Positions 1 through 46,206 of a stretch of 46,206 bases of DNA are shown here, piece after piece (position 1 is the first letter of the stretch; each line of letters opens with the position of its first letter). Both the position numbers and the translations under genes were made by a program. The DNA lies in IMG/VR virus record IMGVR_UViG_3300023179_000176, positions 1 to 46,206 of that record. One strand, given 5' to 3'. Source of the stretch: a virus. A model generated the notes under the pieces. It was not told where the DNA came from. It did not search any database and saw nothing but the letters and a program-made list of their open reading frames with translations.

Positions 1-702
1 GATTTGGTCTATACGTGGGTTTAATTTTTTAATTTCATCAATAACATATTTTCTATTGGAAGAACCATTTGGTAATTTTTTATTTTGGATGTCGTAATCA
101 ACCTCATTCGTATAAACATCACCCAATTCATCAATTACATTACTACCCCAACTTCTCCACTGCTTACCATAAATTGGTCCTAATTCACACCACTTCTTAG
201 CAAACTCATCATCTGTTTTAATTTTGTTTATGAATTCGTCTTGTGTTAAATAAAAGAAAGGTTTCTCAGCTTTACCTTCTAAATACGCATTTATTTGACC
301 TCTTTTATATTCTTTTGATGTAGGTTTAACGTGGTCTAATATAGGATATCCCCAGCACTGGTCATTATATCCTTTAGCAATCTCCTCTCCATCAAAATTG
401 TTTGGGTCAACTTCAAATTGTTTACACCAATTCTTATATGCGTCACTATCCCAAATATGACAATCGTTATCAACTAAAAACTTAATGTTTGTATCACCTC
501 TTAAAAACCATAACAATTCTGTTACGATTTGTTTCCAAGCCATCTTTTTAGTTGTAAGTAAAGGAAAACCATCACTCATTTTATGACGTATTTGTCTTCC
601 GAATACTGATAAGGTTCCTGTACCTGTTCTATCTTGTTTCTTAACTCCGTTATCTAATATGTCTTGTAGGAGTGATTGGTATTGTGGGTCTAAATTATTC
701 AT
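1..702 (-). CDS. thyA: Thymidylate synthase, C-terminus beyond window
   Basis: ThyA converts dUMP to dTMP with methylene-tetrahydrofolate and supplies thymidine for phage DNA synthesis. Translating from the ATG at 702 gives MNNLDPQYQ, then [15 protein letters not shown] (the family's RTGTGT motif), [17 protein letters not shown] and [13 protein letters not shown], which are all hallmark ThyA segments. The frame stays open to base 1, so 234 codons are visible of about 260-300 expected. The active-site cysteine lies outside the window. The ATG overlaps the stop of the preceding small gene, which suggests translational coupling. A dUMP or dCMP hydroxymethylase of the same superfamily is an alternative, but the motifs fit ThyA best. 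Confidence 0.93.
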
Positions 703-910
703 ATTCAATTTCAAATGTATCTGGATTAATATATTTTATTCTCTTACCTCCCGTTAAGTCAACTATCTTATCATCAGGTATTCTGCTTTCGATAATGATA
801 TCTTTTAATTCCTGTGGCATATCAGGATTGTTTAAGATTTCATTACGTATTTCTTCATGCTTACGAGCTAATTCAGCACCTTTTTGTATTAGTTTATCTA
901 TGTTGTTCAT
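695..910 (-). CDS. Small hypothetical protein upstream of thyA
   Basis: This 71-residue protein ([10 protein letters not shown]...FEIEYE) has a helical, charged N-terminal half ([19 protein letters not shown]) followed by a segment with [20 protein letters not shown] that looks beta-rich. I recognise no family. It sits tightly between a 193-residue orphan and thyA and its stop overlaps the thyA start, so it is probably co-translated with thyA. A plus-strand frame across the same bases is a shadow: the minus frame fits the overlap pattern of its neighbours. Confidence 0.7.
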
Positions 911-921
911 AATACTATATT

Positions 922-1503
922 TTACGCTGTTGCAAATCTAACAATACATGCTCTATATCCTTTTGGTCTATATTCTTCAGGATTGTTTAATACTTTTTCT
1001 AACATATCACGAATCATTTGCTTATCATCATCATACGTTCTTTCAGGTGCATTGATGTCTTGAGGAAACTCAGGTGACCAAGTTAATGTGATACTTTGTT
1101 TAGGTTCAAATGTTTCCGGATTGTATATAATAGGAGCAAACACACATCCATCTTTTACCGGTTCGTGTAATTCCTTTGGATCATATACTATTGGTGTAAA
1201 TAAGACTTTGTAAACATATCCTACTTTACCTGGGTATTTTGGATTGTCTGTGTCTGATATCTTTATTGATTTAGCAACAATTGGCGTTGTTTTATCTTCT
1301 GTGAGACCCGATGGTAATTCCATCCATACAATCTTTTCAAACTCATAATGTTTAATTAGTTCTGCTTCTACTTGAATACGTTGTTCTTCAGTTAGATTAT
1401 CAATACCAAATTCATTGTATAAACTATGATTGTTTTCTAATGGAGCATTTGGAGCACAAATACTCATTAATTTTGCTGTTAATTGTTGTGTTAATTTATT
1501 CAT
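922..1503 (-). CDS. Hypothetical phage protein, 193 aa
   Basis: The product starts MNKLTQQLTAKLMS and has no signal peptide or membrane segment. The middle carries two similar short stretches, FTPIVYDPKELHEPVKDG and FAPIIYNPETFEPKQS, which read as an internal repeat of about 18 residues. The C-terminus (MIRDMLEKVLNNPEEYRPKG) is helical. I recognise no family and infer no function. The start overlaps the stop of the upstream gene by four bases (ATGA), typical of this operon. Confidence 0.75.
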   Translation of the reverse strand: MNKLTQQLTAKLMSICAPNAPLENNHSLYNEFGIDNLTEEQRIQVEAELIKHYEFEKIVWMELPSGLTEDKTTPIVAKSIKISDTDNPKYPGKVGYVYKVLFTPIVYDPKELHEPVKDGCVFAPIIYNPETFEPKQSITLTWSPEFPQDINAPERTYDDDKQMIRDMLEKVLNNPEEYRPKGYRACIVRFATA

Positions 1504-1736
1504 CTTATTATTTTTATTTCTGATTTAGTTTCTATTACTACCCTAGCACCACAACTAAGGATAGCTTTTGTATCACAACCTGGACCACTATACACAACTC
1601 TACTTGGACCGAGTATCTCTACTTCATTACAATAAGTATTAATTCTACCCTGTTTGATAGTAATCACTGGTAGGTTTGTTCCTTTTGTTTTATTAGAACG
1701 AATATGATGTTGGTTGACGTGTATCTTAGTTGTCAT
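1500..1736 (-). CDS. Small conserved-type phage protein (MTTKIHVNQHHI)
   Basis: I place the start at the ATG at 1736, giving MTTKIHVNQHHIRSN and 78 residues. An upstream in-frame TTG at 1769 would add 11 residues and overlap the preceding gene, but TTG is the weaker start. The protein is beta-rich (LPVITIKQGRINTYCNEVEI, then GPSRVVYSGPG and ARVVIETKSEIKI), suggesting a compact all-beta fold. Short proteins with this kind of N-terminus are common in T4-like environmental phages, but I know of no assigned function. The ATGA overlap with the following gene indicates co-translation. Confidence 0.72.
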   Translation of the reverse strand: MTTKIHVNQHHIRSNKTKGTNLPVITIKQGRINTYCNEVEILGPSRVVYSGPGCDTKAILSCGARVVIETKSEIKIIR

Positions 1737-1761
1737 TAATAATGTCTTGTAACCGTTTAAT

Positions 1762-1953
1762 TTATTCAATCACATCATCACCTAATTCAAAAGCACCATT
1801 AGGTCCTATTTGAAAATCATCCGAAACAAATGGAGGTTCTTGTTTATTTAACTTGTTCAGTAACCACACTTGATCCATCCATTCTTCATAAGTTAATTTT
1901 GATGTTGGATTTTCTTGTAGGTAGTTTTGGTATTGAGTTTGTAATGTTGCCAT
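1762..1953 (-). CDS. Small hypothetical protein with VSDDFQIGPxGAxE motif
   Basis: This 63-residue acidic protein begins MATLQTQYQNYLQENPTSK, followed by LTYEEWMDQV, a helical TYEEW pattern often seen in small phage proteins. The C-terminal part carries PFVSDDFQIGPNGAFE. Nearly the same string, PYVSDDFQIGPDGAYE, occurs in the middle of the otherwise unrelated protein at 2065-2463, so this is a shared module rather than a whole-gene duplication. Function unknown; the near-identity of the motif suggests a binding or recognition role. Confidence 0.7.
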   Translation of the reverse strand: MATLQTQYQNYLQENPTSKLTYEEWMDQVWLLNKLNKQEPPFVSDDFQIGPNGAFELGDDVIE

Positions 1954-1967
1954 GTGATGTTTGTTTT

Positions 1968-2087
1968 TTATATTTTTTCTATTTTAATTTTAACTTTGCC
2001 TGATGAAACTAACTCAATTACCTTTTGAGCTTCTTTCCAATTTTTACAATTACTTAAATCAATTTTAATTATATTTTTCTTTTTCAT
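1968..2087 (-). CDS. Tiny basic ORF, 39 aa
   Basis: The minus strand between two orphans encodes MKKKNIIKIDLSNCKNWKEA and continues QKVIELVSSGKVKIKIEKI before a TAA. It overlaps the 3' end of the upstream gene by 23 bases and fills a gap that would otherwise be empty. Its pattern (beta strand IIKIDLS, helix NWKEAQKVIELVSSG, beta strand KVKIKIEK) reads like a small folded beta-alpha-beta protein. No function is known. Confidence is moderate because of its length. Confidence 0.5.
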   Translation of the reverse strand: MKKKNIIKIDLSNCKNWKEAQKVIELVSSGKVKIKIEKI

Positions 2088-2463
2088 CTATAACCTTCTT
2101 TAATCGTTTAATTTCAGCAATAACATCATCACTTAAATTAATTGGAGAGAGCAATGCTAAATCCTTAAGTTGCATTTCCAACAAATCAATTAATTCTTTT
2201 TGCGTTTGAATTGTACGGACTTCATCAGTAGCTTCATAAGCACCATCAGGTCCTATTTGAAAATCGTCGCTTACATATGGTATTTCATATGTATCGATAT
2301 CATAATGTTTATGATATGCTTGTACAAGTAAATCAATATCAAAAATAATAGGTCCATATTCTTCATCGGAGCAATCGAATATAACTTCATTGTCTACAAA
2401 TTTCACGTAAGAACTTCTAGACCATTTGGCATCGCCTTTATAAATTAAAGTTTCTTTATTCAT
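2065..2463 (-). CDS. Hypothetical protein with VSDDFQIGPxGAxE motif and coiled coil
   Basis: This 132-residue acidic protein has three visible parts: a beta-rich N-terminus (SYVKFVDNEVIFDCSDEEYG), a central PYVSDDFQIGPDGAYE motif shared with the 63-residue protein two genes downstream, and a C-terminal helix (QKELIDLLEMQLKDLALLS, IAEIKRLKKVIDEKE) with coiled-coil character. I recognise no family. Its ATG touches the stop of the upstream coiled-coil gene at 2463. It may be a fusion of the motif to a different N-terminal domain. Confidence 0.72.
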   Translation of the reverse strand: MNKETLIYKGDAKWSRSSYVKFVDNEVIFDCSDEEYGPIIFDIDLLVQAYHKHYDIDTYEIPYVSDDFQIGPDGAYEATDEVRTIQTQKELIDLLEMQLKDLALLSPINLSDDVIAEIKRLKKVIDEKEKYN

Positions 2464-2657
2464 TACTTTTCAGGTTTCCAATTTAATGACCATTTAGCTG
2501 CTTGGCTAAATACATAGTCGTATTTATCTTTATCCAATTCTTTTACAATTGATTCTGCTCTACCAAGTATTTGTTGTAGAGTATCAATTACAACTAACAT
2601 ATCCTCTCTTTCTTTTTTAAGGTTATGTATTTCGCGTCTTAATTCTTTTTCGTCCAT
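2463..2657 (-). CDS. Small coiled-coil protein
   Basis: These 64 residues begin MDEKELRREIHNLKKEREDM, a charged heptad-like helix continuing through VVIDTLQQILGRAESIVKEL and ending SLNWKPEK. The composition and hydrophobic spacing point to a coiled-coil or helical hairpin with no membrane segment. Two bases separate it from the secreted protein gene upstream, and it abuts the next gene, so it is part of the same transcript. Function unknown. Confidence 0.68.
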   Translation of the reverse strand: MDEKELRREIHNLKKEREDMLVVIDTLQQILGRAESIVKELDKDKYDYVFSQAAKWSLNWKPEK

Positions 2658-2658
2658 A

Positions 2659-2928
2659 CTACCAAGTTATTATATTGTATTGTAAACGAGTACCCATTCT
2701 AAAATCAATTTGGTTTGTACCTAGATTTTGTGCCCAACCACTTTGGAATCCAACTGTAAAATTCTTGTATCGATATTGAAAGTTACCAATCAATTGTACA
2801 TTGTTTCTTTGTGTTTGTGTAACATAGGTGTAACCTAATTGCGGTCCAAATGACCAATGCTTTACTTTTTGTGCATTTACATTAGTACAGAATAGCACTA
2901 ATAATAATAGTAATAGTTTAGTCTTCAT
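2659..2928 (-). CDS. Secreted, possibly beta-barrel, small protein
   Basis: The N-terminus MKTKLLLLLLVLFCTNVNA is a clear Sec signal peptide: lysines, a leucine-rich core and a probable cleavage after NVNA before QK. The mature part of about 70 residues alternates hydrophobic and polar residues with aromatic strand ends (FGPQLGYTYVTQTQ, FQYRYKNFTVGFQ, FRMGTRLQYNIITW) and ends in an aromatic residue. This is the signature of outer-membrane beta-strands, though too short for a full barrel monomer. Cleavage before Q resembles Bacteroidota signal peptides. It could act at the host outer membrane, for example in superinfection exclusion or lysis, which is inference. Confidence 0.7.
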   Translation of the reverse strand: MKTKLLLLLLVLFCTNVNAQKVKHWSFGPQLGYTYVTQTQRNNVQLIGNFQYRYKNFTVGFQSGWAQNLGTNQIDFRMGTRLQYNIITW

Positions 2929-3123
2929 GTCTTCCCCATTTTATACGTTGCCATACCCTTTCGTGGATATAGTACTGTAGTGGTTTGTAGATAAGTTCTG
3001 CTACTGAGAACATTGCGCCCTCTTAACATCGTTAGATAGTGCCCAAACAACTAAAAACCCAATACCCGAACTAATAAGTCGGTAGGTTATAGTTTTTGCT
3101 AAAGATCGTTTTATTGTATTCAT
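2918..3123 (-). pseudogene. DUF2061-like small membrane protein, split by a frameshift
   Basis: The ATG at 3123 encodes MNTIKRSLAKTITYRLISSG, then IGFLVVWALSNDVKRAQ, and stops at 3001. In another frame, from an ATG at 3013 to a TAA at 2918, the sequence continues MFSVAELIYKPLQYYIHERV and WQRIKWG. Together the parts match the DUF2061 layout: N-terminal K-R-S-x-x-K-T-x-T-Y-R, a membrane helix, then a second helix ending YYxHERVW. One extra base near the GAGGGCGCAATG stretch (about 3010-3022) would restore one frame of about 68 residues. It may be a decayed gene, two overlapping genes making two peptides, a programmed frameshift or a sequence error. Confidence 0.6.
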
Positions 3124-3137
3124 AGCCTAAATATAGT

Positions 3138-3167
3138 AAAAAAGGCTTGAATTACCAAGTCCCTTTT
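3138..3167 (-). terminator. Likely rho-independent terminator
   Basis: Read on the minus strand, AAAAGG-GA-CTTG pairs with CAAG-CCTTTT around a six-base loop, with a two-base bulge and a trailing T-run. It lies just downstream of the holin-like gene at 3188-3475 and upstream of the split DUF2061 gene. The stem is short and AT-rich, so strength is uncertain. Confidence 0.55.
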
Positions 3168-3187
3168 GAATTATTTTAAAATAAAAT

Positions 3188-3475
3188 TTATATATCTTTT
3201 GTTTCTTCGGTCTCTTTAGGTTCAACCGGTTTAGCATTCTTAAGAGTATTAAGAATCGGTGCGAACTTTTCTAATGTATTACCAAATATTGCAGCGATAG
3301 TAATGTATTTAACAGATTCTAATAACTCTGCATTTGGAGTAATGGTTTTATTTGAATATGAACTAGCAATCATCATTCCAGATAAAACTAAAAATCCTAA
3401 AAATCCAATTACGCGTTTTGTTGATACTGATTCATTTGAAGGATCAGACAACATGTTAATTAAAAATTCTTTCAT
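3188..3475 (-). CDS. Small two-helix membrane protein, holin-like
   Basis: This 95-residue protein has the layout of small phage membrane proteins. A soluble N-terminus (MKEFLINMLSDPSNESVSTK) is followed by membrane helix 1 (VIGFLGFLVLSGMMIASSYS), a short loop, a second hydrophobic stretch (VKYITIAAIFGNTLEKFAPI) and a charged tail (KPVEPKETEETKDI). The STKRVIGF start to the first helix is typical of a holin-like family in environmental phages. A strong AAAGGAG site precedes the ATG. Holin function is inferred from size and topology only; no endolysin gene is visible nearby. Confidence 0.6.
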   Translation of the reverse strand: MKEFLINMLSDPSNESVSTKRVIGFLGFLVLSGMMIASSYSNKTITPNAELLESVKYITIAAIFGNTLEKFAPILNTLKNAKPVEPKETEETKDI

Positions 3476-3489
3476 TACTCGCTCCTTTA

Positions 3490-3864
3490 TTAAGCAAGAT
3501 AAGACAATTTGTATATAGTTGATTGAATTAATTCTGTAACTGTATCAATTTGATTTTGTATATAACTATCATCTACATCTTCACGTAATGAATCTACGTT
3601 TTTCTGAAGAGCTGTAAAATAATTAATTGTTTCTTTTTTGCTTTTGTAGTTATTTAATTCAAAGCTAGTATATTTGTCAATGATACCATTTTTACCTTGA
3701 TAAGATTCAATTAACCCATCTACTAGATCTATGATATTATCGTAATAACCATTAAGAGCCATATGTTCTGCAAATGATTTAGTTTGTAAATGATATACAT
3801 GAGCTTGATTTCTTGAGTGCATCAAATGAGAAACTAGCTTACTGAAATCTGCCGATATTGCCAT
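3490..3864 (-). CDS. Helical phage protein resembling DUF5856
   Basis: The 124-residue product is all-helical and includes LMHSRNQAHVYHLQTKSFAE, then GYYDNIIDLVDGLIESYQGK and IDTVTELIQSTIYKLSYL. The pattern of His, Glu and Asp in the helices (HVYHLQT, AEH, DLVDGLIE) looks like a ferritin/Dps-like four-helix bundle. I associate this family with DUF5856 of phages, from memory. Metal or oxygen handling is possible but unproven. The ATG overlaps the stop of the small basic gene upstream (TAATG), so the two are coupled. Confidence 0.68.
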   Translation of the reverse strand: MAISADFSKLVSHLMHSRNQAHVYHLQTKSFAEHMALNGYYDNIIDLVDGLIESYQGKNGIIDKYTSFELNNYKSKKETINYFTALQKNVDSLREDVDDSYIQNQIDTVTELIQSTIYKLSYLA

Positions 3865-4007
3865 TATCCTTGTCCGTTGTTAAGTTTTTTATAATTTTTT
3901 GACTTTTTATTTCGTGACGTTTTCTTTTTACTATGAATTCCGGGCCTTTTAACTTTAGGTTTTTTGAAATATGATCTAACAGAGATCGATGTTTTTGCCT
4001 TTGCCAT
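3864..4007 (-). CDS. Small very basic phage protein, 47 aa
   Basis: Reading from the ATG at 4007 gives MAKAKTSISVRSYFKKPKVK, then RPGIHSKKKTSRNKKSKNY and KKLNNGQG, stopping with a TAATG overlap at the next gene. About a third of residues are Lys or Arg, and there is no hydrophobic core, so it is probably disordered and nucleic-acid or protein binding. The RPGxHSKxKTSxxKxSKNYKK pattern is one I associate with a recurrent small phage protein, often near structural genes. An ATATTTATTTAAAAGGA stretch (about 4019-4034 on the plus strand) lies just upstream and contains a ribosome binding site. Confidence 0.75.
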   Translation of the reverse strand: MAKAKTSISVRSYFKKPKVKRPGIHSKKKTSRNKKSKNYKKLNNGQG

Positions 4008-4044
4008 CGAAATAAATCCTTTTAAATAAATATATCGAAAGAAT

Positions 4045-4767
4045 TTATTTAATATCTTTATTTTTAATATTTAACTTTCTTAAATATCTTTTAGCTTGAG
4101 ATATAGGAACCAACGTACCGTCAGGTAATTCAACTACCTTTTTATTTGCTCCTATAGGATTACCTACTAATAAGAAATAACAATTATAACATAAAAGTCT
4201 TACATTGCTTAAATTGAAATTAGACCTATCAGCATCTTTAAAATGAAGAACTAAAGGAACTTGATAATCAAATTCTCTTCTCATTGAATATCCGCAGTTT
4301 TCACAACACTCTGGTAATATATTTTCTTTTATTAAGCGTCTTTTAAAATCCTTATAACTGTAATTAGGATGTTTATTGTCTAATATATCTTGTATAGGAT
4401 AAGCAACAAACCGACCTCCTGGTCTAGATGACGGAGGTCTTAATGCTGCTTTCTCTCTACGTATTTTTTCTGAATTAGCTCTGCGCTTACTGGCGTTATT
4501 ATCTCTATGAAGATCAAAAAGGTTCTTCCCAGTTTCTTTATCTATATATAGTATGGCATATCGTTTAAATGTATTATAATCGATATTCAGCCATCTTGCA
4601 GCTTCTTGACACGTACGGGTATTTTCCATTGCGTATCGTATTTGCGATTCTAATAAATTTAAAGGAGCTGCTCCCCTTGCTCGATGCCTATGCCTTATTT
4701 TAAAAGGCGCGCCGTAATTAGATATAGCATGTAACGATGAATATAACGATGAACTACTTTCGTTCAT
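4045..4767 (-). CDS. HNH-like zinc-binding protein with helix-turn-helix region
   Basis: The 240-residue product has two visible parts. Residues about 35-80 (QIRYAMENTRTCQEAARWLN, then IDYNTFKRYA) look like a helix-turn-helix of the kind in mobile endonucleases. Residues about 153-205 look like an HNH/zinc domain: CENCGY, LVLHFKDADRSNFNLSNVR, then LCYNCYF. The first His and the Asp-Asn framework are kept, but the usual final CxxCH histidine is Tyr/Phe, so cleavage activity is doubtful. The C-terminal VELPDGTLVPISQAKRYLRK may be another DNA-contact element. It is probably a homing-endonuclease relative or a domesticated DNA-binding protein. Confidence 0.62.
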   Translation of the reverse strand: MNESSSSLYSSLHAISNYGAPFKIRHRHRARGAAPLNLLESQIRYAMENTRTCQEAARWLNIDYNTFKRYAILYIDKETGKNLFDLHRDNNASKRRANSEKIRREKAALRPPSSRPGGRFVAYPIQDILDNKHPNYSYKDFKRRLIKENILPECCENCGYSMRREFDYQVPLVLHFKDADRSNFNLSNVRLLCYNCYFLLVGNPIGANKKVVELPDGTLVPISQAKRYLRKLNIKNKDIK

Positions 4768-4784
4768 ATTTTAATTGTAAGAAA

Positions 4785-4967
4785 TTATTGTAATTTTGAA
4801 GTAGCTTTGATTCTGAAATAAATTACTCCTACTATACCAGCAATTGTTAATATATCATTCATTGTAGCACTTACATCAAATCCTAAAAGTTTCGTAGCTA
4901 CGGGAGCTAATGCTACTAATGCCGCCCATATAGTACGAGATTGTAGCCATGATTTAATATCCATCAT
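4785..4967 (-). CDS. Small membrane protein, holin-like
   Basis: These 60 residues form a two-helix hairpin: after MMDIKSWLQS comes RTIWAALVALAPVATKLLGF, a short polar link (DVSATMND) and ILTIAGIVGVIYFRIKATSK. Size, basic C-terminus and topology fit small phage holins or pinholins. It is the second such protein within 2 kb (the other at 3188-3475), so a holin/antiholin pair is a possible reading. A good AAAGGAA site precedes the ATG. The ATG at 4964 would be an alternative start. Confidence 0.6.
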   Translation of the reverse strand: MMDIKSWLQSRTIWAALVALAPVATKLLGFDVSATMNDILTIAGIVGVIYFRIKATSKLQ

Positions 4968-4974
4968 TTTCCTT

Positions 4975-5160
4975 TTATTTATTTGGGTCGTATTTATCCG
5001 GTTGAGTAAATTTAGATTTACCTTGCGTCTCTAAATTTGGATTAGCGAATACATCTTCTTTATATGGAGTCGTTTTATCTTTACCCATAGCTTCTAATTT
5101 AGATGTAAAGCTTTTTTTAAGTATATTACCGAATTGTGATACCATTTTTTCTAATGCCAT
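4975..5160 (-). CDS. Small hypothetical protein, 61 aa
   Basis: The sequence MALEKMVSQFGNILKKSFTS begins with an amphipathic helix and ends in a polar, proline-containing tail (NLETQGKSKFTQPDKYDPNK). No known domain. It has an AGGAGA ribosome binding site, and upstream lies the TAGTACATATTTATATTAAA motif also found before the gene at 10973-11377, which suggests a transcription start here. It may be a minor virion or membrane-associated protein; I do not assign a role. Confidence 0.65.
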   Translation of the reverse strand: MALEKMVSQFGNILKKSFTSKLEAMGKDKTTPYKEDVFANPNLETQGKSKFTQPDKYDPNK

Positions 5161-5171
5161 ATTATCTCCTA

Positions 5172-5191
5172 TTTAATATAAATATGTACTA
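5172..5191 (-). promoter_or_regulatory. Candidate phage promoter motif copy 1
   Basis: On the minus strand the sequence TAGTACATATTTATATTAAA lies 11 bases upstream of the ATG at 5160, between the ClpP-like gene and the next gene. The same motif, with a four-base expansion, lies before the ATG at 11377. Shorter versions precede other starts (32414, 36731, 33072, 4007). Its promoter role is inferred from repetition and position. Confidence 0.4.
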
Positions 5192-5193
5192 GT

Positions 5194-5739
5194 TTAGATT
5201 AAATGATGTATAATACCTAGCTTTTTAGCTTGTGAAGCAGGAATATACCATTCTCTATTAATTTCCTGATACTTATCTATTGTATTCTTATCGATTTTAG
5301 TATTCTTTATGATAAGTTCATTTATCATATTCTCTAATCGCTCAACCTCTGCTAATTCTTGTTTATGTATTTCAATTTTAGCATAATCCATTCCCCAAGA
5401 CGCTGCATGGTGCATAAACGTTGTATATTTCGTCGCAGTACGCACTTTACCTGCTAAGAAGATAGGAAGCGCCATTGACATTACACGGCCTCCGTATGAG
5501 TATGTATTTATTTGTATAGGGGATGATTCAATAAATCCTATTAGAGCTAATCCATCATATGCATCACCTCCACCTGAATTAATAATTAACTTAATTGGGT
5601 CTTTAGGATTTTCGTAATCATCATTACTTTCAATTATATTTTGTAATTGCTGAATACATTTCAAAGTAGAATTTGTTCCTACCTCATCAAATAAGTACAC
5701 TGACTTACTTGATTTGTTTGGTTTTTTACTACTCGCCAT
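5194..5739 (-). CDS. ClpP-family serine protease
   Basis: The 181-residue product has the ClpP/crotonase-type core: IKLIINSGGGDAYDGLALI (the oxyanion-loop GGG region), YGGRVMSMALPIFLAG with the presumed nucleophile Ser88, and TTFMHHAAS with His110. In the segment equivalent to the catalytic-Asp loop (DTERDRF in E. coli ClpP), this protein reads EINREWYIPASQAKKLG, so the Asp position is Glu159. Length is close to normal (about 190-200), and the N-terminus lacks a propeptide or signal. Phage relatives include prohead proteases as well as regulatory Clp proteins. Given the capsid-targeting-like proteins nearby, prohead processing is an attractive but unproven role. Confidence 0.85.
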   Translation of the reverse strand: MASSKKPNKSSKSVYLFDEVGTNSTLKCIQQLQNIIESNDDYENPKDPIKLIINSGGGDAYDGLALIGFIESSPIQINTYSYGGRVMSMALPIFLAGKVRTATKYTTFMHHAASWGMDYAKIEIHKQELAEVERLENMINELIIKNTKIDKNTIDKYQEINREWYIPASQAKKLGIIHHLI

Positions 5740-5749
5740 ATTATATGTT

Positions 5750-6250
5750 TTAGAATTTTAAATTTACGTATGTATTATAGTTCGTAATCAAGGGATCGGT
5801 TATTTCATTAGCTATTTCTTTTTTGTTATAAAATACTTTAGTTATTAGTTCTGCACCACCAATTATTGTTGTTTCAAATTCTAATTTATTAGAATCAAAT
5901 GTATTTGAATTAATCGTGCCTTTAAACCAAATTCCTTTATAATCTTTAATAAGAGTCAATATACCATCATCTCCTGACATATTAGTAAGTTTAGGTAATT
6001 GAACCGTATTATCTGTTTCAATTGTTTTTGCTATTGGTTTATCGTCAATGAATATTTTAGCGGATATTGAAGGGCCTGAAACTTTATATTTGAATCTTAT
6101 TTCGTCCCAGATACGTTCATCTTCACAAAATTCTTTTAATTCTTCGTCCGTAGGATTAGTCCCTACATTATCAAATAACCAATCTAAATCGTCATCCATC
6201 AATACAGTATAACCTGCAAGTGAACCAAACCCAGAAATTTTAATTTTCAT
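5750..6250 (-). CDS. Hypothetical protein, 166 aa, two-domain
   Basis: Residues 1-55 (MKIKISGFGSLAGYTVLMDD, DLDWLFDNVG, EELKEFCEDERIWDEIRF) mix beta and acidic helical segments. Residues from about 56 onward are beta-rich (VSGPSISAKIFIDDKPIAKT, GIWFKGTINSNTF, KLEFETTIIGG), resembling an Ig-like or jelly-roll domain. I recognise no family. It is 10 bases from the ClpP-like gene and probably on the same transcript. Confidence 0.7.
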   Translation of the reverse strand: MKIKISGFGSLAGYTVLMDDDLDWLFDNVGTNPTDEELKEFCEDERIWDEIRFKYKVSGPSISAKIFIDDKPIAKTIETDNTVQLPKLTNMSGDDGILTLIKDYKGIWFKGTINSNTFDSNKLEFETTIIGGAELITKVFYNKKEIANEITDPLITNYNTYVNLKF

Positions 6251-6312
6251 TTGTTATCAAACTTAATACTTAAAAATATAATAATCTTTTGTAATATACA
6301 AATTTTCTTTTG

Positions 6313-6534
6313 TTATCGATTGTTGAAAAGCTTTTCCCATTTGTTAGAAAAATAAAAATAGCATATAAATAATGAAGCCGATATAAGGTAAAATATTAAA
6401 TCCGTAATCCAATAGGAACCGGTCCAATCCATTAGCTTCTTGAACAAAAGGTCGTAACCAAATGGGCAGAAAAATGTTGCTCCCATTAATATTAATGTTA
6501 GTAGACGTTTTCGAAAGGTTATATTCCAAGTCAT
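6313..6534 (-). CDS. Small two-helix membrane protein
   Basis: I use the ATG at 6534 (MTWNITFRKRLLTLILMGAT) rather than a TTG nine bases upstream. Two membrane spans are visible, LLTLILMGATFFCPFGYDLL and ITDLIFYLISASLFICYFYF, separated by KKLMDWTGSYW and ending in a basic tail (SNKWEKLFNNR). The CPFGYDLLFK and TGSYWI features recur, to my recollection, in small phage membrane proteins. Another minus frame over the same bases is poorer in coding signal and is rejected. Confidence 0.62.
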   Translation of the reverse strand: MTWNITFRKRLLTLILMGATFFCPFGYDLLFKKLMDWTGSYWITDLIFYLISASLFICYFYFSNKWEKLFNNR

Positions 6535-6551
6535 TACTATCAACGTCCATA

Positions 6552-6857
6552 TTACATATCTTTTATGTTCAACTTGGACCTTTTAGCAGCAGACTCTTCT
6601 TTTGTCTTATACTGCTTAAGCATATTCATATAAGAAGTAATTTGTGTCTTATTAAGACCCAATGCATCAATTACATCGTTTAGAATAGCAGCGACCTTAA
6701 CTTTTGTTAAGTTAGGAGCGCTTTCGATTTCTTTAATAAAAAGATCCATTTTCTTTTGAAGCGATGCATTTAATTTAATATCTTCTAAATTCTGATATTC
6801 TTTTAATACATTTTGAATCTCTTCGTTAATTATTTTCTTAAGTTCTGTTTGTTTCAT
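6552..6857 (-). CDS. Helical protein with capsid-targeting-like N-terminus
   Basis: The 101-residue protein starts MKQTELKKIINEEIQNVLKE. The stretch IINE fits the [LI]-x-E cleavage pattern, with a 12-residue leader, like the 'MIKLKxxLxE' leaders of five nearby genes. The rest is helical and Lys-rich (LQKKMDLFIKEIE, VKVAAILNDVIDALGLNKTQ). I recognise no other domain. It is preceded by a strong hairpin and an AAGGAAA site. It is a candidate internal virion protein. Confidence 0.68.
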   Translation of the reverse strand: MKQTELKKIINEEIQNVLKEYQNLEDIKLNASLQKKMDLFIKEIESAPNLTKVKVAAILNDVIDALGLNKTQITSYMNMLKQYKTKEESAAKRSKLNIKDM

Positions 6858-6874
6858 CTATTTCCTTGAAATAA

Positions 6875-6894
6875 GGGAGGGCCGGAACCCTCCC
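6875..6894 (-). terminator. Strong GC-rich hairpin terminator after Hc1-like gene
   Basis: GGGAGGG-TTCCGG-CCCTCCC on the minus strand forms a perfect seven-pair GC stem with a six-base loop, followed by TTATTTC. It begins 14 bases after the stop of the Hc1-like gene. In such an AT-rich window it is the most stable hairpin I noticed. It would end or attenuate the transcript, or protect the mRNA 3' end. Confidence 0.8.
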
Positions 6895-6907
6895 ATATTA
6901 AATTTGA

Positions 6908-7087
6908 TTAGCCTTTTTTAACTTCTTCCATTGAAGCTTTCTTATAAGCAGTAACGTGTTTCTTAAGTTCGTTAATTGCTTTTCTTGCGCGGCCTGCAGC
7001 AGCTTTGTTTTTCTTAACTGCATACTCGTTATGATTTGCTTCGAAAGTGTCCCATAACGTTTTCATTGTCGTAAATAAATCTTGCAT
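6908..7087 (-). CDS. Histone H1-like (Hc1-type) protein, 59 aa
   Basis: Translation from the ATG at 7087 gives MQDLFTTMKTLWDTFEANHN, then EYAVKKNKAAAGRARKAINE and LKKHVTAYKKASMEEVKKG. The KKNKAAAGRARKAINELKK segment matches the conserved core of bacterial Hc1-like histones (GNKAAGxRARKAxxELKK), small DNA-binding proteins common in Bacteroidota and Chlamydiae. In a phage it could condense DNA or take over the host nucleoid. It stands alone between AT-rich spacers and is followed by a strong terminator, suggesting separate, high expression. Confidence 0.78.
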   Translation of the reverse strand: MQDLFTTMKTLWDTFEANHNEYAVKKNKAAAGRARKAINELKKHVTAYKKASMEEVKKG

Positions 7088-7112
7088 AATAATAATTTGT
7101 TTTTAATTTGTT

Positions 7113-7343
7113 TTACTCTTCTTCTGTTCGTATTTCAATTGTAAATGCATCACGAAATATAGTATCTAAATCACTAACATCAAAAACTTCACCAGATTCA
7201 AATACTATTTTATTATCTGCTAATACAAAACCGCAATTCATAGCATCTATACTATATTCTACTGTTTTGCAAATTATTTGATTTCCGTTAATGATTTCCG
7301 TTAATATTATTATTTCATCTTCATCTACAATGATGTAATACAT
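7113..7343 (-). CDS. Small acidic hypothetical protein, 76 aa
   Basis: MYYIIVDEDEIIILTEIING opens a beta-rich protein that continues QIICKTVEYSIDAM and ADNKIVFESGEVFDVSD and ends EIRTEEE. It is strongly acidic and without membrane segments. I recognise no family. The composition is compatible with a DNA-mimic-type or regulatory small protein, which is only a guess. Confidence 0.68.
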   Translation of the reverse strand: MYYIIVDEDEIIILTEIINGNQIICKTVEYSIDAMNCGFVLADNKIVFESGEVFDVSDLDTIFRDAFTIEIRTEEE

Positions 7344-7355
7344 ATATAATTATCT

Positions 7356-7565
7356 CTATTTTCCGTTTTTTCTGTTTAAATATAGTTTACTTAGCTTTTT
7401 CTGTAAACTAATACATTTTTCATAATCCCCTCGTTCTCTCCAATACTCAATTTCTTTTTCATGTAAAGAAACTTTTTGTTCAAATGTCATATCGGAAGGC
7501 CAGGATACTTTTCTTTTAGTCATAAGTCCGAACGCGTCGACCATCATCTCATTAAAATAATTCAT
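7356..7565 (-). CDS. Small hypothetical protein, 69 aa
   Basis: The protein MNYFNEMMVDAFGLMTKRKV continues with WPSDMTFEQKVSLHEKEIEY and RGDYEKCISLQKKLSKLYL. The C-terminal two-thirds is a helical hairpin of charged residues, resembling a single TPR-like or helix-loop-helix unit. No family recognised. It lies between the small acidic gene and the start of the MIKLK cluster, with an AAGAGA-type site upstream. Confidence 0.66.
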   Translation of the reverse strand: MNYFNEMMVDAFGLMTKRKVSWPSDMTFEQKVSLHEKEIEYWRERGDYEKCISLQKKLSKLYLNRKNGK

Positions 7566-7611
7566 ACAATCTCTTTATTTAAGTTAAATATAAGAATTTC
7601 TTTTGTACTAA

Positions 7612-8358
7612 TCAAATATTTCTTCTTTTGGAGGCCGCTTTAATACGTGAACCTAACTTTCTTTTGCGTTGTTGAGACTTTCGTCTTATTATAGACCTTT
7701 TCTTTTTATATTTTAAACGAGCCTTTCTTAACTGCATTTTCTTTTTGCCTGTTTTTGCTTTTTTTCTAGCTCGTTTCATTTTCATTACTTTGGAACGGCT
7801 CATTGGCTTATACGCTTCTGTTACATACGGCTCGCCTACTAATACTTTCGTACGTAATTGACCATCGATTGTACGAGTATATAAACCATTGCCAGTAAAT
7901 TTAATATCGTCTTTATTTATTACAGCTCTAACCGTTTCTTCGTCGGTAATAGGTTCTAAATGAAACTTATGTGCCATATCCGGTGATAGTTCTGAATAAA
8001 ATCCTCTAGTATGTAAAAGTTGCGAAATTTTATCTATTACTGATTTTTTAGCTGCTGGTGATCCATCTTGGCCTAATGCAGTTAATTTAAATCCTGCAGG
8101 TTTCTTTTTCACGCCAATTGCAGTATCTACGTCAGGATCTTTATCAACATCTGCTGCGTGCCATATACTAATATCGCCGCTAGTAATATCTTTTACATTC
8201 CCAATAGCAGGATTACCGCCTTTTGATTTATATGAAGCAGTAATTATATCAAAAATTTCTTGAGCATGTTTCTTGAGCTGTTCTTTATCCAATTCCACAT
8301 ACTTGTTTTTAGGAATTGCTTTTGCATCTTCGAATAATATGTTCTTAAGTTTTATCAT
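7612..8358 (-). CDS. MIKLK-leader protein with very basic C-terminal tail
   Basis: The 248-residue protein has three regions: a leader MIKLKNILFE with an [LI]-x-E site at residues 8-10 (LFE); a globular domain (about 20-185) with ISIWHAADVDKDPDVDTAIG and GLYTRTIDGQLRTKVLVGEP; and a tail from about 190 (SRSKVMKMKRARKKAK, KKKMQLRKARLKYKKKR) that is about half Lys/Arg and surely binds nucleic acid or acidic protein. The globular part may be GNAT-like, but I cannot confirm it. The ATG overlaps the upstream stop (ATGA). It is a candidate DNA-associated internal virion protein. Confidence 0.75.
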   Translation of the reverse strand: MIKLKNILFEDAKAIPKNKYVELDKEQLKKHAQEIFDIITASYKSKGGNPAIGNVKDITSGDISIWHAADVDKDPDVDTAIGVKKKPAGFKLTALGQDGSPAAKKSVIDKISQLLHTRGFYSELSPDMAHKFHLEPITDEETVRAVINKDDIKFTGNGLYTRTIDGQLRTKVLVGEPYVTEAYKPMSRSKVMKMKRARKKAKTGKKKMQLRKARLKYKKKRSIIRRKSQQRKRKLGSRIKAASKRRNI

Positions 8359-8714
8359 TTATGTTTAATTATTAATTCACCTAATACTTCTAACTTACCA
8401 ACTAATTCCTGAAACTCTATTTGCTCAATACTCATATCTTCTTTAGTAGATTCATATAAGCGATCTAATAACTCAATATATTCTTTACGTGCTTTATCTA
8501 AATCTAATTTACCTTCCAATGCTTTTTCATAATAAGGTAATTTAACTTTAAAATGATGCCAAGTTAATAAAGCCAGCCCGCCTTTTTCTTTTGCATTATC
8601 TGCAATTTTCTCAGCCCCGGTCATTCTAGTTTCTGCAAAATCTTCAAATTCTTTTTCTGCAGGAGAATTTTTTTCTTTAGGCTCTTCCGTTAATATGTGT
8701 TTAAGCTTTATCAT
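8355..8714 (-). CDS. MIKLK-leader helical protein, 119 aa
   Basis: The leader MIKLKHILTE has LTE at residues 8-10. The rest is helical: EKEFEDFAETRMTGAEKIAD, then LALLTWHHFKVKLPYYEKAL and FQELVGKLEVLGELIIKHK. The LALLTxHHFKVKLPYY string is distinctive, and I recall similar hypothetical proteins in environmental phages. No enzymatic motif. It is coupled by ATGA overlaps to both neighbours, the PAS gene upstream and the basic-tail gene downstream. Confidence 0.7.
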   Translation of the reverse strand: MIKLKHILTEEPKEKNSPAEKEFEDFAETRMTGAEKIADNAKEKGGLALLTWHHFKVKLPYYEKALEGKLDLDKARKEYIELLDRLYESTKEDMSIEQIEFQELVGKLEVLGELIIKHK

Positions 8715-9337
8715 GAAGTAATCTTAATTGTTCCGTAATATCCTTTAATAGCACCTGTTATTTTAATAGGACGCGCTTGGGATGTTACGTTTATTTTATT
8801 TCCGTCCATTGCAATAACAGAATAATCTAAATTGAAATCTCTATGTTCTTCAATACAAGATTCCCATTCAGTACGAACTCTTTGTCTATCTTCGCTACAT
8901 ACTGTATTGAGCCAGCCATATCCCATTAAATCATGTTCTTGCTTTCCTGTATAACGACCGTATGTATTATTTACCCATACATATTCTCCTGTGGAGTCAG
9001 TCTCGTATATCATTTGAAAGTCATTATCTAATGATGCTCTTACATATTCTCTGTTATACGTGGTATTTTCATTAATTTTTTCTACTAAATCTCTTAATGA
9101 CTTTCCACCATTAGGACGTAGTTCAGCTACTAACGAATCTAACTTTTGTTGTATACATTCGAAGCTATTTACCATTACTTCTACTTTTTCGTTTTTCATC
9201 CTACGATTCTTTATATAATTGAAAACATTTACCGTACCTTCTTTAATTAACTTTCCTAAATTAGAAAGTGCAACTAATGCTCCTGCAATCGCTCCAATTG
9301 TTAATATTATCCAATCTTGATTTGGACCTAAAATCAT
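8711..9337 (-). CDS. Membrane-anchored PAS-domain protein
   Basis: The 208-residue protein has a single N-terminal membrane helix (ILTIGAIAGALVALSNLGKL, about 11-30), a charged coiled-coil linker (about 45-95) and a C-terminal PAS domain (about 106-207). The domain starts FQMIYETDSTGEYVWVNNTY and includes RYTGKQEHDLMGYGWLNTV and VTSQARPIKI. The W-V-N and G-x-x-W pattern is typical of PAS_3-type sensors. No kinase, cyclase or other output domain follows, so it is a sensor or scaffold only. It is odd for a phage; ligand and partner are unknown. Confidence 0.8.
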   Translation of the reverse strand: MILGPNQDWIILTIGAIAGALVALSNLGKLIKEGTVNVFNYIKNRRMKNEKVEVMVNSFECIQQKLDSLVAELRPNGGKSLRDLVEKINENTTYNREYVRASLDNDFQMIYETDSTGEYVWVNNTYGRYTGKQEHDLMGYGWLNTVCSEDRQRVRTEWESCIEEHRDFNLDYSVIAMDGNKINVTSQARPIKITGAIKGYYGTIKITS

Positions 9338-9371
9338 ATATCGCTTTCCTATATAATTATTATGTATTAGT

Positions 9372-9797
9372 TTATTGTTCCTGTTTAGTATCTAGAATAG
9401 GCCCGCCGACTACCCATGCATCACATGTACGTTTAGCGGCACATTTAAATTTTAAAAATCTGCAATATCCTAATTGACCGGCTTCAATTACTTGATACGG
9501 ATCTTCACTTCCATTATCATTACCAATGCCTTTAGCTATGCAATCTAATGTTTTAGAAGTCATATCAAATGCCGCGCAATTACCGCATCTAGATTTTTTA
9601 GCTTCTTCTGCAGAATCTAAATTCCACATTTCAACTTTCTTCTCCCAAAATTTTTTATTAGGCTCATTAGGATTCAATGGACCATATCCATATTCATCAA
9701 TACCTTTTTGTCGATTTTTAAGATTTAATTCTATATTTTGTGTCGCTGGTGGACATTTAGATTTTGCTTCTTCTAATAAATTTTTTAATTTAATCAT
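9372..9797 (-). CDS. MIKLK-leader cysteine-rich protein
   Basis: The longest frame starts further upstream, inside the preceding gene. I use the ATG at 9797 because it gives MIKLKNLLEEAKSKCPPATQ, with the cluster's leader (LEE at 8-10), and lies directly after the upstream stop. The 141-residue product has at least six cysteines in a pattern (CGNCAAF, TLDC, GYCRFLKFKCAAKRTCDAW) that suggests a metal or iron-sulfur site; it reminds me of HiPIP-type proteins, unconfirmed. The middle includes GYGPLNPNEPNKKFWEKK. A role inside the capsid or in redox is inference. Confidence 0.72.
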   Translation of the reverse strand: MIKLKNLLEEAKSKCPPATQNIELNLKNRQKGIDEYGYGPLNPNEPNKKFWEKKVEMWNLDSAEEAKKSRCGNCAAFDMTSKTLDCIAKGIGNDNGSEDPYQVIEAGQLGYCRFLKFKCAAKRTCDAWVVGGPILDTKQEQ

Positions 9798-9798
9798 A

Positions 9799-10311
9799 TT
9801 ATTTACCTTTTCTCCAACCGCCGCCGGCTTTTTTATACATTTTAGCTGCCCATGCATTTGCATAAGCAGATGGATAAACATCGAATTTCTTTTTAGCTTG
9901 AGACTTATAATATGACCATTTCTGCGGATCGGTAGGTACATTACGTTCTAAAAATAAATTTAATCTTTCTTCTAAAGATTTATATTCTATAGATTCTGAT
10001 ACTCCCGTTTTTACTTTAATTGGTTTTTGACCTTTTTTACGTTCATTACCTTTTTTAGCATCTCCTTTTTTAGATTGAGTCGCTCTTTTTCTTTTTACAA
10101 ATGCCGCGCGGCCTTTCTTACCTAACTTACGAGCTTTTTCTTTAGATAAACATGCTGCATACGCATCTCCTTCTTTCGAATCTCCGCATTTACCTACTCT
10201 ATCTCCTGACGAGTTATATCTATCCCAGCCTCCACCGCCAACACCACCTTTGCTTCCTTTGCCGAACCATGCTCGCAAATCTTCTTGTAATATGTCTTGC
10301 AATTTTATCAT
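9799..10311 (-). CDS. MIKLK-leader basic protein, DUF5872-like
   Basis: The 170-residue protein carries the leader MIKLQDILQE (LQE at 8-10), a Gly-rich core (WFGKGSKGGVGGGGWDRYNS), ACLSKEKARKLGKKGRAAFV, a Lys-rich linker, then a C-terminal NVPTDPQKWSYYKSQAKKKF and DVYPSAYANAWAAKMYKKAG. The KFDVYPSAYANAWAAKxYK segment is one I recall from phage and giant-virus proteins labelled DUF5872. Strongly basic, so DNA or polyanion binding is likely. ATGA overlap with the upstream gene. Confidence 0.76.
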   Translation of the reverse strand: MIKLQDILQEDLRAWFGKGSKGGVGGGGWDRYNSSGDRVGKCGDSKEGDAYAACLSKEKARKLGKKGRAAFVKRKRATQSKKGDAKKGNERKKGQKPIKVKTGVSESIEYKSLEERLNLFLERNVPTDPQKWSYYKSQAKKKFDVYPSAYANAWAAKMYKKAGGGWRKGK

Positions 10312-10973
10312 AAAGCCTTAATATACGAAAGCATTTTTGGTTCATTTAAATCAGGATTTGTATCTATCCCGAAATATTTTGCTTTAAATTGAGCTTGAGC
10401 ATATTCGTCTCTTGTATACCATTCTTTATAAGTTTGTTTTAAGTATTCTGAATGCTTTTCCCAATCAGATGTTAAAATAAAGTTTTCCATCCATTCGAAA
10501 TTCTTTTTGAATGTTTTCCAATCCGTAAAGTCATGTTCAAAATGGGAGATTTCGAATACTTTTTCATTATCAATATAATCGATGCAAAAGTCATAGCCTA
10601 GCTTTGGTTTAATGTTTAATAATTTTCGCAATCTAGGGTATTTCTCTGAATACTTTTTTATTTGATTATATGCATTCCCGGCATATGAATATCTTACTAA
10701 CACATGAGCATGATCTAAAAATATATTCGGATGAGGTTTTGACTGTTCAAACCAATCTTGTATATTCGCAGATGCATCCGTAGTAGAACCAGGAACTAAC
10801 ACTAACGTATCTATTCCATTTGCTTTATGGTATAAACTTTCTATGTAAGTAAGTTCATAACCTATTCTATCAAAAAATTCTGGGTAATATAAACGCTCAA
10901 ATACACTTACGTCCTTAATAGGTTCGTAAAGATATGGACAATCTGTTAATGTATATGATTTCCTTATAAACAT
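10308..10973 (-). CDS. Hypothetical protein, 221 aa, aromatic-rich
   Basis: The protein is soluble, with alternating helical and beta segments and many Tyr, Phe and Trp residues (TDCPYLYEPIKDVSVFERLY, then GYDFCIDYIDNEKVFEISHF and DWKTFKKNFEWMENFI). The KVFEISHFEHDF segment resembles a nucleotide- or sugar-handling beta strand, but I find no motif I can name. It sits between two MIKLK-leader genes but lacks the leader, so it is probably not cargo of the same kind. No family assigned. Confidence 0.68.
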   Translation of the reverse strand: MFIRKSYTLTDCPYLYEPIKDVSVFERLYYPEFFDRIGYELTYIESLYHKANGIDTLVLVPGSTTDASANIQDWFEQSKPHPNIFLDHAHVLVRYSYAGNAYNQIKKYSEKYPRLRKLLNIKPKLGYDFCIDYIDNEKVFEISHFEHDFTDWKTFKKNFEWMENFILTSDWEKHSEYLKQTYKEWYTRDEYAQAQFKAKYFGIDTNPDLNEPKMLSYIKAL

Positions 10974-11377
10974 CAGTCTTCCTCTTCTTCTTCATCTTCT
11001 TCATCTAAATCATCTTCTGTAAAAGAAGCGTCGTCAAATACAATAAATTTATATTCATTATCTTCTTTTACTACTTTACCTACTGATGCGCTGAATTCTT
11101 CTAAACCAGTTAATGTATAATAAATTTCAAAATTACATTTATTTTCTTTTAAATGTAAACGAGCTTCCAATGTAGCCTCGGATATGATTAAATTTAAATC
11201 GCCAAAGTCATTATTAAGCTCTGCTTCAAAATATAATTTATCATTATACTTACCAACATAGTCAAATTGATATGCCTTACCATATGTTTGATTTAATTTT
11301 TGTACATACGGGTCTAGTAACTGATTTATTTTGGTAGTATCTAACTCTTGTTCAAGTAACGATTTTAAATTGATCAT
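10973..11377 (-). CDS. MINLK-leader acidic-tail protein
   Basis: Translation gives a leader MINLKSLLEQELDTTK with LLE at residues 7-9, a two-part beta/helix domain (LNQTYGKAYQFDYVGKYNDK, then ATLEARLHLKENKCNFEIYY), and a C-terminal tail of almost only Asp/Glu (DDLDEEDEEEEED). Acidic tails can keep basic partners or DNA-binding proteins in check, so this may partner the basic neighbours, which is inference. A copy of the candidate promoter motif lies just upstream, and the RBS is AAGGT. Confidence 0.7.
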   Translation of the reverse strand: MINLKSLLEQELDTTKINQLLDPYVQKLNQTYGKAYQFDYVGKYNDKLYFEAELNNDFGDLNLIISEATLEARLHLKENKCNFEIYYTLTGLEEFSASVGKVVKEDNEYKFIVFDDASFTEDDLDEEDEEEEED

Positions 11378-11387
11378 AAGTACCTTT

Positions 11388-11411
11388 TTTAATATAAATA
11401 AATATGTACTA
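11388..11411 (-). promoter_or_regulatory. Candidate phage promoter motif copy 2
   Basis: The minus strand reads TAGTACATATTTAT-TTATATTAAA, ending 10 bases upstream of the ATG at 11377. It matches copy 1 (5172-5191) base for base apart from a four-base insertion. It lies just downstream of the glycan island and would allow the MIKLK cluster to be transcribed separately. Activity is inferred. Confidence 0.42.
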
Positions 11412-11413
11412 CG

Positions 11414-11659
11414 TTATTTATACTTGATTTTTAACCCCTTAAGTACGCTCAAAAATTGTTCAATCGTATAACTTTTATTAGCAGAGTCTTTAATTTTAAC
11501 TTGCTCTAATTGTTCATGCGCTAATTCTACCATTTTAATTAAAGCAAAGAACCCATCTTCGGCCCAAAAAGTACCAAATCCAGTGTCTTCTCCTAATATA
11601 TTTGTTGAATATGCAGCATCTTCATCTGTATCACCCGGAAGTAATATAAAGTACATCAT
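11414..11659 (-). CDS. Small hypothetical protein, 81 aa
   Basis: MMYFILLPGDTDEDAAYSTN opens the protein, followed by ILGEDTGFGTFWAEDGFFAL and YTIEQFLSVLKGLKIKYK. The LLPGDTDEDAxxxTNILGE pattern recurs in environmental T4-like phages as I remember them, with no assigned function. It overlaps the truncated dehydrogenase gene upstream, whose last codons run through this gene's start in another frame. The second ATG, three bases in, is an alternative start. Confidence 0.7.
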   Translation of the reverse strand: MMYFILLPGDTDEDAAYSTNILGEDTGFGTFWAEDGFFALIKMVELAHEQLEQVKIKDSANKSYTIEQFLSVLKGLKIKYK

Positions 11660-12011
11660 GATCGAATATAATATTAATGTTTGTAAATTCTTGATTTAAT
11701 TTTTCTACAAGATCAATAGGTATTATAGATTTAATATATACAGTAAAATTTTTTTTATTAAGTGCATGAGCTATGCCATTAATTTCTTGTAATACCCCTC
11801 TTACAATATATAAATCATATTCTCCGCTGTCCTTCATTGGAGCGGGCACACATAAGAATGTTGTATTTACTTGCTCCATTAAATCAAAAAGATTTTTGCA
11901 TGTAGATTTAGAATGGTCTTTATCGTATGTAATGATATCAAAATGATTTTTCATTTCTTCCCGTACGGCACTGCCAATAGACCCTTGTCCTATAATTCCT
12001 AACTTTTCCAT
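11631..12011 (-). CDS. Truncated UDP-glucose/GDP-mannose dehydrogenase-like protein
   Basis: I take the ATG at 12011, which overlaps the upstream stop as TAATG; this gives MEKLGIIGQGSIGSAVREEM, a Rossmann NAD-binding motif (GxGxxG). A later segment, TTFLCVPAPMKDSGEYDLYI, matches the VPxPxxxxGxYDL motif of UDP-sugar 6-dehydrogenases. The family needs a long C-terminal half with the catalytic cysteine, which is absent: the frame runs into the next gene after about 126 residues. It is therefore a remnant or a free-standing NAD-binding domain with unclear activity. Confidence 0.7.
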   Translation of the reverse strand: MEKLGIIGQGSIGSAVREEMKNHFDIITYDKDHSKSTCKNLFDLMEQVNTTFLCVPAPMKDSGEYDLYIVRGVLQEINGIAHALNKKNFTVYIKSIIPIDLVEKLNQEFTNINIIFDHDVLYITSG

Positions 12012-13204
12012 TACTTGTGACATACTATTAACTCTTTTTCGTAAGTTTGTAAATTCTTAATTTTAATTTTAAATATATCTAATTCAAATTCTCCTAATTC
12101 ACCTGAATCAGTTATTATTTCCGATAAATTCTGAATAATATTAAATGATTGCCGTGTCAATCTTTTTGCATCGAATTCTATTGTTATATCTCCTTCACCA
12201 TACTCTTCTATATCATGTACTCTATTACGTAAATCATATGTAGTATTAGTTTGTTCTACATCACAATACTCCGCCCAATTAAAACCATAGTTATTACGTA
12301 CATAGACGTTCGTAAACCAAGGTTCTAACAATTCCAATAATTGTGAATTGCAGTTATGAATAACCGCAGAGACATTGTATTTATGGGGTATAATAGGTTT
12401 CATAAGATTATCATGTTTTACGAAATGTCCCCATTTACGTATAAAATTTCTAGTACTTTTATAATTTTGAGCTTCCCATTCTGGACTATTTTGTCCCGGC
12501 GTAGTTAATTCAGGATTAAACCTAGAACCTCTACAAGTCATATGATATACACATCCTTTCCATGTTTGAATAAAGCGTACACCATTTAATTGAAACCTAT
12601 TAAAGATATCAGAATCTTCTTTTGATTGCGGAGCATATAAAGGATCATGTCCTCCTATCTCTTGAAAATCCGATTTCATAAATGCCCATGGGGCAAATAT
12701 ACCTTCCGTAGTATCATTACCTTTAAATGAATCGTTAGAATTAAACCAATCTAAAAATTTTACTTCATTAAAGTATTCTGGTTCTGTTCCCCAATCAGCT
12801 AATACTTTCTCAGGGCCATCAGGATGTAACGGCGGTTCAATTCTAGTTAAAGACACTATCTTTTTTGGCCCTATATATTTTTCAATATAATCTATTGCTC
12901 GAGGACATAAATACATATCTGCATGATATATCATACAAATATCTGCCGTAGCTACTTCATTAACTAATTTATCATATAAAATAGTATGGCCTAATCGAGA
13001 CGGTCCTTCATTTCGTATTGCTTTGAAATTAGGATCAATTTTCATCATTTCTTGACACCATTCCCATGTACCATCTTTATCACTAAAATCATCTGCTACA
13101 CAAATTTCTACTTCATGATTACCTTGATTCTTTCTTATAGAGTCATATGACCATTTTAAATATTTAAGATTATTTCTGCTTGGCTGTATTATTGATATTT
13201 TCAT
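12011..13204 (-). CDS. Family 2 (GT-A) glycosyltransferase
   Basis: The N-terminus MKISIIQPSRNNLKYLKWSY, then VEICVADDFSDKDGTWEW and ADICMIYHADMYLCPRAIDY, is the GT2 Rossmann-like core: nucleotide-binding strand, the ADD motif, and a DxD-type HAD for the metal-sugar-nucleotide. A second half (about 230-397) holds GCVYHMTCRGSRFN and other family-specific elements. It transfers a sugar from an NDP-sugar onto an unknown acceptor in the cytoplasm. Together with the gene at 13201 it closes the downstream part of the glycan island. Confidence 0.85.
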   Translation of the reverse strand: MKISIIQPSRNNLKYLKWSYDSIRKNQGNHEVEICVADDFSDKDGTWEWCQEMMKIDPNFKAIRNEGPSRLGHTILYDKLVNEVATADICMIYHADMYLCPRAIDYIEKYIGPKKIVSLTRIEPPLHPDGPEKVLADWGTEPEYFNEVKFLDWFNSNDSFKGNDTTEGIFAPWAFMKSDFQEIGGHDPLYAPQSKEDSDIFNRFQLNGVRFIQTWKGCVYHMTCRGSRFNPELTTPGQNSPEWEAQNYKSTRNFIRKWGHFVKHDNLMKPIIPHKYNVSAVIHNCNSQLLELLEPWFTNVYVRNNYGFNWAEYCDVEQTNTTYDLRNRVHDIEEYGEGDITIEFDAKRLTRQSFNIIQNLSEIITDSGELGEFELDIFKIKIKNLQTYEKELIVCHK

Positions 13205-14172
13205 TTAAAAACTTTTTTAACTGTATTAATAACTTCGCTATAATTACGTCCAGATGATTTTATAGTATCTGCTGGATTAAATATAGGGAATATTTCTGAA
13301 TTTGCAAATCGTTTAAAATAACAATTTGAATTAAAATAATTTTCTCGCAACTCTTTTCCTTCACACACATATACTACAATTGGTTTACCAAAGATACTGG
13401 CTAATACACAATTTCCTCCGTTAACAGTAATAAATCCTTGTGCGTTTGAATACAATGACAATTCAAATTCATTTTTAGATGAAATTTCCGATTTATCAAA
13501 TAAATCTTCCAATAAAAAACAGTCGCCGTAATAAGATAATAACTGCTTATCAGTTATCATATTATTGTCTTGGTCATAAGCTTTAATACCATATGTATTA
13601 AATAAATTAGAATTAGAACTTTCATATTCATTTTGGTCTTGAGCATAATCATTATTATCCGGTCGTCGATATACTACGGCATAACCTAAACTAGTTAAGT
13701 ATTCGATTATTTGCTGCAACATTACCATATCAAAATATCCAATTGGTATATTATCATGTTCTAATGTATATTTGTTAAAAATAACTACATATGGTTTGTC
13801 AGTAAATGGTTTAACTAAATCTTTGTATTTTGATACATAATCCGGTGGTATCCACTCGGTATAATCTAATACTCCATTAACTTCTTTCTGTTCTTCTAAT
13901 GTTAATTCTGAATATTCTTTTCCTGTTATTGCTTTTGAGTTATGATGTATCCAATTATTCGGAACGTCCTTTAAAGATATATTATTGTCTACGGTACGAT
14001 TATCAAAAATCTCTTCGATCATATTATCTTCAAGAAAAAAATAAAACGGCTTCATATCTTTAACTGTATAAAGTTTTTCTAACATTTTATTTTTATGTAA
14101 ATAATTTATATACGGAATTACACATACAATTTCACATCCAAATTCAGGATTACATGTAACTGTTTTTTTCAT
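13201..14172 (-). CDS. Putative GT-B-type glycosyltransferase
   Basis: The 323-residue protein starts MKKTVTCNPEFGCEIVCVIP, with a Rossmann-like first strand, and has the C-terminal feature FELSLYSNAQGFITVNGGNC and VLASIFGKPIVVYVCEGKEL, which resembles the donor-binding site of heptosyltransferase-like GT-B enzymes (strand, GG, then a GKPxVV turn). No signal peptide. Linkage and sugar are unknown. Overlaps on both sides place it in one operon with other transferases. Confidence 0.65.
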   Translation of the reverse strand: MKKTVTCNPEFGCEIVCVIPYINYLHKNKMLEKLYTVKDMKPFYFFLEDNMIEEIFDNRTVDNNISLKDVPNNWIHHNSKAITGKEYSELTLEEQKEVNGVLDYTEWIPPDYVSKYKDLVKPFTDKPYVVIFNKYTLEHDNIPIGYFDMVMLQQIIEYLTSLGYAVVYRRPDNNDYAQDQNEYESSNSNLFNTYGIKAYDQDNNMITDKQLLSYYGDCFLLEDLFDKSEISSKNEFELSLYSNAQGFITVNGGNCVLASIFGKPIVVYVCEGKELRENYFNSNCYFKRFANSEIFPIFNPADTIKSSGRNYSEVINTVKKVFK

Positions 14173-15070
14173 AAAATTTTTCTTTAAATATTTTTTCTGA
14201 ATAGTATGTTTGATAATTTATTTTACATTTCTCTGCACAATATAAATAAAATTGTTCATCGTTTCTAAGAGCCGTGGCAATTTTTCTAGCTGTTGATAAA
14301 TCTCCTATCTCTATGGATAAATCAGGATGTAGACGTTCTTGAGTATCTAATTCTTTATAACCTATGCAAGGAATTCCTAAATATGCACAATTAAGAGCAA
14401 ATGTTCCGGCTGCATGAGTTCGCATCAAATGAATACCATACTTAAATTTATTAAGTGCATGTATCCATTCTTTCCAATTTAAATAAGGTAAATGTTTAAT
14501 TAATTGCTCTTCACCGGGCTGTTTTCTTCCCATTGAAGGAGCATGTACTATACCATTATCAAATTCCTGAGCAATAATAAATGAATCAAATCCTCCATAC
14601 CAAGACACAAAGTTACCTCCGATAATAACTCCCTTTCGATCTTCTTGTTTTAATTCGCCAATCGACTCTTCAATCATTAATGATTGCATCACTCGTACAT
14701 CTGGATGAGCCGTTAATCCTTGATAATATTTTCTATCCGATTCATTATGAGTATAAATTATATCTGCAGATGTTAATGTATTAAAATACCAAATTTGTTT
14801 AGGTAAATCATAATCCTGCCATAACCAATTTGGCCCTTCTTGCATTACTGCTACTTTAGTACATCTTAATTTTAAATCATCGATATTAAAGTTTGGATTC
14901 TTTTTTGGTATAATAATAATACCTAAATCATATTTTTCTACTGGTATTTGATTTAAATTATAATGGTCTGCATCTAATGCACACATCCAAGCAAATTCAG
15001 TTCTCATATTATCATGAGTTCTAGGAATCTTACCATTAAATCCCATTTCAGTAAAAAATGCTATTTTCAT
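14150..15070 (-). CDS. Putative GT-B glycosyltransferase
   Basis: I start at the ATG at 15070 (MKIAFFTEMGFNGKIPRTHD), just after the upstream stop, rather than the ATG at 15085 that overlaps it. The 306-residue protein has the GT-B layout: an N-terminal Rossmann half (LGIIIIPKKN, TKVAVMQEGPN) and a C-terminal half with KGVIIGGNFVSWYGGFDSF and HLMRTHAAGTFALNCAYLGI followed by PCIGYKELD. The typical EX7E is not clear. It probably acts in the same pathway as its neighbours. Confidence 0.66.
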   Translation of the reverse strand: MKIAFFTEMGFNGKIPRTHDNMRTEFAWMCALDADHYNLNQIPVEKYDLGIIIIPKKNPNFNIDDLKLRCTKVAVMQEGPNWLWQDYDLPKQIWYFNTLTSADIIYTHNESDRKYYQGLTAHPDVRVMQSLMIEESIGELKQEDRKGVIIGGNFVSWYGGFDSFIIAQEFDNGIVHAPSMGRKQPGEEQLIKHLPYLNWKEWIHALNKFKYGIHLMRTHAAGTFALNCAYLGIPCIGYKELDTQERLHPDLSIEIGDLSTARKIATALRNDEQFYLYCAEKCKINYQTYYSEKIFKEKFYEKNSYM

Positions 15071-15071
15071 A

Positions 15072-15422
15072 TTAGACACTAGCATGATTCATTTTAATAT
15101 CTTCAAAACCTTCTTTATATAAAAGCACCATTTGATTTTTATAACCGACTCGTATTTTATTTAATTCTCTAATTGCAATCGCTCGACGTCCTACTTCTTC
15201 TAAACCTAGTTCGCCTTCTTTTCCTTTTCTGATATCTGATTCTAAATCCCATATCTTTCCATTAACATCTTTTAATTTATTAACGAATTCTAACGAATCT
15301 GGATATTGTATTAATTCCTGATATAAAGTATTAATTTCTTCCATGTTATTTGCATCTGCTCTTTCTTTTTTAAGTAATGCGATTGAATAACGGTCTGTAA
15401 TTTCACTAATTGGCATTTTCAT
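15072..15422 (-). CDS. DUF6165-like protein of glycan clusters
   Basis: This 116-residue helical protein begins MKMPISEITDRYSIALLKKE and continues KLKDVNGKIWDLESDIRKGK and VGRRAIAIRELNKIRVGYKN. The LxDxxxxLxxKxER start, the W-D-x-E-x-D-I-R segment and the late N-x-x-R agree with what I remember of DUF6165, a small family often found beside glycosyltransferases in LPS clusters. No enzymatic motif; a chaperone or complex-forming role is possible. A strong AAAGGAGA site precedes the ATG. Confidence 0.65.
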   Translation of the reverse strand: MKMPISEITDRYSIALLKKERADANNMEEINTLYQELIQYPDSLEFVNKLKDVNGKIWDLESDIRKGKEGELGLEEVGRRAIAIRELNKIRVGYKNQMVLLYKEGFEDIKMNHASV

Positions 15423-15425
15423 AAC

Positions 15426-16433
15426 TTATTCTCCTTTTATTTTTTGTAATACATCATTCATTGTATATGTCTTAGCTTGGTATCTTATTGAAGCTAAATT
15501 TTGTTTTGACATTGTTTGTAATATTTGCCACCAATCCCCTTTTTCTTTTCCACAAAATCCGCGCGGATTACTTTCATTTAAAATATATAAACGTTTTTTA
15601 GGATGGCGTCTATTATGTACTCGTAATATATTTTTAACTATAAATTGTACAAATTGATCTCCCATTATTAATTTTGCCATATCAGCAAAACTAGTATCTT
15701 CTCCTGAGCAAAGTAATGATTGAGGAATATTAACTCCTGACTTAATTAAATCTGATTTAATTACTAAACACGACCCGTCAAATTTAGGATCTTTTAATAT
15801 ACGTATATCTAAATCGATAGCCTTATCATTTATTTCGTACATTTGATTTAATGTCATATATGATTTACTCGAGGCTAAATTAGTTAATGCCCAATCATTA
15901 TTATCAATAAACTGAATATCCGTAAAATCATTATGTTCAATTACTTTCCATCCAGCATCCCACATTTTACGTTCACTGAAAAATAATACGTATTTATTAA
16001 CGTTATTTCCAATTGCATATTCGTCTACTTGTTCTATAATCGAAAACGTTTCTTTAGGCCAAAATGAATCAGTTTCTCCCCATAAAACAAAATCATATTC
16101 CGTACAGTAATTATAATTCAAATCTCTCCTATAATCTGCAATATTATATACCGGGGAACTATTATCCTTAGTTTGTATAATTACATTTGCTCCCAATTGT
16201 TTTATACGTACAATTTGATCGAAAAGTGTAGATCTTAAAGATTCTTTTGAAATAATAGACGTATCTACTTTTTCAAAATATTCTGATTCATTCCATGTAA
16301 AATGATATGTTATATTTTCTTTATTTTCTATATCTTTTAACATTCCGACACATGAGTCGATATATTCAGGTAACATTTCAATTTCATAAAACATTACATG
16401 AACTCCTACTATATACTTATTTTTTAATTTCAT
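15426..16433 (-). CDS. Putative GT-A glycosyltransferase
   Basis: The 335-residue protein begins with a strand (KYIVGVHVMFYEIEMLPEYI) and has YDFVLWGETDSFWPKETFSI in the position of a DxD metal/nucleotide site, here ETD. Later elements include FDGSCLVIKSDLIKSGVNIP, LCSGEDTSFADMAKLIMGDQ and ILRVHNRRHPKKR, fitting a GT2-like acceptor region. It overlaps the next gene upstream (16430). Sugar and acceptor unknown. Confidence 0.66.
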   Translation of the reverse strand: MKLKNKYIVGVHVMFYEIEMLPEYIDSCVGMLKDIENKENITYHFTWNESEYFEKVDTSIISKESLRSTLFDQIVRIKQLGANVIIQTKDNSSPVYNIADYRRDLNYNYCTEYDFVLWGETDSFWPKETFSIIEQVDEYAIGNNVNKYVLFFSERKMWDAGWKVIEHNDFTDIQFIDNNDWALTNLASSKSYMTLNQMYEINDKAIDLDIRILKDPKFDGSCLVIKSDLIKSGVNIPQSLLCSGEDTSFADMAKLIMGDQFVQFIVKNILRVHNRRHPKKRLYILNESNPRGFCGKEKGDWWQILQTMSKQNLASIRYQAKTYTMNDVLQKIKGE

Positions 16434-17245
16434 ACGTAATTATGTTTAACTAGTTCCCATGTTTGTTGCATTAAATTAGTTCTTGTAGCGCCTCGATCAG
16501 ACCATCCAGAAAAAATCCACGTATAAAAATGTTTTATAAAATGCGGAGTCATATCTTCATTTAACTGCCAGTTATGTACTAATACTTCTCTTCTATATAA
16601 ATGATTTACCCCATATACAATTGGGAAAAGTTTTATATCTACGTTTTTCATACGAAGGAAATAATTAAGAACTGGTTGGTCTCTGCCACGTTTAACTAAT
16701 TTATCTTCTTTTTCTAAAATATTATTATGATTAATATAATAAAATTCTTTCAATTCTTCTAGAATTTTTTTATGTTCTTTATTAAAAATGCAATAACCTG
16801 ATGCGAAATAATCGTTATATCTAAAATCTATACCCGGAAATAAATCTACATAACCGTTAACGCTATCGTATGTCCATTTTAAATTTTCGTTGCCTCGTAA
16901 CGCACAAAATTTATGTTCAGTATCATTAAATATATTTGGCATATCCCATTTTACCATTATACTAGCATCGGTAAGTAATATTTGATCATATTCAGTAATG
17001 CCTCGCTGTTCTATATAATCAAATACATCGAACCAACGTTGCCAATTTACTTTATATTTTAATAAATCGCTTTCTTTTGTATGATTATATTCTACGAAAT
17101 AGCAATTATTTTTTTCTGCCCAATATTTCCAAGTTAATTTAGAATATTCCATCCATTCGTAATTACCGTAATTATGTTTCTGAACTACGGCCGGGTCTGT
17201 ACTTTTTACGCCTACCCAAAATATTATATTTTTATTTTTTTCCAT
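16430..17245 (-). CDS. GT-A glycosyltransferase, paralog of next gene
   Basis: The product has a nucleotide-binding strand start (IIFWVGVKSTDPAVVQKHNY), the conserved WQRWFDVFDYIEQRGITEYD, and ILLTDASIMVKWDMPNIFND in the DxD position (here DAS). Later come FASGYCIFNKEHKKILEELK and RGRDQPVLNYFLRMKNVDIK. The order WQR-(Y/W), DA(S/D), GGF/SGY, DQPxxNxxLR is shared with the next gene upstream, so the two are tandem paralogs resembling GT8/GT34-type transferases. The variant DAS may change or lower metal binding. Confidence 0.74.
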   Translation of the reverse strand: MEKNKNIIFWVGVKSTDPAVVQKHNYGNYEWMEYSKLTWKYWAEKNNCYFVEYNHTKESDLLKYKVNWQRWFDVFDYIEQRGITEYDQILLTDASIMVKWDMPNIFNDTEHKFCALRGNENLKWTYDSVNGYVDLFPGIDFRYNDYFASGYCIFNKEHKKILEELKEFYYINHNNILEKEDKLVKRGRDQPVLNYFLRMKNVDIKLFPIVYGVNHLYRREVLVHNWQLNEDMTPHFIKHFYTWIFSGWSDRGATRTNLMQQTWELVKHNYV

Positions 17246-17987
17246 AGAAATATTCGTATGTTTTTTTCATCCAATAATGGGTCAAATAATTGTCTTTGTT
17301 ATTTGGTATAGCATTGTATTGATATACCCATCCTACCTTAGTAAAAGTCATATCCTCATCTAAAACTTCCTTACGTGCCATATCTGACATACTAAATTCC
17401 CATGATAATAACTTTAAATCAACATTATTTTCTCTTAATAAAAAATTAATAATAGGTTGATCCGTACCTACATGATAATTTTGTAATTCTTGTATTATAT
17501 TTTTATTTTCAAAATAGAACTTAAGTATATTTTGATAATATGACTTATGAATTTCATTAACTATTTGAAACCCTCCCATATAATATTCCCAAAAGTTAAA
17601 CATTTTACCATTAAATAAATGTTTAGAATAATTTTCAATACTACGTAATACCCAATCATAACTCCCATCAGCATGTACCCCAGTAAATTTACGTTCTGTC
17701 ATATTAAAAAAGTTTGGACATTCTGGATGTATGAACGAATCTGCATCGACCATTAATATTTGATCGTAGTCAATATTATTGGCTTCTAATAAATCAAATA
17801 CATAATATCGTTGCCATGTTATTTTTAATTCTTCAATTGGTGCTAATAATTGGTCCAAAATGAAAAGTTCGCAATTATTGTTTTCACACCAACGTTGCCA
17901 ACTCTCTAATCCATAGTTATATGTAGCCGATCGGCTCTCGCTACCAGCTACTACGATCGCGGGTATGAATACTATATTCTTTTTCAT
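17232..17987 (-). CDS. GT-A glycosyltransferase with DAD motif
   Basis: MKKNIVFIPAIVVAGSESRS opens this 251-residue enzyme. ITWQRYYVFDLLEANNIDYD leads into ILMVDADSFIHPECPNFFNM, a clear DxD (DAD) site, followed by EYYMGGFQIVNEIHKSYYQN and GTDQPIINFLLRENNVDLKL. The layout is that of small GT-A transferases of the GT8/GT34 sort. It is paralogous to the adjacent gene at 16430-17245, and the two overlap by 14 bases. This copy keeps the canonical motif, so it is probably active. Confidence 0.76.
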   Translation of the reverse strand: MKKNIVFIPAIVVAGSESRSATYNYGLESWQRWCENNNCELFILDQLLAPIEELKITWQRYYVFDLLEANNIDYDQILMVDADSFIHPECPNFFNMTERKFTGVHADGSYDWVLRSIENYSKHLFNGKMFNFWEYYMGGFQIVNEIHKSYYQNILKFYFENKNIIQELQNYHVGTDQPIINFLLRENNVDLKLLSWEFSMSDMARKEVLDEDMTFTKVGWVYQYNAIPNNKDNYLTHYWMKKTYEYFYGKK

Positions 17988-18838
17988 TTAAATTCGCTTA
18001 AAAGATCATTAAATTTTCCTTCATTATATAAGGAATTTATTTTTGATAGATATACATTAGATAATGTATTAACATTATTCAAATATCCACGCTCGCATTC
18101 TATTATATAGTCGCTAGCTCTATAATTGTCAGACATATATTTAATTTTATCATATAATCCCAATTCTGTCATTTTATGAATAAATGGAGCTATATGATTA
18201 TTCCAATCCGTTAAAGCATTGTAATTAGTAGGTGTCGTTACTTCTCCGATTCTATTCAATGTAATTTTAGATAAATCGAATAATCCTCCAATTGCAGTTA
18301 TAACTTCTGGTTTGAAGAATTCGAATGACCCACGTAATGCTAATCCTCTAGGTTGCCGTGAATTAGATATTACTAACCAATCATTTGTATCCTTTGTTTC
18401 GGAAGCGATCCACTGCTCGTTAACTTTAATATTATCTAATAATTTACATCGCCCATTTAATACATCGTATATTAAGTTTTTATTTAATATTAAAGCATCA
18501 TCTCCGCAAAATACTAAACAATCATATTGTTGATAGTTATATAATTTTAACCATGTATTTGCCGATTGCCATTCGCAACCGCTTTGGCCTTCAATATATT
18601 TCCAACCTAACGAATTCAGAAATTCTTTTGTTACTAATTTTTTATATAATATTCGATCTAATACAGCTAATAAATCATCGTTAGTACTTAATATTTTTTC
18701 GTTATGCGAATATATAGGGTCTCTATGTCCAACGACAAAAAGTTCTTGTTCCCAACCGCTTGGAAGTATTTGGTTAGACATTTGTTCATAAAATTGTGAT
18801 GGATAATGCCACCCGCATGCTACTATTGCAATCTTCAT
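17984..18838 (-). CDS. Putative glycosyltransferase
   Basis: The 284-residue protein has an N-terminal strand (MKIAIVACGWHYPSQFYEQM) and a central YDCLVFCGDDALILNKNLIY, where GDD sits in the position of a DxD motif. The segment WLVISNSRQPRGLALRGSFE and a C-terminal helical region complete it. Conserved GT sequence is weaker than in its neighbours, so assignment rests partly on context within the transferase operon (ATGA overlap downstream). A nucleotidyl- or other sugar-modifying enzyme is an alternative. Confidence 0.58.
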   Translation of the reverse strand: MKIAIVACGWHYPSQFYEQMSNQILPSGWEQELFVVGHRDPIYSHNEKILSTNDDLLAVLDRILYKKLVTKEFLNSLGWKYIEGQSGCEWQSANTWLKLYNYQQYDCLVFCGDDALILNKNLIYDVLNGRCKLLDNIKVNEQWIASETKDTNDWLVISNSRQPRGLALRGSFEFFKPEVITAIGGLFDLSKITLNRIGEVTTPTNYNALTDWNNHIAPFIHKMTELGLYDKIKYMSDNYRASDYIIECERGYLNNVNTLSNVYLSKINSLYNEGKFNDLLSEFK

Positions 18839-18839
18839 A

Positions 18840-19529
18840 TTATTGTGTAACGAAATATTGTTTATAATTAGTTATTAAACTATTTAAATCTATATCTGTT
18901 TTAGTTTTACGTATAAAGCAAATAGAATCATAAAAATGTATAGAATCTATACGATATTCTATTTCATCTAATTCTGTTATATGTTCTACTTCCGATCTAC
19001 TAGTATTACTTGCCCACCGTTTAGTAGGTAATAATGATAAATCTTTAAAATAATCAATAGCTGAAATACTTTGATCTCGAAAACTTGTCCAATAAGATGT
19101 ATGCAGATCTTCTACTGCGTATATACCGCCCGGATTTAACTTCTTAAATAAAAAATCAAAACTTTTAATTTGATGCGAGCATATATGACTCCCATCATCG
19201 ATTATTATATCAAATGTAGAAAATTCATCGATTATAGATTGTAATATATTATAATTTGACTGGTCGCCTATTCTTACAAATATATTTTCGTTAACGTCTT
19301 CCCATTGTTTACAATTAGTATCAATATCTAATCCAACTATTATCGAATTAGGAAAATGTTCTTTTAATGTATATAATCCGCCCCCTTCTCGTACTCCTAT
19401 TTCCAATATCTTTAATTTATCTAAAGTATTAAATGTAGAAAACATATGGCTATATGCATTATAATAAACTTCAGATTTTTGCGTTTTACCGCGTTTTTTA
19501 TTTAACATAGACTCTTTAAAATCTTTCAT
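18840..19529 (-). CDS. SAM-dependent methyltransferase, macrocin-O-MT-like
   Basis: The class I methyltransferase core is clear: LKILEIGVREGGGLYTLKEH (motif I), NSIIVGLDIDTN (acidic residue after strand 2) and DIIIDDGSHICSHQIKSFDF, the DDGSH metal-binding motif typical of MycE/TylF-type sugar O-methyltransferases. NPGGIYAVEDLHTSYW follows. The likely substrate is a hydroxyl on a glycan sugar made by the same operon. The 229 residues are close to family length. It overlaps the next methyltransferase gene by four bases. Confidence 0.82.
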   Translation of the reverse strand: MKDFKESMLNKKRGKTQKSEVYYNAYSHMFSTFNTLDKLKILEIGVREGGGLYTLKEHFPNSIIVGLDIDTNCKQWEDVNENIFVRIGDQSNYNILQSIIDEFSTFDIIIDDGSHICSHQIKSFDFLFKKLNPGGIYAVEDLHTSYWTSFRDQSISAIDYFKDLSLLPTKRWASNTSRSEVEHITELDEIEYRIDSIHFYDSICFIRKTKTDIDLNSLITNYKQYFVTQ

Positions 19530-20131
19530 AATATTTGATATAGTTTAGTATTGTAAATTATGCTGCATGAATATCTTAAGTCCGCGGACATAAGTTTGTA
19601 GTTTGTAATATTTTGTATCGATTCAATTTTTCTTTTATTAATCATCCATTCTACATTATCTCGAGTTTTAGATCCTCCTTCGAATATAACAACGCTACCT
19701 GATTCAATAGAAGATTTGCAAAGATTATACATATCTAAAACATTATCTCCGTGATTGCCTATATCAAAGTATAATAAATCAAACTGTACGTCTGATGTAA
19801 ATTTTGAAAAATCTCCGTAATTAATATCAATAATATTATTTAAATTAAATGTATTTACTAAATTTTTTGCGTGTGTAGCTGTAAACGGTAATTGAACATC
19901 CCGTATATATTTTCCTTCGGCTTCATTTTCAAATAAATCATATGATTTTATAGTTCCTACATGACCGTATGATTCATTTAAATCTAATAAAGCCAATCCC
20001 ATAGTTACTGCAGTACCGCCATTACCAGTTCCATATTCAATAATCTTTTTCGGCCTTATATCGTATATAAGTTTATATAAAATAGGTAACCAAGTATATT
20101 TATGCGGTGGAATTTTATTTATGTATTTCAA
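19526..20131 (-). CDS. SAM-dependent methyltransferase-like protein
   Basis: The 201-residue protein has a class I Rossmann start, KKIIEYGTGNGGTAVTMGLA (glycine-rich motif I, with EYGTGNGG), then IKSYDLFENEAEGKYIRDVQ and FDLLYFDIGNHGDNVLDMYN, where D-x-G-N-H replaces the usual acidic motif. SGSVVIFEGGSKTRDNVEWM follows. The substrate is probably a sugar or a small molecule of the glycan pathway. No start ambiguity: it overlaps its upstream neighbour by four bases. Confidence 0.7.
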   Translation of the reverse strand: MKYINKIPPHKYTWLPILYKLIYDIRPKKIIEYGTGNGGTAVTMGLALLDLNESYGHVGTIKSYDLFENEAEGKYIRDVQLPFTATHAKNLVNTFNLNNIIDINYGDFSKFTSDVQFDLLYFDIGNHGDNVLDMYNLCKSSIESGSVVIFEGGSKTRDNVEWMINKRKIESIQNITNYKLMSADLRYSCSIIYNTKLYQIL

Positions 20132-21075
20132 ATTGATAAATGTTTAATTGTTTTAATGATATATAAAATATTTTCTGTAGTTAATGCTTCATGAAAAGGA
20201 ATACTAACCGTATGTTTTGATTCTTCTTCCGAATTCGGACAATATTGATGCGCTCGATAACCGTCTTGATTTATTGCATGAAATTTATATACAGGATTTA
20301 AATTTTGAGCTTCGTAATGTATTCCGCAAATTATACCTGCTTCTTTCATCTTATTCATAAATTTATCTCGATCTATTACATTAATTCTATATAAATGATC
20401 GCTCGTATTATTATAACCTAATTCTTTATTATAAATATTACGTATCTCCGATAACCGCTCTTTTTTATAATCTAATAAATTTAAATTTTTATTAGCGATA
20501 TGTGCCTGAATACTATTCATATAAAATTTATATCCCGGCATCATTACTTTACGTTCCCAATTATTTGTAGAAAATGACATTCCATTAAATGATAATGTTT
20601 TGAGATAATCTATTTTAGTTTTATCATTACTAACAATAATACCACCGTCGGCACTACCAACCGGTTTAGTTGGGTAAAAACTAAAAAACATTAAATCATT
20701 ATCATTTGCTTCGTTTGCAAATTGCTTACGGTCGACCCTTTGAGCGGAATCGATAATTTTATAATCATCAAATTCATGTAAAATATACGACCCCCCTATC
20801 CATTCAATATTATCAGTAAATCTAGGAGTATTGCCCGAAGTAATAATTGCATTTAATACAACCGGTGGAATTAACGACGGCACATCGACTGTAACATTTT
20901 TATTTAATAACATTAAGAATATTGCATTCGTAGCGCTATTAACAGAACATGCATATTTAGCTCCTACATAATCTAAAAAATTATTTTCGAATTCTTCTAC
21001 AATGCTCCCATGTAAATAATGAGAAAATTGTTCAGTATTAATAGTATAATTTGGTATATTAAATAATTGTATCAT
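20128..21075 (-). CDS. DegT/DnrJ/EryC1-type sugar aminotransferase
   Basis: This PLP enzyme transfers an amino group to a keto-sugar nucleotide. The fold-type I markers are visible: YACSVNSATNAIFLMLLNKN near the N-terminus, YKIIDSAQRVD (the D-x-A-Q motif) and FFSFYPTKPVGSADGGIIVS with the PLP lysine in YPTKP. The C-terminus has GIICGIHYEAQNLNPVYKF, matching the family's substrate-binding end. At 315 residues it is slightly short of the usual 360-380. It probably works after the FdtA-like ketoisomerase (22443-22853), as FdtB does in making 3-amino-3,6-dideoxyhexoses. Confidence 0.88.
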   Translation of the reverse strand: MIQLFNIPNYTINTEQFSHYLHGSIVEEFENNFLDYVGAKYACSVNSATNAIFLMLLNKNVTVDVPSLIPPVVLNAIITSGNTPRFTDNIEWIGGSYILHEFDDYKIIDSAQRVDRKQFANEANDNDLMFFSFYPTKPVGSADGGIIVSNDKTKIDYLKTLSFNGMSFSTNNWERKVMMPGYKFYMNSIQAHIANKNLNLLDYKKERLSEIRNIYNKELGYNNTSDHLYRINVIDRDKFMNKMKEAGIICGIHYEAQNLNPVYKFHAINQDGYRAHQYCPNSEEESKHTVSIPFHEALTTENILYIIKTIKHLSI

Positions 21076-21778
21076 CTATTATATTGTTTAATTTATCGAT
21101 ATTCATACTAATATCCTTGGGTATATTTTCAGAGATATTATTTTTATATTCTCGTAATATATTAATATTTTTTTGTTTTACAAAATTATAAATACTATTT
21201 CTTTTCAAACCTACATTATAAATTCCTTTAGCATCTTTTTCAAGTAGTTTATATAATAATTTTGCTGCATCATGATGCCATATACAACTTTTAAAAGAAT
21301 CTACAAATGCTTTATCATGTGTAAATGGATATTCTAACATTGCCATTCGTAATATTAACGAATTATTATATAATATACTAGCACATTCACCTCCTAACTT
21401 TGACCATGCATATTTATTTACTGGATATACTCCGTCCGATTCTTTATAATTTCCTTTAATACCAGGATATACAAAATCAGTAGATATATAAACAAATTTA
21501 ATATTATGAGTAATACATGATATTATACAATTTGAAGTGCCTATAATATTTAATTGAATACTAGTAATTGGATTTGAATCATGTATATTCATCGGACGTG
21601 ATAATGCGGCTGCATGTATAAAAACATCCGGAGTATATTTTTTAATAGCATTATCAATTGATAATGGATTTGTAATATCCATTTCATGTTTTGATAAAGG
21701 TATTATTGTATGATCAGTATTTTGTTTAATTAATTCTTTTGCAAATCTACCTTCGCCACCTGAAATAAGAATTATCAT
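21059..21778 (-). CDS. RmlD-like dTDP-sugar reductase (SDR)
   Basis: An extended short-chain dehydrogenase of the RmlD type. MIILISGGEGRFAKELIKQN is the NAD(P)-binding start with a GGxGxxxxx loop, then PDVFIHAAALSRPMNIHDSN, and FVYISTDFVYPGIKGNYKES with the STD motif. PVNKYAWSKLGGECAS supplies the catalytic YxxxK. The 239 residues are a little short of RmlD (about 290). It probably reduces the 4-keto group of an NDP-deoxysugar. Its stop overlaps the aminotransferase start by 17 bases. Confidence 0.84.
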   Translation of the reverse strand: MIILISGGEGRFAKELIKQNTDHTIIPLSKHEMDITNPLSIDNAIKKYTPDVFIHAAALSRPMNIHDSNPITSIQLNIIGTSNCIISCITHNIKFVYISTDFVYPGIKGNYKESDGVYPVNKYAWSKLGGECASILYNNSLILRMAMLEYPFTHDKAFVDSFKSCIWHHDAAKLLYKLLEKDAKGIYNVGLKRNSIYNFVKQKNINILREYKNNISENIPKDISMNIDKLNNIIDDTII

Positions 21779-21788
21779 TCGAATAATA

Positions 21789-22430
21789 TTAAAACTGTAA
21801 ATTATTATTAAATCTAGCTTTTATCTTATCTTTCTTTTTATCTTCTTCAGTCATTTTAGACCAAAACATAACTCCTAAAGTTTTTCGATCCATGCCTTTT
21901 GTTATTTCCGGAAATCCGTGCCATGAATATTCACTGCATTTAAAAACATTTAATCTATTAAACTTATAAGGTACACGAGTATGATTTACTCCATCATGTA
22001 GCCGAAGGTCAAAAGATTCGTCAAATTCTTCAGATAAACAAAGTATAGCGCTATATTCTCGTTTCCAATCTTCATGCAGACCATGTACTTCTGCATCTAT
22101 ATGCATTCCTAAAAATCCCCCTTCGTTATTTGAATTAGGCGTTATCATCATTCCGCCACCATAATGAGTCAAATCCGGAAACGCATTTGTCGTCAATCCA
22201 TTAAAAGCTTTATTTGGGTCAAAATTAGTTGCTATATAATTTAAGCAAAGTTCTGCTGCCAATGGCAAATTTTCCCTGCCGAGTTTAGAACAATATTGTA
22301 TCTGGTTAGAGCTAGCGTCATACTTGACCCAATCCATATCATATTGAAAACTATTGGCAGCAGCTCGCACTAATGCTTCTGATGGGATAAAATTATCTAT
22401 TGATAGGTGCGGTATTTTACATGTATTCAT
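21789..22430 (-). CDS. 2-oxoglutarate/Fe(II) dioxygenase
   Basis: The double-stranded beta-helix core is seen in NEGGFLGMHIDAEVHGLHED (HxD), REYSAILCLSEEFDESFDLR (strand after the metal site) and RLNVFKCSEYSWHGFPEITK (distal His), followed by GMDRKTLGVMFWSK, where Arg would bind 2-oxoglutarate. It resembles prolyl-4-hydroxylase/PhyH-type enzymes used for hydroxylating sugars, lipids or small molecules. In this operon, oxidation of a sugar or an acceptor is likely but unproven. The 213 residues are typical. Confidence 0.85.
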   Translation of the reverse strand: MNTCKIPHLSIDNFIPSEALVRAAANSFQYDMDWVKYDASSNQIQYCSKLGRENLPLAAELCLNYIATNFDPNKAFNGLTTNAFPDLTHYGGGMMITPNSNNEGGFLGMHIDAEVHGLHEDWKREYSAILCLSEEFDESFDLRLHDGVNHTRVPYKFNRLNVFKCSEYSWHGFPEITKGMDRKTLGVMFWSKMTEEDKKKDKIKARFNNNLQF

Positions 22431-22442
22431 AATATTTTAATT

Positions 22443-22853
22443 TTAAAGGTTTTGTTTTATTTCAGTAAATACGTTAAAATCGGTTATATAATCATTAACA
22501 TTATAATGCGTACTACATAAAGAAAATAGAACTGTATCAAGAGAATGATATATTTGCTCATCCCAAATTAAATTTGGTATATATATTGAATCACCTGGCA
22601 GTAGTTCATGTTGCATTTCTCTCGTTCCATCTTTTACAATTGCAGTAATTTTACCTGCTAAACACGTTAATATTTGTTTAGTTTTATAATGTGCGTGTTT
22701 TCCTCGTATATTTAAATCGGGTACGCTATATACAAAAAATGATCTTTTAGGTTTAAATTGTAAAGTAGAATCGAATTCGATTGGCATTAAAATACCATTT
22801 GGTTCGATTATTTGTTTTGCTCTAAATAATAATACATCATCAATTGTTATCAT
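22443..22853 (-). CDS. fdtA: FdtA-like dTDP-4-oxo-6-deoxyglucose 3,4-ketoisomerase
   Basis: I start at the ATG at 22853, which forms an ATGA with the upstream stop and gives MITIDDVLLFRAKQIIEPNG; an ATG 18 bases upstream is less likely. This 136-residue cupin matches the WxcM/FdtA family: KRSFFVYSVPDLNIRGKHAH, then YKTKQILTCLAGKITAIVKD and PGDSIYIPNLIWDEQIY. RGxHAH is the family's signature. It isomerises dTDP-4-keto-6-deoxyglucose to the 3-keto sugar, the usual first step before 3-amination by a DegT aminotransferase, which is present nearby. Confidence 0.8.
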   Translation of the reverse strand: MITIDDVLLFRAKQIIEPNGILMPIEFDSTLQFKPKRSFFVYSVPDLNIRGKHAHYKTKQILTCLAGKITAIVKDGTREMQHELLPGDSIYIPNLIWDEQIYHSLDTVLFSLCSTHYNVNDYITDFNVFTEIKQNL

Positions 22854-23233
22854 TTGTTTTCCGTATTCCATGTTTCTCCAAACGTTCCTACTGTAGCTCT
22901 AAATTCGTCGTCAGGATTATATTTTTCAGTTAAGTAATACATTAAAATTGAATTTGGTTCTAATGCCTTATATCCATGATATAATCCCGGTGGTATTGTT
23001 AATACTCTAAAATTTTTATCTGATAAATATTCCCATTTAACATTGCCGTCTTCATCAGCGATACCTACTTTAAAAGAGCCTTTTAAACATATCCAATAAT
23101 CTGTTTGTATTTTATGTTTATGCCATGCTACGATATGTTCTGTAGAATTAACATATGATATATTAATTTGCCCGTTTATCGTAGGAAATAAATCTATTAA
23201 TCGCTGCGCGCGATCATCTTCATTATATTTCAT
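22850..23233 (-). CDS. RmlC-like cupin (deoxysugar epimerase type)
   Basis: The 127-residue protein is a single cupin: INISYVNSTEHIVAWHKHKI, QTDYWICLKGSFKVGIADED, then RVLTIPPGLYHGYKALEPNS and ILMYYLTEKYNPDDEFR. The second motif PPGLYHGY matches the C-terminal cupin part of dTDP-4-dehydrorhamnose 3,5-epimerase, but the usual RGLHYQ is replaced by AWHKHK and the protein is shorter than the usual about 180 residues. Epimerase activity is therefore probable but not certain. ATGA overlap with the FdtA-like gene. Confidence 0.7.
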   Translation of the reverse strand: MKYNEDDRAQRLIDLFPTINGQINISYVNSTEHIVAWHKHKIQTDYWICLKGSFKVGIADEDGNVKWEYLSDKNFRVLTIPPGLYHGYKALEPNSILMYYLTEKYNPDDEFRATVGTFGETWNTENK

Positions 23234-23234
23234 A

Positions 23235-24413
23235 TTATATAAATTTTACAATCGGCACGTGTGTTATAAATTTGCCTCCGCGTGCGATATAATCTTTTTC
23301 TTTATTCATTATTTCAGTCGCAAAATTCCATGCGCCTAAATATGCCACGTCAACATCTTTATCTATTTCAATACTTTTAATAATAGGTATATGAGACCCG
23401 GGAGTTAATTTTCCTATCTTTTCAGGAGTAGTATCAATTACATATTCAATTAAATCTGATGATATACCGCAATAATTAAATACTGTTGTAGATTTAGACG
23501 TAGCTCCATAACTAATAACCTTTTTGCCTAAACGTTTACATCTAGTTAATAATTCTAATAAATCTTTTTTAGATTGTTCTACTTTATTAGCAAATGTATA
23601 AAATGTATTGATATTATCTAAACCTAACATTAATTCAAATTGAATATTATGATATACGCTAGAATGTATTTCTGTAGCATGTAATGTTTTCTTTACATAA
23701 ATTCTATTCGATCCGCCATGTACATTAATATTCTCTACTTTAACAATCGTAAGACCATTTCTTTTTAATAAATTATTTAATGCTATTACAGAAAAAATAT
23801 GAGGATGTTCATCATATATTTGATCATATGAATTCGTATTTATCATTTGTGCTAATGAAGGATCTTCAAAAATAAACATTCCGGAATCAGATAACAATGA
23901 ATATACAGCTCTAAACGTTTCATCTAGATCAGGTATGTGACAAATACAATTAGCGGCAAATATTAAATCAATATTACCTACTTCAGATTTAATTAATTCA
24001 GCTAAATTTTTGTCCCAAAATTCGTTATACGTTTTGTATCCTAATTCATTAGTTTCTTTAGCAAAATTACTACATGGTTCTACTGCGTATGATGTGTTGG
24101 TTGGCCAATTTTTTATAAAAACTCCATCATTACTTCCTATTTCTAAAACATTTTTTGGCGATAATGACTCTTTAATATTATTACTAAATTCAGCAAAATG
24201 ATTAATCATAGTACTAGACATAGACCCTCTATATGCATAATTTTCATTAAACATTAAAGGCGGGTCTACATATTCTATATGAGTAATTAATTTTGTATCA
24301 ATATCCATACCAACTTGTAAATGATAAAAATATTCATCATTAACTTCATTAGGGTATATAAATCTATTAGCAATTGGTTGCTTACCTAAATTTAAAAATT
24401 CGATTTTATCCAT
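23235..24413 (-). CDS. NDP-hexose C-methyltransferase, zinc domain missing
   Basis: The 392-residue protein has the three-part sugar C-methyltransferase layout minus its N-terminal zinc site. It starts at FLNLGKQPIANRF, where family members have a Cys-rich zinc domain before this point. SAM motif KNVLEIGSNDGVFIKNWPT follows at about 88, with IYDEHPHIFSVIALNNLLKR in the middle and the C-terminal Methyltransf_14 part, KVISYGATSKSTTVFNYCGI, then YVIDTTPEKIGKLTPGSHIP. It probably adds a branched methyl to a keto sugar (TylC3/NovU type). A candidate leader with ATATATTTAG precedes it. Confidence 0.84.
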   Translation of the reverse strand: MDKIEFLNLGKQPIANRFIYPNEVNDEYFYHLQVGMDIDTKLITHIEYVDPPLMFNENYAYRGSMSSTMINHFAEFSNNIKESLSPKNVLEIGSNDGVFIKNWPTNTSYAVEPCSNFAKETNELGYKTYNEFWDKNLAELIKSEVGNIDLIFAANCICHIPDLDETFRAVYSLLSDSGMFIFEDPSLAQMINTNSYDQIYDEHPHIFSVIALNNLLKRNGLTIVKVENINVHGGSNRIYVKKTLHATEIHSSVYHNIQFELMLGLDNINTFYTFANKVEQSKKDLLELLTRCKRLGKKVISYGATSKSTTVFNYCGISSDLIEYVIDTTPEKIGKLTPGSHIPIIKSIEIDKDVDVAYLGAWNFATEIMNKEKDYIARGGKFITHVPIVKFI

Positions 24414-24448
24414 AACTAAATATATAAATTTTTTACAATATAAACAAA

Positions 24449-25033
24449 TTAATTAATAATTACTTGACCAGAAAAATCTACTAATCCAGTTCCTGCTATA
24501 CCTTGCGGACATACGCCATGTCCTATATCTGTTATATCATATTTTGTAGTAGTAATATTTGACCAAAATATACGCATTTCATTATTCCAATGAATATCAT
24601 CTAACAATAAAATTCCTTTATAATTATTTGCTAAAAGATAATCGTATATTTGCTGTTCAAATTCTCCTGTGTGTGACGTATCTAAAAATATCATCGCAGC
24701 ATTTAATAAAATTGATTCTTCATTTAAAGAAAAAATATTTCCTATTCTTCTATCAACATTATCCGGCTGAGGTGATATACCATATAAATTATTTATATCA
24801 TACGTTATAATTTTATTTGTTTTATTGATAGATAACGCTAAACTGCTAGTACCGTGATGAGTACCTAATTCAACTATTATACTATTATTAAATAAAAACG
24901 ATAAATACGATAATAAATAATAATGGTTTTCACCGGGCGGTGCTATAAAAATTTCTTTATGATCAGCTCGATTAATATATTCAATATATGTACGTAAATC
25001 AATTTTATTAATTTCAGTTTTTGTAATTATCAT
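24449..25033 (-). CDS. SAM-dependent methyltransferase-like protein
   Basis: This 194-residue protein carries the class I fold: NNSIIVELGTHHGTSSLALS (motif I), TNKIITYDINN (acidic residue after strand 2) and AAMIFLDTSHTGEFEQQIYD (the D-x-S-H motif seen in sugar-methyltransferase-like enzymes), ending with GILLLDDIHWNNEMRIFWSN. No other domain. A glycan or small-molecule substrate is likely from context. It overlaps the GT-D-like gene by four bases. Confidence 0.72.
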   Translation of the reverse strand: MIITKTEINKIDLRTYIEYINRADHKEIFIAPPGENHYYLLSYLSFLFNNSIIVELGTHHGTSSLALSINKTNKIITYDINNLYGISPQPDNVDRRIGNIFSLNEESILLNAAMIFLDTSHTGEFEQQIYDYLLANNYKGILLLDDIHWNNEMRIFWSNITTTKYDITDIGHGVCPQGIAGTGLVDFSGQVIIN

Positions 25034-25854
25034 AACATTTCTTTATTTATAAATCGTTCTCTCCAAATATCTATTTTTGTATAATCATAATTAGTAATTT
25101 GAAAATTAATCCAACCGCCCATATACGGACGTAAATTGTCTTGAACACCGGCATAAGCATCTATACCAGACCCTACAACAATATATATTGCATCTTTATA
25201 TTTTTTCATTCTATGTAACAATGCTTGTTGTGCATGTCCTATGCCTACTAAAAATATTTTACTAGTACTTTTTTGTAATTGGGTTGCCATAAGTTGTTCA
25301 GCACCGTCAATATCATCACATAAAAATTGTTGTGGCATACGTATATAATCTGTAAATCCATCGAAACCTAAATAATCTTTATATCGTTGATATGTACATA
25401 ACTCTTCTATTAAATCTAATTTAGGTCCTGCTCCTATCAAACCAATTTGCCCATTAAATTCTTTTGTAAACCATCCAGACGCTACTAAAAAATATACATA
25501 GTCTACAGGATAATCAAATGGGTTATTAAATAATTCATTAAACCATTGTACATGCTCGTTTAATAATTGACACATTAAATAATCATTTTGTAATATTCCT
25601 TCTCTAAATGGCGCTAGATTTCTTTCTTGTAAATTTGAATCTCTTTTACCCGGTGCAGCGGACCCTCCTTGTTGATTTAAATACCATAAACGTTCGCCAT
25701 CACTAAATTTATAAAACGTAGCAGATTTATTATTTTCTACAGAATCTTTAATAAATGATTTAAATTTTTCTAATTCTGTATTTTCAGACCATTTCGAATG
25801 ATAAAAATCTCTTTGTATCTGTGGGTTAGTTTGTATTACTACTGGTTCGTTCAT
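25030..25854 (-). CDS. GT-D-fold-like glycosyltransferase (DUF1792 type)
   Basis: This 274-residue protein resembles the GT-D family. SATFYKFSDGERLWYLNQQG carries the (R/K)FxDGE signature near the N-terminus, PGKRDSNLQERNLAPFREGI follows, and FLVGIGHAQQALLHRMKKYK with VVGSGIDAYAGV forms the C-terminal nucleotide/acceptor region. In GT-D enzymes the DGE motif takes the place of DxD. The assignment is from motif memory, not a search. An AAAAGGA site precedes the ATG, about 2 bases after the upstream gene. Confidence 0.62.
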   Translation of the reverse strand: MNEPVVIQTNPQIQRDFYHSKWSENTELEKFKSFIKDSVENNKSATFYKFSDGERLWYLNQQGGSAAPGKRDSNLQERNLAPFREGILQNDYLMCQLLNEHVQWFNELFNNPFDYPVDYVYFLVASGWFTKEFNGQIGLIGAGPKLDLIEELCTYQRYKDYLGFDGFTDYIRMPQQFLCDDIDGAEQLMATQLQKSTSKIFLVGIGHAQQALLHRMKKYKDAIYIVVGSGIDAYAGVQDNLRPYMGGWINFQITNYDYTKIDIWRERFINKEML

Positions 25855-25855
25855 A

Positions 25856-26539
25856 TTATTGTCCTTTTAATTGTTTCCATCCCCGTACTTTTGTATGAGG
25901 TAACCAACATTCATTAATTATTAAGCCGAATAATCCTTTTTCAGAATTTTCTATAAATTGACCTTCTTGTCCACCCCATTTACCATCACCACCATTATGT
26001 TTATTATTTGGATTAAAATACATATTATCTAAAAAACGATATTTTTCGTAATGTTTTTTAGTCATTCCAAAACAAAATCCGTTAATAACCGTCTCTGCAT
26101 TTGTACATGCACAAAATACCGTTCCTGTTTTAGGACCGTTTGATTTTTGTTGTCCAGATATTATTCCATTTGACAACATTCCGTATATTACATTTTCATC
26201 GGGCATAGAACAAATTGATTCAATAAAAACATTAATACTTTCATTAAACCATAAATCATCGTTACAATTGACAAGTATATCGCAATTATCTATATAAGCT
26301 TGATATATACCTTTATTCCATGCACCAGTAATACCTTCTATAGTCTGATCATCTATACGTATAACATGTGTGTTATCCGATACATTTAAATTAAACTCCG
26401 AAGCATTATCTACCACATATAAATTATATTCATATTTACATGATTGATTTAAAGTAGTGCAAAATCTTTCAATAAATAAACCTCCATCCGGACGATACAT
26501 GTTTGAATGATGGGCTGTTACTATAAATCCTATTTTCAT
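25856..26539 (-). CDS. Family 2-like (GT-A) glycosyltransferase
   Basis: The 227-residue enzyme opens MKIGFIVTAHHSNMYRPDGG with a GT2 strand and has YNLYVVDNASEFNL (VDNAS), EGITGAWNKGIYQAYIDNCD and ILVNCNDDLWFNESINVFIE, where NDD is the DxD-type metal site. GMTKKHYEKYRFLDNMYFNP is a typical acceptor-domain segment. It overlaps the next methyltransferase gene by four bases. Donor and acceptor are unknown. Confidence 0.82.
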   Translation of the reverse strand: MKIGFIVTAHHSNMYRPDGGLFIERFCTTLNQSCKYEYNLYVVDNASEFNLNVSDNTHVIRIDDQTIEGITGAWNKGIYQAYIDNCDILVNCNDDLWFNESINVFIESICSMPDENVIYGMLSNGIISGQQKSNGPKTGTVFCACTNAETVINGFCFGMTKKHYEKYRFLDNMYFNPNNKHNGGDGKWGGQEGQFIENSEKGLFGLIINECWLPHTKVRGWKQLKGQ

Positions 26540-27111
26540 AAAAACATTTGAATTAATTGATCGGTACTAATTTCTTGCATTAATTCTTTTCTATTTGTAT
26601 TTAAATATTGCCAGGAATAATTTATTGGAGTAGTCCATAATTTTTGTGTTCCTTTACGTATAAATCCGCAATGATCAAACGTTACGCCATGCATTTCAAT
26701 ATCATTTAATTCCGTACGCAATTCTGCAAAAGCCTCCCATGCATTCCAACATGCACTAGATTGTAATAACCATTCTTCTTTAGGATTTACATCATGGCAT
26801 ACAATTGTACCATTATCATTTAAATGTTTTAATGAATTTAATATATCACGTTTAACTTGTTCTTTTTCGTGATATCCATCAATAAAAATTATATCCCATT
26901 TCATCGTATCTTTAATACTAAAGAAAAATTCATCCGATGTCATAACATACTTAGCCTTCATATATCTATCTTCGTTATAAGGATCTACCGAATCTTTTGA
27001 TTCACATATAACAGCTTCGAAATTAATACTTTTAGCTATTCCTATTTCTAAATAAGTTTTATAATTAAATTTTTGTATGAAAAAATTAATTAAATCCGTT
27101 CTTGTATTCAT
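26536..27111 (-). CDS. SAM-dependent methyltransferase-like protein
   Basis: The 191-residue protein starts MNTRTDLINFFIQKFNYKTY and continues with YLEIGIAKSINFEAVICESK, the class I motif, then KDSVDPYNEDRYMK and IIFIDGYHEKEQVKRDILNS, where F-I-D-G-x-H is the acidic site of Methyltransf_24-type enzymes. It ends with NDNGTIVCHDVNPKEEWLLQ. The pattern is common in glycan clusters. It overlaps the neighbouring genes on both sides. Confidence 0.78.
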   Translation of the reverse strand: MNTRTDLINFFIQKFNYKTYLEIGIAKSINFEAVICESKDSVDPYNEDRYMKAKYVMTSDEFFFSIKDTMKWDIIFIDGYHEKEQVKRDILNSLKHLNDNGTIVCHDVNPKEEWLLQSSACWNAWEAFAELRTELNDIEMHGVTFDHCGFIRKGTQKLWTTPINYSWQYLNTNRKELMQEISTDQLIQMFL

Positions 27112-28004
27112 AATATATTTTGTATTTGGTTTTTTATTGCATTAAAAGAATAAATTTCGTTTACTTTTTCAAATGCATAATTTATTATAAAGTTATAATA
27201 TTCTTGATCATTTTTTAGTTTATTAAATTTAATAGATAAATTATTTAAATCGCATGTAGCTAACTCAGGATAAAGTACTTTATTAGCATCATTATTACCT
27301 CCTAACATGATAGTTCCTAACGTTGCACATTGGGTAGCTTGTTGTCCAAAATTTAACGAGGTATCTAAATTTATTAAATATTTAGATTTATTCCACATGC
27401 GTATAAACTGTTCCCATATATCACTTCGACCATCAAGTACATTTAAATTTAATGATTGTATAAAATCGTTATTTATATTATACCTGCCGCCGGCCCAATA
27501 ATTTTCATAATTAAAAACTGTATCATTTTTATCTTCTAAAAAATTAGAACGTAAATAATCTATATTAACGGGTTGCGGTATTGTATATATTTTTGTCGGC
27601 GTAATATATCCATATTCTTTAAAATAATCAAATGTCAAATATGGACTAACAAAACCTTCGGTATTATCTATTAAATAGTTTCGTATGTTTTTTGGTACTG
27701 AAGGTTCTTTTTGCGTGCCTAATATTAATGCATTAGGATATAATGATTTTAATATATTTAAATTATTTATATTAGATTCAATTGCAGCAAATATAATATC
27801 AAAATCTTCTTCAGGAAATTCACCGTCTCTTAAATTAATAAAATGGCCATCAAATAACATAGGATAATTCCAAAATCCCATTAAGCATTCATTAGATATA
27901 TGATGCATCCTGTAATATGGTTGCCCGTTATATAAATATACTTTATTATCTTTACAAAAATATGAATCTACTTTACTGCTATCGCAAGCTAACGCGAATT
28001 TCAT
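27108..28004 (-). CDS. Putative GT-B glycosyltransferase
   Basis: The 298-residue protein has features of a small GT-B enzyme. IIFAAIESNINNLNILKSLY and KNIRNYLIDNTEGFVSPYLT lie in the N-terminal half, and IYTIPQPVNIDYLRSNFLED precedes a donor-type region with WNKSKYLINLDTSLNFGQQA and TQCATLGTIMLGGNNDA. No clear EX7E. Genomic context (between two transferases, ATGA-type overlaps) is the stronger evidence. The frame could also belong to an unassigned sugar-binding protein. Confidence 0.55.
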   Translation of the reverse strand: MKFALACDSSKVDSYFCKDNKVYLYNGQPYYRMHHISNECLMGFWNYPMLFDGHFINLRDGEFPEEDFDIIFAAIESNINNLNILKSLYPNALILGTQKEPSVPKNIRNYLIDNTEGFVSPYLTFDYFKEYGYITPTKIYTIPQPVNIDYLRSNFLEDKNDTVFNYENYWAGGRYNINNDFIQSLNLNVLDGRSDIWEQFIRMWNKSKYLINLDTSLNFGQQATQCATLGTIMLGGNNDANKVLYPELATCDLNNLSIKFNKLKNDQEYYNFIINYAFEKVNEIYSFNAIKNQIQNIL

Positions 28005-28692
28005 TATAATGTTTTTTAAATATTTTTTGTAAACTTTCAGGTATTAAATTTTGTTCTAAAAATGCTTCGTATGATTTTGTATCTGGTACAAATCCTAAAC
28101 TACGAATAGGTCCGTCAGCAGATTTAATTCTATCATCTAAATACGTATATCCGACGCAATATTGAGTATTTAATGTACATAAATAATCTTTAATTTCAGA
28201 ATTTTGTCTTAAAAATGCAATCCAATTTTCATCGCTTTGATATTGTATAGCATTCATTTTCATTGATTCTACAATATATTCTAAAACTGGTAGTGCTGTA
28301 TTTTTTACGTATACGGCACTAGTATTCCATTCAGGAGTACGTACGTATGTAGCAGCTCCTATTTCTCCATTAAATTCCGGAAATGTAATATTATTTATTT
28401 GCCAGTTATCTTGATCATGAAACCAAAAATCATCATTTAATACTCCCGATTTCATTAATTCGTACATTCCATACCATTTATTATTAAAAATATTAAATGT
28501 ACATATATCATTTAATAGATATGATCGTACTCCTTTATATTCAAAATTTAAATTAGTACCTATAATAATATCATTAATACTCCATCCATATTGGAATGCA
28601 TTATCTATCTGGCATTTAAATAGTTTAAATAGTTCGTCGTCGGAATGCCGTCTATTAGATTGTACGGCATTGTATATCATTACATTTTTCAT
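27979..28692 (-). CDS. Putative GT-A-type glycosyltransferase
   Basis: The 237-residue protein has an N-terminal strand (KNVMIYNAVQSNRRHSDDEL), DIIIGTNLNFEYKGVRSYLL, and SGVLNDDFWFHDQDNWQINN, where DQD sits in the DxD position. WNTSAVYVKNTALPVLEYIV and YQSDENWIAFLRQNSEIKDY follow; SDENW resembles the late (S/T)D(E/Q)xx motif of GT-A enzymes. The sugar is unknown. The start overlaps the next gene in an ATGA. Confidence 0.6.
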   Translation of the reverse strand: MKNVMIYNAVQSNRRHSDDELFKLFKCQIDNAFQYGWSINDIIIGTNLNFEYKGVRSYLLNDICTFNIFNNKWYGMYELMKSGVLNDDFWFHDQDNWQINNITFPEFNGEIGAATYVRTPEWNTSAVYVKNTALPVLEYIVESMKMNAIQYQSDENWIAFLRQNSEIKDYLCTLNTQYCVGYTYLDDRIKSADGPIRSLGFVPDTKSYEAFLEQNLIPESLQKIFKKHYNEIRVSLR

Positions 28693-29321
28693 ATAGTATC
28701 ATATAAAGCATTTTGCTTTTCTTGTCGACTAATTTCTTTAATATGTATTAAAGCAAATTCATCTGTTTCATATGGTAAATGAGTTCCGGTTTTCCATCCA
28801 TTCGGTCTTTCATGTACCTTTCCTTCCCATTTAATATAAGAAACATTTTTGAATATCCTTAATTGAAAATCAGGATAATTTACTCTACCTAATGCATCTA
28901 CTCTCCAACCCCATTGTTGTATATGATCCGAAGTCAATCCGTTTACTTTATTTACTCTAGGAACTGCAATAATATCAACGTCAACATTTAATTCTAAAAT
29001 ATCATCTATATTATCTATTAATAGGTCCGGCGGATATTCATCTGCATCAATATTAAAGATCCAATCTTTAGTACATAAATTTTTTAATTCATTTTTCTGA
29101 TTTGCGAAATCTTTATTTAATGGATTAAAATAATATTTAAAATTATTTAATTCCATATACTTTTTACATACTGCTTCCGTTTCTTGAGTAAAGTTTTCTG
29201 TATCTAAAAGAACGATTACTTCATCGTCTGGACGAATTTTGTTGTATAATTTAGTTAATAATTTATTTAATTCTTCGTGCTCATCGCACGCTAATATTGC
29301 ATAACTAATAAATTGTGCCAT
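28689..29321 (-). CDS. Family 2 glycosyltransferase
   Basis: This 210-residue GT2 begins MAQFISYAILACDEHEELNK, with LYNKIRPDDEVIVLLDTENF and CTKDWIFNIDADEYPPDLLI, a textbook W-I-F-x-I-D-A-D-E motif of GT2 enzymes acting with a metal ion. NKVNGLTSDHIQQWGWRVDA and YIKWEGKVHERPNGWK are typical of the family's late part. Cytoplasmic. It overlaps the small orphan gene upstream. Confidence 0.86.
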   Translation of the reverse strand: MAQFISYAILACDEHEELNKLLTKLYNKIRPDDEVIVLLDTENFTQETEAVCKKYMELNNFKYYFNPLNKDFANQKNELKNLCTKDWIFNIDADEYPPDLLIDNIDDILELNVDVDIIAVPRVNKVNGLTSDHIQQWGWRVDALGRVNYPDFQLRIFKNVSYIKWEGKVHERPNGWKTGTHLPYETDEFALIHIKEISRQEKQNALYDTI

Positions 29322-29583
29322 CGTCTGTATGTTTATAATTAGTAAATGTATCTATATAGTTTGTTGAATACGTACCCGTACCTGATGTCGAATCGGATAT
29401 CCAAATTGTTTTAGATAATCCTTTATCGGTATTGTCAGGAAATGGAATTTCTAATTGTGTTGATTTAGGTTGGTCTGATTGTATTTGAATTAATCTGTTT
29501 AAGATTTCCCGATTAAACTTATCTGCATAATTTGCTTCTATCATATGGCCTCTTAACCATATTATAAATTCTCGTTCTGTCAT
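29305..29583 (-). CDS. Small hypothetical protein, 92 aa
   Basis: The protein starts MTEREFIIWLRGHMIEANYA and has DKFNREILNRLIQIQSDQPK in a helical N-terminal half, then a Ser/Thr-rich, probably disordered tail (SDSTSGTGTYSTNYIDTF) ending in DDGTIY. The helical start resembles small proteins common in phage structural regions, without an assigned function. It is squeezed between two glycosyltransferase genes and overlaps both, so it may act in the same pathway. Confidence 0.6.
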   Translation of the reverse strand: MTEREFIIWLRGHMIEANYADKFNREILNRLIQIQSDQPKSTQLEIPFPDNTDKGLSKTIWISDSTSGTGTYSTNYIDTFTNYKHTDDGTIY

Positions 29584-30950
29584 ACCGTTTCAATTTTTTT
29601 GAGTTTCGGTAATGTAATTTTTGGAGGTTCAGTTACGGGAGTCGCGTCAGATACTTTCTTTAATTTAGGTAATTGAAGAGCTACTTGTTTTGGAAATTCT
29701 GGAATGTATTTAGTCATTATCTGATCGATACGTTCTTTCATTTTATCGAAACTAAAATTAGTTTTAGAATAATGAGAATGGCTTCTACATTTCTCTACAT
29801 ATTTTTTATACTCTTTATAAACATCTTTCATAACCGCTACGGCATAACCGAAGTCCACAGAGAACCAATTTGAATCTTTAATTAGAACTTTATCCCATTG
29901 TACAGATTTATGTATAGGTTCTAATTTACCTTTTAATTCAATTACAGCATCTTCTTTTAAGAAATCTTTTTGTCCCGACCATAATGGAACAATAACTGGT
30001 TTTCCTGATATAGCGGATTCTAAAATTGGTCTTCCATATCCTTCGCCTTTAGTAAAAGTAATATGAGCTTTTACTTTAGGATGATTATATAATTCATTCA
30101 TTTCAGTCGCAGTCAAATCACCGTATATTAAATATACATTAGGTAAACTAGTAGCGTCTGGTATGCTTTTTCTAATCGTATTAATTTTCTTTTTAAGTTC
30201 ATTTCTATCTAATACAGAAGGTGCACCTCCGGATGTCTTTAATACGAGCGCCGGTGCGTTTTTCTTATTCTTAAATGCTTCAAAGAATGATCGAATCAAT
30301 CCTCCTACATTTTTTCTGTCTTGACCAAATTCTCCGGGTAGCCAATGTCCTACAAATAAAAAGCAAAAATCTTCTTTAATGTTTTCAAAAGATTGTTTAA
30401 TTAAAGGACTTATGAAATCTGCGGGCGAATTTAATTTTTTAAATACGTCCGTGTCAATTCCTTCGAATAATACTTCAAGATTTTTATTAAAAACTAAATT
30501 ACCTATTTGCTGATTAGTTTGCTGATTCATCATTTGATAACCAGTAGTCTTAAGTACATTTGCAGAATGATTAGATGATATTAAAATTAAATCCATTTTA
30601 TTACATGCCTCGATCCATTCAGGAGCGCATCTATCCGTTTCAATACCGGCAGTAACTCCAATGTTATATTTACCAATTGGCATAAATTCATTTGGAATAG
30701 TAACTTGCATAAAGATATCCGGTTGCTGTGTTAATTGCCCGAAATGCAATCTATCAATAATTTGTTTATCATATTTGTCATTAACGTTAAGAGCATTCAA
30801 TGGAGTCTGTCCCCAACGAGTACTAATAACTTTAATTTCATATTTATCTAGTTCAATTAACGCTCTTAAAAGATCTCTTGAACGTTCACCGTATCCGCTT
30901 CGAGTAGCGCAAGGACATTGCACTACCATTAATGGTTTTTTATGTTCCAT
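29580..30950 (-). CDS. Family 4 (GT-B) glycosyltransferase
   Basis: This 456-residue enzyme has the GT4 layout. KKPLMVVQCPCATRSGYGER is the N-terminal strand with a SGYG loop; LEVLFEGIDTDVFKKLN and FCFLFVGHWLPGEFGQDRKN are mid features. The donor motif FTKGEGYGRPILESAISGKP has the E-x7-E signature, followed by VIVPLWSGQKDF. The C-terminal 40 residues (LPKLKKVSDATPVTEPPKIT...) are Lys/Pro-rich, possibly a flexible membrane- or partner-binding tail. A TATAAATA string occurs upstream of the ATG on the minus strand, resembling a T4 late promoter. Confidence 0.88.
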   Translation of the reverse strand: MEHKKPLMVVQCPCATRSGYGERSRDLLRALIELDKYEIKVISTRWGQTPLNALNVNDKYDKQIIDRLHFGQLTQQPDIFMQVTIPNEFMPIGKYNIGVTAGIETDRCAPEWIEACNKMDLILISSNHSANVLKTTGYQMMNQQTNQQIGNLVFNKNLEVLFEGIDTDVFKKLNSPADFISPLIKQSFENIKEDFCFLFVGHWLPGEFGQDRKNVGGLIRSFFEAFKNKKNAPALVLKTSGGAPSVLDRNELKKKINTIRKSIPDATSLPNVYLIYGDLTATEMNELYNHPKVKAHITFTKGEGYGRPILESAISGKPVIVPLWSGQKDFLKEDAVIELKGKLEPIHKSVQWDKVLIKDSNWFSVDFGYAVAVMKDVYKEYKKYVEKCRSHSHYSKTNFSFDKMKERIDQIMTKYIPEFPKQVALQLPKLKKVSDATPVTEPPKITLPKLKKIETV

Positions 30951-30956
30951 AATATG

Positions 30957-30964
30957 TATTTATA
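30957..30964 (-). promoter_or_regulatory. Possible T4-type late promoter element
   Basis: TATAAATA on the minus strand lies directly upstream of the GT4 ATG at 30950, matching the T4 late -10 consensus. Chance matches are expected in this AT-rich sequence; several other copies are inside genes. It is therefore only a weak candidate. Confidence 0.25.
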
Positions 30965-31028
30965 ATTGTTGTTATATTAAATTTATCTAACTCATCGTCC
31001 CAAATAAAAGATGCTTAAAAAATTTATT

Positions 31029-32414
31029 TTATGCTGTAATTAATTCAAAACGTTTTTTAGGTTGCCAATTTGTAAAGGCAGTATTCATATCATTGACAAA
31101 GCGATTACACATATTCTCTGCACTTAATCCTGTTTCAGATGACATAAAATGTGCACGTCCTTCTAAACCAAATTGCTTACGAGTTTCTCTGCTTAAACTA
31201 TACCAAAATTGTAATGGAGATACTAAATCTCTATAATCTACGATATCATCAAAGATATATGGGGTAGGAATAGATCCTTGCAATGTTAATGCTTTAGGGA
31301 ATATCGGCGTACACCATTTACCATGTACTAAATATTTACCTGTATGATTTGATTTCCAAGATCCTTTATAATGACGTTCTGTTAAGAAATTATCTTTATC
31401 ATCTTTAAATCCACATTGGTCTTGTAATCCTCCAGTTACATTAACGATAATAGGAGTTCCTGCCATTATTGATTCTGCAGTGCCTAATCCAAATCCTTCA
31501 TTAGATGCAATATTAACTGTTACATCTGCCATATTATAATAGTAATTCATATGATCAGGAGATGCAGGACGTACTGTCGTAAATTCAATATTTGAATTTT
31601 TGCAACATGCTTCTATTACTGCAGGTAAATCAGTTCCGTTAGGATCTACTGGATCTGTATGCATTAATAATAAACATCTTTTTCTTTGCTCCGGAGTTAA
31701 TGTATTAACAAAATCTTCAAATCCTAACATTAAATCTGACGTATGCTTTCTGCGAATATTTCTAGAATTATAAAATGCAATGAAATCATATTCTTTACCA
31801 TTCAATACTTTATTTTTAAATTCTAAATATTCGTTATATTTTGAATGGTCGTTAGTAATAGGGAAGAATGTATTATGATTTATACCATGCGGTACATATG
31901 TAATTTGCCAATCTTCATATCCTTTATCGGCTAGCACTTCATGTACAATGCCGTATGTCTGTTTACTAATGCACATTAACAAATCACATGATTCGTAATA
32001 GGGTTGATTATACATCGGAGTCGGTAAATCATCCCAAATGTTATAATAAAAGATAGGCATTATTTGTCGAACTTCATGCTCCATTTTATATAACCATTCC
32101 CAAAATCTAGGATCAGTAAAATGAAGAATTGCATCTGGCCGTTCTATATTAAGAAGCTCTCTTAATATTTCCTGATCGCCATATCCTGACCATGGATACA
32201 CTTTTACTGACGCGTCTGTGATACCACGTTGCTTATTTACTTCTTGAGATAAATCGAAGACCTTTCCTTTATCAGGATGATTGATTGCAGCTCCCAATTG
32301 GACCCAATCAAATATATGAGCAGTGCCTACTACAAACTCTCTTGCCATCGTAGCAATACCAGAATGCATGCGCAAGTCGTCACATAACAAAAGTATTTTT
32401 TTCTTTTTTGACAT
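31029..32414 (-). CDS. Family 4 (GT-B) glycosyltransferase
   Basis: The 461-residue enzyme begins MSKKKKILLLCDDLRMHSGI, a GT4 start with a nucleotide strand and HSGIA loop. DWQITYVPHGINHNTFFPIT precedes KVLNGKEYDFIAFYNSRNIR, and the donor site is NIASNEGFGLGTAESIMAGT with E-x7-E, then PIIVNVTGGLQDQ. It is the first gene of the glycan island in the direction of transcription; the candidate promoter motif ATATTTATATTAAA sits just upstream (32422-32435). Sugar unknown. Confidence 0.88.
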   Translation of the reverse strand: MSKKKKILLLCDDLRMHSGIATMAREFVVGTAHIFDWVQLGAAINHPDKGKVFDLSQEVNKQRGITDASVKVYPWSGYGDQEILRELLNIERPDAILHFTDPRFWEWLYKMEHEVRQIMPIFYYNIWDDLPTPMYNQPYYESCDLLMCISKQTYGIVHEVLADKGYEDWQITYVPHGINHNTFFPITNDHSKYNEYLEFKNKVLNGKEYDFIAFYNSRNIRRKHTSDLMLGFEDFVNTLTPEQRKRCLLLMHTDPVDPNGTDLPAVIEACCKNSNIEFTTVRPASPDHMNYYYNMADVTVNIASNEGFGLGTAESIMAGTPIIVNVTGGLQDQCGFKDDKDNFLTERHYKGSWKSNHTGKYLVHGKWCTPIFPKALTLQGSIPTPYIFDDIVDYRDLVSPLQFWYSLSRETRKQFGLEGRAHFMSSETGLSAENMCNRFVNDMNTAFTNWQPKKRFELITA

Positions 32415-32421
32415 AACCTAT

Positions 32422-32435
32422 TTTAATATAAATAT
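32422..32435 (-). promoter_or_regulatory. Candidate promoter motif copy 3, before the glycan island
   Basis: ATATTTATATTAAA on the minus strand lies 7 bases upstream of the ATG at 32414, the first gene of the glycan island. It matches the core of copies 1 and 2 at all 14 positions (copy 2 with its insertion). If it is a promoter it would drive the whole roughly 20-kb island. Inferred from repetition. Confidence 0.4.
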
Positions 32436-32575
32436 CATTTTTTTATTTTTGAATTGTTGCAATACGAACAATATTTTGGTTTTATCGCTGAATTATTAAT
32501 GGCAATTTTAAATTGCCCATCGCAATCCATACAGACAAATGTTTTTGGTTTTTTGATAGTTAAAGTTGATTCCAT
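32435..32575 (-). CDS. Small zinc-ribbon protein, 46 aa
   Basis: A short minus-strand frame, MESTLTIKKPKTFVCMDCDG, then QFKIAINNSAIKPKYCSYCN and NSKIKK, fills the gap between the SLOG gene and the first glycosyltransferase. CMDC and CSYC, 18 residues apart, form a CxxC-CxxC zinc ribbon. Small zinc ribbons often bind nucleic acid or regulate transcription in phages. Nothing else can be said; its size makes it moderately uncertain. A plus-strand frame here is a shadow. Confidence 0.6.
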   Translation of the reverse strand: MESTLTIKKPKTFVCMDCDGQFKIAINNSAIKPKYCSYCNNSKIKK

Positions 32576-32649
32576 GTTAGTTTTTTTCTGTTACTATTAC
32601 AAACGGTTTATTATGTTATTTACAATTATTACCATGCCATTATTAATAA

Positions 32650-33072
32650 TTATTTATCTGAAATTATTATAATAGGTTTATTTAATTTTTGCGCTTCTTG
32701 AATAACATGATCGGTGCCATTGGATTTTCCAGTACTACGAAAAGCTATTATTTTCTCTGAATATTTTACAATTAATGAATTGCGATGAAATAATTGAGAT
32801 ACGTGATAAGGTTTTCCATAATATTCATCTGAACAACCAGAATAAAGATTCTTAACTGTATGCGCAGGATTAAATTCTTTATATTTAACTCCCAACTCTA
32901 ACGCATACTTCTTTGCATATCGATCCGCGCCATTTTGCGAACCACCCGACACGATTTCTAATTCGGGCCCGAACGCTATCTTAAGTTTATAGATCATATC
33001 TTTAATCTTAAGTCTATTTTCATACGTTCTAGATCCGATAATTGCTATTTTCATAGATATAAGATGTTTCAT
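32650..33072 (-). CDS. SLOG-domain protein (DUF2493-like)
   Basis: The 140-residue protein starts MKHLISMKIAIIGSRTYENR; the second ATG (33054) would remove six residues and begin directly at the core strand. KIAIIGSRTY is the SLOG nucleotide-binding start, and FGPELEIVSGGSQNGADRYA contains the family's SGGxxGAD motif. The end, IIAFRSTGKSNGTDHVIQEA, shows the GTxxxI motif. SLOG proteins bind nucleotides or nucleotide-derived signals and occur in phages and defence systems. Its partner here is unknown. The sequence ATATTTATTTAA lies upstream. Confidence 0.8.
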   Translation of the reverse strand: MKHLISMKIAIIGSRTYENRLKIKDMIYKLKIAFGPELEIVSGGSQNGADRYAKKYALELGVKYKEFNPAHTVKNLYSGCSDEYYGKPYHVSQLFHRNSLIVKYSEKIIAFRSTGKSNGTDHVIQEAQKLNKPIIIISDK

Positions 33073-33091
33073 GTAATCTTAAATAAATATG

Positions 33092-34039
33092 TTATATCCT
33101 ATTCTCTTTAGGACATACGTTATACAATTTGTCGAATTCACAGTATTTACAGTTTTTTCCATTGTTAGATATTGCAGGGAAATTACCTTCCGTATTATAA
33201 GTGCCATCTTCTTTAAATCCTGCTCTTACAAATTCTTCAATTTCCTTAATTAATTTATTGCGTGTCGGCTTTCCCGAAGCAGGAACGAATTGCTGTATAC
33301 GTTTTTGTGGATACATAAATCCTTCAATCAACTTTCTCTTAACAATAAAATATTCAATTCTTATTTTCTCTTCATCATAACCAAATTGCTTAGCGAAATA
33401 AGATTTATATAATACTAATTGAGAAGTTTTAGTTTTATCTTTTTTAGCATGTTCGTTCCAACCTGACGTAGATGTTTTAATGTCATAAATGATTATTTCA
33501 TCATTTTCAATATCTCGTATTACCAAATCAATAAATCCGGACATGATAACATTGGTATTACCTTCCGTAGCTTGTACATATAAAGGAATTTCTATTCCTA
33601 TTAATTCATAACCTTGATTAGAAAAATAACCAGATCGCTTTTTCTTTATCCAATCTAAAATAGCGATACCGTCTTCAAGGAATTCAGTAAGTTGCGATTT
33701 TGAAGAGAAATGCTCTCCCCCATTATCCATTACGGCTAATCCATAATGATTAATCATTTGCTCTTGTAACATTTCCCCTAGATTGATTCTATCTGCATTT
33801 TTAACAGATTCATTAAACATTACATAAAGATAATGCTGAATTACTTCGTGCATTGCAGATCCAAATACAGTATGTATAGAGGGAGAATATACTCTTTGTT
33901 TATCAATATAATTTATCTTCCATCTATGCGGACAAGATGACCACATTGAGAATTGACTATATGATATTGCTTTATCAGTTGGTTTCTTCTCTGGAACCGT
34001 AAATCTAATAAAATTTCCTATTTTGCTTACTTTGCCCAT
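33092..34039 (-). CDS. PD-(D/E)XK nuclease, Cas4/RecB-like
   Basis: The 315-residue protein has the Cas4/RecB-type plan: SYSQFSMWSSCPHRWKINYI with a first Cys, FGSAMHEVIQHYLYVM, then the active site VIMSGFIDLVIRDI and EIIIYDIKTSTSGWNEHAKK (D...D-x-K) and TSQLVLYKSYFAKQFGYDEE. The C-terminus GKNCKYCEFDKLYNVCPKEN supplies three more cysteines, so a 4Fe-4S cluster with the N-terminal Cys is likely. It probably acts as a DNA-end exonuclease in replication or recombination. It overlaps the next gene upstream by 13 bases. Confidence 0.88.
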   Translation of the reverse strand: MGKVSKIGNFIRFTVPEKKPTDKAISYSQFSMWSSCPHRWKINYIDKQRVYSPSIHTVFGSAMHEVIQHYLYVMFNESVKNADRINLGEMLQEQMINHYGLAVMDNGGEHFSSKSQLTEFLEDGIAILDWIKKKRSGYFSNQGYELIGIEIPLYVQATEGNTNVIMSGFIDLVIRDIENDEIIIYDIKTSTSGWNEHAKKDKTKTSQLVLYKSYFAKQFGYDEEKIRIEYFIVKRKLIEGFMYPQKRIQQFVPASGKPTRNKLIKEIEEFVRAGFKEDGTYNTEGNFPAISNNGKNCKYCEFDKLYNVCPKENRI

Positions 34040-34383
34040 TTATTATTTATTACAAGTTGCGCGATTATACCATATACAGATAAGTCTTGAAAAGTATCTG
34101 TTACTGATTCATTAACAACATCTTTATGATCAAATATAATCATTTGTTTAAGTCTCTGTATTTTATCGTTTATGCGAAACCATAAACCAGTTAAACTTAA
34201 TTTTTTATCATCTTCTGTTTGTAATGACGTGCCAACTGAAATATTGCCTGGGCCGTAGTTCTTTTGTTTGGAGCAGAAAATTTCATATTGCTCCCACATT
34301 ATTCGTTTGTATTCTTTCATCATCTCCGGATAGGTCGTCTCTATCTCTTTTATCACGTCCGGATTTTTAAATTGGTATTCCAT
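34027..34383 (-). CDS. DUF1599-like protein
   Basis: This 118-residue helical protein contains WEQYEIFCSKQKNYGPGNIS, then LTGLWFRINDKIQRLKQMII and NESVTDTFQDLSVYGIIAQL. The K-N-Y-G-P-x-N-I motif, followed by G-L-x-F-R-x-x-D-K-x-x-R, agrees with the DUF1599/nucleotide-modification-associated family, whose helices resemble the MazG pyrophosphatase fold. A nucleotide-binding or hydrolysing role tied to DNA modification is plausible and would fit the DpdA-like gene upstream. Confidence 0.7.
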   Translation of the reverse strand: MEYQFKNPDVIKEIETTYPEMMKEYKRIMWEQYEIFCSKQKNYGPGNISVGTSLQTEDDKKLSLTGLWFRINDKIQRLKQMIIFDHKDVVNESVTDTFQDLSVYGIIAQLVINNKWAK

Positions 34384-34384
34384 A

Positions 34385-34831
34385 TTAGGGTTTTAAAAGT
34401 TGTTTAATCTCTTTATCAGACTTACCGTATAACTTAATTATACGCTCAATATCCGCCGTTTTATTAGTTAAGGTTAATATGTCTAGATAATCAATAGCGT
34501 CGCTTTTACTGCAAGTATAGTGCTTTGCAAATAAATCTACCAATTGAGAATTATACTTATCTTGCTTTTTACCCTTAACGTACTTCGAGTAAAATTTCTT
34601 TTTAGGCAATATATCGTAATATAACTGATAAGTTTCTTTTGGCGACAATAATCCTATTGTATACTTTTGAAACTCATTAACTATCTCGATTAGTTCGTAG
34701 TTCATACTTAACCAACGGTTAATTAAATAACTAGACCAGCTTTTAAGATTCTTTTCAGAATACTTTGCGATAGGTAATTTCTTATCAGTTATATTACCGA
34801 TATGATCGAAGATTGTAAAATCTTTTTCCAT
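34385..34831 (-). CDS. 62: Clamp-loader small subunit (T4 gp62-like)
   Basis: The 148-residue protein matches the gp62 pattern of T4-like phages: LKSWSSYLINRWLSMNYELI, IVNEFQKYTIGLLSPKETYQ and YDILPKKKFYSKYVKGKK, followed by a helical end with TCSKSDAIDYLDILT. T4 gp62 is about 187 residues, so this is somewhat short. It binds four gp44 ATPase subunits to load the clamp. Position right next to gp44 and gp45 strengthens the call: T4 has the order 45-44-62. Confidence 0.78.
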   Translation of the reverse strand: MEKDFTIFDHIGNITDKKLPIAKYSEKNLKSWSSYLINRWLSMNYELIEIVNEFQKYTIGLLSPKETYQLYYDILPKKKFYSKYVKGKKQDKYNSQLVDLFAKHYTCSKSDAIDYLDILTLTNKTADIERIIKLYGKSDKEIKQLLKP

Positions 34832-35052
34832 TAAGCGTTTGGTAATGCAAATTTAGACGGGATATTTCCGCAGCTCGTGCATTGGAATTGTTGTACCGGA
34901 ATCATTGATTCCTTACCTGTTGGTGAAATAAGTGCCGATAATACACGAAACTTAAACACTGGTAAAAATACATCATTACCACATTCACACGCAAATTCCT
35001 GAGTGTCTTTCAAACTAATGTTAATATTAGTTTCCATTTCTTGCTGTTCCAT
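34831..35052 (-). CDS. Small zinc-ribbon phage protein
   Basis: The 73-residue protein has two CxxC pairs, FACECGNDVFLPVFKFRVL (CECG) and VQQFQCTSCGNIPSKF (CTSC), separated by a beta-rich stretch (FRVLSALISPTGKESMIPVQ). This is a classic zinc-ribbon frame of a kind seen near replication genes in T4-like phages. No specific role is known. It lies between gp44-C and gp62, touches the gp62 start, and is preceded by an AAAGGAG site. Confidence 0.72.
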   Translation of the reverse strand: MEQQEMETNINISLKDTQEFACECGNDVFLPVFKFRVLSALISPTGKESMIPVQQFQCTSCGNIPSKFALPNA

Positions 35053-35068
35053 TCTGTAACTCCTTTTT

Positions 35069-35806
35069 TTAATTTAACTCGTTTAACAATTGCACGAAAG
35101 TTGACATTACATTAATTTCTTTATCAACTACTAAAGAATCTTTGTATTGGGCTTCTGCTATAATAAGTATTGACCCTGCCAAATGTCCCGTTGCAAAATT
35201 ATCTAAATTGTCATACAAAAATCTATATAACGATGTAAAATCTTTTACTTGACTATCTGCTAATAATTGACGTATGTTTTGAAATTTAGTTTTCTTATCT
35301 TCATTCGAAGAAAGTATTTCTAATAACTTAGTCATATAATTAGCTTCAATTAAACTTTGCTTATCAAGTTTTAATTCACCGTTAATACTTTGTCTCTGAC
35401 ACGTATTTAATATTCTACGTATATCTGGATATGAAGAATTAATAATTGCTACTAAATCATTCATTTCAAATGCTACGTTTTCTAATTTAAGCACTTGGCT
35501 TACTCTGACTGCTACATCCTTTTTTGTAGGCGGTGTAATTGCAAACACCTGACAACGTGATTGAATTGGGTCAATAATCTTTTCAACGTAATTACAAGTT
35601 AAAATAAATCTCGTCGTCTTTGAAAAGGTTTCCATTAAGTTACGTAAAGCAGCTTGACCATTCGGAGACATGTAGTCGCAATTATGCGTTAATGTTTCGG
35701 TCTCGCCTATAAAAAAATTATTATTACGATGTACAGATAAATCATAAACGGGTGCTATGCGATCTGTTTTTTTGATCGATTTAATCTTTATTTTTTTTAA
35801 TTCCAT
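35069..35806 (-). CDS. 44: Clamp loader gp44 C-terminal half with split-intein IntC
   Basis: Residues 1-42 (MELKKIKIKSIKKTDRIAPV, then YDLSVHRNNNFFIGETETLT and HN) form a C-terminal split intein: YDLSV is block F, and THN followed by Cys43 is the splice junction. Residues 43-245 are the rest of an AAA+ clamp-loader ATPase: CDYMSPNGQAALRNLMETF, FILTCNYVEKIIDPIQSRCQ (the SRC arginine-finger motif) and helices to the end. It needs trans-splicing with the N-half (36790-37416) to work. The endonuclease gene overlaps its start by 26 bases. Confidence 0.92.
   Translation of the reverse strand: MELKKIKIKSIKKTDRIAPVYDLSVHRNNNFFIGETETLTHNCDYMSPNGQAALRNLMETFSKTTRFILTCNYVEKIIDPIQSRCQVFAITPPTKKDVAVRVSQVLKLENVAFEMNDLVAIINSSYPDIRRILNTCQRQSINGELKLDKQSLIEANYMTKLLEILSSNEDKKTKFQNIRQLLADSQVKDFTSLYRFLYDNLDNFATGHLAGSILIIAEAQYKDSLVVDKEINVMSTFVQLLNELN
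35681..35806 (-). mobile_element. Split intein C-terminal fragment (IntC), 42 aa
   Basis: The fragment covers residues 1-42 of the gp44-C protein and ends in THN followed by Cys (codon TGC at 35678-35680). The expected His-Asn at the C-terminal junction and a Cys as +1 nucleophile are present, as is block F (PVYDLSV, then NNNFFIG). All residues needed for C-terminal cleavage and splicing are visible. Confidence 0.9.
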
Positions 35807-36731
35807 TTTTTACTTTATGTAACTGTTTTAAATTTTCTGTATCAGTAAAATCTGATTCATTAATATAATTTATAATATTATTTTCATTTATCCAAATAAA
35901 CTTAATATTTTGTTCCATACACCATTTAATCGATTGTTGCATTTTATTATTTTGCACGTCCCATGTTGATCTAGGCTTTATTTCATAAATAATATTTTTA
36001 TTTCGATCATAAAAATCCGGTATATATGAATGTAATTCACCGTTGCTATCAGTCCATGGAATTCTTAATGTTTCAAATTCTAAATGTTGATTTGAGTTCC
36101 AAAATACAGCTTCCCATGAACTTCTAAATTTTTTTATTTGTCCGTTATCAAGTACAATTTTTGCATCCCAATGAGTTCTTGAATTTGTTATTTTAGGTAC
36201 TACTTCGCCATTAGCAATTTTACGTTTTAATGTATCTGATATTTTTTTGTGACGTATACGTCGATCGTTCAATGTATTAGGATCCGAATTATACTTTTTC
36301 ATTTTTTCTGCATTCAATTTACTCATTTTTTGTTTATGAATAAAACCGTCTTCGCTTTGATACCAAGCCATTTTGCTTTTACGGAATTTAGCCCTTTGCT
36401 CGTCAGAATATATTTTATTACGTTTCCAAGGCTGTTCTTTTTTACAATTATCACAACACTTAGAACCATTTTTATAGATAAATTTCTTATTACAATGCTT
36501 ACATTCTTCTTGGTATCCGTTGCTTTTACAAGAATTGCATATTATTTGATTATGTGCATAACTTATATAAGACTCATTACATTTCGTGCATATTAAAGTA
36601 AATTCATGACGTCCGCCGAATTTAGTATTTAGTTTTGCAAATTCGCGTAATTTGTCCTTGTACTCTTTAACTTTAAATTCATATTCATCAGTTGAATAAT
36701 TCTTTTTCCAACTTTCAAAAATGCTTGCCAT
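35781..36731 (-). CDS. Vsr/PD-(D/E)XK-type homing endonuclease within split intein locus
   Basis: The 316-residue protein has zinc-finger pairs (Cys 48/51, 65/68, 77/80 and 92/96), a NUMOD-like DNA-binding stretch (PWKRNKIYSDEQRAKFRKSK) and a C-terminal nuclease core: KFRSSWEAVFWN (206-ish), ELHSYIPDFYD (236-240) and IIYEIKPRS (E-x-K at 250-252). This is the D...E-x-K layout of the endonuclease family linked with fractured genes (I-Bth0305I/Vsr-like). It probably spreads the locus by cutting intein-free gp44. Its own RBS is AAGGAT, and the motif TATTTATACTAAA lies upstream. Confidence 0.85.
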   Translation of the reverse strand: MASIFESWKKNYSTDEYEFKVKEYKDKLREFAKLNTKFGGRHEFTLICTKCNESYISYAHNQIICNSCKSNGYQEECKHCNKKFIYKNGSKCCDNCKKEQPWKRNKIYSDEQRAKFRKSKMAWYQSEDGFIHKQKMSKLNAEKMKKYNSDPNTLNDRRIRHKKISDTLKRKIANGEVVPKITNSRTHWDAKIVLDNGQIKKFRSSWEAVFWNSNQHLEFETLRIPWTDSNGELHSYIPDFYDRNKNIIYEIKPRSTWDVQNNKMQQSIKWCMEQNIKFIWINENNIINYINESDFTDTENLKQLHKVKNGIKKNKD

Positions 36732-36740
36732 ATATTATCC

Positions 36741-36754
36741 TTTAGTATAAATAT
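36741..36754 (-). promoter_or_regulatory. Candidate promoter motif copy 4
   Basis: ATATTTATACTAAA on the minus strand lies 9 bases before the endonuclease ATG at 36731, one mismatch from the 14-base core of the other copies. It could give the endonuclease its own transcript. Function inferred. Confidence 0.35.
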
Positions 36755-36789
36755 GAGCATTTTACGTCAAATAGTCTATTTCTATTAAA

Positions 36790-37416
36790 TTATTTCGGAG
36801 ATAAAATATAATTATATTTTTCTAAATCTTTAGTTTTAACTACAATTACATTATTATCATCATCGTATACAAACCATTTATGGTCTTCAGTACATTTAAC
36901 TACCTCGCCATTTTCTAGTTCAATTTCCCAAATTACCTGATCTCCTTTAGTCCAAAAATAAAATGGTTGCCATTCAATAACATTGGTCTCAATATTATAC
37001 GATTTTACCAAATCATTATTTTCATTTAATTGTTCTATAGGAACTTTAATTTCATCGCCTTCGCGTAATACTGTAACCAATGTACCCGATTCTAAACATT
37101 CGTCTAATATAACTAATTTCCATTTTCTGAATCCAATTGTACTAGAAAAGTTCTTAATCTTTTCACGAACGGTATCTACAGAGTTTTCATCTGATGCATT
37201 AATATATAATAAATCGCAATCGATATTATTGGATATGATTTTAGCCAAAGTAGTTTTACCAGTACCGGCATTCCCATATAAAAGCAAATGCGGCACGTCG
37301 CCATTCTCTAAATAAAGTTTAACTTTATCTACAATACTTTGATTTCCTACATACCCTTCTAATGTATCAGGACGATATCGCTCTACCCATAGAGTATGTT
37401 CATTATTTCCAAACAT
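36790..37416 (-). CDS. 44: Clamp loader gp44 N-terminal half with split-intein IntN
   Basis: Residues 1-106 are the clamp-loader N-terminus: WVERYRPDTLEGYVGNQSIV (the RFC-box start) and LLLYGNAGTGKTTLAKIISN (Walker A), ending with KWKLVILDE (Walker B). Residues 107-208 are the N-intein: CLESGTLVTVLREGDEIKVP (block A with the essential Cys) and ELENGEVVKCTEDHKWFVYD (block B, TxxH), ending ILSPK. Without splicing this half has Walker A but lacks the second half of the ATPase. It is near the 37418 membrane-protein gene, two bases away. Confidence 0.93.
   Translation of the reverse strand: MFGNNEHTLWVERYRPDTLEGYVGNQSIVDKVKLYLENGDVPHLLLYGNAGTGKTTLAKIISNNIDCDLLYINASDENSVDTVREKIKNFSSTIGFRKWKLVILDECLESGTLVTVLREGDEIKVPIEQLNENNDLVKSYNIETNVIEWQPFYFWTKGDQVIWEIELENGEVVKCTEDHKWFVYDDDNNVIVVKTKDLEKYNYILSPK
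36793..37098 (-). mobile_element. Split intein N-terminal fragment (IntN), 102 aa
   Basis: It covers residues 107-208 of the gp44-N protein. Its first residue is Cys (codon TGT at 37096-37098) followed by LESGTLV (block A). Block B contains TEDH, in which Thr and His support the N-S shift. There is no nuclease domain in the fragment, consistent with a small split intein whose endonuclease is encoded separately. Confidence 0.9.
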
Positions 37417-37417
37417 A

Positions 37418-37642
37418 TTAATTTTTGTTTTTTAAGATTTTATATATACCGTATAAATTTAATAAAATAATAACTGCACTTAATGTCAGGTGCGGATAAA
37501 TACTACGCATTACATCATACGTAATCCATCCAATATCACCTACGATCCATACAGCCATCGCTTGGTAATGCAACCGATTAGAATTAAGCCAATAGCCTAG
37601 CAAAACTAAACCGGTTGCAACCCACCCTATAATGTCTACCAT
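37418..37642 (-). CDS. Small three-helix membrane protein
   Basis: The 74-residue protein has three hydrophobic segments: VDIIGWVATGLVLLGYWLNS, AMAVWIVGDIGWITYDVM and LTLSAVIILLNLYGIYKILK. It resembles small bacterial membrane proteins of the CBU_0592 type by pattern; I am not certain. It lies between the clamp gene (its ATG touches the clamp stop) and the clamp-loader N-half. A membrane protein in the replisome operon is odd; it could anchor replication to the membrane, which is speculative. Confidence 0.7.
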   Translation of the reverse strand: MVDIIGWVATGLVLLGYWLNSNRLHYQAMAVWIVGDIGWITYDVMRSIYPHLTLSAVIILLNLYGIYKILKNKN

Positions 37643-38355
37643 TAACTAATTGTTAGTTTAACTAAATAATAAGTCGATGAATAATCAGTATTCGTAAATG
37701 TAACTCGAGCTAATCCTTTAGAACTAATTTCTAAAGTACCTTGAGCGCCATCATTTGCTACTAAAATTTCTTTAAAGATTTTTGCAGAAAAACAAATTGG
37801 AGAAAAATCACCCGCTGTATTTGCATCTACTTTAAAGTTAATTCTATTTGTATTGATTGAAGAATAATTAATTACCATATTCGTTTCACCGTTAGTACAT
37901 TGAACTGCAAAGTTATCTGAATCAGGTAAAGCATTCTTTGCCTTAATAAATTTAGATACAAACTCCTTTGTGATGTTAATTGAGCAATCGAATTCAGGAA
38001 GCGTCTTTAACGCAGGCACTTGACGAATAACTGATAAGTCAGCCAACATATACGTTACGTTAGTTGTCTTATCTTTAAAGTTCATACTATAAACTTTATT
38101 TTCTGATTCGCCATAAGTGATATCAATATCATTATCCAATGCAGATAATAGTTTCAATAATTGCGAAGTTGTATATACACCTAACTCAGCATCTTTTGTG
38201 TCAAAAGAATTAAGAGTAACTTCTCCAATTACGTTTTGATCTGTTGTGATAAAACTAGTAGTTAACTTTTTGTCTTTGATAACTATCTTCGCACTATCGG
38301 TATTTCCGGCCAAATAATATTTGCCGAGAAAGTTTTCAAATTTACTTTTTTCCAT
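37642..38355 (-). CDS. 45: DNA polymerase sliding clamp (T4 gp45-like)
   Basis: The 237-residue protein is close to T4 gp45 (228). Its alternating beta and helix pattern is that of a two-domain clamp subunit: LTTSFITTDQNVIGEVTLNS, VYTTSQLLKLLSALDNDIDI, then NITKEFVSKFIKAKNALPDS and FSPICFSAKIFKEILVANDG in the second domain, ending SSTYYLVKLTIS. Three subunits would form a ring on DNA that holds the polymerase. It lies in line with gp44 and gp62, as in T4. An ATATTTAG string precedes the ATG. Confidence 0.9.
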   Translation of the reverse strand: MEKSKFENFLGKYYLAGNTDSAKIVIKDKKLTTSFITTDQNVIGEVTLNSFDTKDAELGVYTTSQLLKLLSALDNDIDITYGESENKVYSMNFKDKTTNVTYMLADLSVIRQVPALKTLPEFDCSINITKEFVSKFIKAKNALPDSDNFAVQCTNGETNMVINYSSINTNRINFKVDANTAGDFSPICFSAKIFKEILVANDGAQGTLEISSKGLARVTFTNTDYSSTYYLVKLTIS

Positions 38356-38381
38356 ATCTAAATATAATAAATTCTTTTGAA

Positions 38382-39989
38382 TTAATAAGCATTTTGTTCA
38401 GATTTATTTTCCTCTATTTTCTCTACAATAGAGCATTCGGTAGTCAAAATCATTGACGCAATAGATGATGCATTCTGAAGAGCTACTCTACTTACCTTCG
38501 CAGGGTCAATAACACCTGATTCAATCATATTCTCATATTGTTCCGTACGAGCATTATAACCAAAATCATTATTTCCTTCACGAACCTTTTGTACTACAAC
38601 AGATCCTTCTACACCTGCATTATAACAAATTTGACGAAGCGGTTCTTCTAATGCTTTTCTAATAATATGAATACCTGTTGTCTCATCATCATTCGCACCT
38701 GTCATTTTATCTAATGCTTCAATACAACGAATGTATGCAACTCCGCCTCCCGGTACAATACCTTCTTCCAATGCAGCTCTAGTAGCATGAAGAGCGTCAT
38801 CCACCCTATCTTTCTTTTCTTTCATTTCAACTTCCGTAGCCGCTCCGATATACAATACTGCAACACCGCCTACTAATTTAGCAAGACGCTCTTGTAATTT
38901 TTCTTTATCAAAATCTGACGTACTAGTGTCAATTTGATTTTTGATCGTATTAATACGTTCTGTAATTGATTCGGTAGTACCTCCACCATTAACAATTACC
39001 GTAGAGTCTTTATTAACAATAACCTTTTCAGCACGTCCTAAAAACTTAATATCTAACGTTTCTAATTTATGTCCTAACTCTTTAGATATTACACTACCAC
39101 CAGTAAGTGCAGCGATATCTTCCATGATTGCTTTTCTACGATCGCCAAATGCAGGAGCTTTAATTGCAGCTACTTTAATTGATCTACGTAAAGAGTTAAC
39201 AACTAACGTACCTAATGATTCACCTTCAACATCTTCTGCAATAATTAAAAGTGACTTACCTGTTTGAACTACCTTTTCTAATAATGGTAAAAATTCTTTT
39301 AAGGCACTAATACGTTTGTCGTAAAGAAGTATATAAGGATTTTCTAATACAGCTTCTTGTTTATCTGGGTTATTGATAAAATAAGGACTGATATATCCTT
39401 TATCAATTTGCATACCTTCAACAATATTAACTGTTGTCTCAATACCTTTAGCTTCTTCTACTGTAATAACTCCTTCTTTAGTAACCTTACCAATTGCATC
39501 TGCAATTAAATTACCAATTTCAAAATCATTATTTGCAGAGATTGTGGCTACCTGTCTTAACTTATCGCTATTATCACTTACAGGAACGCTTATTTTATTT
39601 AATTCTGTAATTACTGTGTCTACTGCTTTATCCATTCCTCTTTTCAAGTCCATTGGATTTGCTCCTGCCGCTACATTTTTTAATCCTGCAGTAACGATAG
39701 CTTGTGCTAATACAGTTGCAGTAGTGGTTCCATCACCTGCTACATCAGCGGTCTTCGATGCAACCTCTTTTACCATTTGAGCGCCCATATTCTCTAACGG
39801 GTCATTTAACTCAATTTCTTTTGCTACAGTAACTCCGTCTTTTGTTACGATTGGATTACTGTTTGATTTACCGATAATTACGTTACGCCCTTTAGGCCCT
39901 AATGTAGTTTTCACTGCGTTTGCCAGTGTATCTATCCCACGTTTCAAACCATCGCGGGCATCGGTGTTAAAATTAATTTGTTTTGCCAT
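38382..39989 (-). CDS. groEL: Chaperonin GroEL
   Basis: A full-length 535-residue chaperonin subunit. [40 protein letters not shown] and [20 protein letters not shown] carry the ATP-binding GDGTTT and the KDG residues, and [18 protein letters not shown] is the second nucleotide motif. The C-terminus is ENKSEQNAY with no GGM-rich tail. It has a strong AAGGAAG site. T4 encodes only a GroES substitute (gp31) and uses host GroEL; here the phage supplies GroEL itself, probably for capsid or tail folding. No GroES-like gene is in the window. Confidence 0.97.
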
Positions 39990-40025
39990 AACTTCCTTTT
40001 TGCTTTATTTGCTAATATAATAAAT

Positions 40026-41264
40026 TTAGTTGATATCAAAAAATTCACATTGAATTTCTTTTGAATAATTGTTAAGAGTATCTCCACCGAATTTCAAATA
40101 ATGATGTCTATTCTTTTCATATACTTGTAATGGCGTATCGCTTTCAAACATTTCTTCCATTGATTTAAGCGCATGAACTAAATCGCCAGGTAATAATTCA
40201 GCTAATACTTCTAATGGACAAGTATCCATTAATAAATTAACTTGATCTACCGTATACACATACATATATAAATTATGATATGTAAGACGAGTTACTGCAG
40301 GCGTAGAATAATTCTTTACTAAATCGTATGTTAAATATTTAACTCCTGGATGATTAATCATTGACGGTACATGTCCTTCTGTAGGATAATTTATCTTTGA
40401 ACCATCCTTTGGAAAATACAACATGTTATAAACTTGATCTTTCCAATTCGGTGCCCATATCATTTGTCCAAAGATAGGATATTGACCTGGTGATGAACTA
40501 TCTGTCGATAACGTAATTCTATTATTAGTTTTCTTATTAAGTAACTGTTGCATCTTTTTTAAGATAAAGAAGTCAGATACTTTAGATGCTCCTAATAAAT
40601 GGATCCAATCAATATTTGGTTTATCGAATTCTTTATTCTCTAACATAAGAGCTAACACATACATGAAGTCTACAAGTCTCTTACTAACAGAACCTAAACA
40701 CCATCCACCGAAATGTAAATCCTTTACGGTATGATACCATTCAGAATACTCAATAGGATTAGAACCTTGAATTACATTTAAGAATTTAGTTTTACCTGTT
40801 TGCTTACTCTCAAAGTATTTAAAGTTATCAAAACTTACTTTAAGCGAATCATGAAACTTATTTAAATAAGATCCGCGAGGCGGAATATCTAAATTACATG
40901 CAATATCTGAATTTTCTTCTAACCATTCAAATATTTGATCACGTAATCCTAAGTCCCATTTCATAGCACCTGTAGATATCTGATAACCTCCTGAGTCACC
41001 AAATACTAAACTATCTTCTAGTCCCCAATCTTTTCTGATTGTCATTTTCTTATAATGATGCCCACCAGTTAATAGGAAATACTTATATCTCCATTCTTCG
41101 GGCACGCTGTCGTCCCAAAATCTCATTGAGATACCGGGAGCTATTTCCGCGTTCTTCTTTAAAGGAGATGCAAAGGCACCTGCGCTAAGCGAGGGCATGT
41201 ATAACATCTTCCGTTGACCATTTGCATCAAATATTAAATTTTTATCTATTGTATCTAGATTCAT
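40026..41264 (-). CDS. TGT/DpdA-like 7-deazaguanine transglycosylase
   Basis: The 412-residue protein has the queuine tRNA-ribosyltransferase signature in order: FLLTGGHHY, LVFGDSGGYQISTG (DSGGYQ, residues 90-95, with the presumed acid/base Asp), NLDIPPRG (Asp126), FLNVIQGSN (164), GWCLGSVSK (about 188), LLGASKVSDFFI (223) and LSTDSSSPGQ (Asp255, a candidate nucleophile where TGT has DxFDS). The zinc site CxCxxC of TGT is not seen. Phage relatives (DpdA) exchange guanine in DNA for 7-deazaguanines; this one is likely of that type, or a tRNA enzyme. A QueD-like gene lies just upstream. Confidence 0.82.
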   Translation of the reverse strand: MNLDTIDKNLIFDANGQRKMLYMPSLSAGAFASPLKKNAEIAPGISMRFWDDSVPEEWRYKYFLLTGGHHYKKMTIRKDWGLEDSLVFGDSGGYQISTGAMKWDLGLRDQIFEWLEENSDIACNLDIPPRGSYLNKFHDSLKVSFDNFKYFESKQTGKTKFLNVIQGSNPIEYSEWYHTVKDLHFGGWCLGSVSKRLVDFMYVLALMLENKEFDKPNIDWIHLLGASKVSDFFILKKMQQLLNKKTNNRITLSTDSSSPGQYPIFGQMIWAPNWKDQVYNMLYFPKDGSKINYPTEGHVPSMINHPGVKYLTYDLVKNYSTPAVTRLTYHNLYMYVYTVDQVNLLMDTCPLEVLAELLPGDLVHALKSMEEMFESDTPLQVYEKNRHHYLKFGGDTLNNYSKEIQCEFFDIN

Positions 41265-41355
41265 AACGTATGTTTTAAACTTTTTAAACCTTTATTCCAT
41301 GGAACTCTCTTTTTATAAGTACCATTTTTAATTTTTTCTTCTTTATTTCTATATA
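41261..41355 (-). pseudogene. Remnant of NUMOD-bearing homing endonuclease
   Basis: In one minus frame the gap between two genes encodes RLILYRNKEEKIKNGTYKKR, then VPWNKGLKSLKHTL, ending as ATGA with the start of the DpdA-like gene. VPWNKGLK resembles the NUMOD3 DNA-binding motif of GIY-YIG/HNH homing endonucleases. There is no start codon and no nuclease domain, so it is a remnant of a lost endonuclease gene rather than a working gene. Confidence 0.5.
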
Positions 41356-41358
41356 ATA

Positions 41359-42372
41359 TTAATCTTTATTATTAAATACTATATTTAAAAATTCTAATGT
41401 GTAATAAGTATCAGTCAAGTACTTCATTTTTTCTTCTATTACATTCATATATTCGTTATAATGAACGATCAGATGCTTGAGTTTATTCGTTAATTGCTCT
41501 GCCATTAAAGTATAGTTATAGATGTTTAAAGTGACATCTGGATTATACCTAAACTCCTCCGGAACGAAATCCTTATAATATTCTATATCAGGTACTACAG
41601 GAATACATTTAAGAGCATATGCTTCATAAATAAATTGTCCTAACGATTCATAATGCAATGGTAGAAACATAATTTTAGCCGTACTACACTGATATAAATA
41701 CTGCTCACGGGTGATTTTATGATTTTCATTTATAGAATGAACCATTACTGGACTCATTGTTCTTTTTAAATCATAAATAATCTTATCTTCTAACTGCGTT
41801 GGATTCTTAAAAGGGAATACAATTAAATCTTGTTTAGTGTCAGTTAAGTCAGTCCTTATATCATTAGGAATGTCCTTTAACGGAAAGTTACATTTTATAG
41901 CTCGCCAAGGTTTTAATTTAGGTCGACAAATAAAATGTCTAAATTGATTTACATGTAAATCCGTTAATAAGAAACTTTTATCTATACATCTATGTAAAGC
42001 ACGTTCAAATGACTTTCTATAATCTCTATTCCATATAGGTCTATAATTTGCATCTGCATTAATAAAACTTCCTCGTCTCCAAAAGCCATAAGTTTTAGGA
42101 GGCACCGTTCTACTATTTTCTAATATATGCTTTACATAAATTGGCATTGCTCCCCATACGTTAGGATAAATAATTTTATCAAAAGACGTAAATTGTTTAC
42201 GTTCAAATTCTTTTCTCATTTCTTGCTCCCCTATTATTTCATGTACTTGATAAGGTAAATTATTTTGAGTAATATAATCTTGAACGTAAGTTTTGATTTT
42301 GCCTTCCCAATCGCTTAGGTCGCAATTCCAATTATCATGTATAATATAAATGTTATGCGTCCCTGTGGCCAT
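41359..42372 (-). CDS. GT-B-type glycosyltransferase
   Basis: The 337-residue protein has an N-terminal strand start (HNIYIIHDNWNCDLSDWEGK) and a C-terminal donor domain with KIMFLPLHYESLGQFIYEAY, where E-x7-E is intact (E followed seven residues later by E), then ALKCIPVVPDIEYYKDFVPE. That is GT4-like. Because it is between a QueD-like gene and the DpdA-like gene, it could glycosylate a modified base; other roles (capsular or virion glycans) are equally possible. Its start overlaps the QueD-like gene by 20 bases. Confidence 0.72.
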   Translation of the reverse strand: MATGTHNIYIIHDNWNCDLSDWEGKIKTYVQDYITQNNLPYQVHEIIGEQEMRKEFERKQFTSFDKIIYPNVWGAMPIYVKHILENSRTVPPKTYGFWRRGSFINADANYRPIWNRDYRKSFERALHRCIDKSFLLTDLHVNQFRHFICRPKLKPWRAIKCNFPLKDIPNDIRTDLTDTKQDLIVFPFKNPTQLEDKIIYDLKRTMSPVMVHSINENHKITREQYLYQCSTAKIMFLPLHYESLGQFIYEAYALKCIPVVPDIEYYKDFVPEEFRYNPDVTLNIYNYTLMAEQLTNKLKHLIVHYNEYMNVIEEKMKYLTDTYYTLEFLNIVFNNKD

Positions 42373-42727
42373 AATAAGTCATAGCATCTACTTCAGCACC
42401 GTTTTCGTTATCTTCGAATACGCTTACAAATTCACAATTAAATTCTTTTAATAATTCTTTTGCAATCATTTCGCAACTCATATTAAAAAAGTTATGACAG
42501 CGTTTTTCGTCGCTATAATACTTTTTATATAAATAGTTTTGCACATCTCTTTTAAACATGATAAATTCGATATCTCTATCATCATGATATACTTTCTTTT
42601 TTAATTCAATAAAAAATATATGGCGATGTGGATCAGAAAGAAATCCTACTTCAGGAAATACTTTTTCTGCATCGGGCCAACAATGAAGGCCTTCAATTTG
42701 TAACCTAACAACAATTTTTGTAGTCAT
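42353..42727 (-). CDS. QueD/PTPS-like T-fold protein
   Basis: In this 124-residue protein the layout of QueD (6-carboxytetrahydropterin synthase) is visible. RLQIEGLHCWPDA carries His15 at the first zinc-ligand position; SDPHRHIFFIELKKK has His34 and His36 (QueD: HGH); IEFIMFKRDVQNYL matches the IDFxxLK motif; MSCEMIAKELLKEF matches the PTSExLA helix; and FVSVFEDNENGAEV matches the VxVxET end. The QueD active-site Cys before HGH is not present, so catalysis may differ. QueD makes a precursor of 7-deazaguanines, which fits the DpdA-like gene. Confidence 0.6.
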   Translation of the reverse strand: MTTKIVVRLQIEGLHCWPDAEKVFPEVGFLSDPHRHIFFIELKKKVYHDDRDIEFIMFKRDVQNYLYKKYYSDEKRCHNFFNMSCEMIAKELLKEFNCEFVSVFEDNENGAEVDAMTYYGHRDA

Positions 42728-42730
42728 ATT

Positions 42731-45292
42731 TTAAAATGTAAAGAAATTGTTTATAACACCGTTTGTCGGAATAACTCCCCACCGAAGAGCATTATAAAAA
42801 TCTCCTAGTTTGTTTTCTAAACTTGCTTCGAATATACGTTCGTAATCAATATACTGTTCTATAAATTTAATAATTTCTATTGGATCTTCAAAGCCCTTTA
42901 CAGCTAATGTTTCTAATCCTAATGGATTATTTTTAAGATAAGTCCATTTAATCTTTTCTCCATCTCCAATTGGAGATATTGAATCGATTTTATAATATAC
43001 TAATAAGTCGTTATAGTTCAATGCCGACTTAACGTGAACCGGTGTACCTTTCATTCTTTCTGAAAACATATTACCAGTTCCGCTAATAGTAAATTTACTT
43101 ATTTCTTTAACTCCGGTCGGGAACATGATATCCAATAATGGTTTAGTTTTCATTCCTTCTCGGAAATTTAATATCTTCGTGTCAATAACATCACGAGGTT
43201 CTACATTAAGAATATCAATTAAGATACCAGACATAAATTCTCTAAATGCTTTTGGAAAGTTACTTCTTACAACATCCATACCTTTTACGTCTAGCTTCCA
43301 ATCTTTCTTTCCGCTAGTTAATTGAGTTATTGATACTCCTTTTTCAGTTATAATTTTCTGGGCATATCTTTTCTTTGCAATCCATAACCCAGACTCGCTT
43401 ACATATTCCTGCTTAATTGAAAAGAAATGTTTATCTGAATTAAGAACATGTTTAGCATAATGGTCAAATGAATCGTTAATATACTTTTCTACAACCTGAG
43501 ACGTTTTAAAAGTAATATCTGTTTTTTCTTGTTTAGATAATTCTTTCCCGAGTCTTCTTTCCATCATATCAATAATTGGCTTTGCAGAAAAGTAATTTGA
43601 ATCAGTATCTACATAAATTACATATTCTTTATCTTCTCCCGTCTGTTTTGTAAACCATTCATTACCTTTTAACATTGCGTGCCTAATAACCGATTGCCCA
43701 GTTTGTGTAATTGACTCTGCATTATCCAAATCATGGAATCTAAATCCTGCAGCACCTAATGCACCATATAAAGAGTTATTAACGATTTTCATTGTTAACT
43801 GACGTGCGTCAAAGAATCTTGCTAATTCTGTATTTCCTTCCTTACCATGTTTCTTTGCTAACGCTCTGTACTCTTCACGTTCGCCCATCCACGTTTCCAA
43901 AATAGAAGGAACTAATCCAGTACGTGATTTATCATATACTACTCCAATTGCAGATACTGTATAGTTATTTGTATTTAACCAATGTCGGATATTATCTGCT
44001 GATACTAATTCTGATTTACTGCTATTCGAATATTTGAATCTAGCATTACCTTTGCCTTCGCCAGTTAAATAAATGTCTTGAACTTCTTTCCAATTCTCAA
44101 ATCGTCCTACTTTTGTTTCAGGAGATATATTTAAACTACGAATAATTGAAGGATACAGCGATGCCATATCTTCGTCAAATATCCAATGATAAAGTCCGGG
44201 TATCGGATCTTTTACAAACGCACCTGCAAAGTCGTTACTAGTTTCTTCTTCTGATTCTTCTTTATCTCTTCGTTTACGATCCGGAGCTACAATGCCTAAC
44301 CTTTTCATATAAGTCAAACATGCACCATCCAAATATCTTGTAGTAAAGAAAATATCTTCGTAAGGCACATGACCTTTATGACATATACCCCTCGCTTGGT
44401 CTAGGAATTTAAGTTTATTATCTAAATCAACTACAAGCTCAACGTCATTAATGTTATACTTAATAAACTTATCAATGTCGCTTTCATATAAATGATCCAA
44501 CGTACCTTCATATTCAATCTTACCTCGACCTAATTCTTTTCTACAAATAAAATCTAATGCATACGACGGCTCTTCAGAATACGTAAAGTTTTTATATAAA
44601 GCCATATAATCTAAAATAGATACTCCCATTATCTTATAACGGTTTCTGAATTTTAAATATTCTACTTGATTAATTGGACTTAATACATTTGCAAATGTCG
44701 TGCCGCATACTTTAGTAATACGATTATACAAATAAGGAATATCGAAAAATTCTATATTCCATCCTGTTAAGATTGTCGGTTGTATTTCAATATAATACTT
44801 TAAAAACAAATTAATAAGTTCTATTTCAGATTGAACTACTTCTAAAATGAAATTACCTTCATTAACTGGTTTAACCTTTTTCTTTTTATCAATTAAAATT
44901 GCAACGTATCTATCTCCTGCTTTATCATAAAAGGATATTGAAGTTAAAGGATTGTCTGCATTCTCTGCAGTACTAAATCCACCTTCCCCACTTACCTCAA
45001 TATCAAAAAACAATTCTCTGTGACCGACAGACAAATCGTCTGACTCGTAGTACATATCTACTAACGTACGAGTATCTGCATTAACATCTGATTCAAATAT
45101 ATGACCCCTCTGAATATCTGCATCTGTCCAATCTGTTACTTTATCTACTTTCGTTCCATCTAACGTTACATATCGACCATATGAACTCTTTTTGTACGCA
45201 TACTTTTTATATGCGAACTTAAGATGACCTTTTTGATCATCCCATAAATGAATAGTGTTATTTTTTCTGTCGAAACAAATATTTTGATACAT
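42731..45292 (-). CDS. 43: Family B DNA polymerase (T4 gp43-like)
   Basis: The 853-residue enzyme has proofreading motifs FFDIEV (95-100), TGWNIEFFDIPYL (about 176-188) and YNINDVELV (about 279-287), and polymerase motifs DEDMASLYPS (373-382), KIVNNSLYG (502-510) and YVDTDSNYF (560-568), with both catalytic aspartates in DTD. T4 gp43 has 898 residues. Both 3'-5' exonuclease and polymerase sites look intact. It is the main replicative polymerase and works with the clamp and loader encoded downstream. Confidence 0.97.
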   Translation of the reverse strand: MYQNICFDRKNNTIHLWDDQKGHLKFAYKKYAYKKSSYGRYVTLDGTKVDKVTDWTDADIQRGHIFESDVNADTRTLVDMYYESDDLSVGHRELFFDIEVSGEGGFSTAENADNPLTSISFYDKAGDRYVAILIDKKKKVKPVNEGNFILEVVQSEIELINLFLKYYIEIQPTILTGWNIEFFDIPYLYNRITKVCGTTFANVLSPINQVEYLKFRNRYKIMGVSILDYMALYKNFTYSEEPSYALDFICRKELGRGKIEYEGTLDHLYESDIDKFIKYNINDVELVVDLDNKLKFLDQARGICHKGHVPYEDIFFTTRYLDGACLTYMKRLGIVAPDRKRRDKEESEEETSNDFAGAFVKDPIPGLYHWIFDEDMASLYPSIIRSLNISPETKVGRFENWKEVQDIYLTGEGKGNARFKYSNSSKSELVSADNIRHWLNTNNYTVSAIGVVYDKSRTGLVPSILETWMGEREEYRALAKKHGKEGNTELARFFDARQLTMKIVNNSLYGALGAAGFRFHDLDNAESITQTGQSVIRHAMLKGNEWFTKQTGEDKEYVIYVDTDSNYFSAKPIIDMMERRLGKELSKQEKTDITFKTSQVVEKYINDSFDHYAKHVLNSDKHFFSIKQEYVSESGLWIAKKRYAQKIITEKGVSITQLTSGKKDWKLDVKGMDVVRSNFPKAFREFMSGILIDILNVEPRDVIDTKILNFREGMKTKPLLDIMFPTGVKEISKFTISGTGNMFSERMKGTPVHVKSALNYNDLLVYYKIDSISPIGDGEKIKWTYLKNNPLGLETLAVKGFEDPIEIIKFIEQYIDYERIFEASLENKLGDFYNALRWGVIPTNGVINNFFTF

Positions 45293-45295
45293 AAA

Positions 45296-46206
45296 TTATT
45301 TTAATAGTGATTTACAATACTCGGATTCTTGCCATACGTTTAATTCAGATTCAATATCATTTGCCATGATATATCCTTCTAAATGTAAACCTACATGCGC
45401 CAAGTCACTAATATAAGAATAATTTCTTAATGTATCTTTTGTATAACTTAAAACAAATACAGCATCATCTACATCAAATGCATGATACTTTCTGTCTTTA
45501 GGAATAAATTCTTTAAATGATCTGAAATCTGGATATACAATATCACATCCAAACATTGTAGCTTCAACGCAAGTAAATGCTACCCAATCTTGTAAAGATG
45601 AATTAAACTGAATTGATGATTGCGCTAGAATAGTATAATATTGATCCTTCGGTAAATTTTCTTTAACTATAAATCTAGGATTTCGTTTTGCTAAATCATA
45701 TACAGCTTCTACTACTCCAGGTACATTTGATCTTATTTTAGATGATGAAGTTGTTATTGTCCAAGTCCAATCAGGATGTTGTTCTAAAAACTTTTCTGCT
45801 ACTTCAAGCATAAAGTATGGATTCTTTTCTTTATCCAATCTTGAAGAATAAATTACATTATCTACTTTATAACCATTATAATCTTTTAATCGATCTAAAG
45901 TTAAATATTTATGTACTGGTAAACTTAAAACATGTATAGGCGCTTTAAATCCTGCATTAACTAATAAATTTTTATGTTCTGTACTAGCAACAAAAATACC
46001 AGATAATTTCGAATCTAAACCTAACTCATACCAACGCATCCAATTACGCATTTCGTATGTAAAATCATATTCGTCGACGCTTTGTGCCCAATTACGAGCA
46101 TAAAACTTTACATTCTTAATCTTATAAAGATCTAATGCATAGAAAATACTTTCTAATCCAGGCGTCCAATAATCTGCAAAATATACAATATCATTTTCTT
46201 TTACTT
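45296..46206 (-). CDS. GT-B glycosyltransferase, 5' end outside window
   Basis: The frame is open to the right edge: before the first visible ATG (46051) the sequence continues as VKENDIVYFADYWTPGLESI, FYALDLYKIKNVKFYARNWA, so about 303 residues are visible and the true start lies outside. KLSGIFVASTEHKNLLVNAG, DNVIYSSRLDKEKNPYFMLE (the donor-domain start) and QDWVAFTCVEATMFGCDIVY (donor-binding helix) give the GT4-type C-terminal domain. It lies two bases before the polymerase gene. Confidence 0.82.
   Translation of the reverse strand, partial: VKENDIVYFADYWTPGLESIFYALDLYKIKNVKFYARNWAQSVDEYDFTYEMRNWMRWYELGLDSKLSGIFVASTEHKNLLVNAGFKAPIHVLSLPVHKYLTLDRLKDYNGYKVDNVIYSSRLDKEKNPYFMLEVAEKFLEQHPDWTWTITTSSSKIRSNVPGVVEAVYDLAKRNPRFIVKENLPKDQYYTILAQSSIQFNSSLQDWVAFTCVEATMFGCDIVYPDFRSFKEFIPKDRKYHAFDVDDAVFVLSYTKDTLRNYSYISDLAHVGLHLEGYIMANDIESELNVWQESEYCKSLLK

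What the first reader, a model, noticed from the sequence alone, without database searches (positions are those of the whole stretch)
35069..37416. Clamp-loader gene fractured by a split intein with a Vsr-like endonuclease between the halves
The gp44 ATPase is split inside Walker B. The N-half ends LVILDE and continues as IntN starting Cys (block A) with TEDH (block B). The C-half starts with 42 residues of IntC ending THN, followed by CDYMSPNG. Splicing gives 309 residues against 319 in T4 gp44. Both splice-junction nucleophiles and the His-Asn are present. The gap gene encodes zinc fingers and a PDF...E-x-K nuclease. An essential ATPase made in two pieces that must trans-splice is a strong example of the fractured-gene arrangement.
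Basis: partly seen in the sequence, partly recalled or inferred. Interest (0 to 1): 0.9.

Follow-up and report, generated by a model that had tools for sequence, protein, structure and literature searches.

The report
Phage clamp-loader gene fractured by split intein
In this phage an essential DNA-replication motor protein is encoded in two pieces that a built-in protein-splicing element must join, with a DNA-cutting gene between them that spreads the whole arrangement to other phages; the arrangement is a known type, but this host gene, its many relatives and the two lifestyles of its cutter appear to be undescribed.

Summary
On the minus strand, gp44 is split exactly after the Walker B Asp-Glu: an N-half with a 102-aa IntN (37416-36790), a 316-aa endonuclease E (36731-35781), and a 42-aa IntC with the C-half (35806-35069). 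A 90%-identical relative (L002) has the same site empty, so the insert is 1,418 bp.

This is a mobile 'fractured gene', a known kind. I found 30 non-redundant cases at the same gp44 codon. Intein residue 1 and +1 are Cys in all 30, whereas 54 intein-free homologs have Ala, Ser or Phe at +1, so splicing leaves a Cys in the Walker B motif.

Mobility is supported: one pair shares a nearly identical element (0.5% divergence) inside diverged flanks (6-10%). The same E lineage also lives free-standing just upstream of uninterrupted gp44. There, E plus the N-half has been swapped between phages, with breaks about 16-60 nt past the intein site, as intronless homing predicts.

E homologs occur in split inteins at Walker B of terminase, helicase and PhoH genes too. 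E is a TnsA-like PD-(D/E)XK nuclease; the Vsr-like label fits the fold only loosely. Three related phages carry gp44 in three pieces. Splicing and cleavage are predicted, not shown.

The parts
37099..37416 (-). N-extein of gp44 clamp-loader ATPase (106 aa, Walker A, ends in Walker B LVILDE)
   Evidence: PHROG_168 3.6e-32, RFC small subunit and T4 gp44 matches
36793..37098 (-). IntN, N-terminal split-intein half (102 aa; Cys1, block B CTEDH)
   Evidence: Pfam Intein_splicing 5.5e-10; TIGR01445 36 bits; dN/dS 0.11-0.20 between relatives
35781..36731 (-). E, endonuclease gene (316 aa) between the halves: helices, two zinc ribbons, PD-(D/E)XK nuclease domain
   Evidence: PHROG_15427 endonuclease 3.4e-21; AlphaFold2 model pLDDT 92; TnsA Z 7.8; dN/dS 0.15-0.31
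36444..36590 (-). Two CxxC..CxxC zinc ribbons of E (residues 48-96)
   Evidence: eight Cys invariant among six homologs
35793..36200 (-). Nuclease domain of E (residues 178-313; E207, D239, E250-x-K252)
   Evidence: invariant columns in 36 homologs; range matched to TnsA, I-Bth0305I and Vsr folds
35681..35806 (-). IntC, C-terminal split-intein half (42 aa, ends THN; block F His replaced by Asn); start codon overlaps the end of E by 26 bp
   Evidence: TIGR01443 25.4 bits; comparison with 30 loci
35072..35680 (-). C-extein of gp44 (203 aa, begins with the Cys+1 nucleophile, CDYMSPNG)
   Evidence: PHROG_168 1.2e-41
35681..37098 (-). Whole inserted element, 1,418 bp, absent from the syntenic relative L002
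   Evidence: 90% nt identity over 5.2 kb, contiguous gp44 in L002
34385..34831 (-). Small clamp-loader subunit, gp62-like
   Evidence: Pfam Phage_clamp_A 1.7e-9; PHROG_225 4e-18
37642..38355 (-). Sliding clamp gp45-like
   Evidence: weak PHROG_947 0.0098 plus gene order shared with relatives

Best explanation
A mobile composite element sits in gp44, directly after the Walker B Asp-Glu codons. It consists of a split intein plus a separate homing endonuclease gene. The two gp44 halves are made as separate proteins; IntN and IntC associate, fold and ligate Glu106 to Cys+1, giving a 309-aa ATPase with one Ala/Ser-to-Cys change in DExD and restoring the clamp loader. The endonuclease cuts intein-free gp44 alleles at or near the Walker B codons, and repair copies the whole element in. 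Shown by sequence: the anatomy, the empty site, conservation of splicing residues, purifying selection, recent transfer of the element, and horizontal movement across diverged gp44s. Inferred: trans-splicing in this phage, DNA cleavage, and the exact cut site.
For: Intein and extein matches. Empty-site relative L002 with contiguous 309-aa gp44. 30 non-redundant loci: Cys1 30/30, DE at -2/-1 30/30, C-terminal Asn 30/30 (HN 22, SN 7, GN 1), Cys+1 30/30; 54 intein-free gp44s have A, S or F at +1. No intact second gp44 in 15 records holding fractured gp44, including 188-, 200- and 221-kb contigs; none in the window record. Element versus flanks in L016/L101: 7 of 1341 mismatches against 72 of 1226 and 98 of 999, Fisher 3e-27. 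Inteins 66% identical inside exteins 31% identical (L090/L122). E under purifying selection. Nuclease fold. Free-standing relatives of E show replacement of E plus N-half with breaks at about +16 to +60 nt from the intein site in 6 of 7. No intron RNA family in the locus.
Against: No biochemical evidence. The window's IntC lacks the block F His found in most relatives. AlphaFold of the N-half alone was poor (pLDDT 59.5) and says nothing either way. The record is a 46-kb fragment, so an intact gp44 elsewhere in this genome is not excluded. Window versus L002 shows no clear co-conversion tract.
Confidence: 0.87

Rival explanations
1. The two halves work as a non-covalent two-piece ATPase without splicing, as reported for a phage ribonucleotide reductase split by a homing endonuclease; the intein remnants are dead.
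For: [quoted passage not shown] The window's block F His is replaced by Asn.
Against: Splicing residues conserved in 30/30 diverged loci; IntN dN/dS 0.11-0.20; the split lies inside the ATPase active site; three-piece versions carry two complete split inteins.
Confidence: 0.07
2. RNA splicing or frameshifting joins the reading frames rather than protein splicing.
For: T4-type phages do carry group I introns in nucleotide-metabolism genes (general knowledge; PMC3653736).
Against: No Rfam match up to E=1 in 34800-37700 nor at gathering level in seven related loci; both junctions code intein blocks with matching nucleophiles.
Confidence: 0.02
3. The endonuclease is a bystander, and the intein is an old, immobile fixture inherited with gp44.
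For: Intein and extein identities correlate (r = 0.69) across loci, so much of the history is vertical or within lineages.
Against: Near-identical element in diverged flanks; intein more conserved than extein between deep lineages; window nested beside an empty relative; free-standing E moves together with the N-half up to the same site.
Confidence: 0.06
4. The split intein has been co-opted as a regulatory switch that delays clamp-loader activity, beyond its selfish role.
For: Insertion directly in the ATPase active site; overlap of E and C-half reading frames in 28 of 29 loci could tune C-half supply.
Against: Patchy distribution with intein-free close relatives and no sign that intein-free phages lack something; nothing here tests regulation.
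Confidence: 0.1

Closest known systems
Fractured genes with split inteins and a free-standing endonuclease gene (Dassa et al. 2009, NAR 37:2560; original not held, reported in PMC3653736 as 7 nrdA and 2 nrdJ cases; gp41 and IMPDH from general knowledge)
   Same: Same architecture: host gene halves, IntN, endonuclease ORF, IntC.
   Different: Host gene is the gp44 clamp loader, for which I found no report in the held library; endonuclease is TnsA-like PD-(D/E)XK, not the EDxHD type. I could not read the original list of loci.
AceL NrdHF split intein (PMC7891396)
   Same: Phage-like fractured gene with an intervening endonuclease gene; 98-aa IntN, 48-aa IntC.
   Different: Class 3 intein in nrdHF with a GIY-YIG endonuclease; here class 1 (Cys1, Cys+1) in gp44.
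TerL inteins at Walker B (TerL1-e, PMC5050341) and known split TerL inteins
   Same: Insertion at Walker B of a phage ATPase.
   Different: TerL1-e is a contiguous mycobacteriophage intein; the TerL loci I found with E homologs are split around an E gene.
RFC small-subunit inteins of archaea (PMC5874633 table)
   Same: Intein in a clamp-loader ATPase.
   Different: Archaeal and not described there as split; this one is phage and split.
Free-standing homing endonucleases of T4 phages, intronless and collaborative homing (PMC2988022)
   Same: Free-standing E next to its presumed target gene, with co-inherited flank.
   Different: Here the same endonuclease lineage also exists inside a split intein at the target site.
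I-Bth0305I (EDxHD) and Vsr
   Same: Restriction-endonuclease-like fold (Z 5.9 and 5.8).
   Different: E has E-D-ExK without an invariant His; TnsA is nearer.

Membership tests
Fractured gene with split intein | Conserved host gene interrupted, halves encoded by separate ORFs on one strand | tested here: met
Fractured gene with split intein | IntN with Cys/Ser1 and block B TxxH | tested here: met
   TIGR01445 and Pfam matches; Cys1 in 30/30 loci
Fractured gene with split intein | IntC with blocks F and G, C-terminal Asn, nucleophile at +1 | tested here: met
   TIGR01443; window lacks the block F His
Fractured gene with split intein | Free-standing endonuclease gene between the intein halves | tested here: met
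Fractured gene with split intein | Protein trans-splicing activity | not testable with these tools
   needs co-expression or proteomics
EDxHD (I-Bth0305I, Vsr-like) homing endonucleases | E-D-x-H-D catalytic signature with a conserved His | tested here: not met
   36-member alignment: E207, D239, D242, E250, K252 invariant, no invariant His
EDxHD (I-Bth0305I, Vsr-like) homing endonucleases | Vsr-like catalytic fold | tested here: inconclusive
   Z 5.9 and 5.8 against 7.8 for TnsA
PD-(D/E)XK nuclease superfamily, TnsA-like | PD...(D/E)xK active site in a restriction-like core | tested here: met
   (26 of 36 match TnsA-like_N); the window's own Pfam score 25.5 is just under the 26.5 cutoff
Homing element | Occupied and empty alleles of one site in close relatives; element transferred between genomes | tested here: met
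Homing element | Endonuclease cuts the empty site | not testable with these tools
   inferred from breakpoints
T4 gp44 / RFC small subunit clamp loader | Clamp-loader ATPase sequence with Walker A and Walker B, beside gp62 and a probable gp45 | tested here: met

The most novel reading that the evidence does not exclude
One homing-endonuclease lineage has specialised on the Walker B codons of phage ATPases (clamp loader, terminase, UvsW and other helicases, PhoH). At gp44 it lives in two ways, inside a split intein or free-standing upstream of a recoded, intein-proof target, and it has helped produce clamp loaders assembled from three polypeptides by two separate trans-splicing reactions.
Probability: 0.55. 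Interest if true: 0.75.

Novelty: new variant of a known kind. Interest (0 to 1): 0.62.

Why it matters
How inteins or introns and endonucleases join and part company is an old question. Here the same endonuclease clade, the same target codons and close relatives show empty, free-standing and intein-housed states side by side, so collaborative and intronless homing can be tested at one site. The loci supply many new natural split inteins of related sequence, and cultured T4-like phages (HY03, TG1, PM2, STP4-a) carry homologous fractured terminase or UvsW genes, so experiments need not wait for isolation of this phage. The Cys left in the Walker B motif also shows that an intein can impose a lasting change on an essential active site.

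Tried and rejected
A search with the window's E alone found no relatives; an alignment of homologs was needed. Window versus L002 was examined for a local rise in divergence marking a co-conversion tract; none is clear. I-Bth0305I-like classification rejected on motif. RNA intron rejected. AlphaFold of the N-half was too poor to use. NE-only trees are short and do not resolve whether all free-standing-E loci form one clade; the AU test could not reject either grouping, so the argument rests on the CE tree (AU p = 4.6e-8) and the breakpoints. The direction of change between intein-housed and free-standing E is unsettled: free-standing E forms one clade (100/98) inside or beside the gp44 set, and all outgroups are intein-associated, which favours the intein-housed state as older, but the base of the gp44 E tree is unresolved and the LR756500 E falls outside it on a long branch. 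Searches of the paper library for split intein with clamp loader, gp44 or Walker B in phages found no prior report; the library is incomplete.

Full report
WHAT IS THERE. On the minus strand of a 46,206-bp IMG/VR virus record, gp44 is encoded in two ORFs with a third between them. The N-half (37416-36790) holds 106 aa of clamp-loader ATPase ending LVILDE, followed by a 102-aa IntN. The middle ORF E (36731-35781) has 316 aa. The C-half (35806-35069) begins with a 42-aa IntC ending THN and continues with 203 aa of clamp loader starting CDYMSPNG. Family searches support each part independently: PHROG_168 clamp loader for both halves, Pfam Intein_splicing and TIGR01445 for IntN, TIGR01443 for IntC. 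The IntC alone is under Pfam's own cutoff. A gp62-like gene follows and a probable gp45-like gene precedes, so the replication module is otherwise intact. No Rfam intron matches the locus.

EMPTY SITE. Relative L002 (IMG/VR contig, 5.2 kb) is 90% identical over its whole length and has a contiguous 309-aa gp44, the same length as the predicted spliced product. The window's insert is 1,418 bp, placed exactly after the GAA codon of Glu106. The codon after the insert is TGC (Cys) in the window and GCG (Ala) in L002.

HOW COMMON. A search with an alignment of E and one with IntN gave 30 non-redundant loci with N-extein, IntN, E, IntC and C-extein in the same order at the same codon, in gp44s as little as about 30% identical. 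One is a 462-kb huge phage, LR756500. In all 30, intein residue 1 is Cys, the preceding residues are Asp-Glu, the last intein residue is Asn and +1 is Cys. In 54 distinct intein-free gp44s the +1 residue is Ala, Ser or Phe, never Cys. The intein therefore brings its own nucleophile, and splicing leaves a Cys in the Walker B DExD. E and the C-half overlap in 28 of 29 loci examined, which suggests translational coupling. None of 15 records with a fractured gp44 holds an intact copy, including contigs of 188, 200 and 221 kb.

MOBILITY. Between L016 and L101 the element differs at 7 of 1341 positions while the flanks differ at 72 of 1226 and 98 of 999 (Fisher 3e-27), and the low-divergence tract ends about 30 nt past the insertion point. 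Inteins can be far more alike than the gp44s that carry them (66% against 31%, L090/L122). The window is sister to an empty allele. IntN and E evolve under purifying selection. Together these indicate a homing element that is active or recently active.

THE SAME ENDONUCLEASE WITHOUT THE INTEIN. In L006, L007/L107, L100, L104, L105, L113 and L114, E homologs lie just upstream of an uninterrupted gp44 whose site reads DEFD. In the C-extein tree these phages are scattered among E-free relatives, and a single clade including L055/L060 is rejected (AU p = 4.6e-8); E itself forms one clade (100/98) whose branching matches that of the N-exteins. Pairwise comparison with the nearest E-free relative shows identity rising from 0.63-0.70 to 0.79-0.88 at +16 to +60 nt beyond the intein insertion point in the five best-resolved cases, 6 of 7 overall falling within -47 to +60. 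Among 480 intein-free control pairs the N-extein is normally the better conserved part (0.816 against 0.765) and only 0.4% show the reverse by 0.08 or more. Upstream, similarity resumes just before E. A block consisting of E and the N-half, ending at the site where other phages carry the intein, has thus been exchanged repeatedly. This is what intronless homing by an enzyme that cuts near the Walker B codons would leave. Phe at +1 cannot serve as a splicing nucleophile, so these alleles are both intein-proof and possibly cut-resistant (inference).

WHAT E IS. AlphaFold2 with 36 homologs gives a confident model (pLDDT 92, pTM 0.60): N-terminal helices, two zinc ribbons, a helical linker and a restriction-like nuclease domain. 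The best structural matches are TnsA (Z 7.8), then I-Bth0305I (5.9) and Vsr (5.8); Z below 8 alone is weak, but Pfam TnsA-like_N matches 26 of 36 members and E207, D239 and E250-x-K252 are invariant. No His is invariant, so the EDxHD (I-Bth0305I) family is not met. It is best described as a PD-(D/E)XK, TnsA-like putative homing endonuclease.

BEYOND gp44. E homologs lie between split-intein halves at Walker B (DE|C) of other phage ATPases: the terminase large subunit of metagenomic phages (L145-L158) and of cultured T4-like phages HY03, TG1 and, with E fused to the N-half, TB34 and GoldenSnicker; UvsW of Proteus PM2 and Salmonella STP4-a; other helicases (L129, L159, L186, L194); PhoH of Campylobacter CP20. 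I read junctions only in representatives. Inteins at Walker B of TerL are known (PMC5050341).

THREE-PIECE CLAMP LOADERS. In L128, L132 and L118 gp44 is also cut at Walker A (GK|C... / ...HN|T) by a second split intein with its own endonuclease-like ORF, so three proteins must be joined by two splicing events. The middle piece carries both an intein C-terminal and an intein N-terminal region above curated cutoffs. L115-L117 have the Walker A intein in one piece.

LIMITS. Splicing and cleavage are predicted only. The window's IntC lacks the block F His, as do three other loci of the 30. The record is a fragment. The original fractured-gene paper (Dassa et al. 2009) is not held, so whether a clamp-loader case was in its list is unknown; a paper that describes it mentions nrdA and nrdJ (PMC3653736), and no held paper reports one in gp44.

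VERDICT. A well-supported member of a known kind in a host gene not previously reported as far as I could search, with unusual features (Cys scar, TnsA-like endonuclease with two lifestyles at one site, Walker B preference across ATPases, three-piece relatives) that justify calling it a new variant.

Noticed in passing
L128:1626-6171, L132:676-4573, L118:2012-6465: gp44 in three polypeptides: split inteins at both Walker A and Walker B, each with its own endonuclease-like ORF; middle piece has intein C- and N-terminal regions above cutoff.
   Followed up: partly
L115:3564-4673 (also L116, L117): A contiguous Walker A intein and the Walker B IntN in one ORF.
   Followed up: partly
L200:1971-4823, L201:1914-4763, L198:1915-5062: Terminase large-subunit genes of cultured T4-like phages fractured at Walker B around an E homolog; in TB34 E is fused in frame to the N-half. 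IntN is short and IntC long, as in atypically split inteins.
   Followed up: partly
L199:1877-4609, L204:1634-4360: UvsW helicase of Proteus phage PM2 and Salmonella phage STP4-a fractured at Walker B by a split intein around an E homolog.
   Followed up: partly
L203:957-3932: PhoH-like ATPase of Campylobacter phage CP20 split at Walker B around an E homolog.
   Followed up: partly
L055:3680-4606, L060: DEFD gp44 with an N-half of the free-standing-E type but no E upstream, possibly a footprint of a lost endonuclease; in L055 a dUTPase-like gene fills the slot.
   Followed up: partly
window 4045-4767: Another putative homing endonuclease (HNH; PHROG_14736 2.2e-12), free-standing.
   Followed up: no
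window 38382-39989: Full-length phage GroEL next to the replication genes; best DNA matches include Bacteroides and Flavobacterium phages, hinting at a Bacteroidota host.
   Followed up: no
window about 12011-32414: A long run of ORFs that read like glycosyltransferases, methyltransferases and sugar-nucleotide enzymes, a large island for a 46-kb stretch.
   Followed up: no
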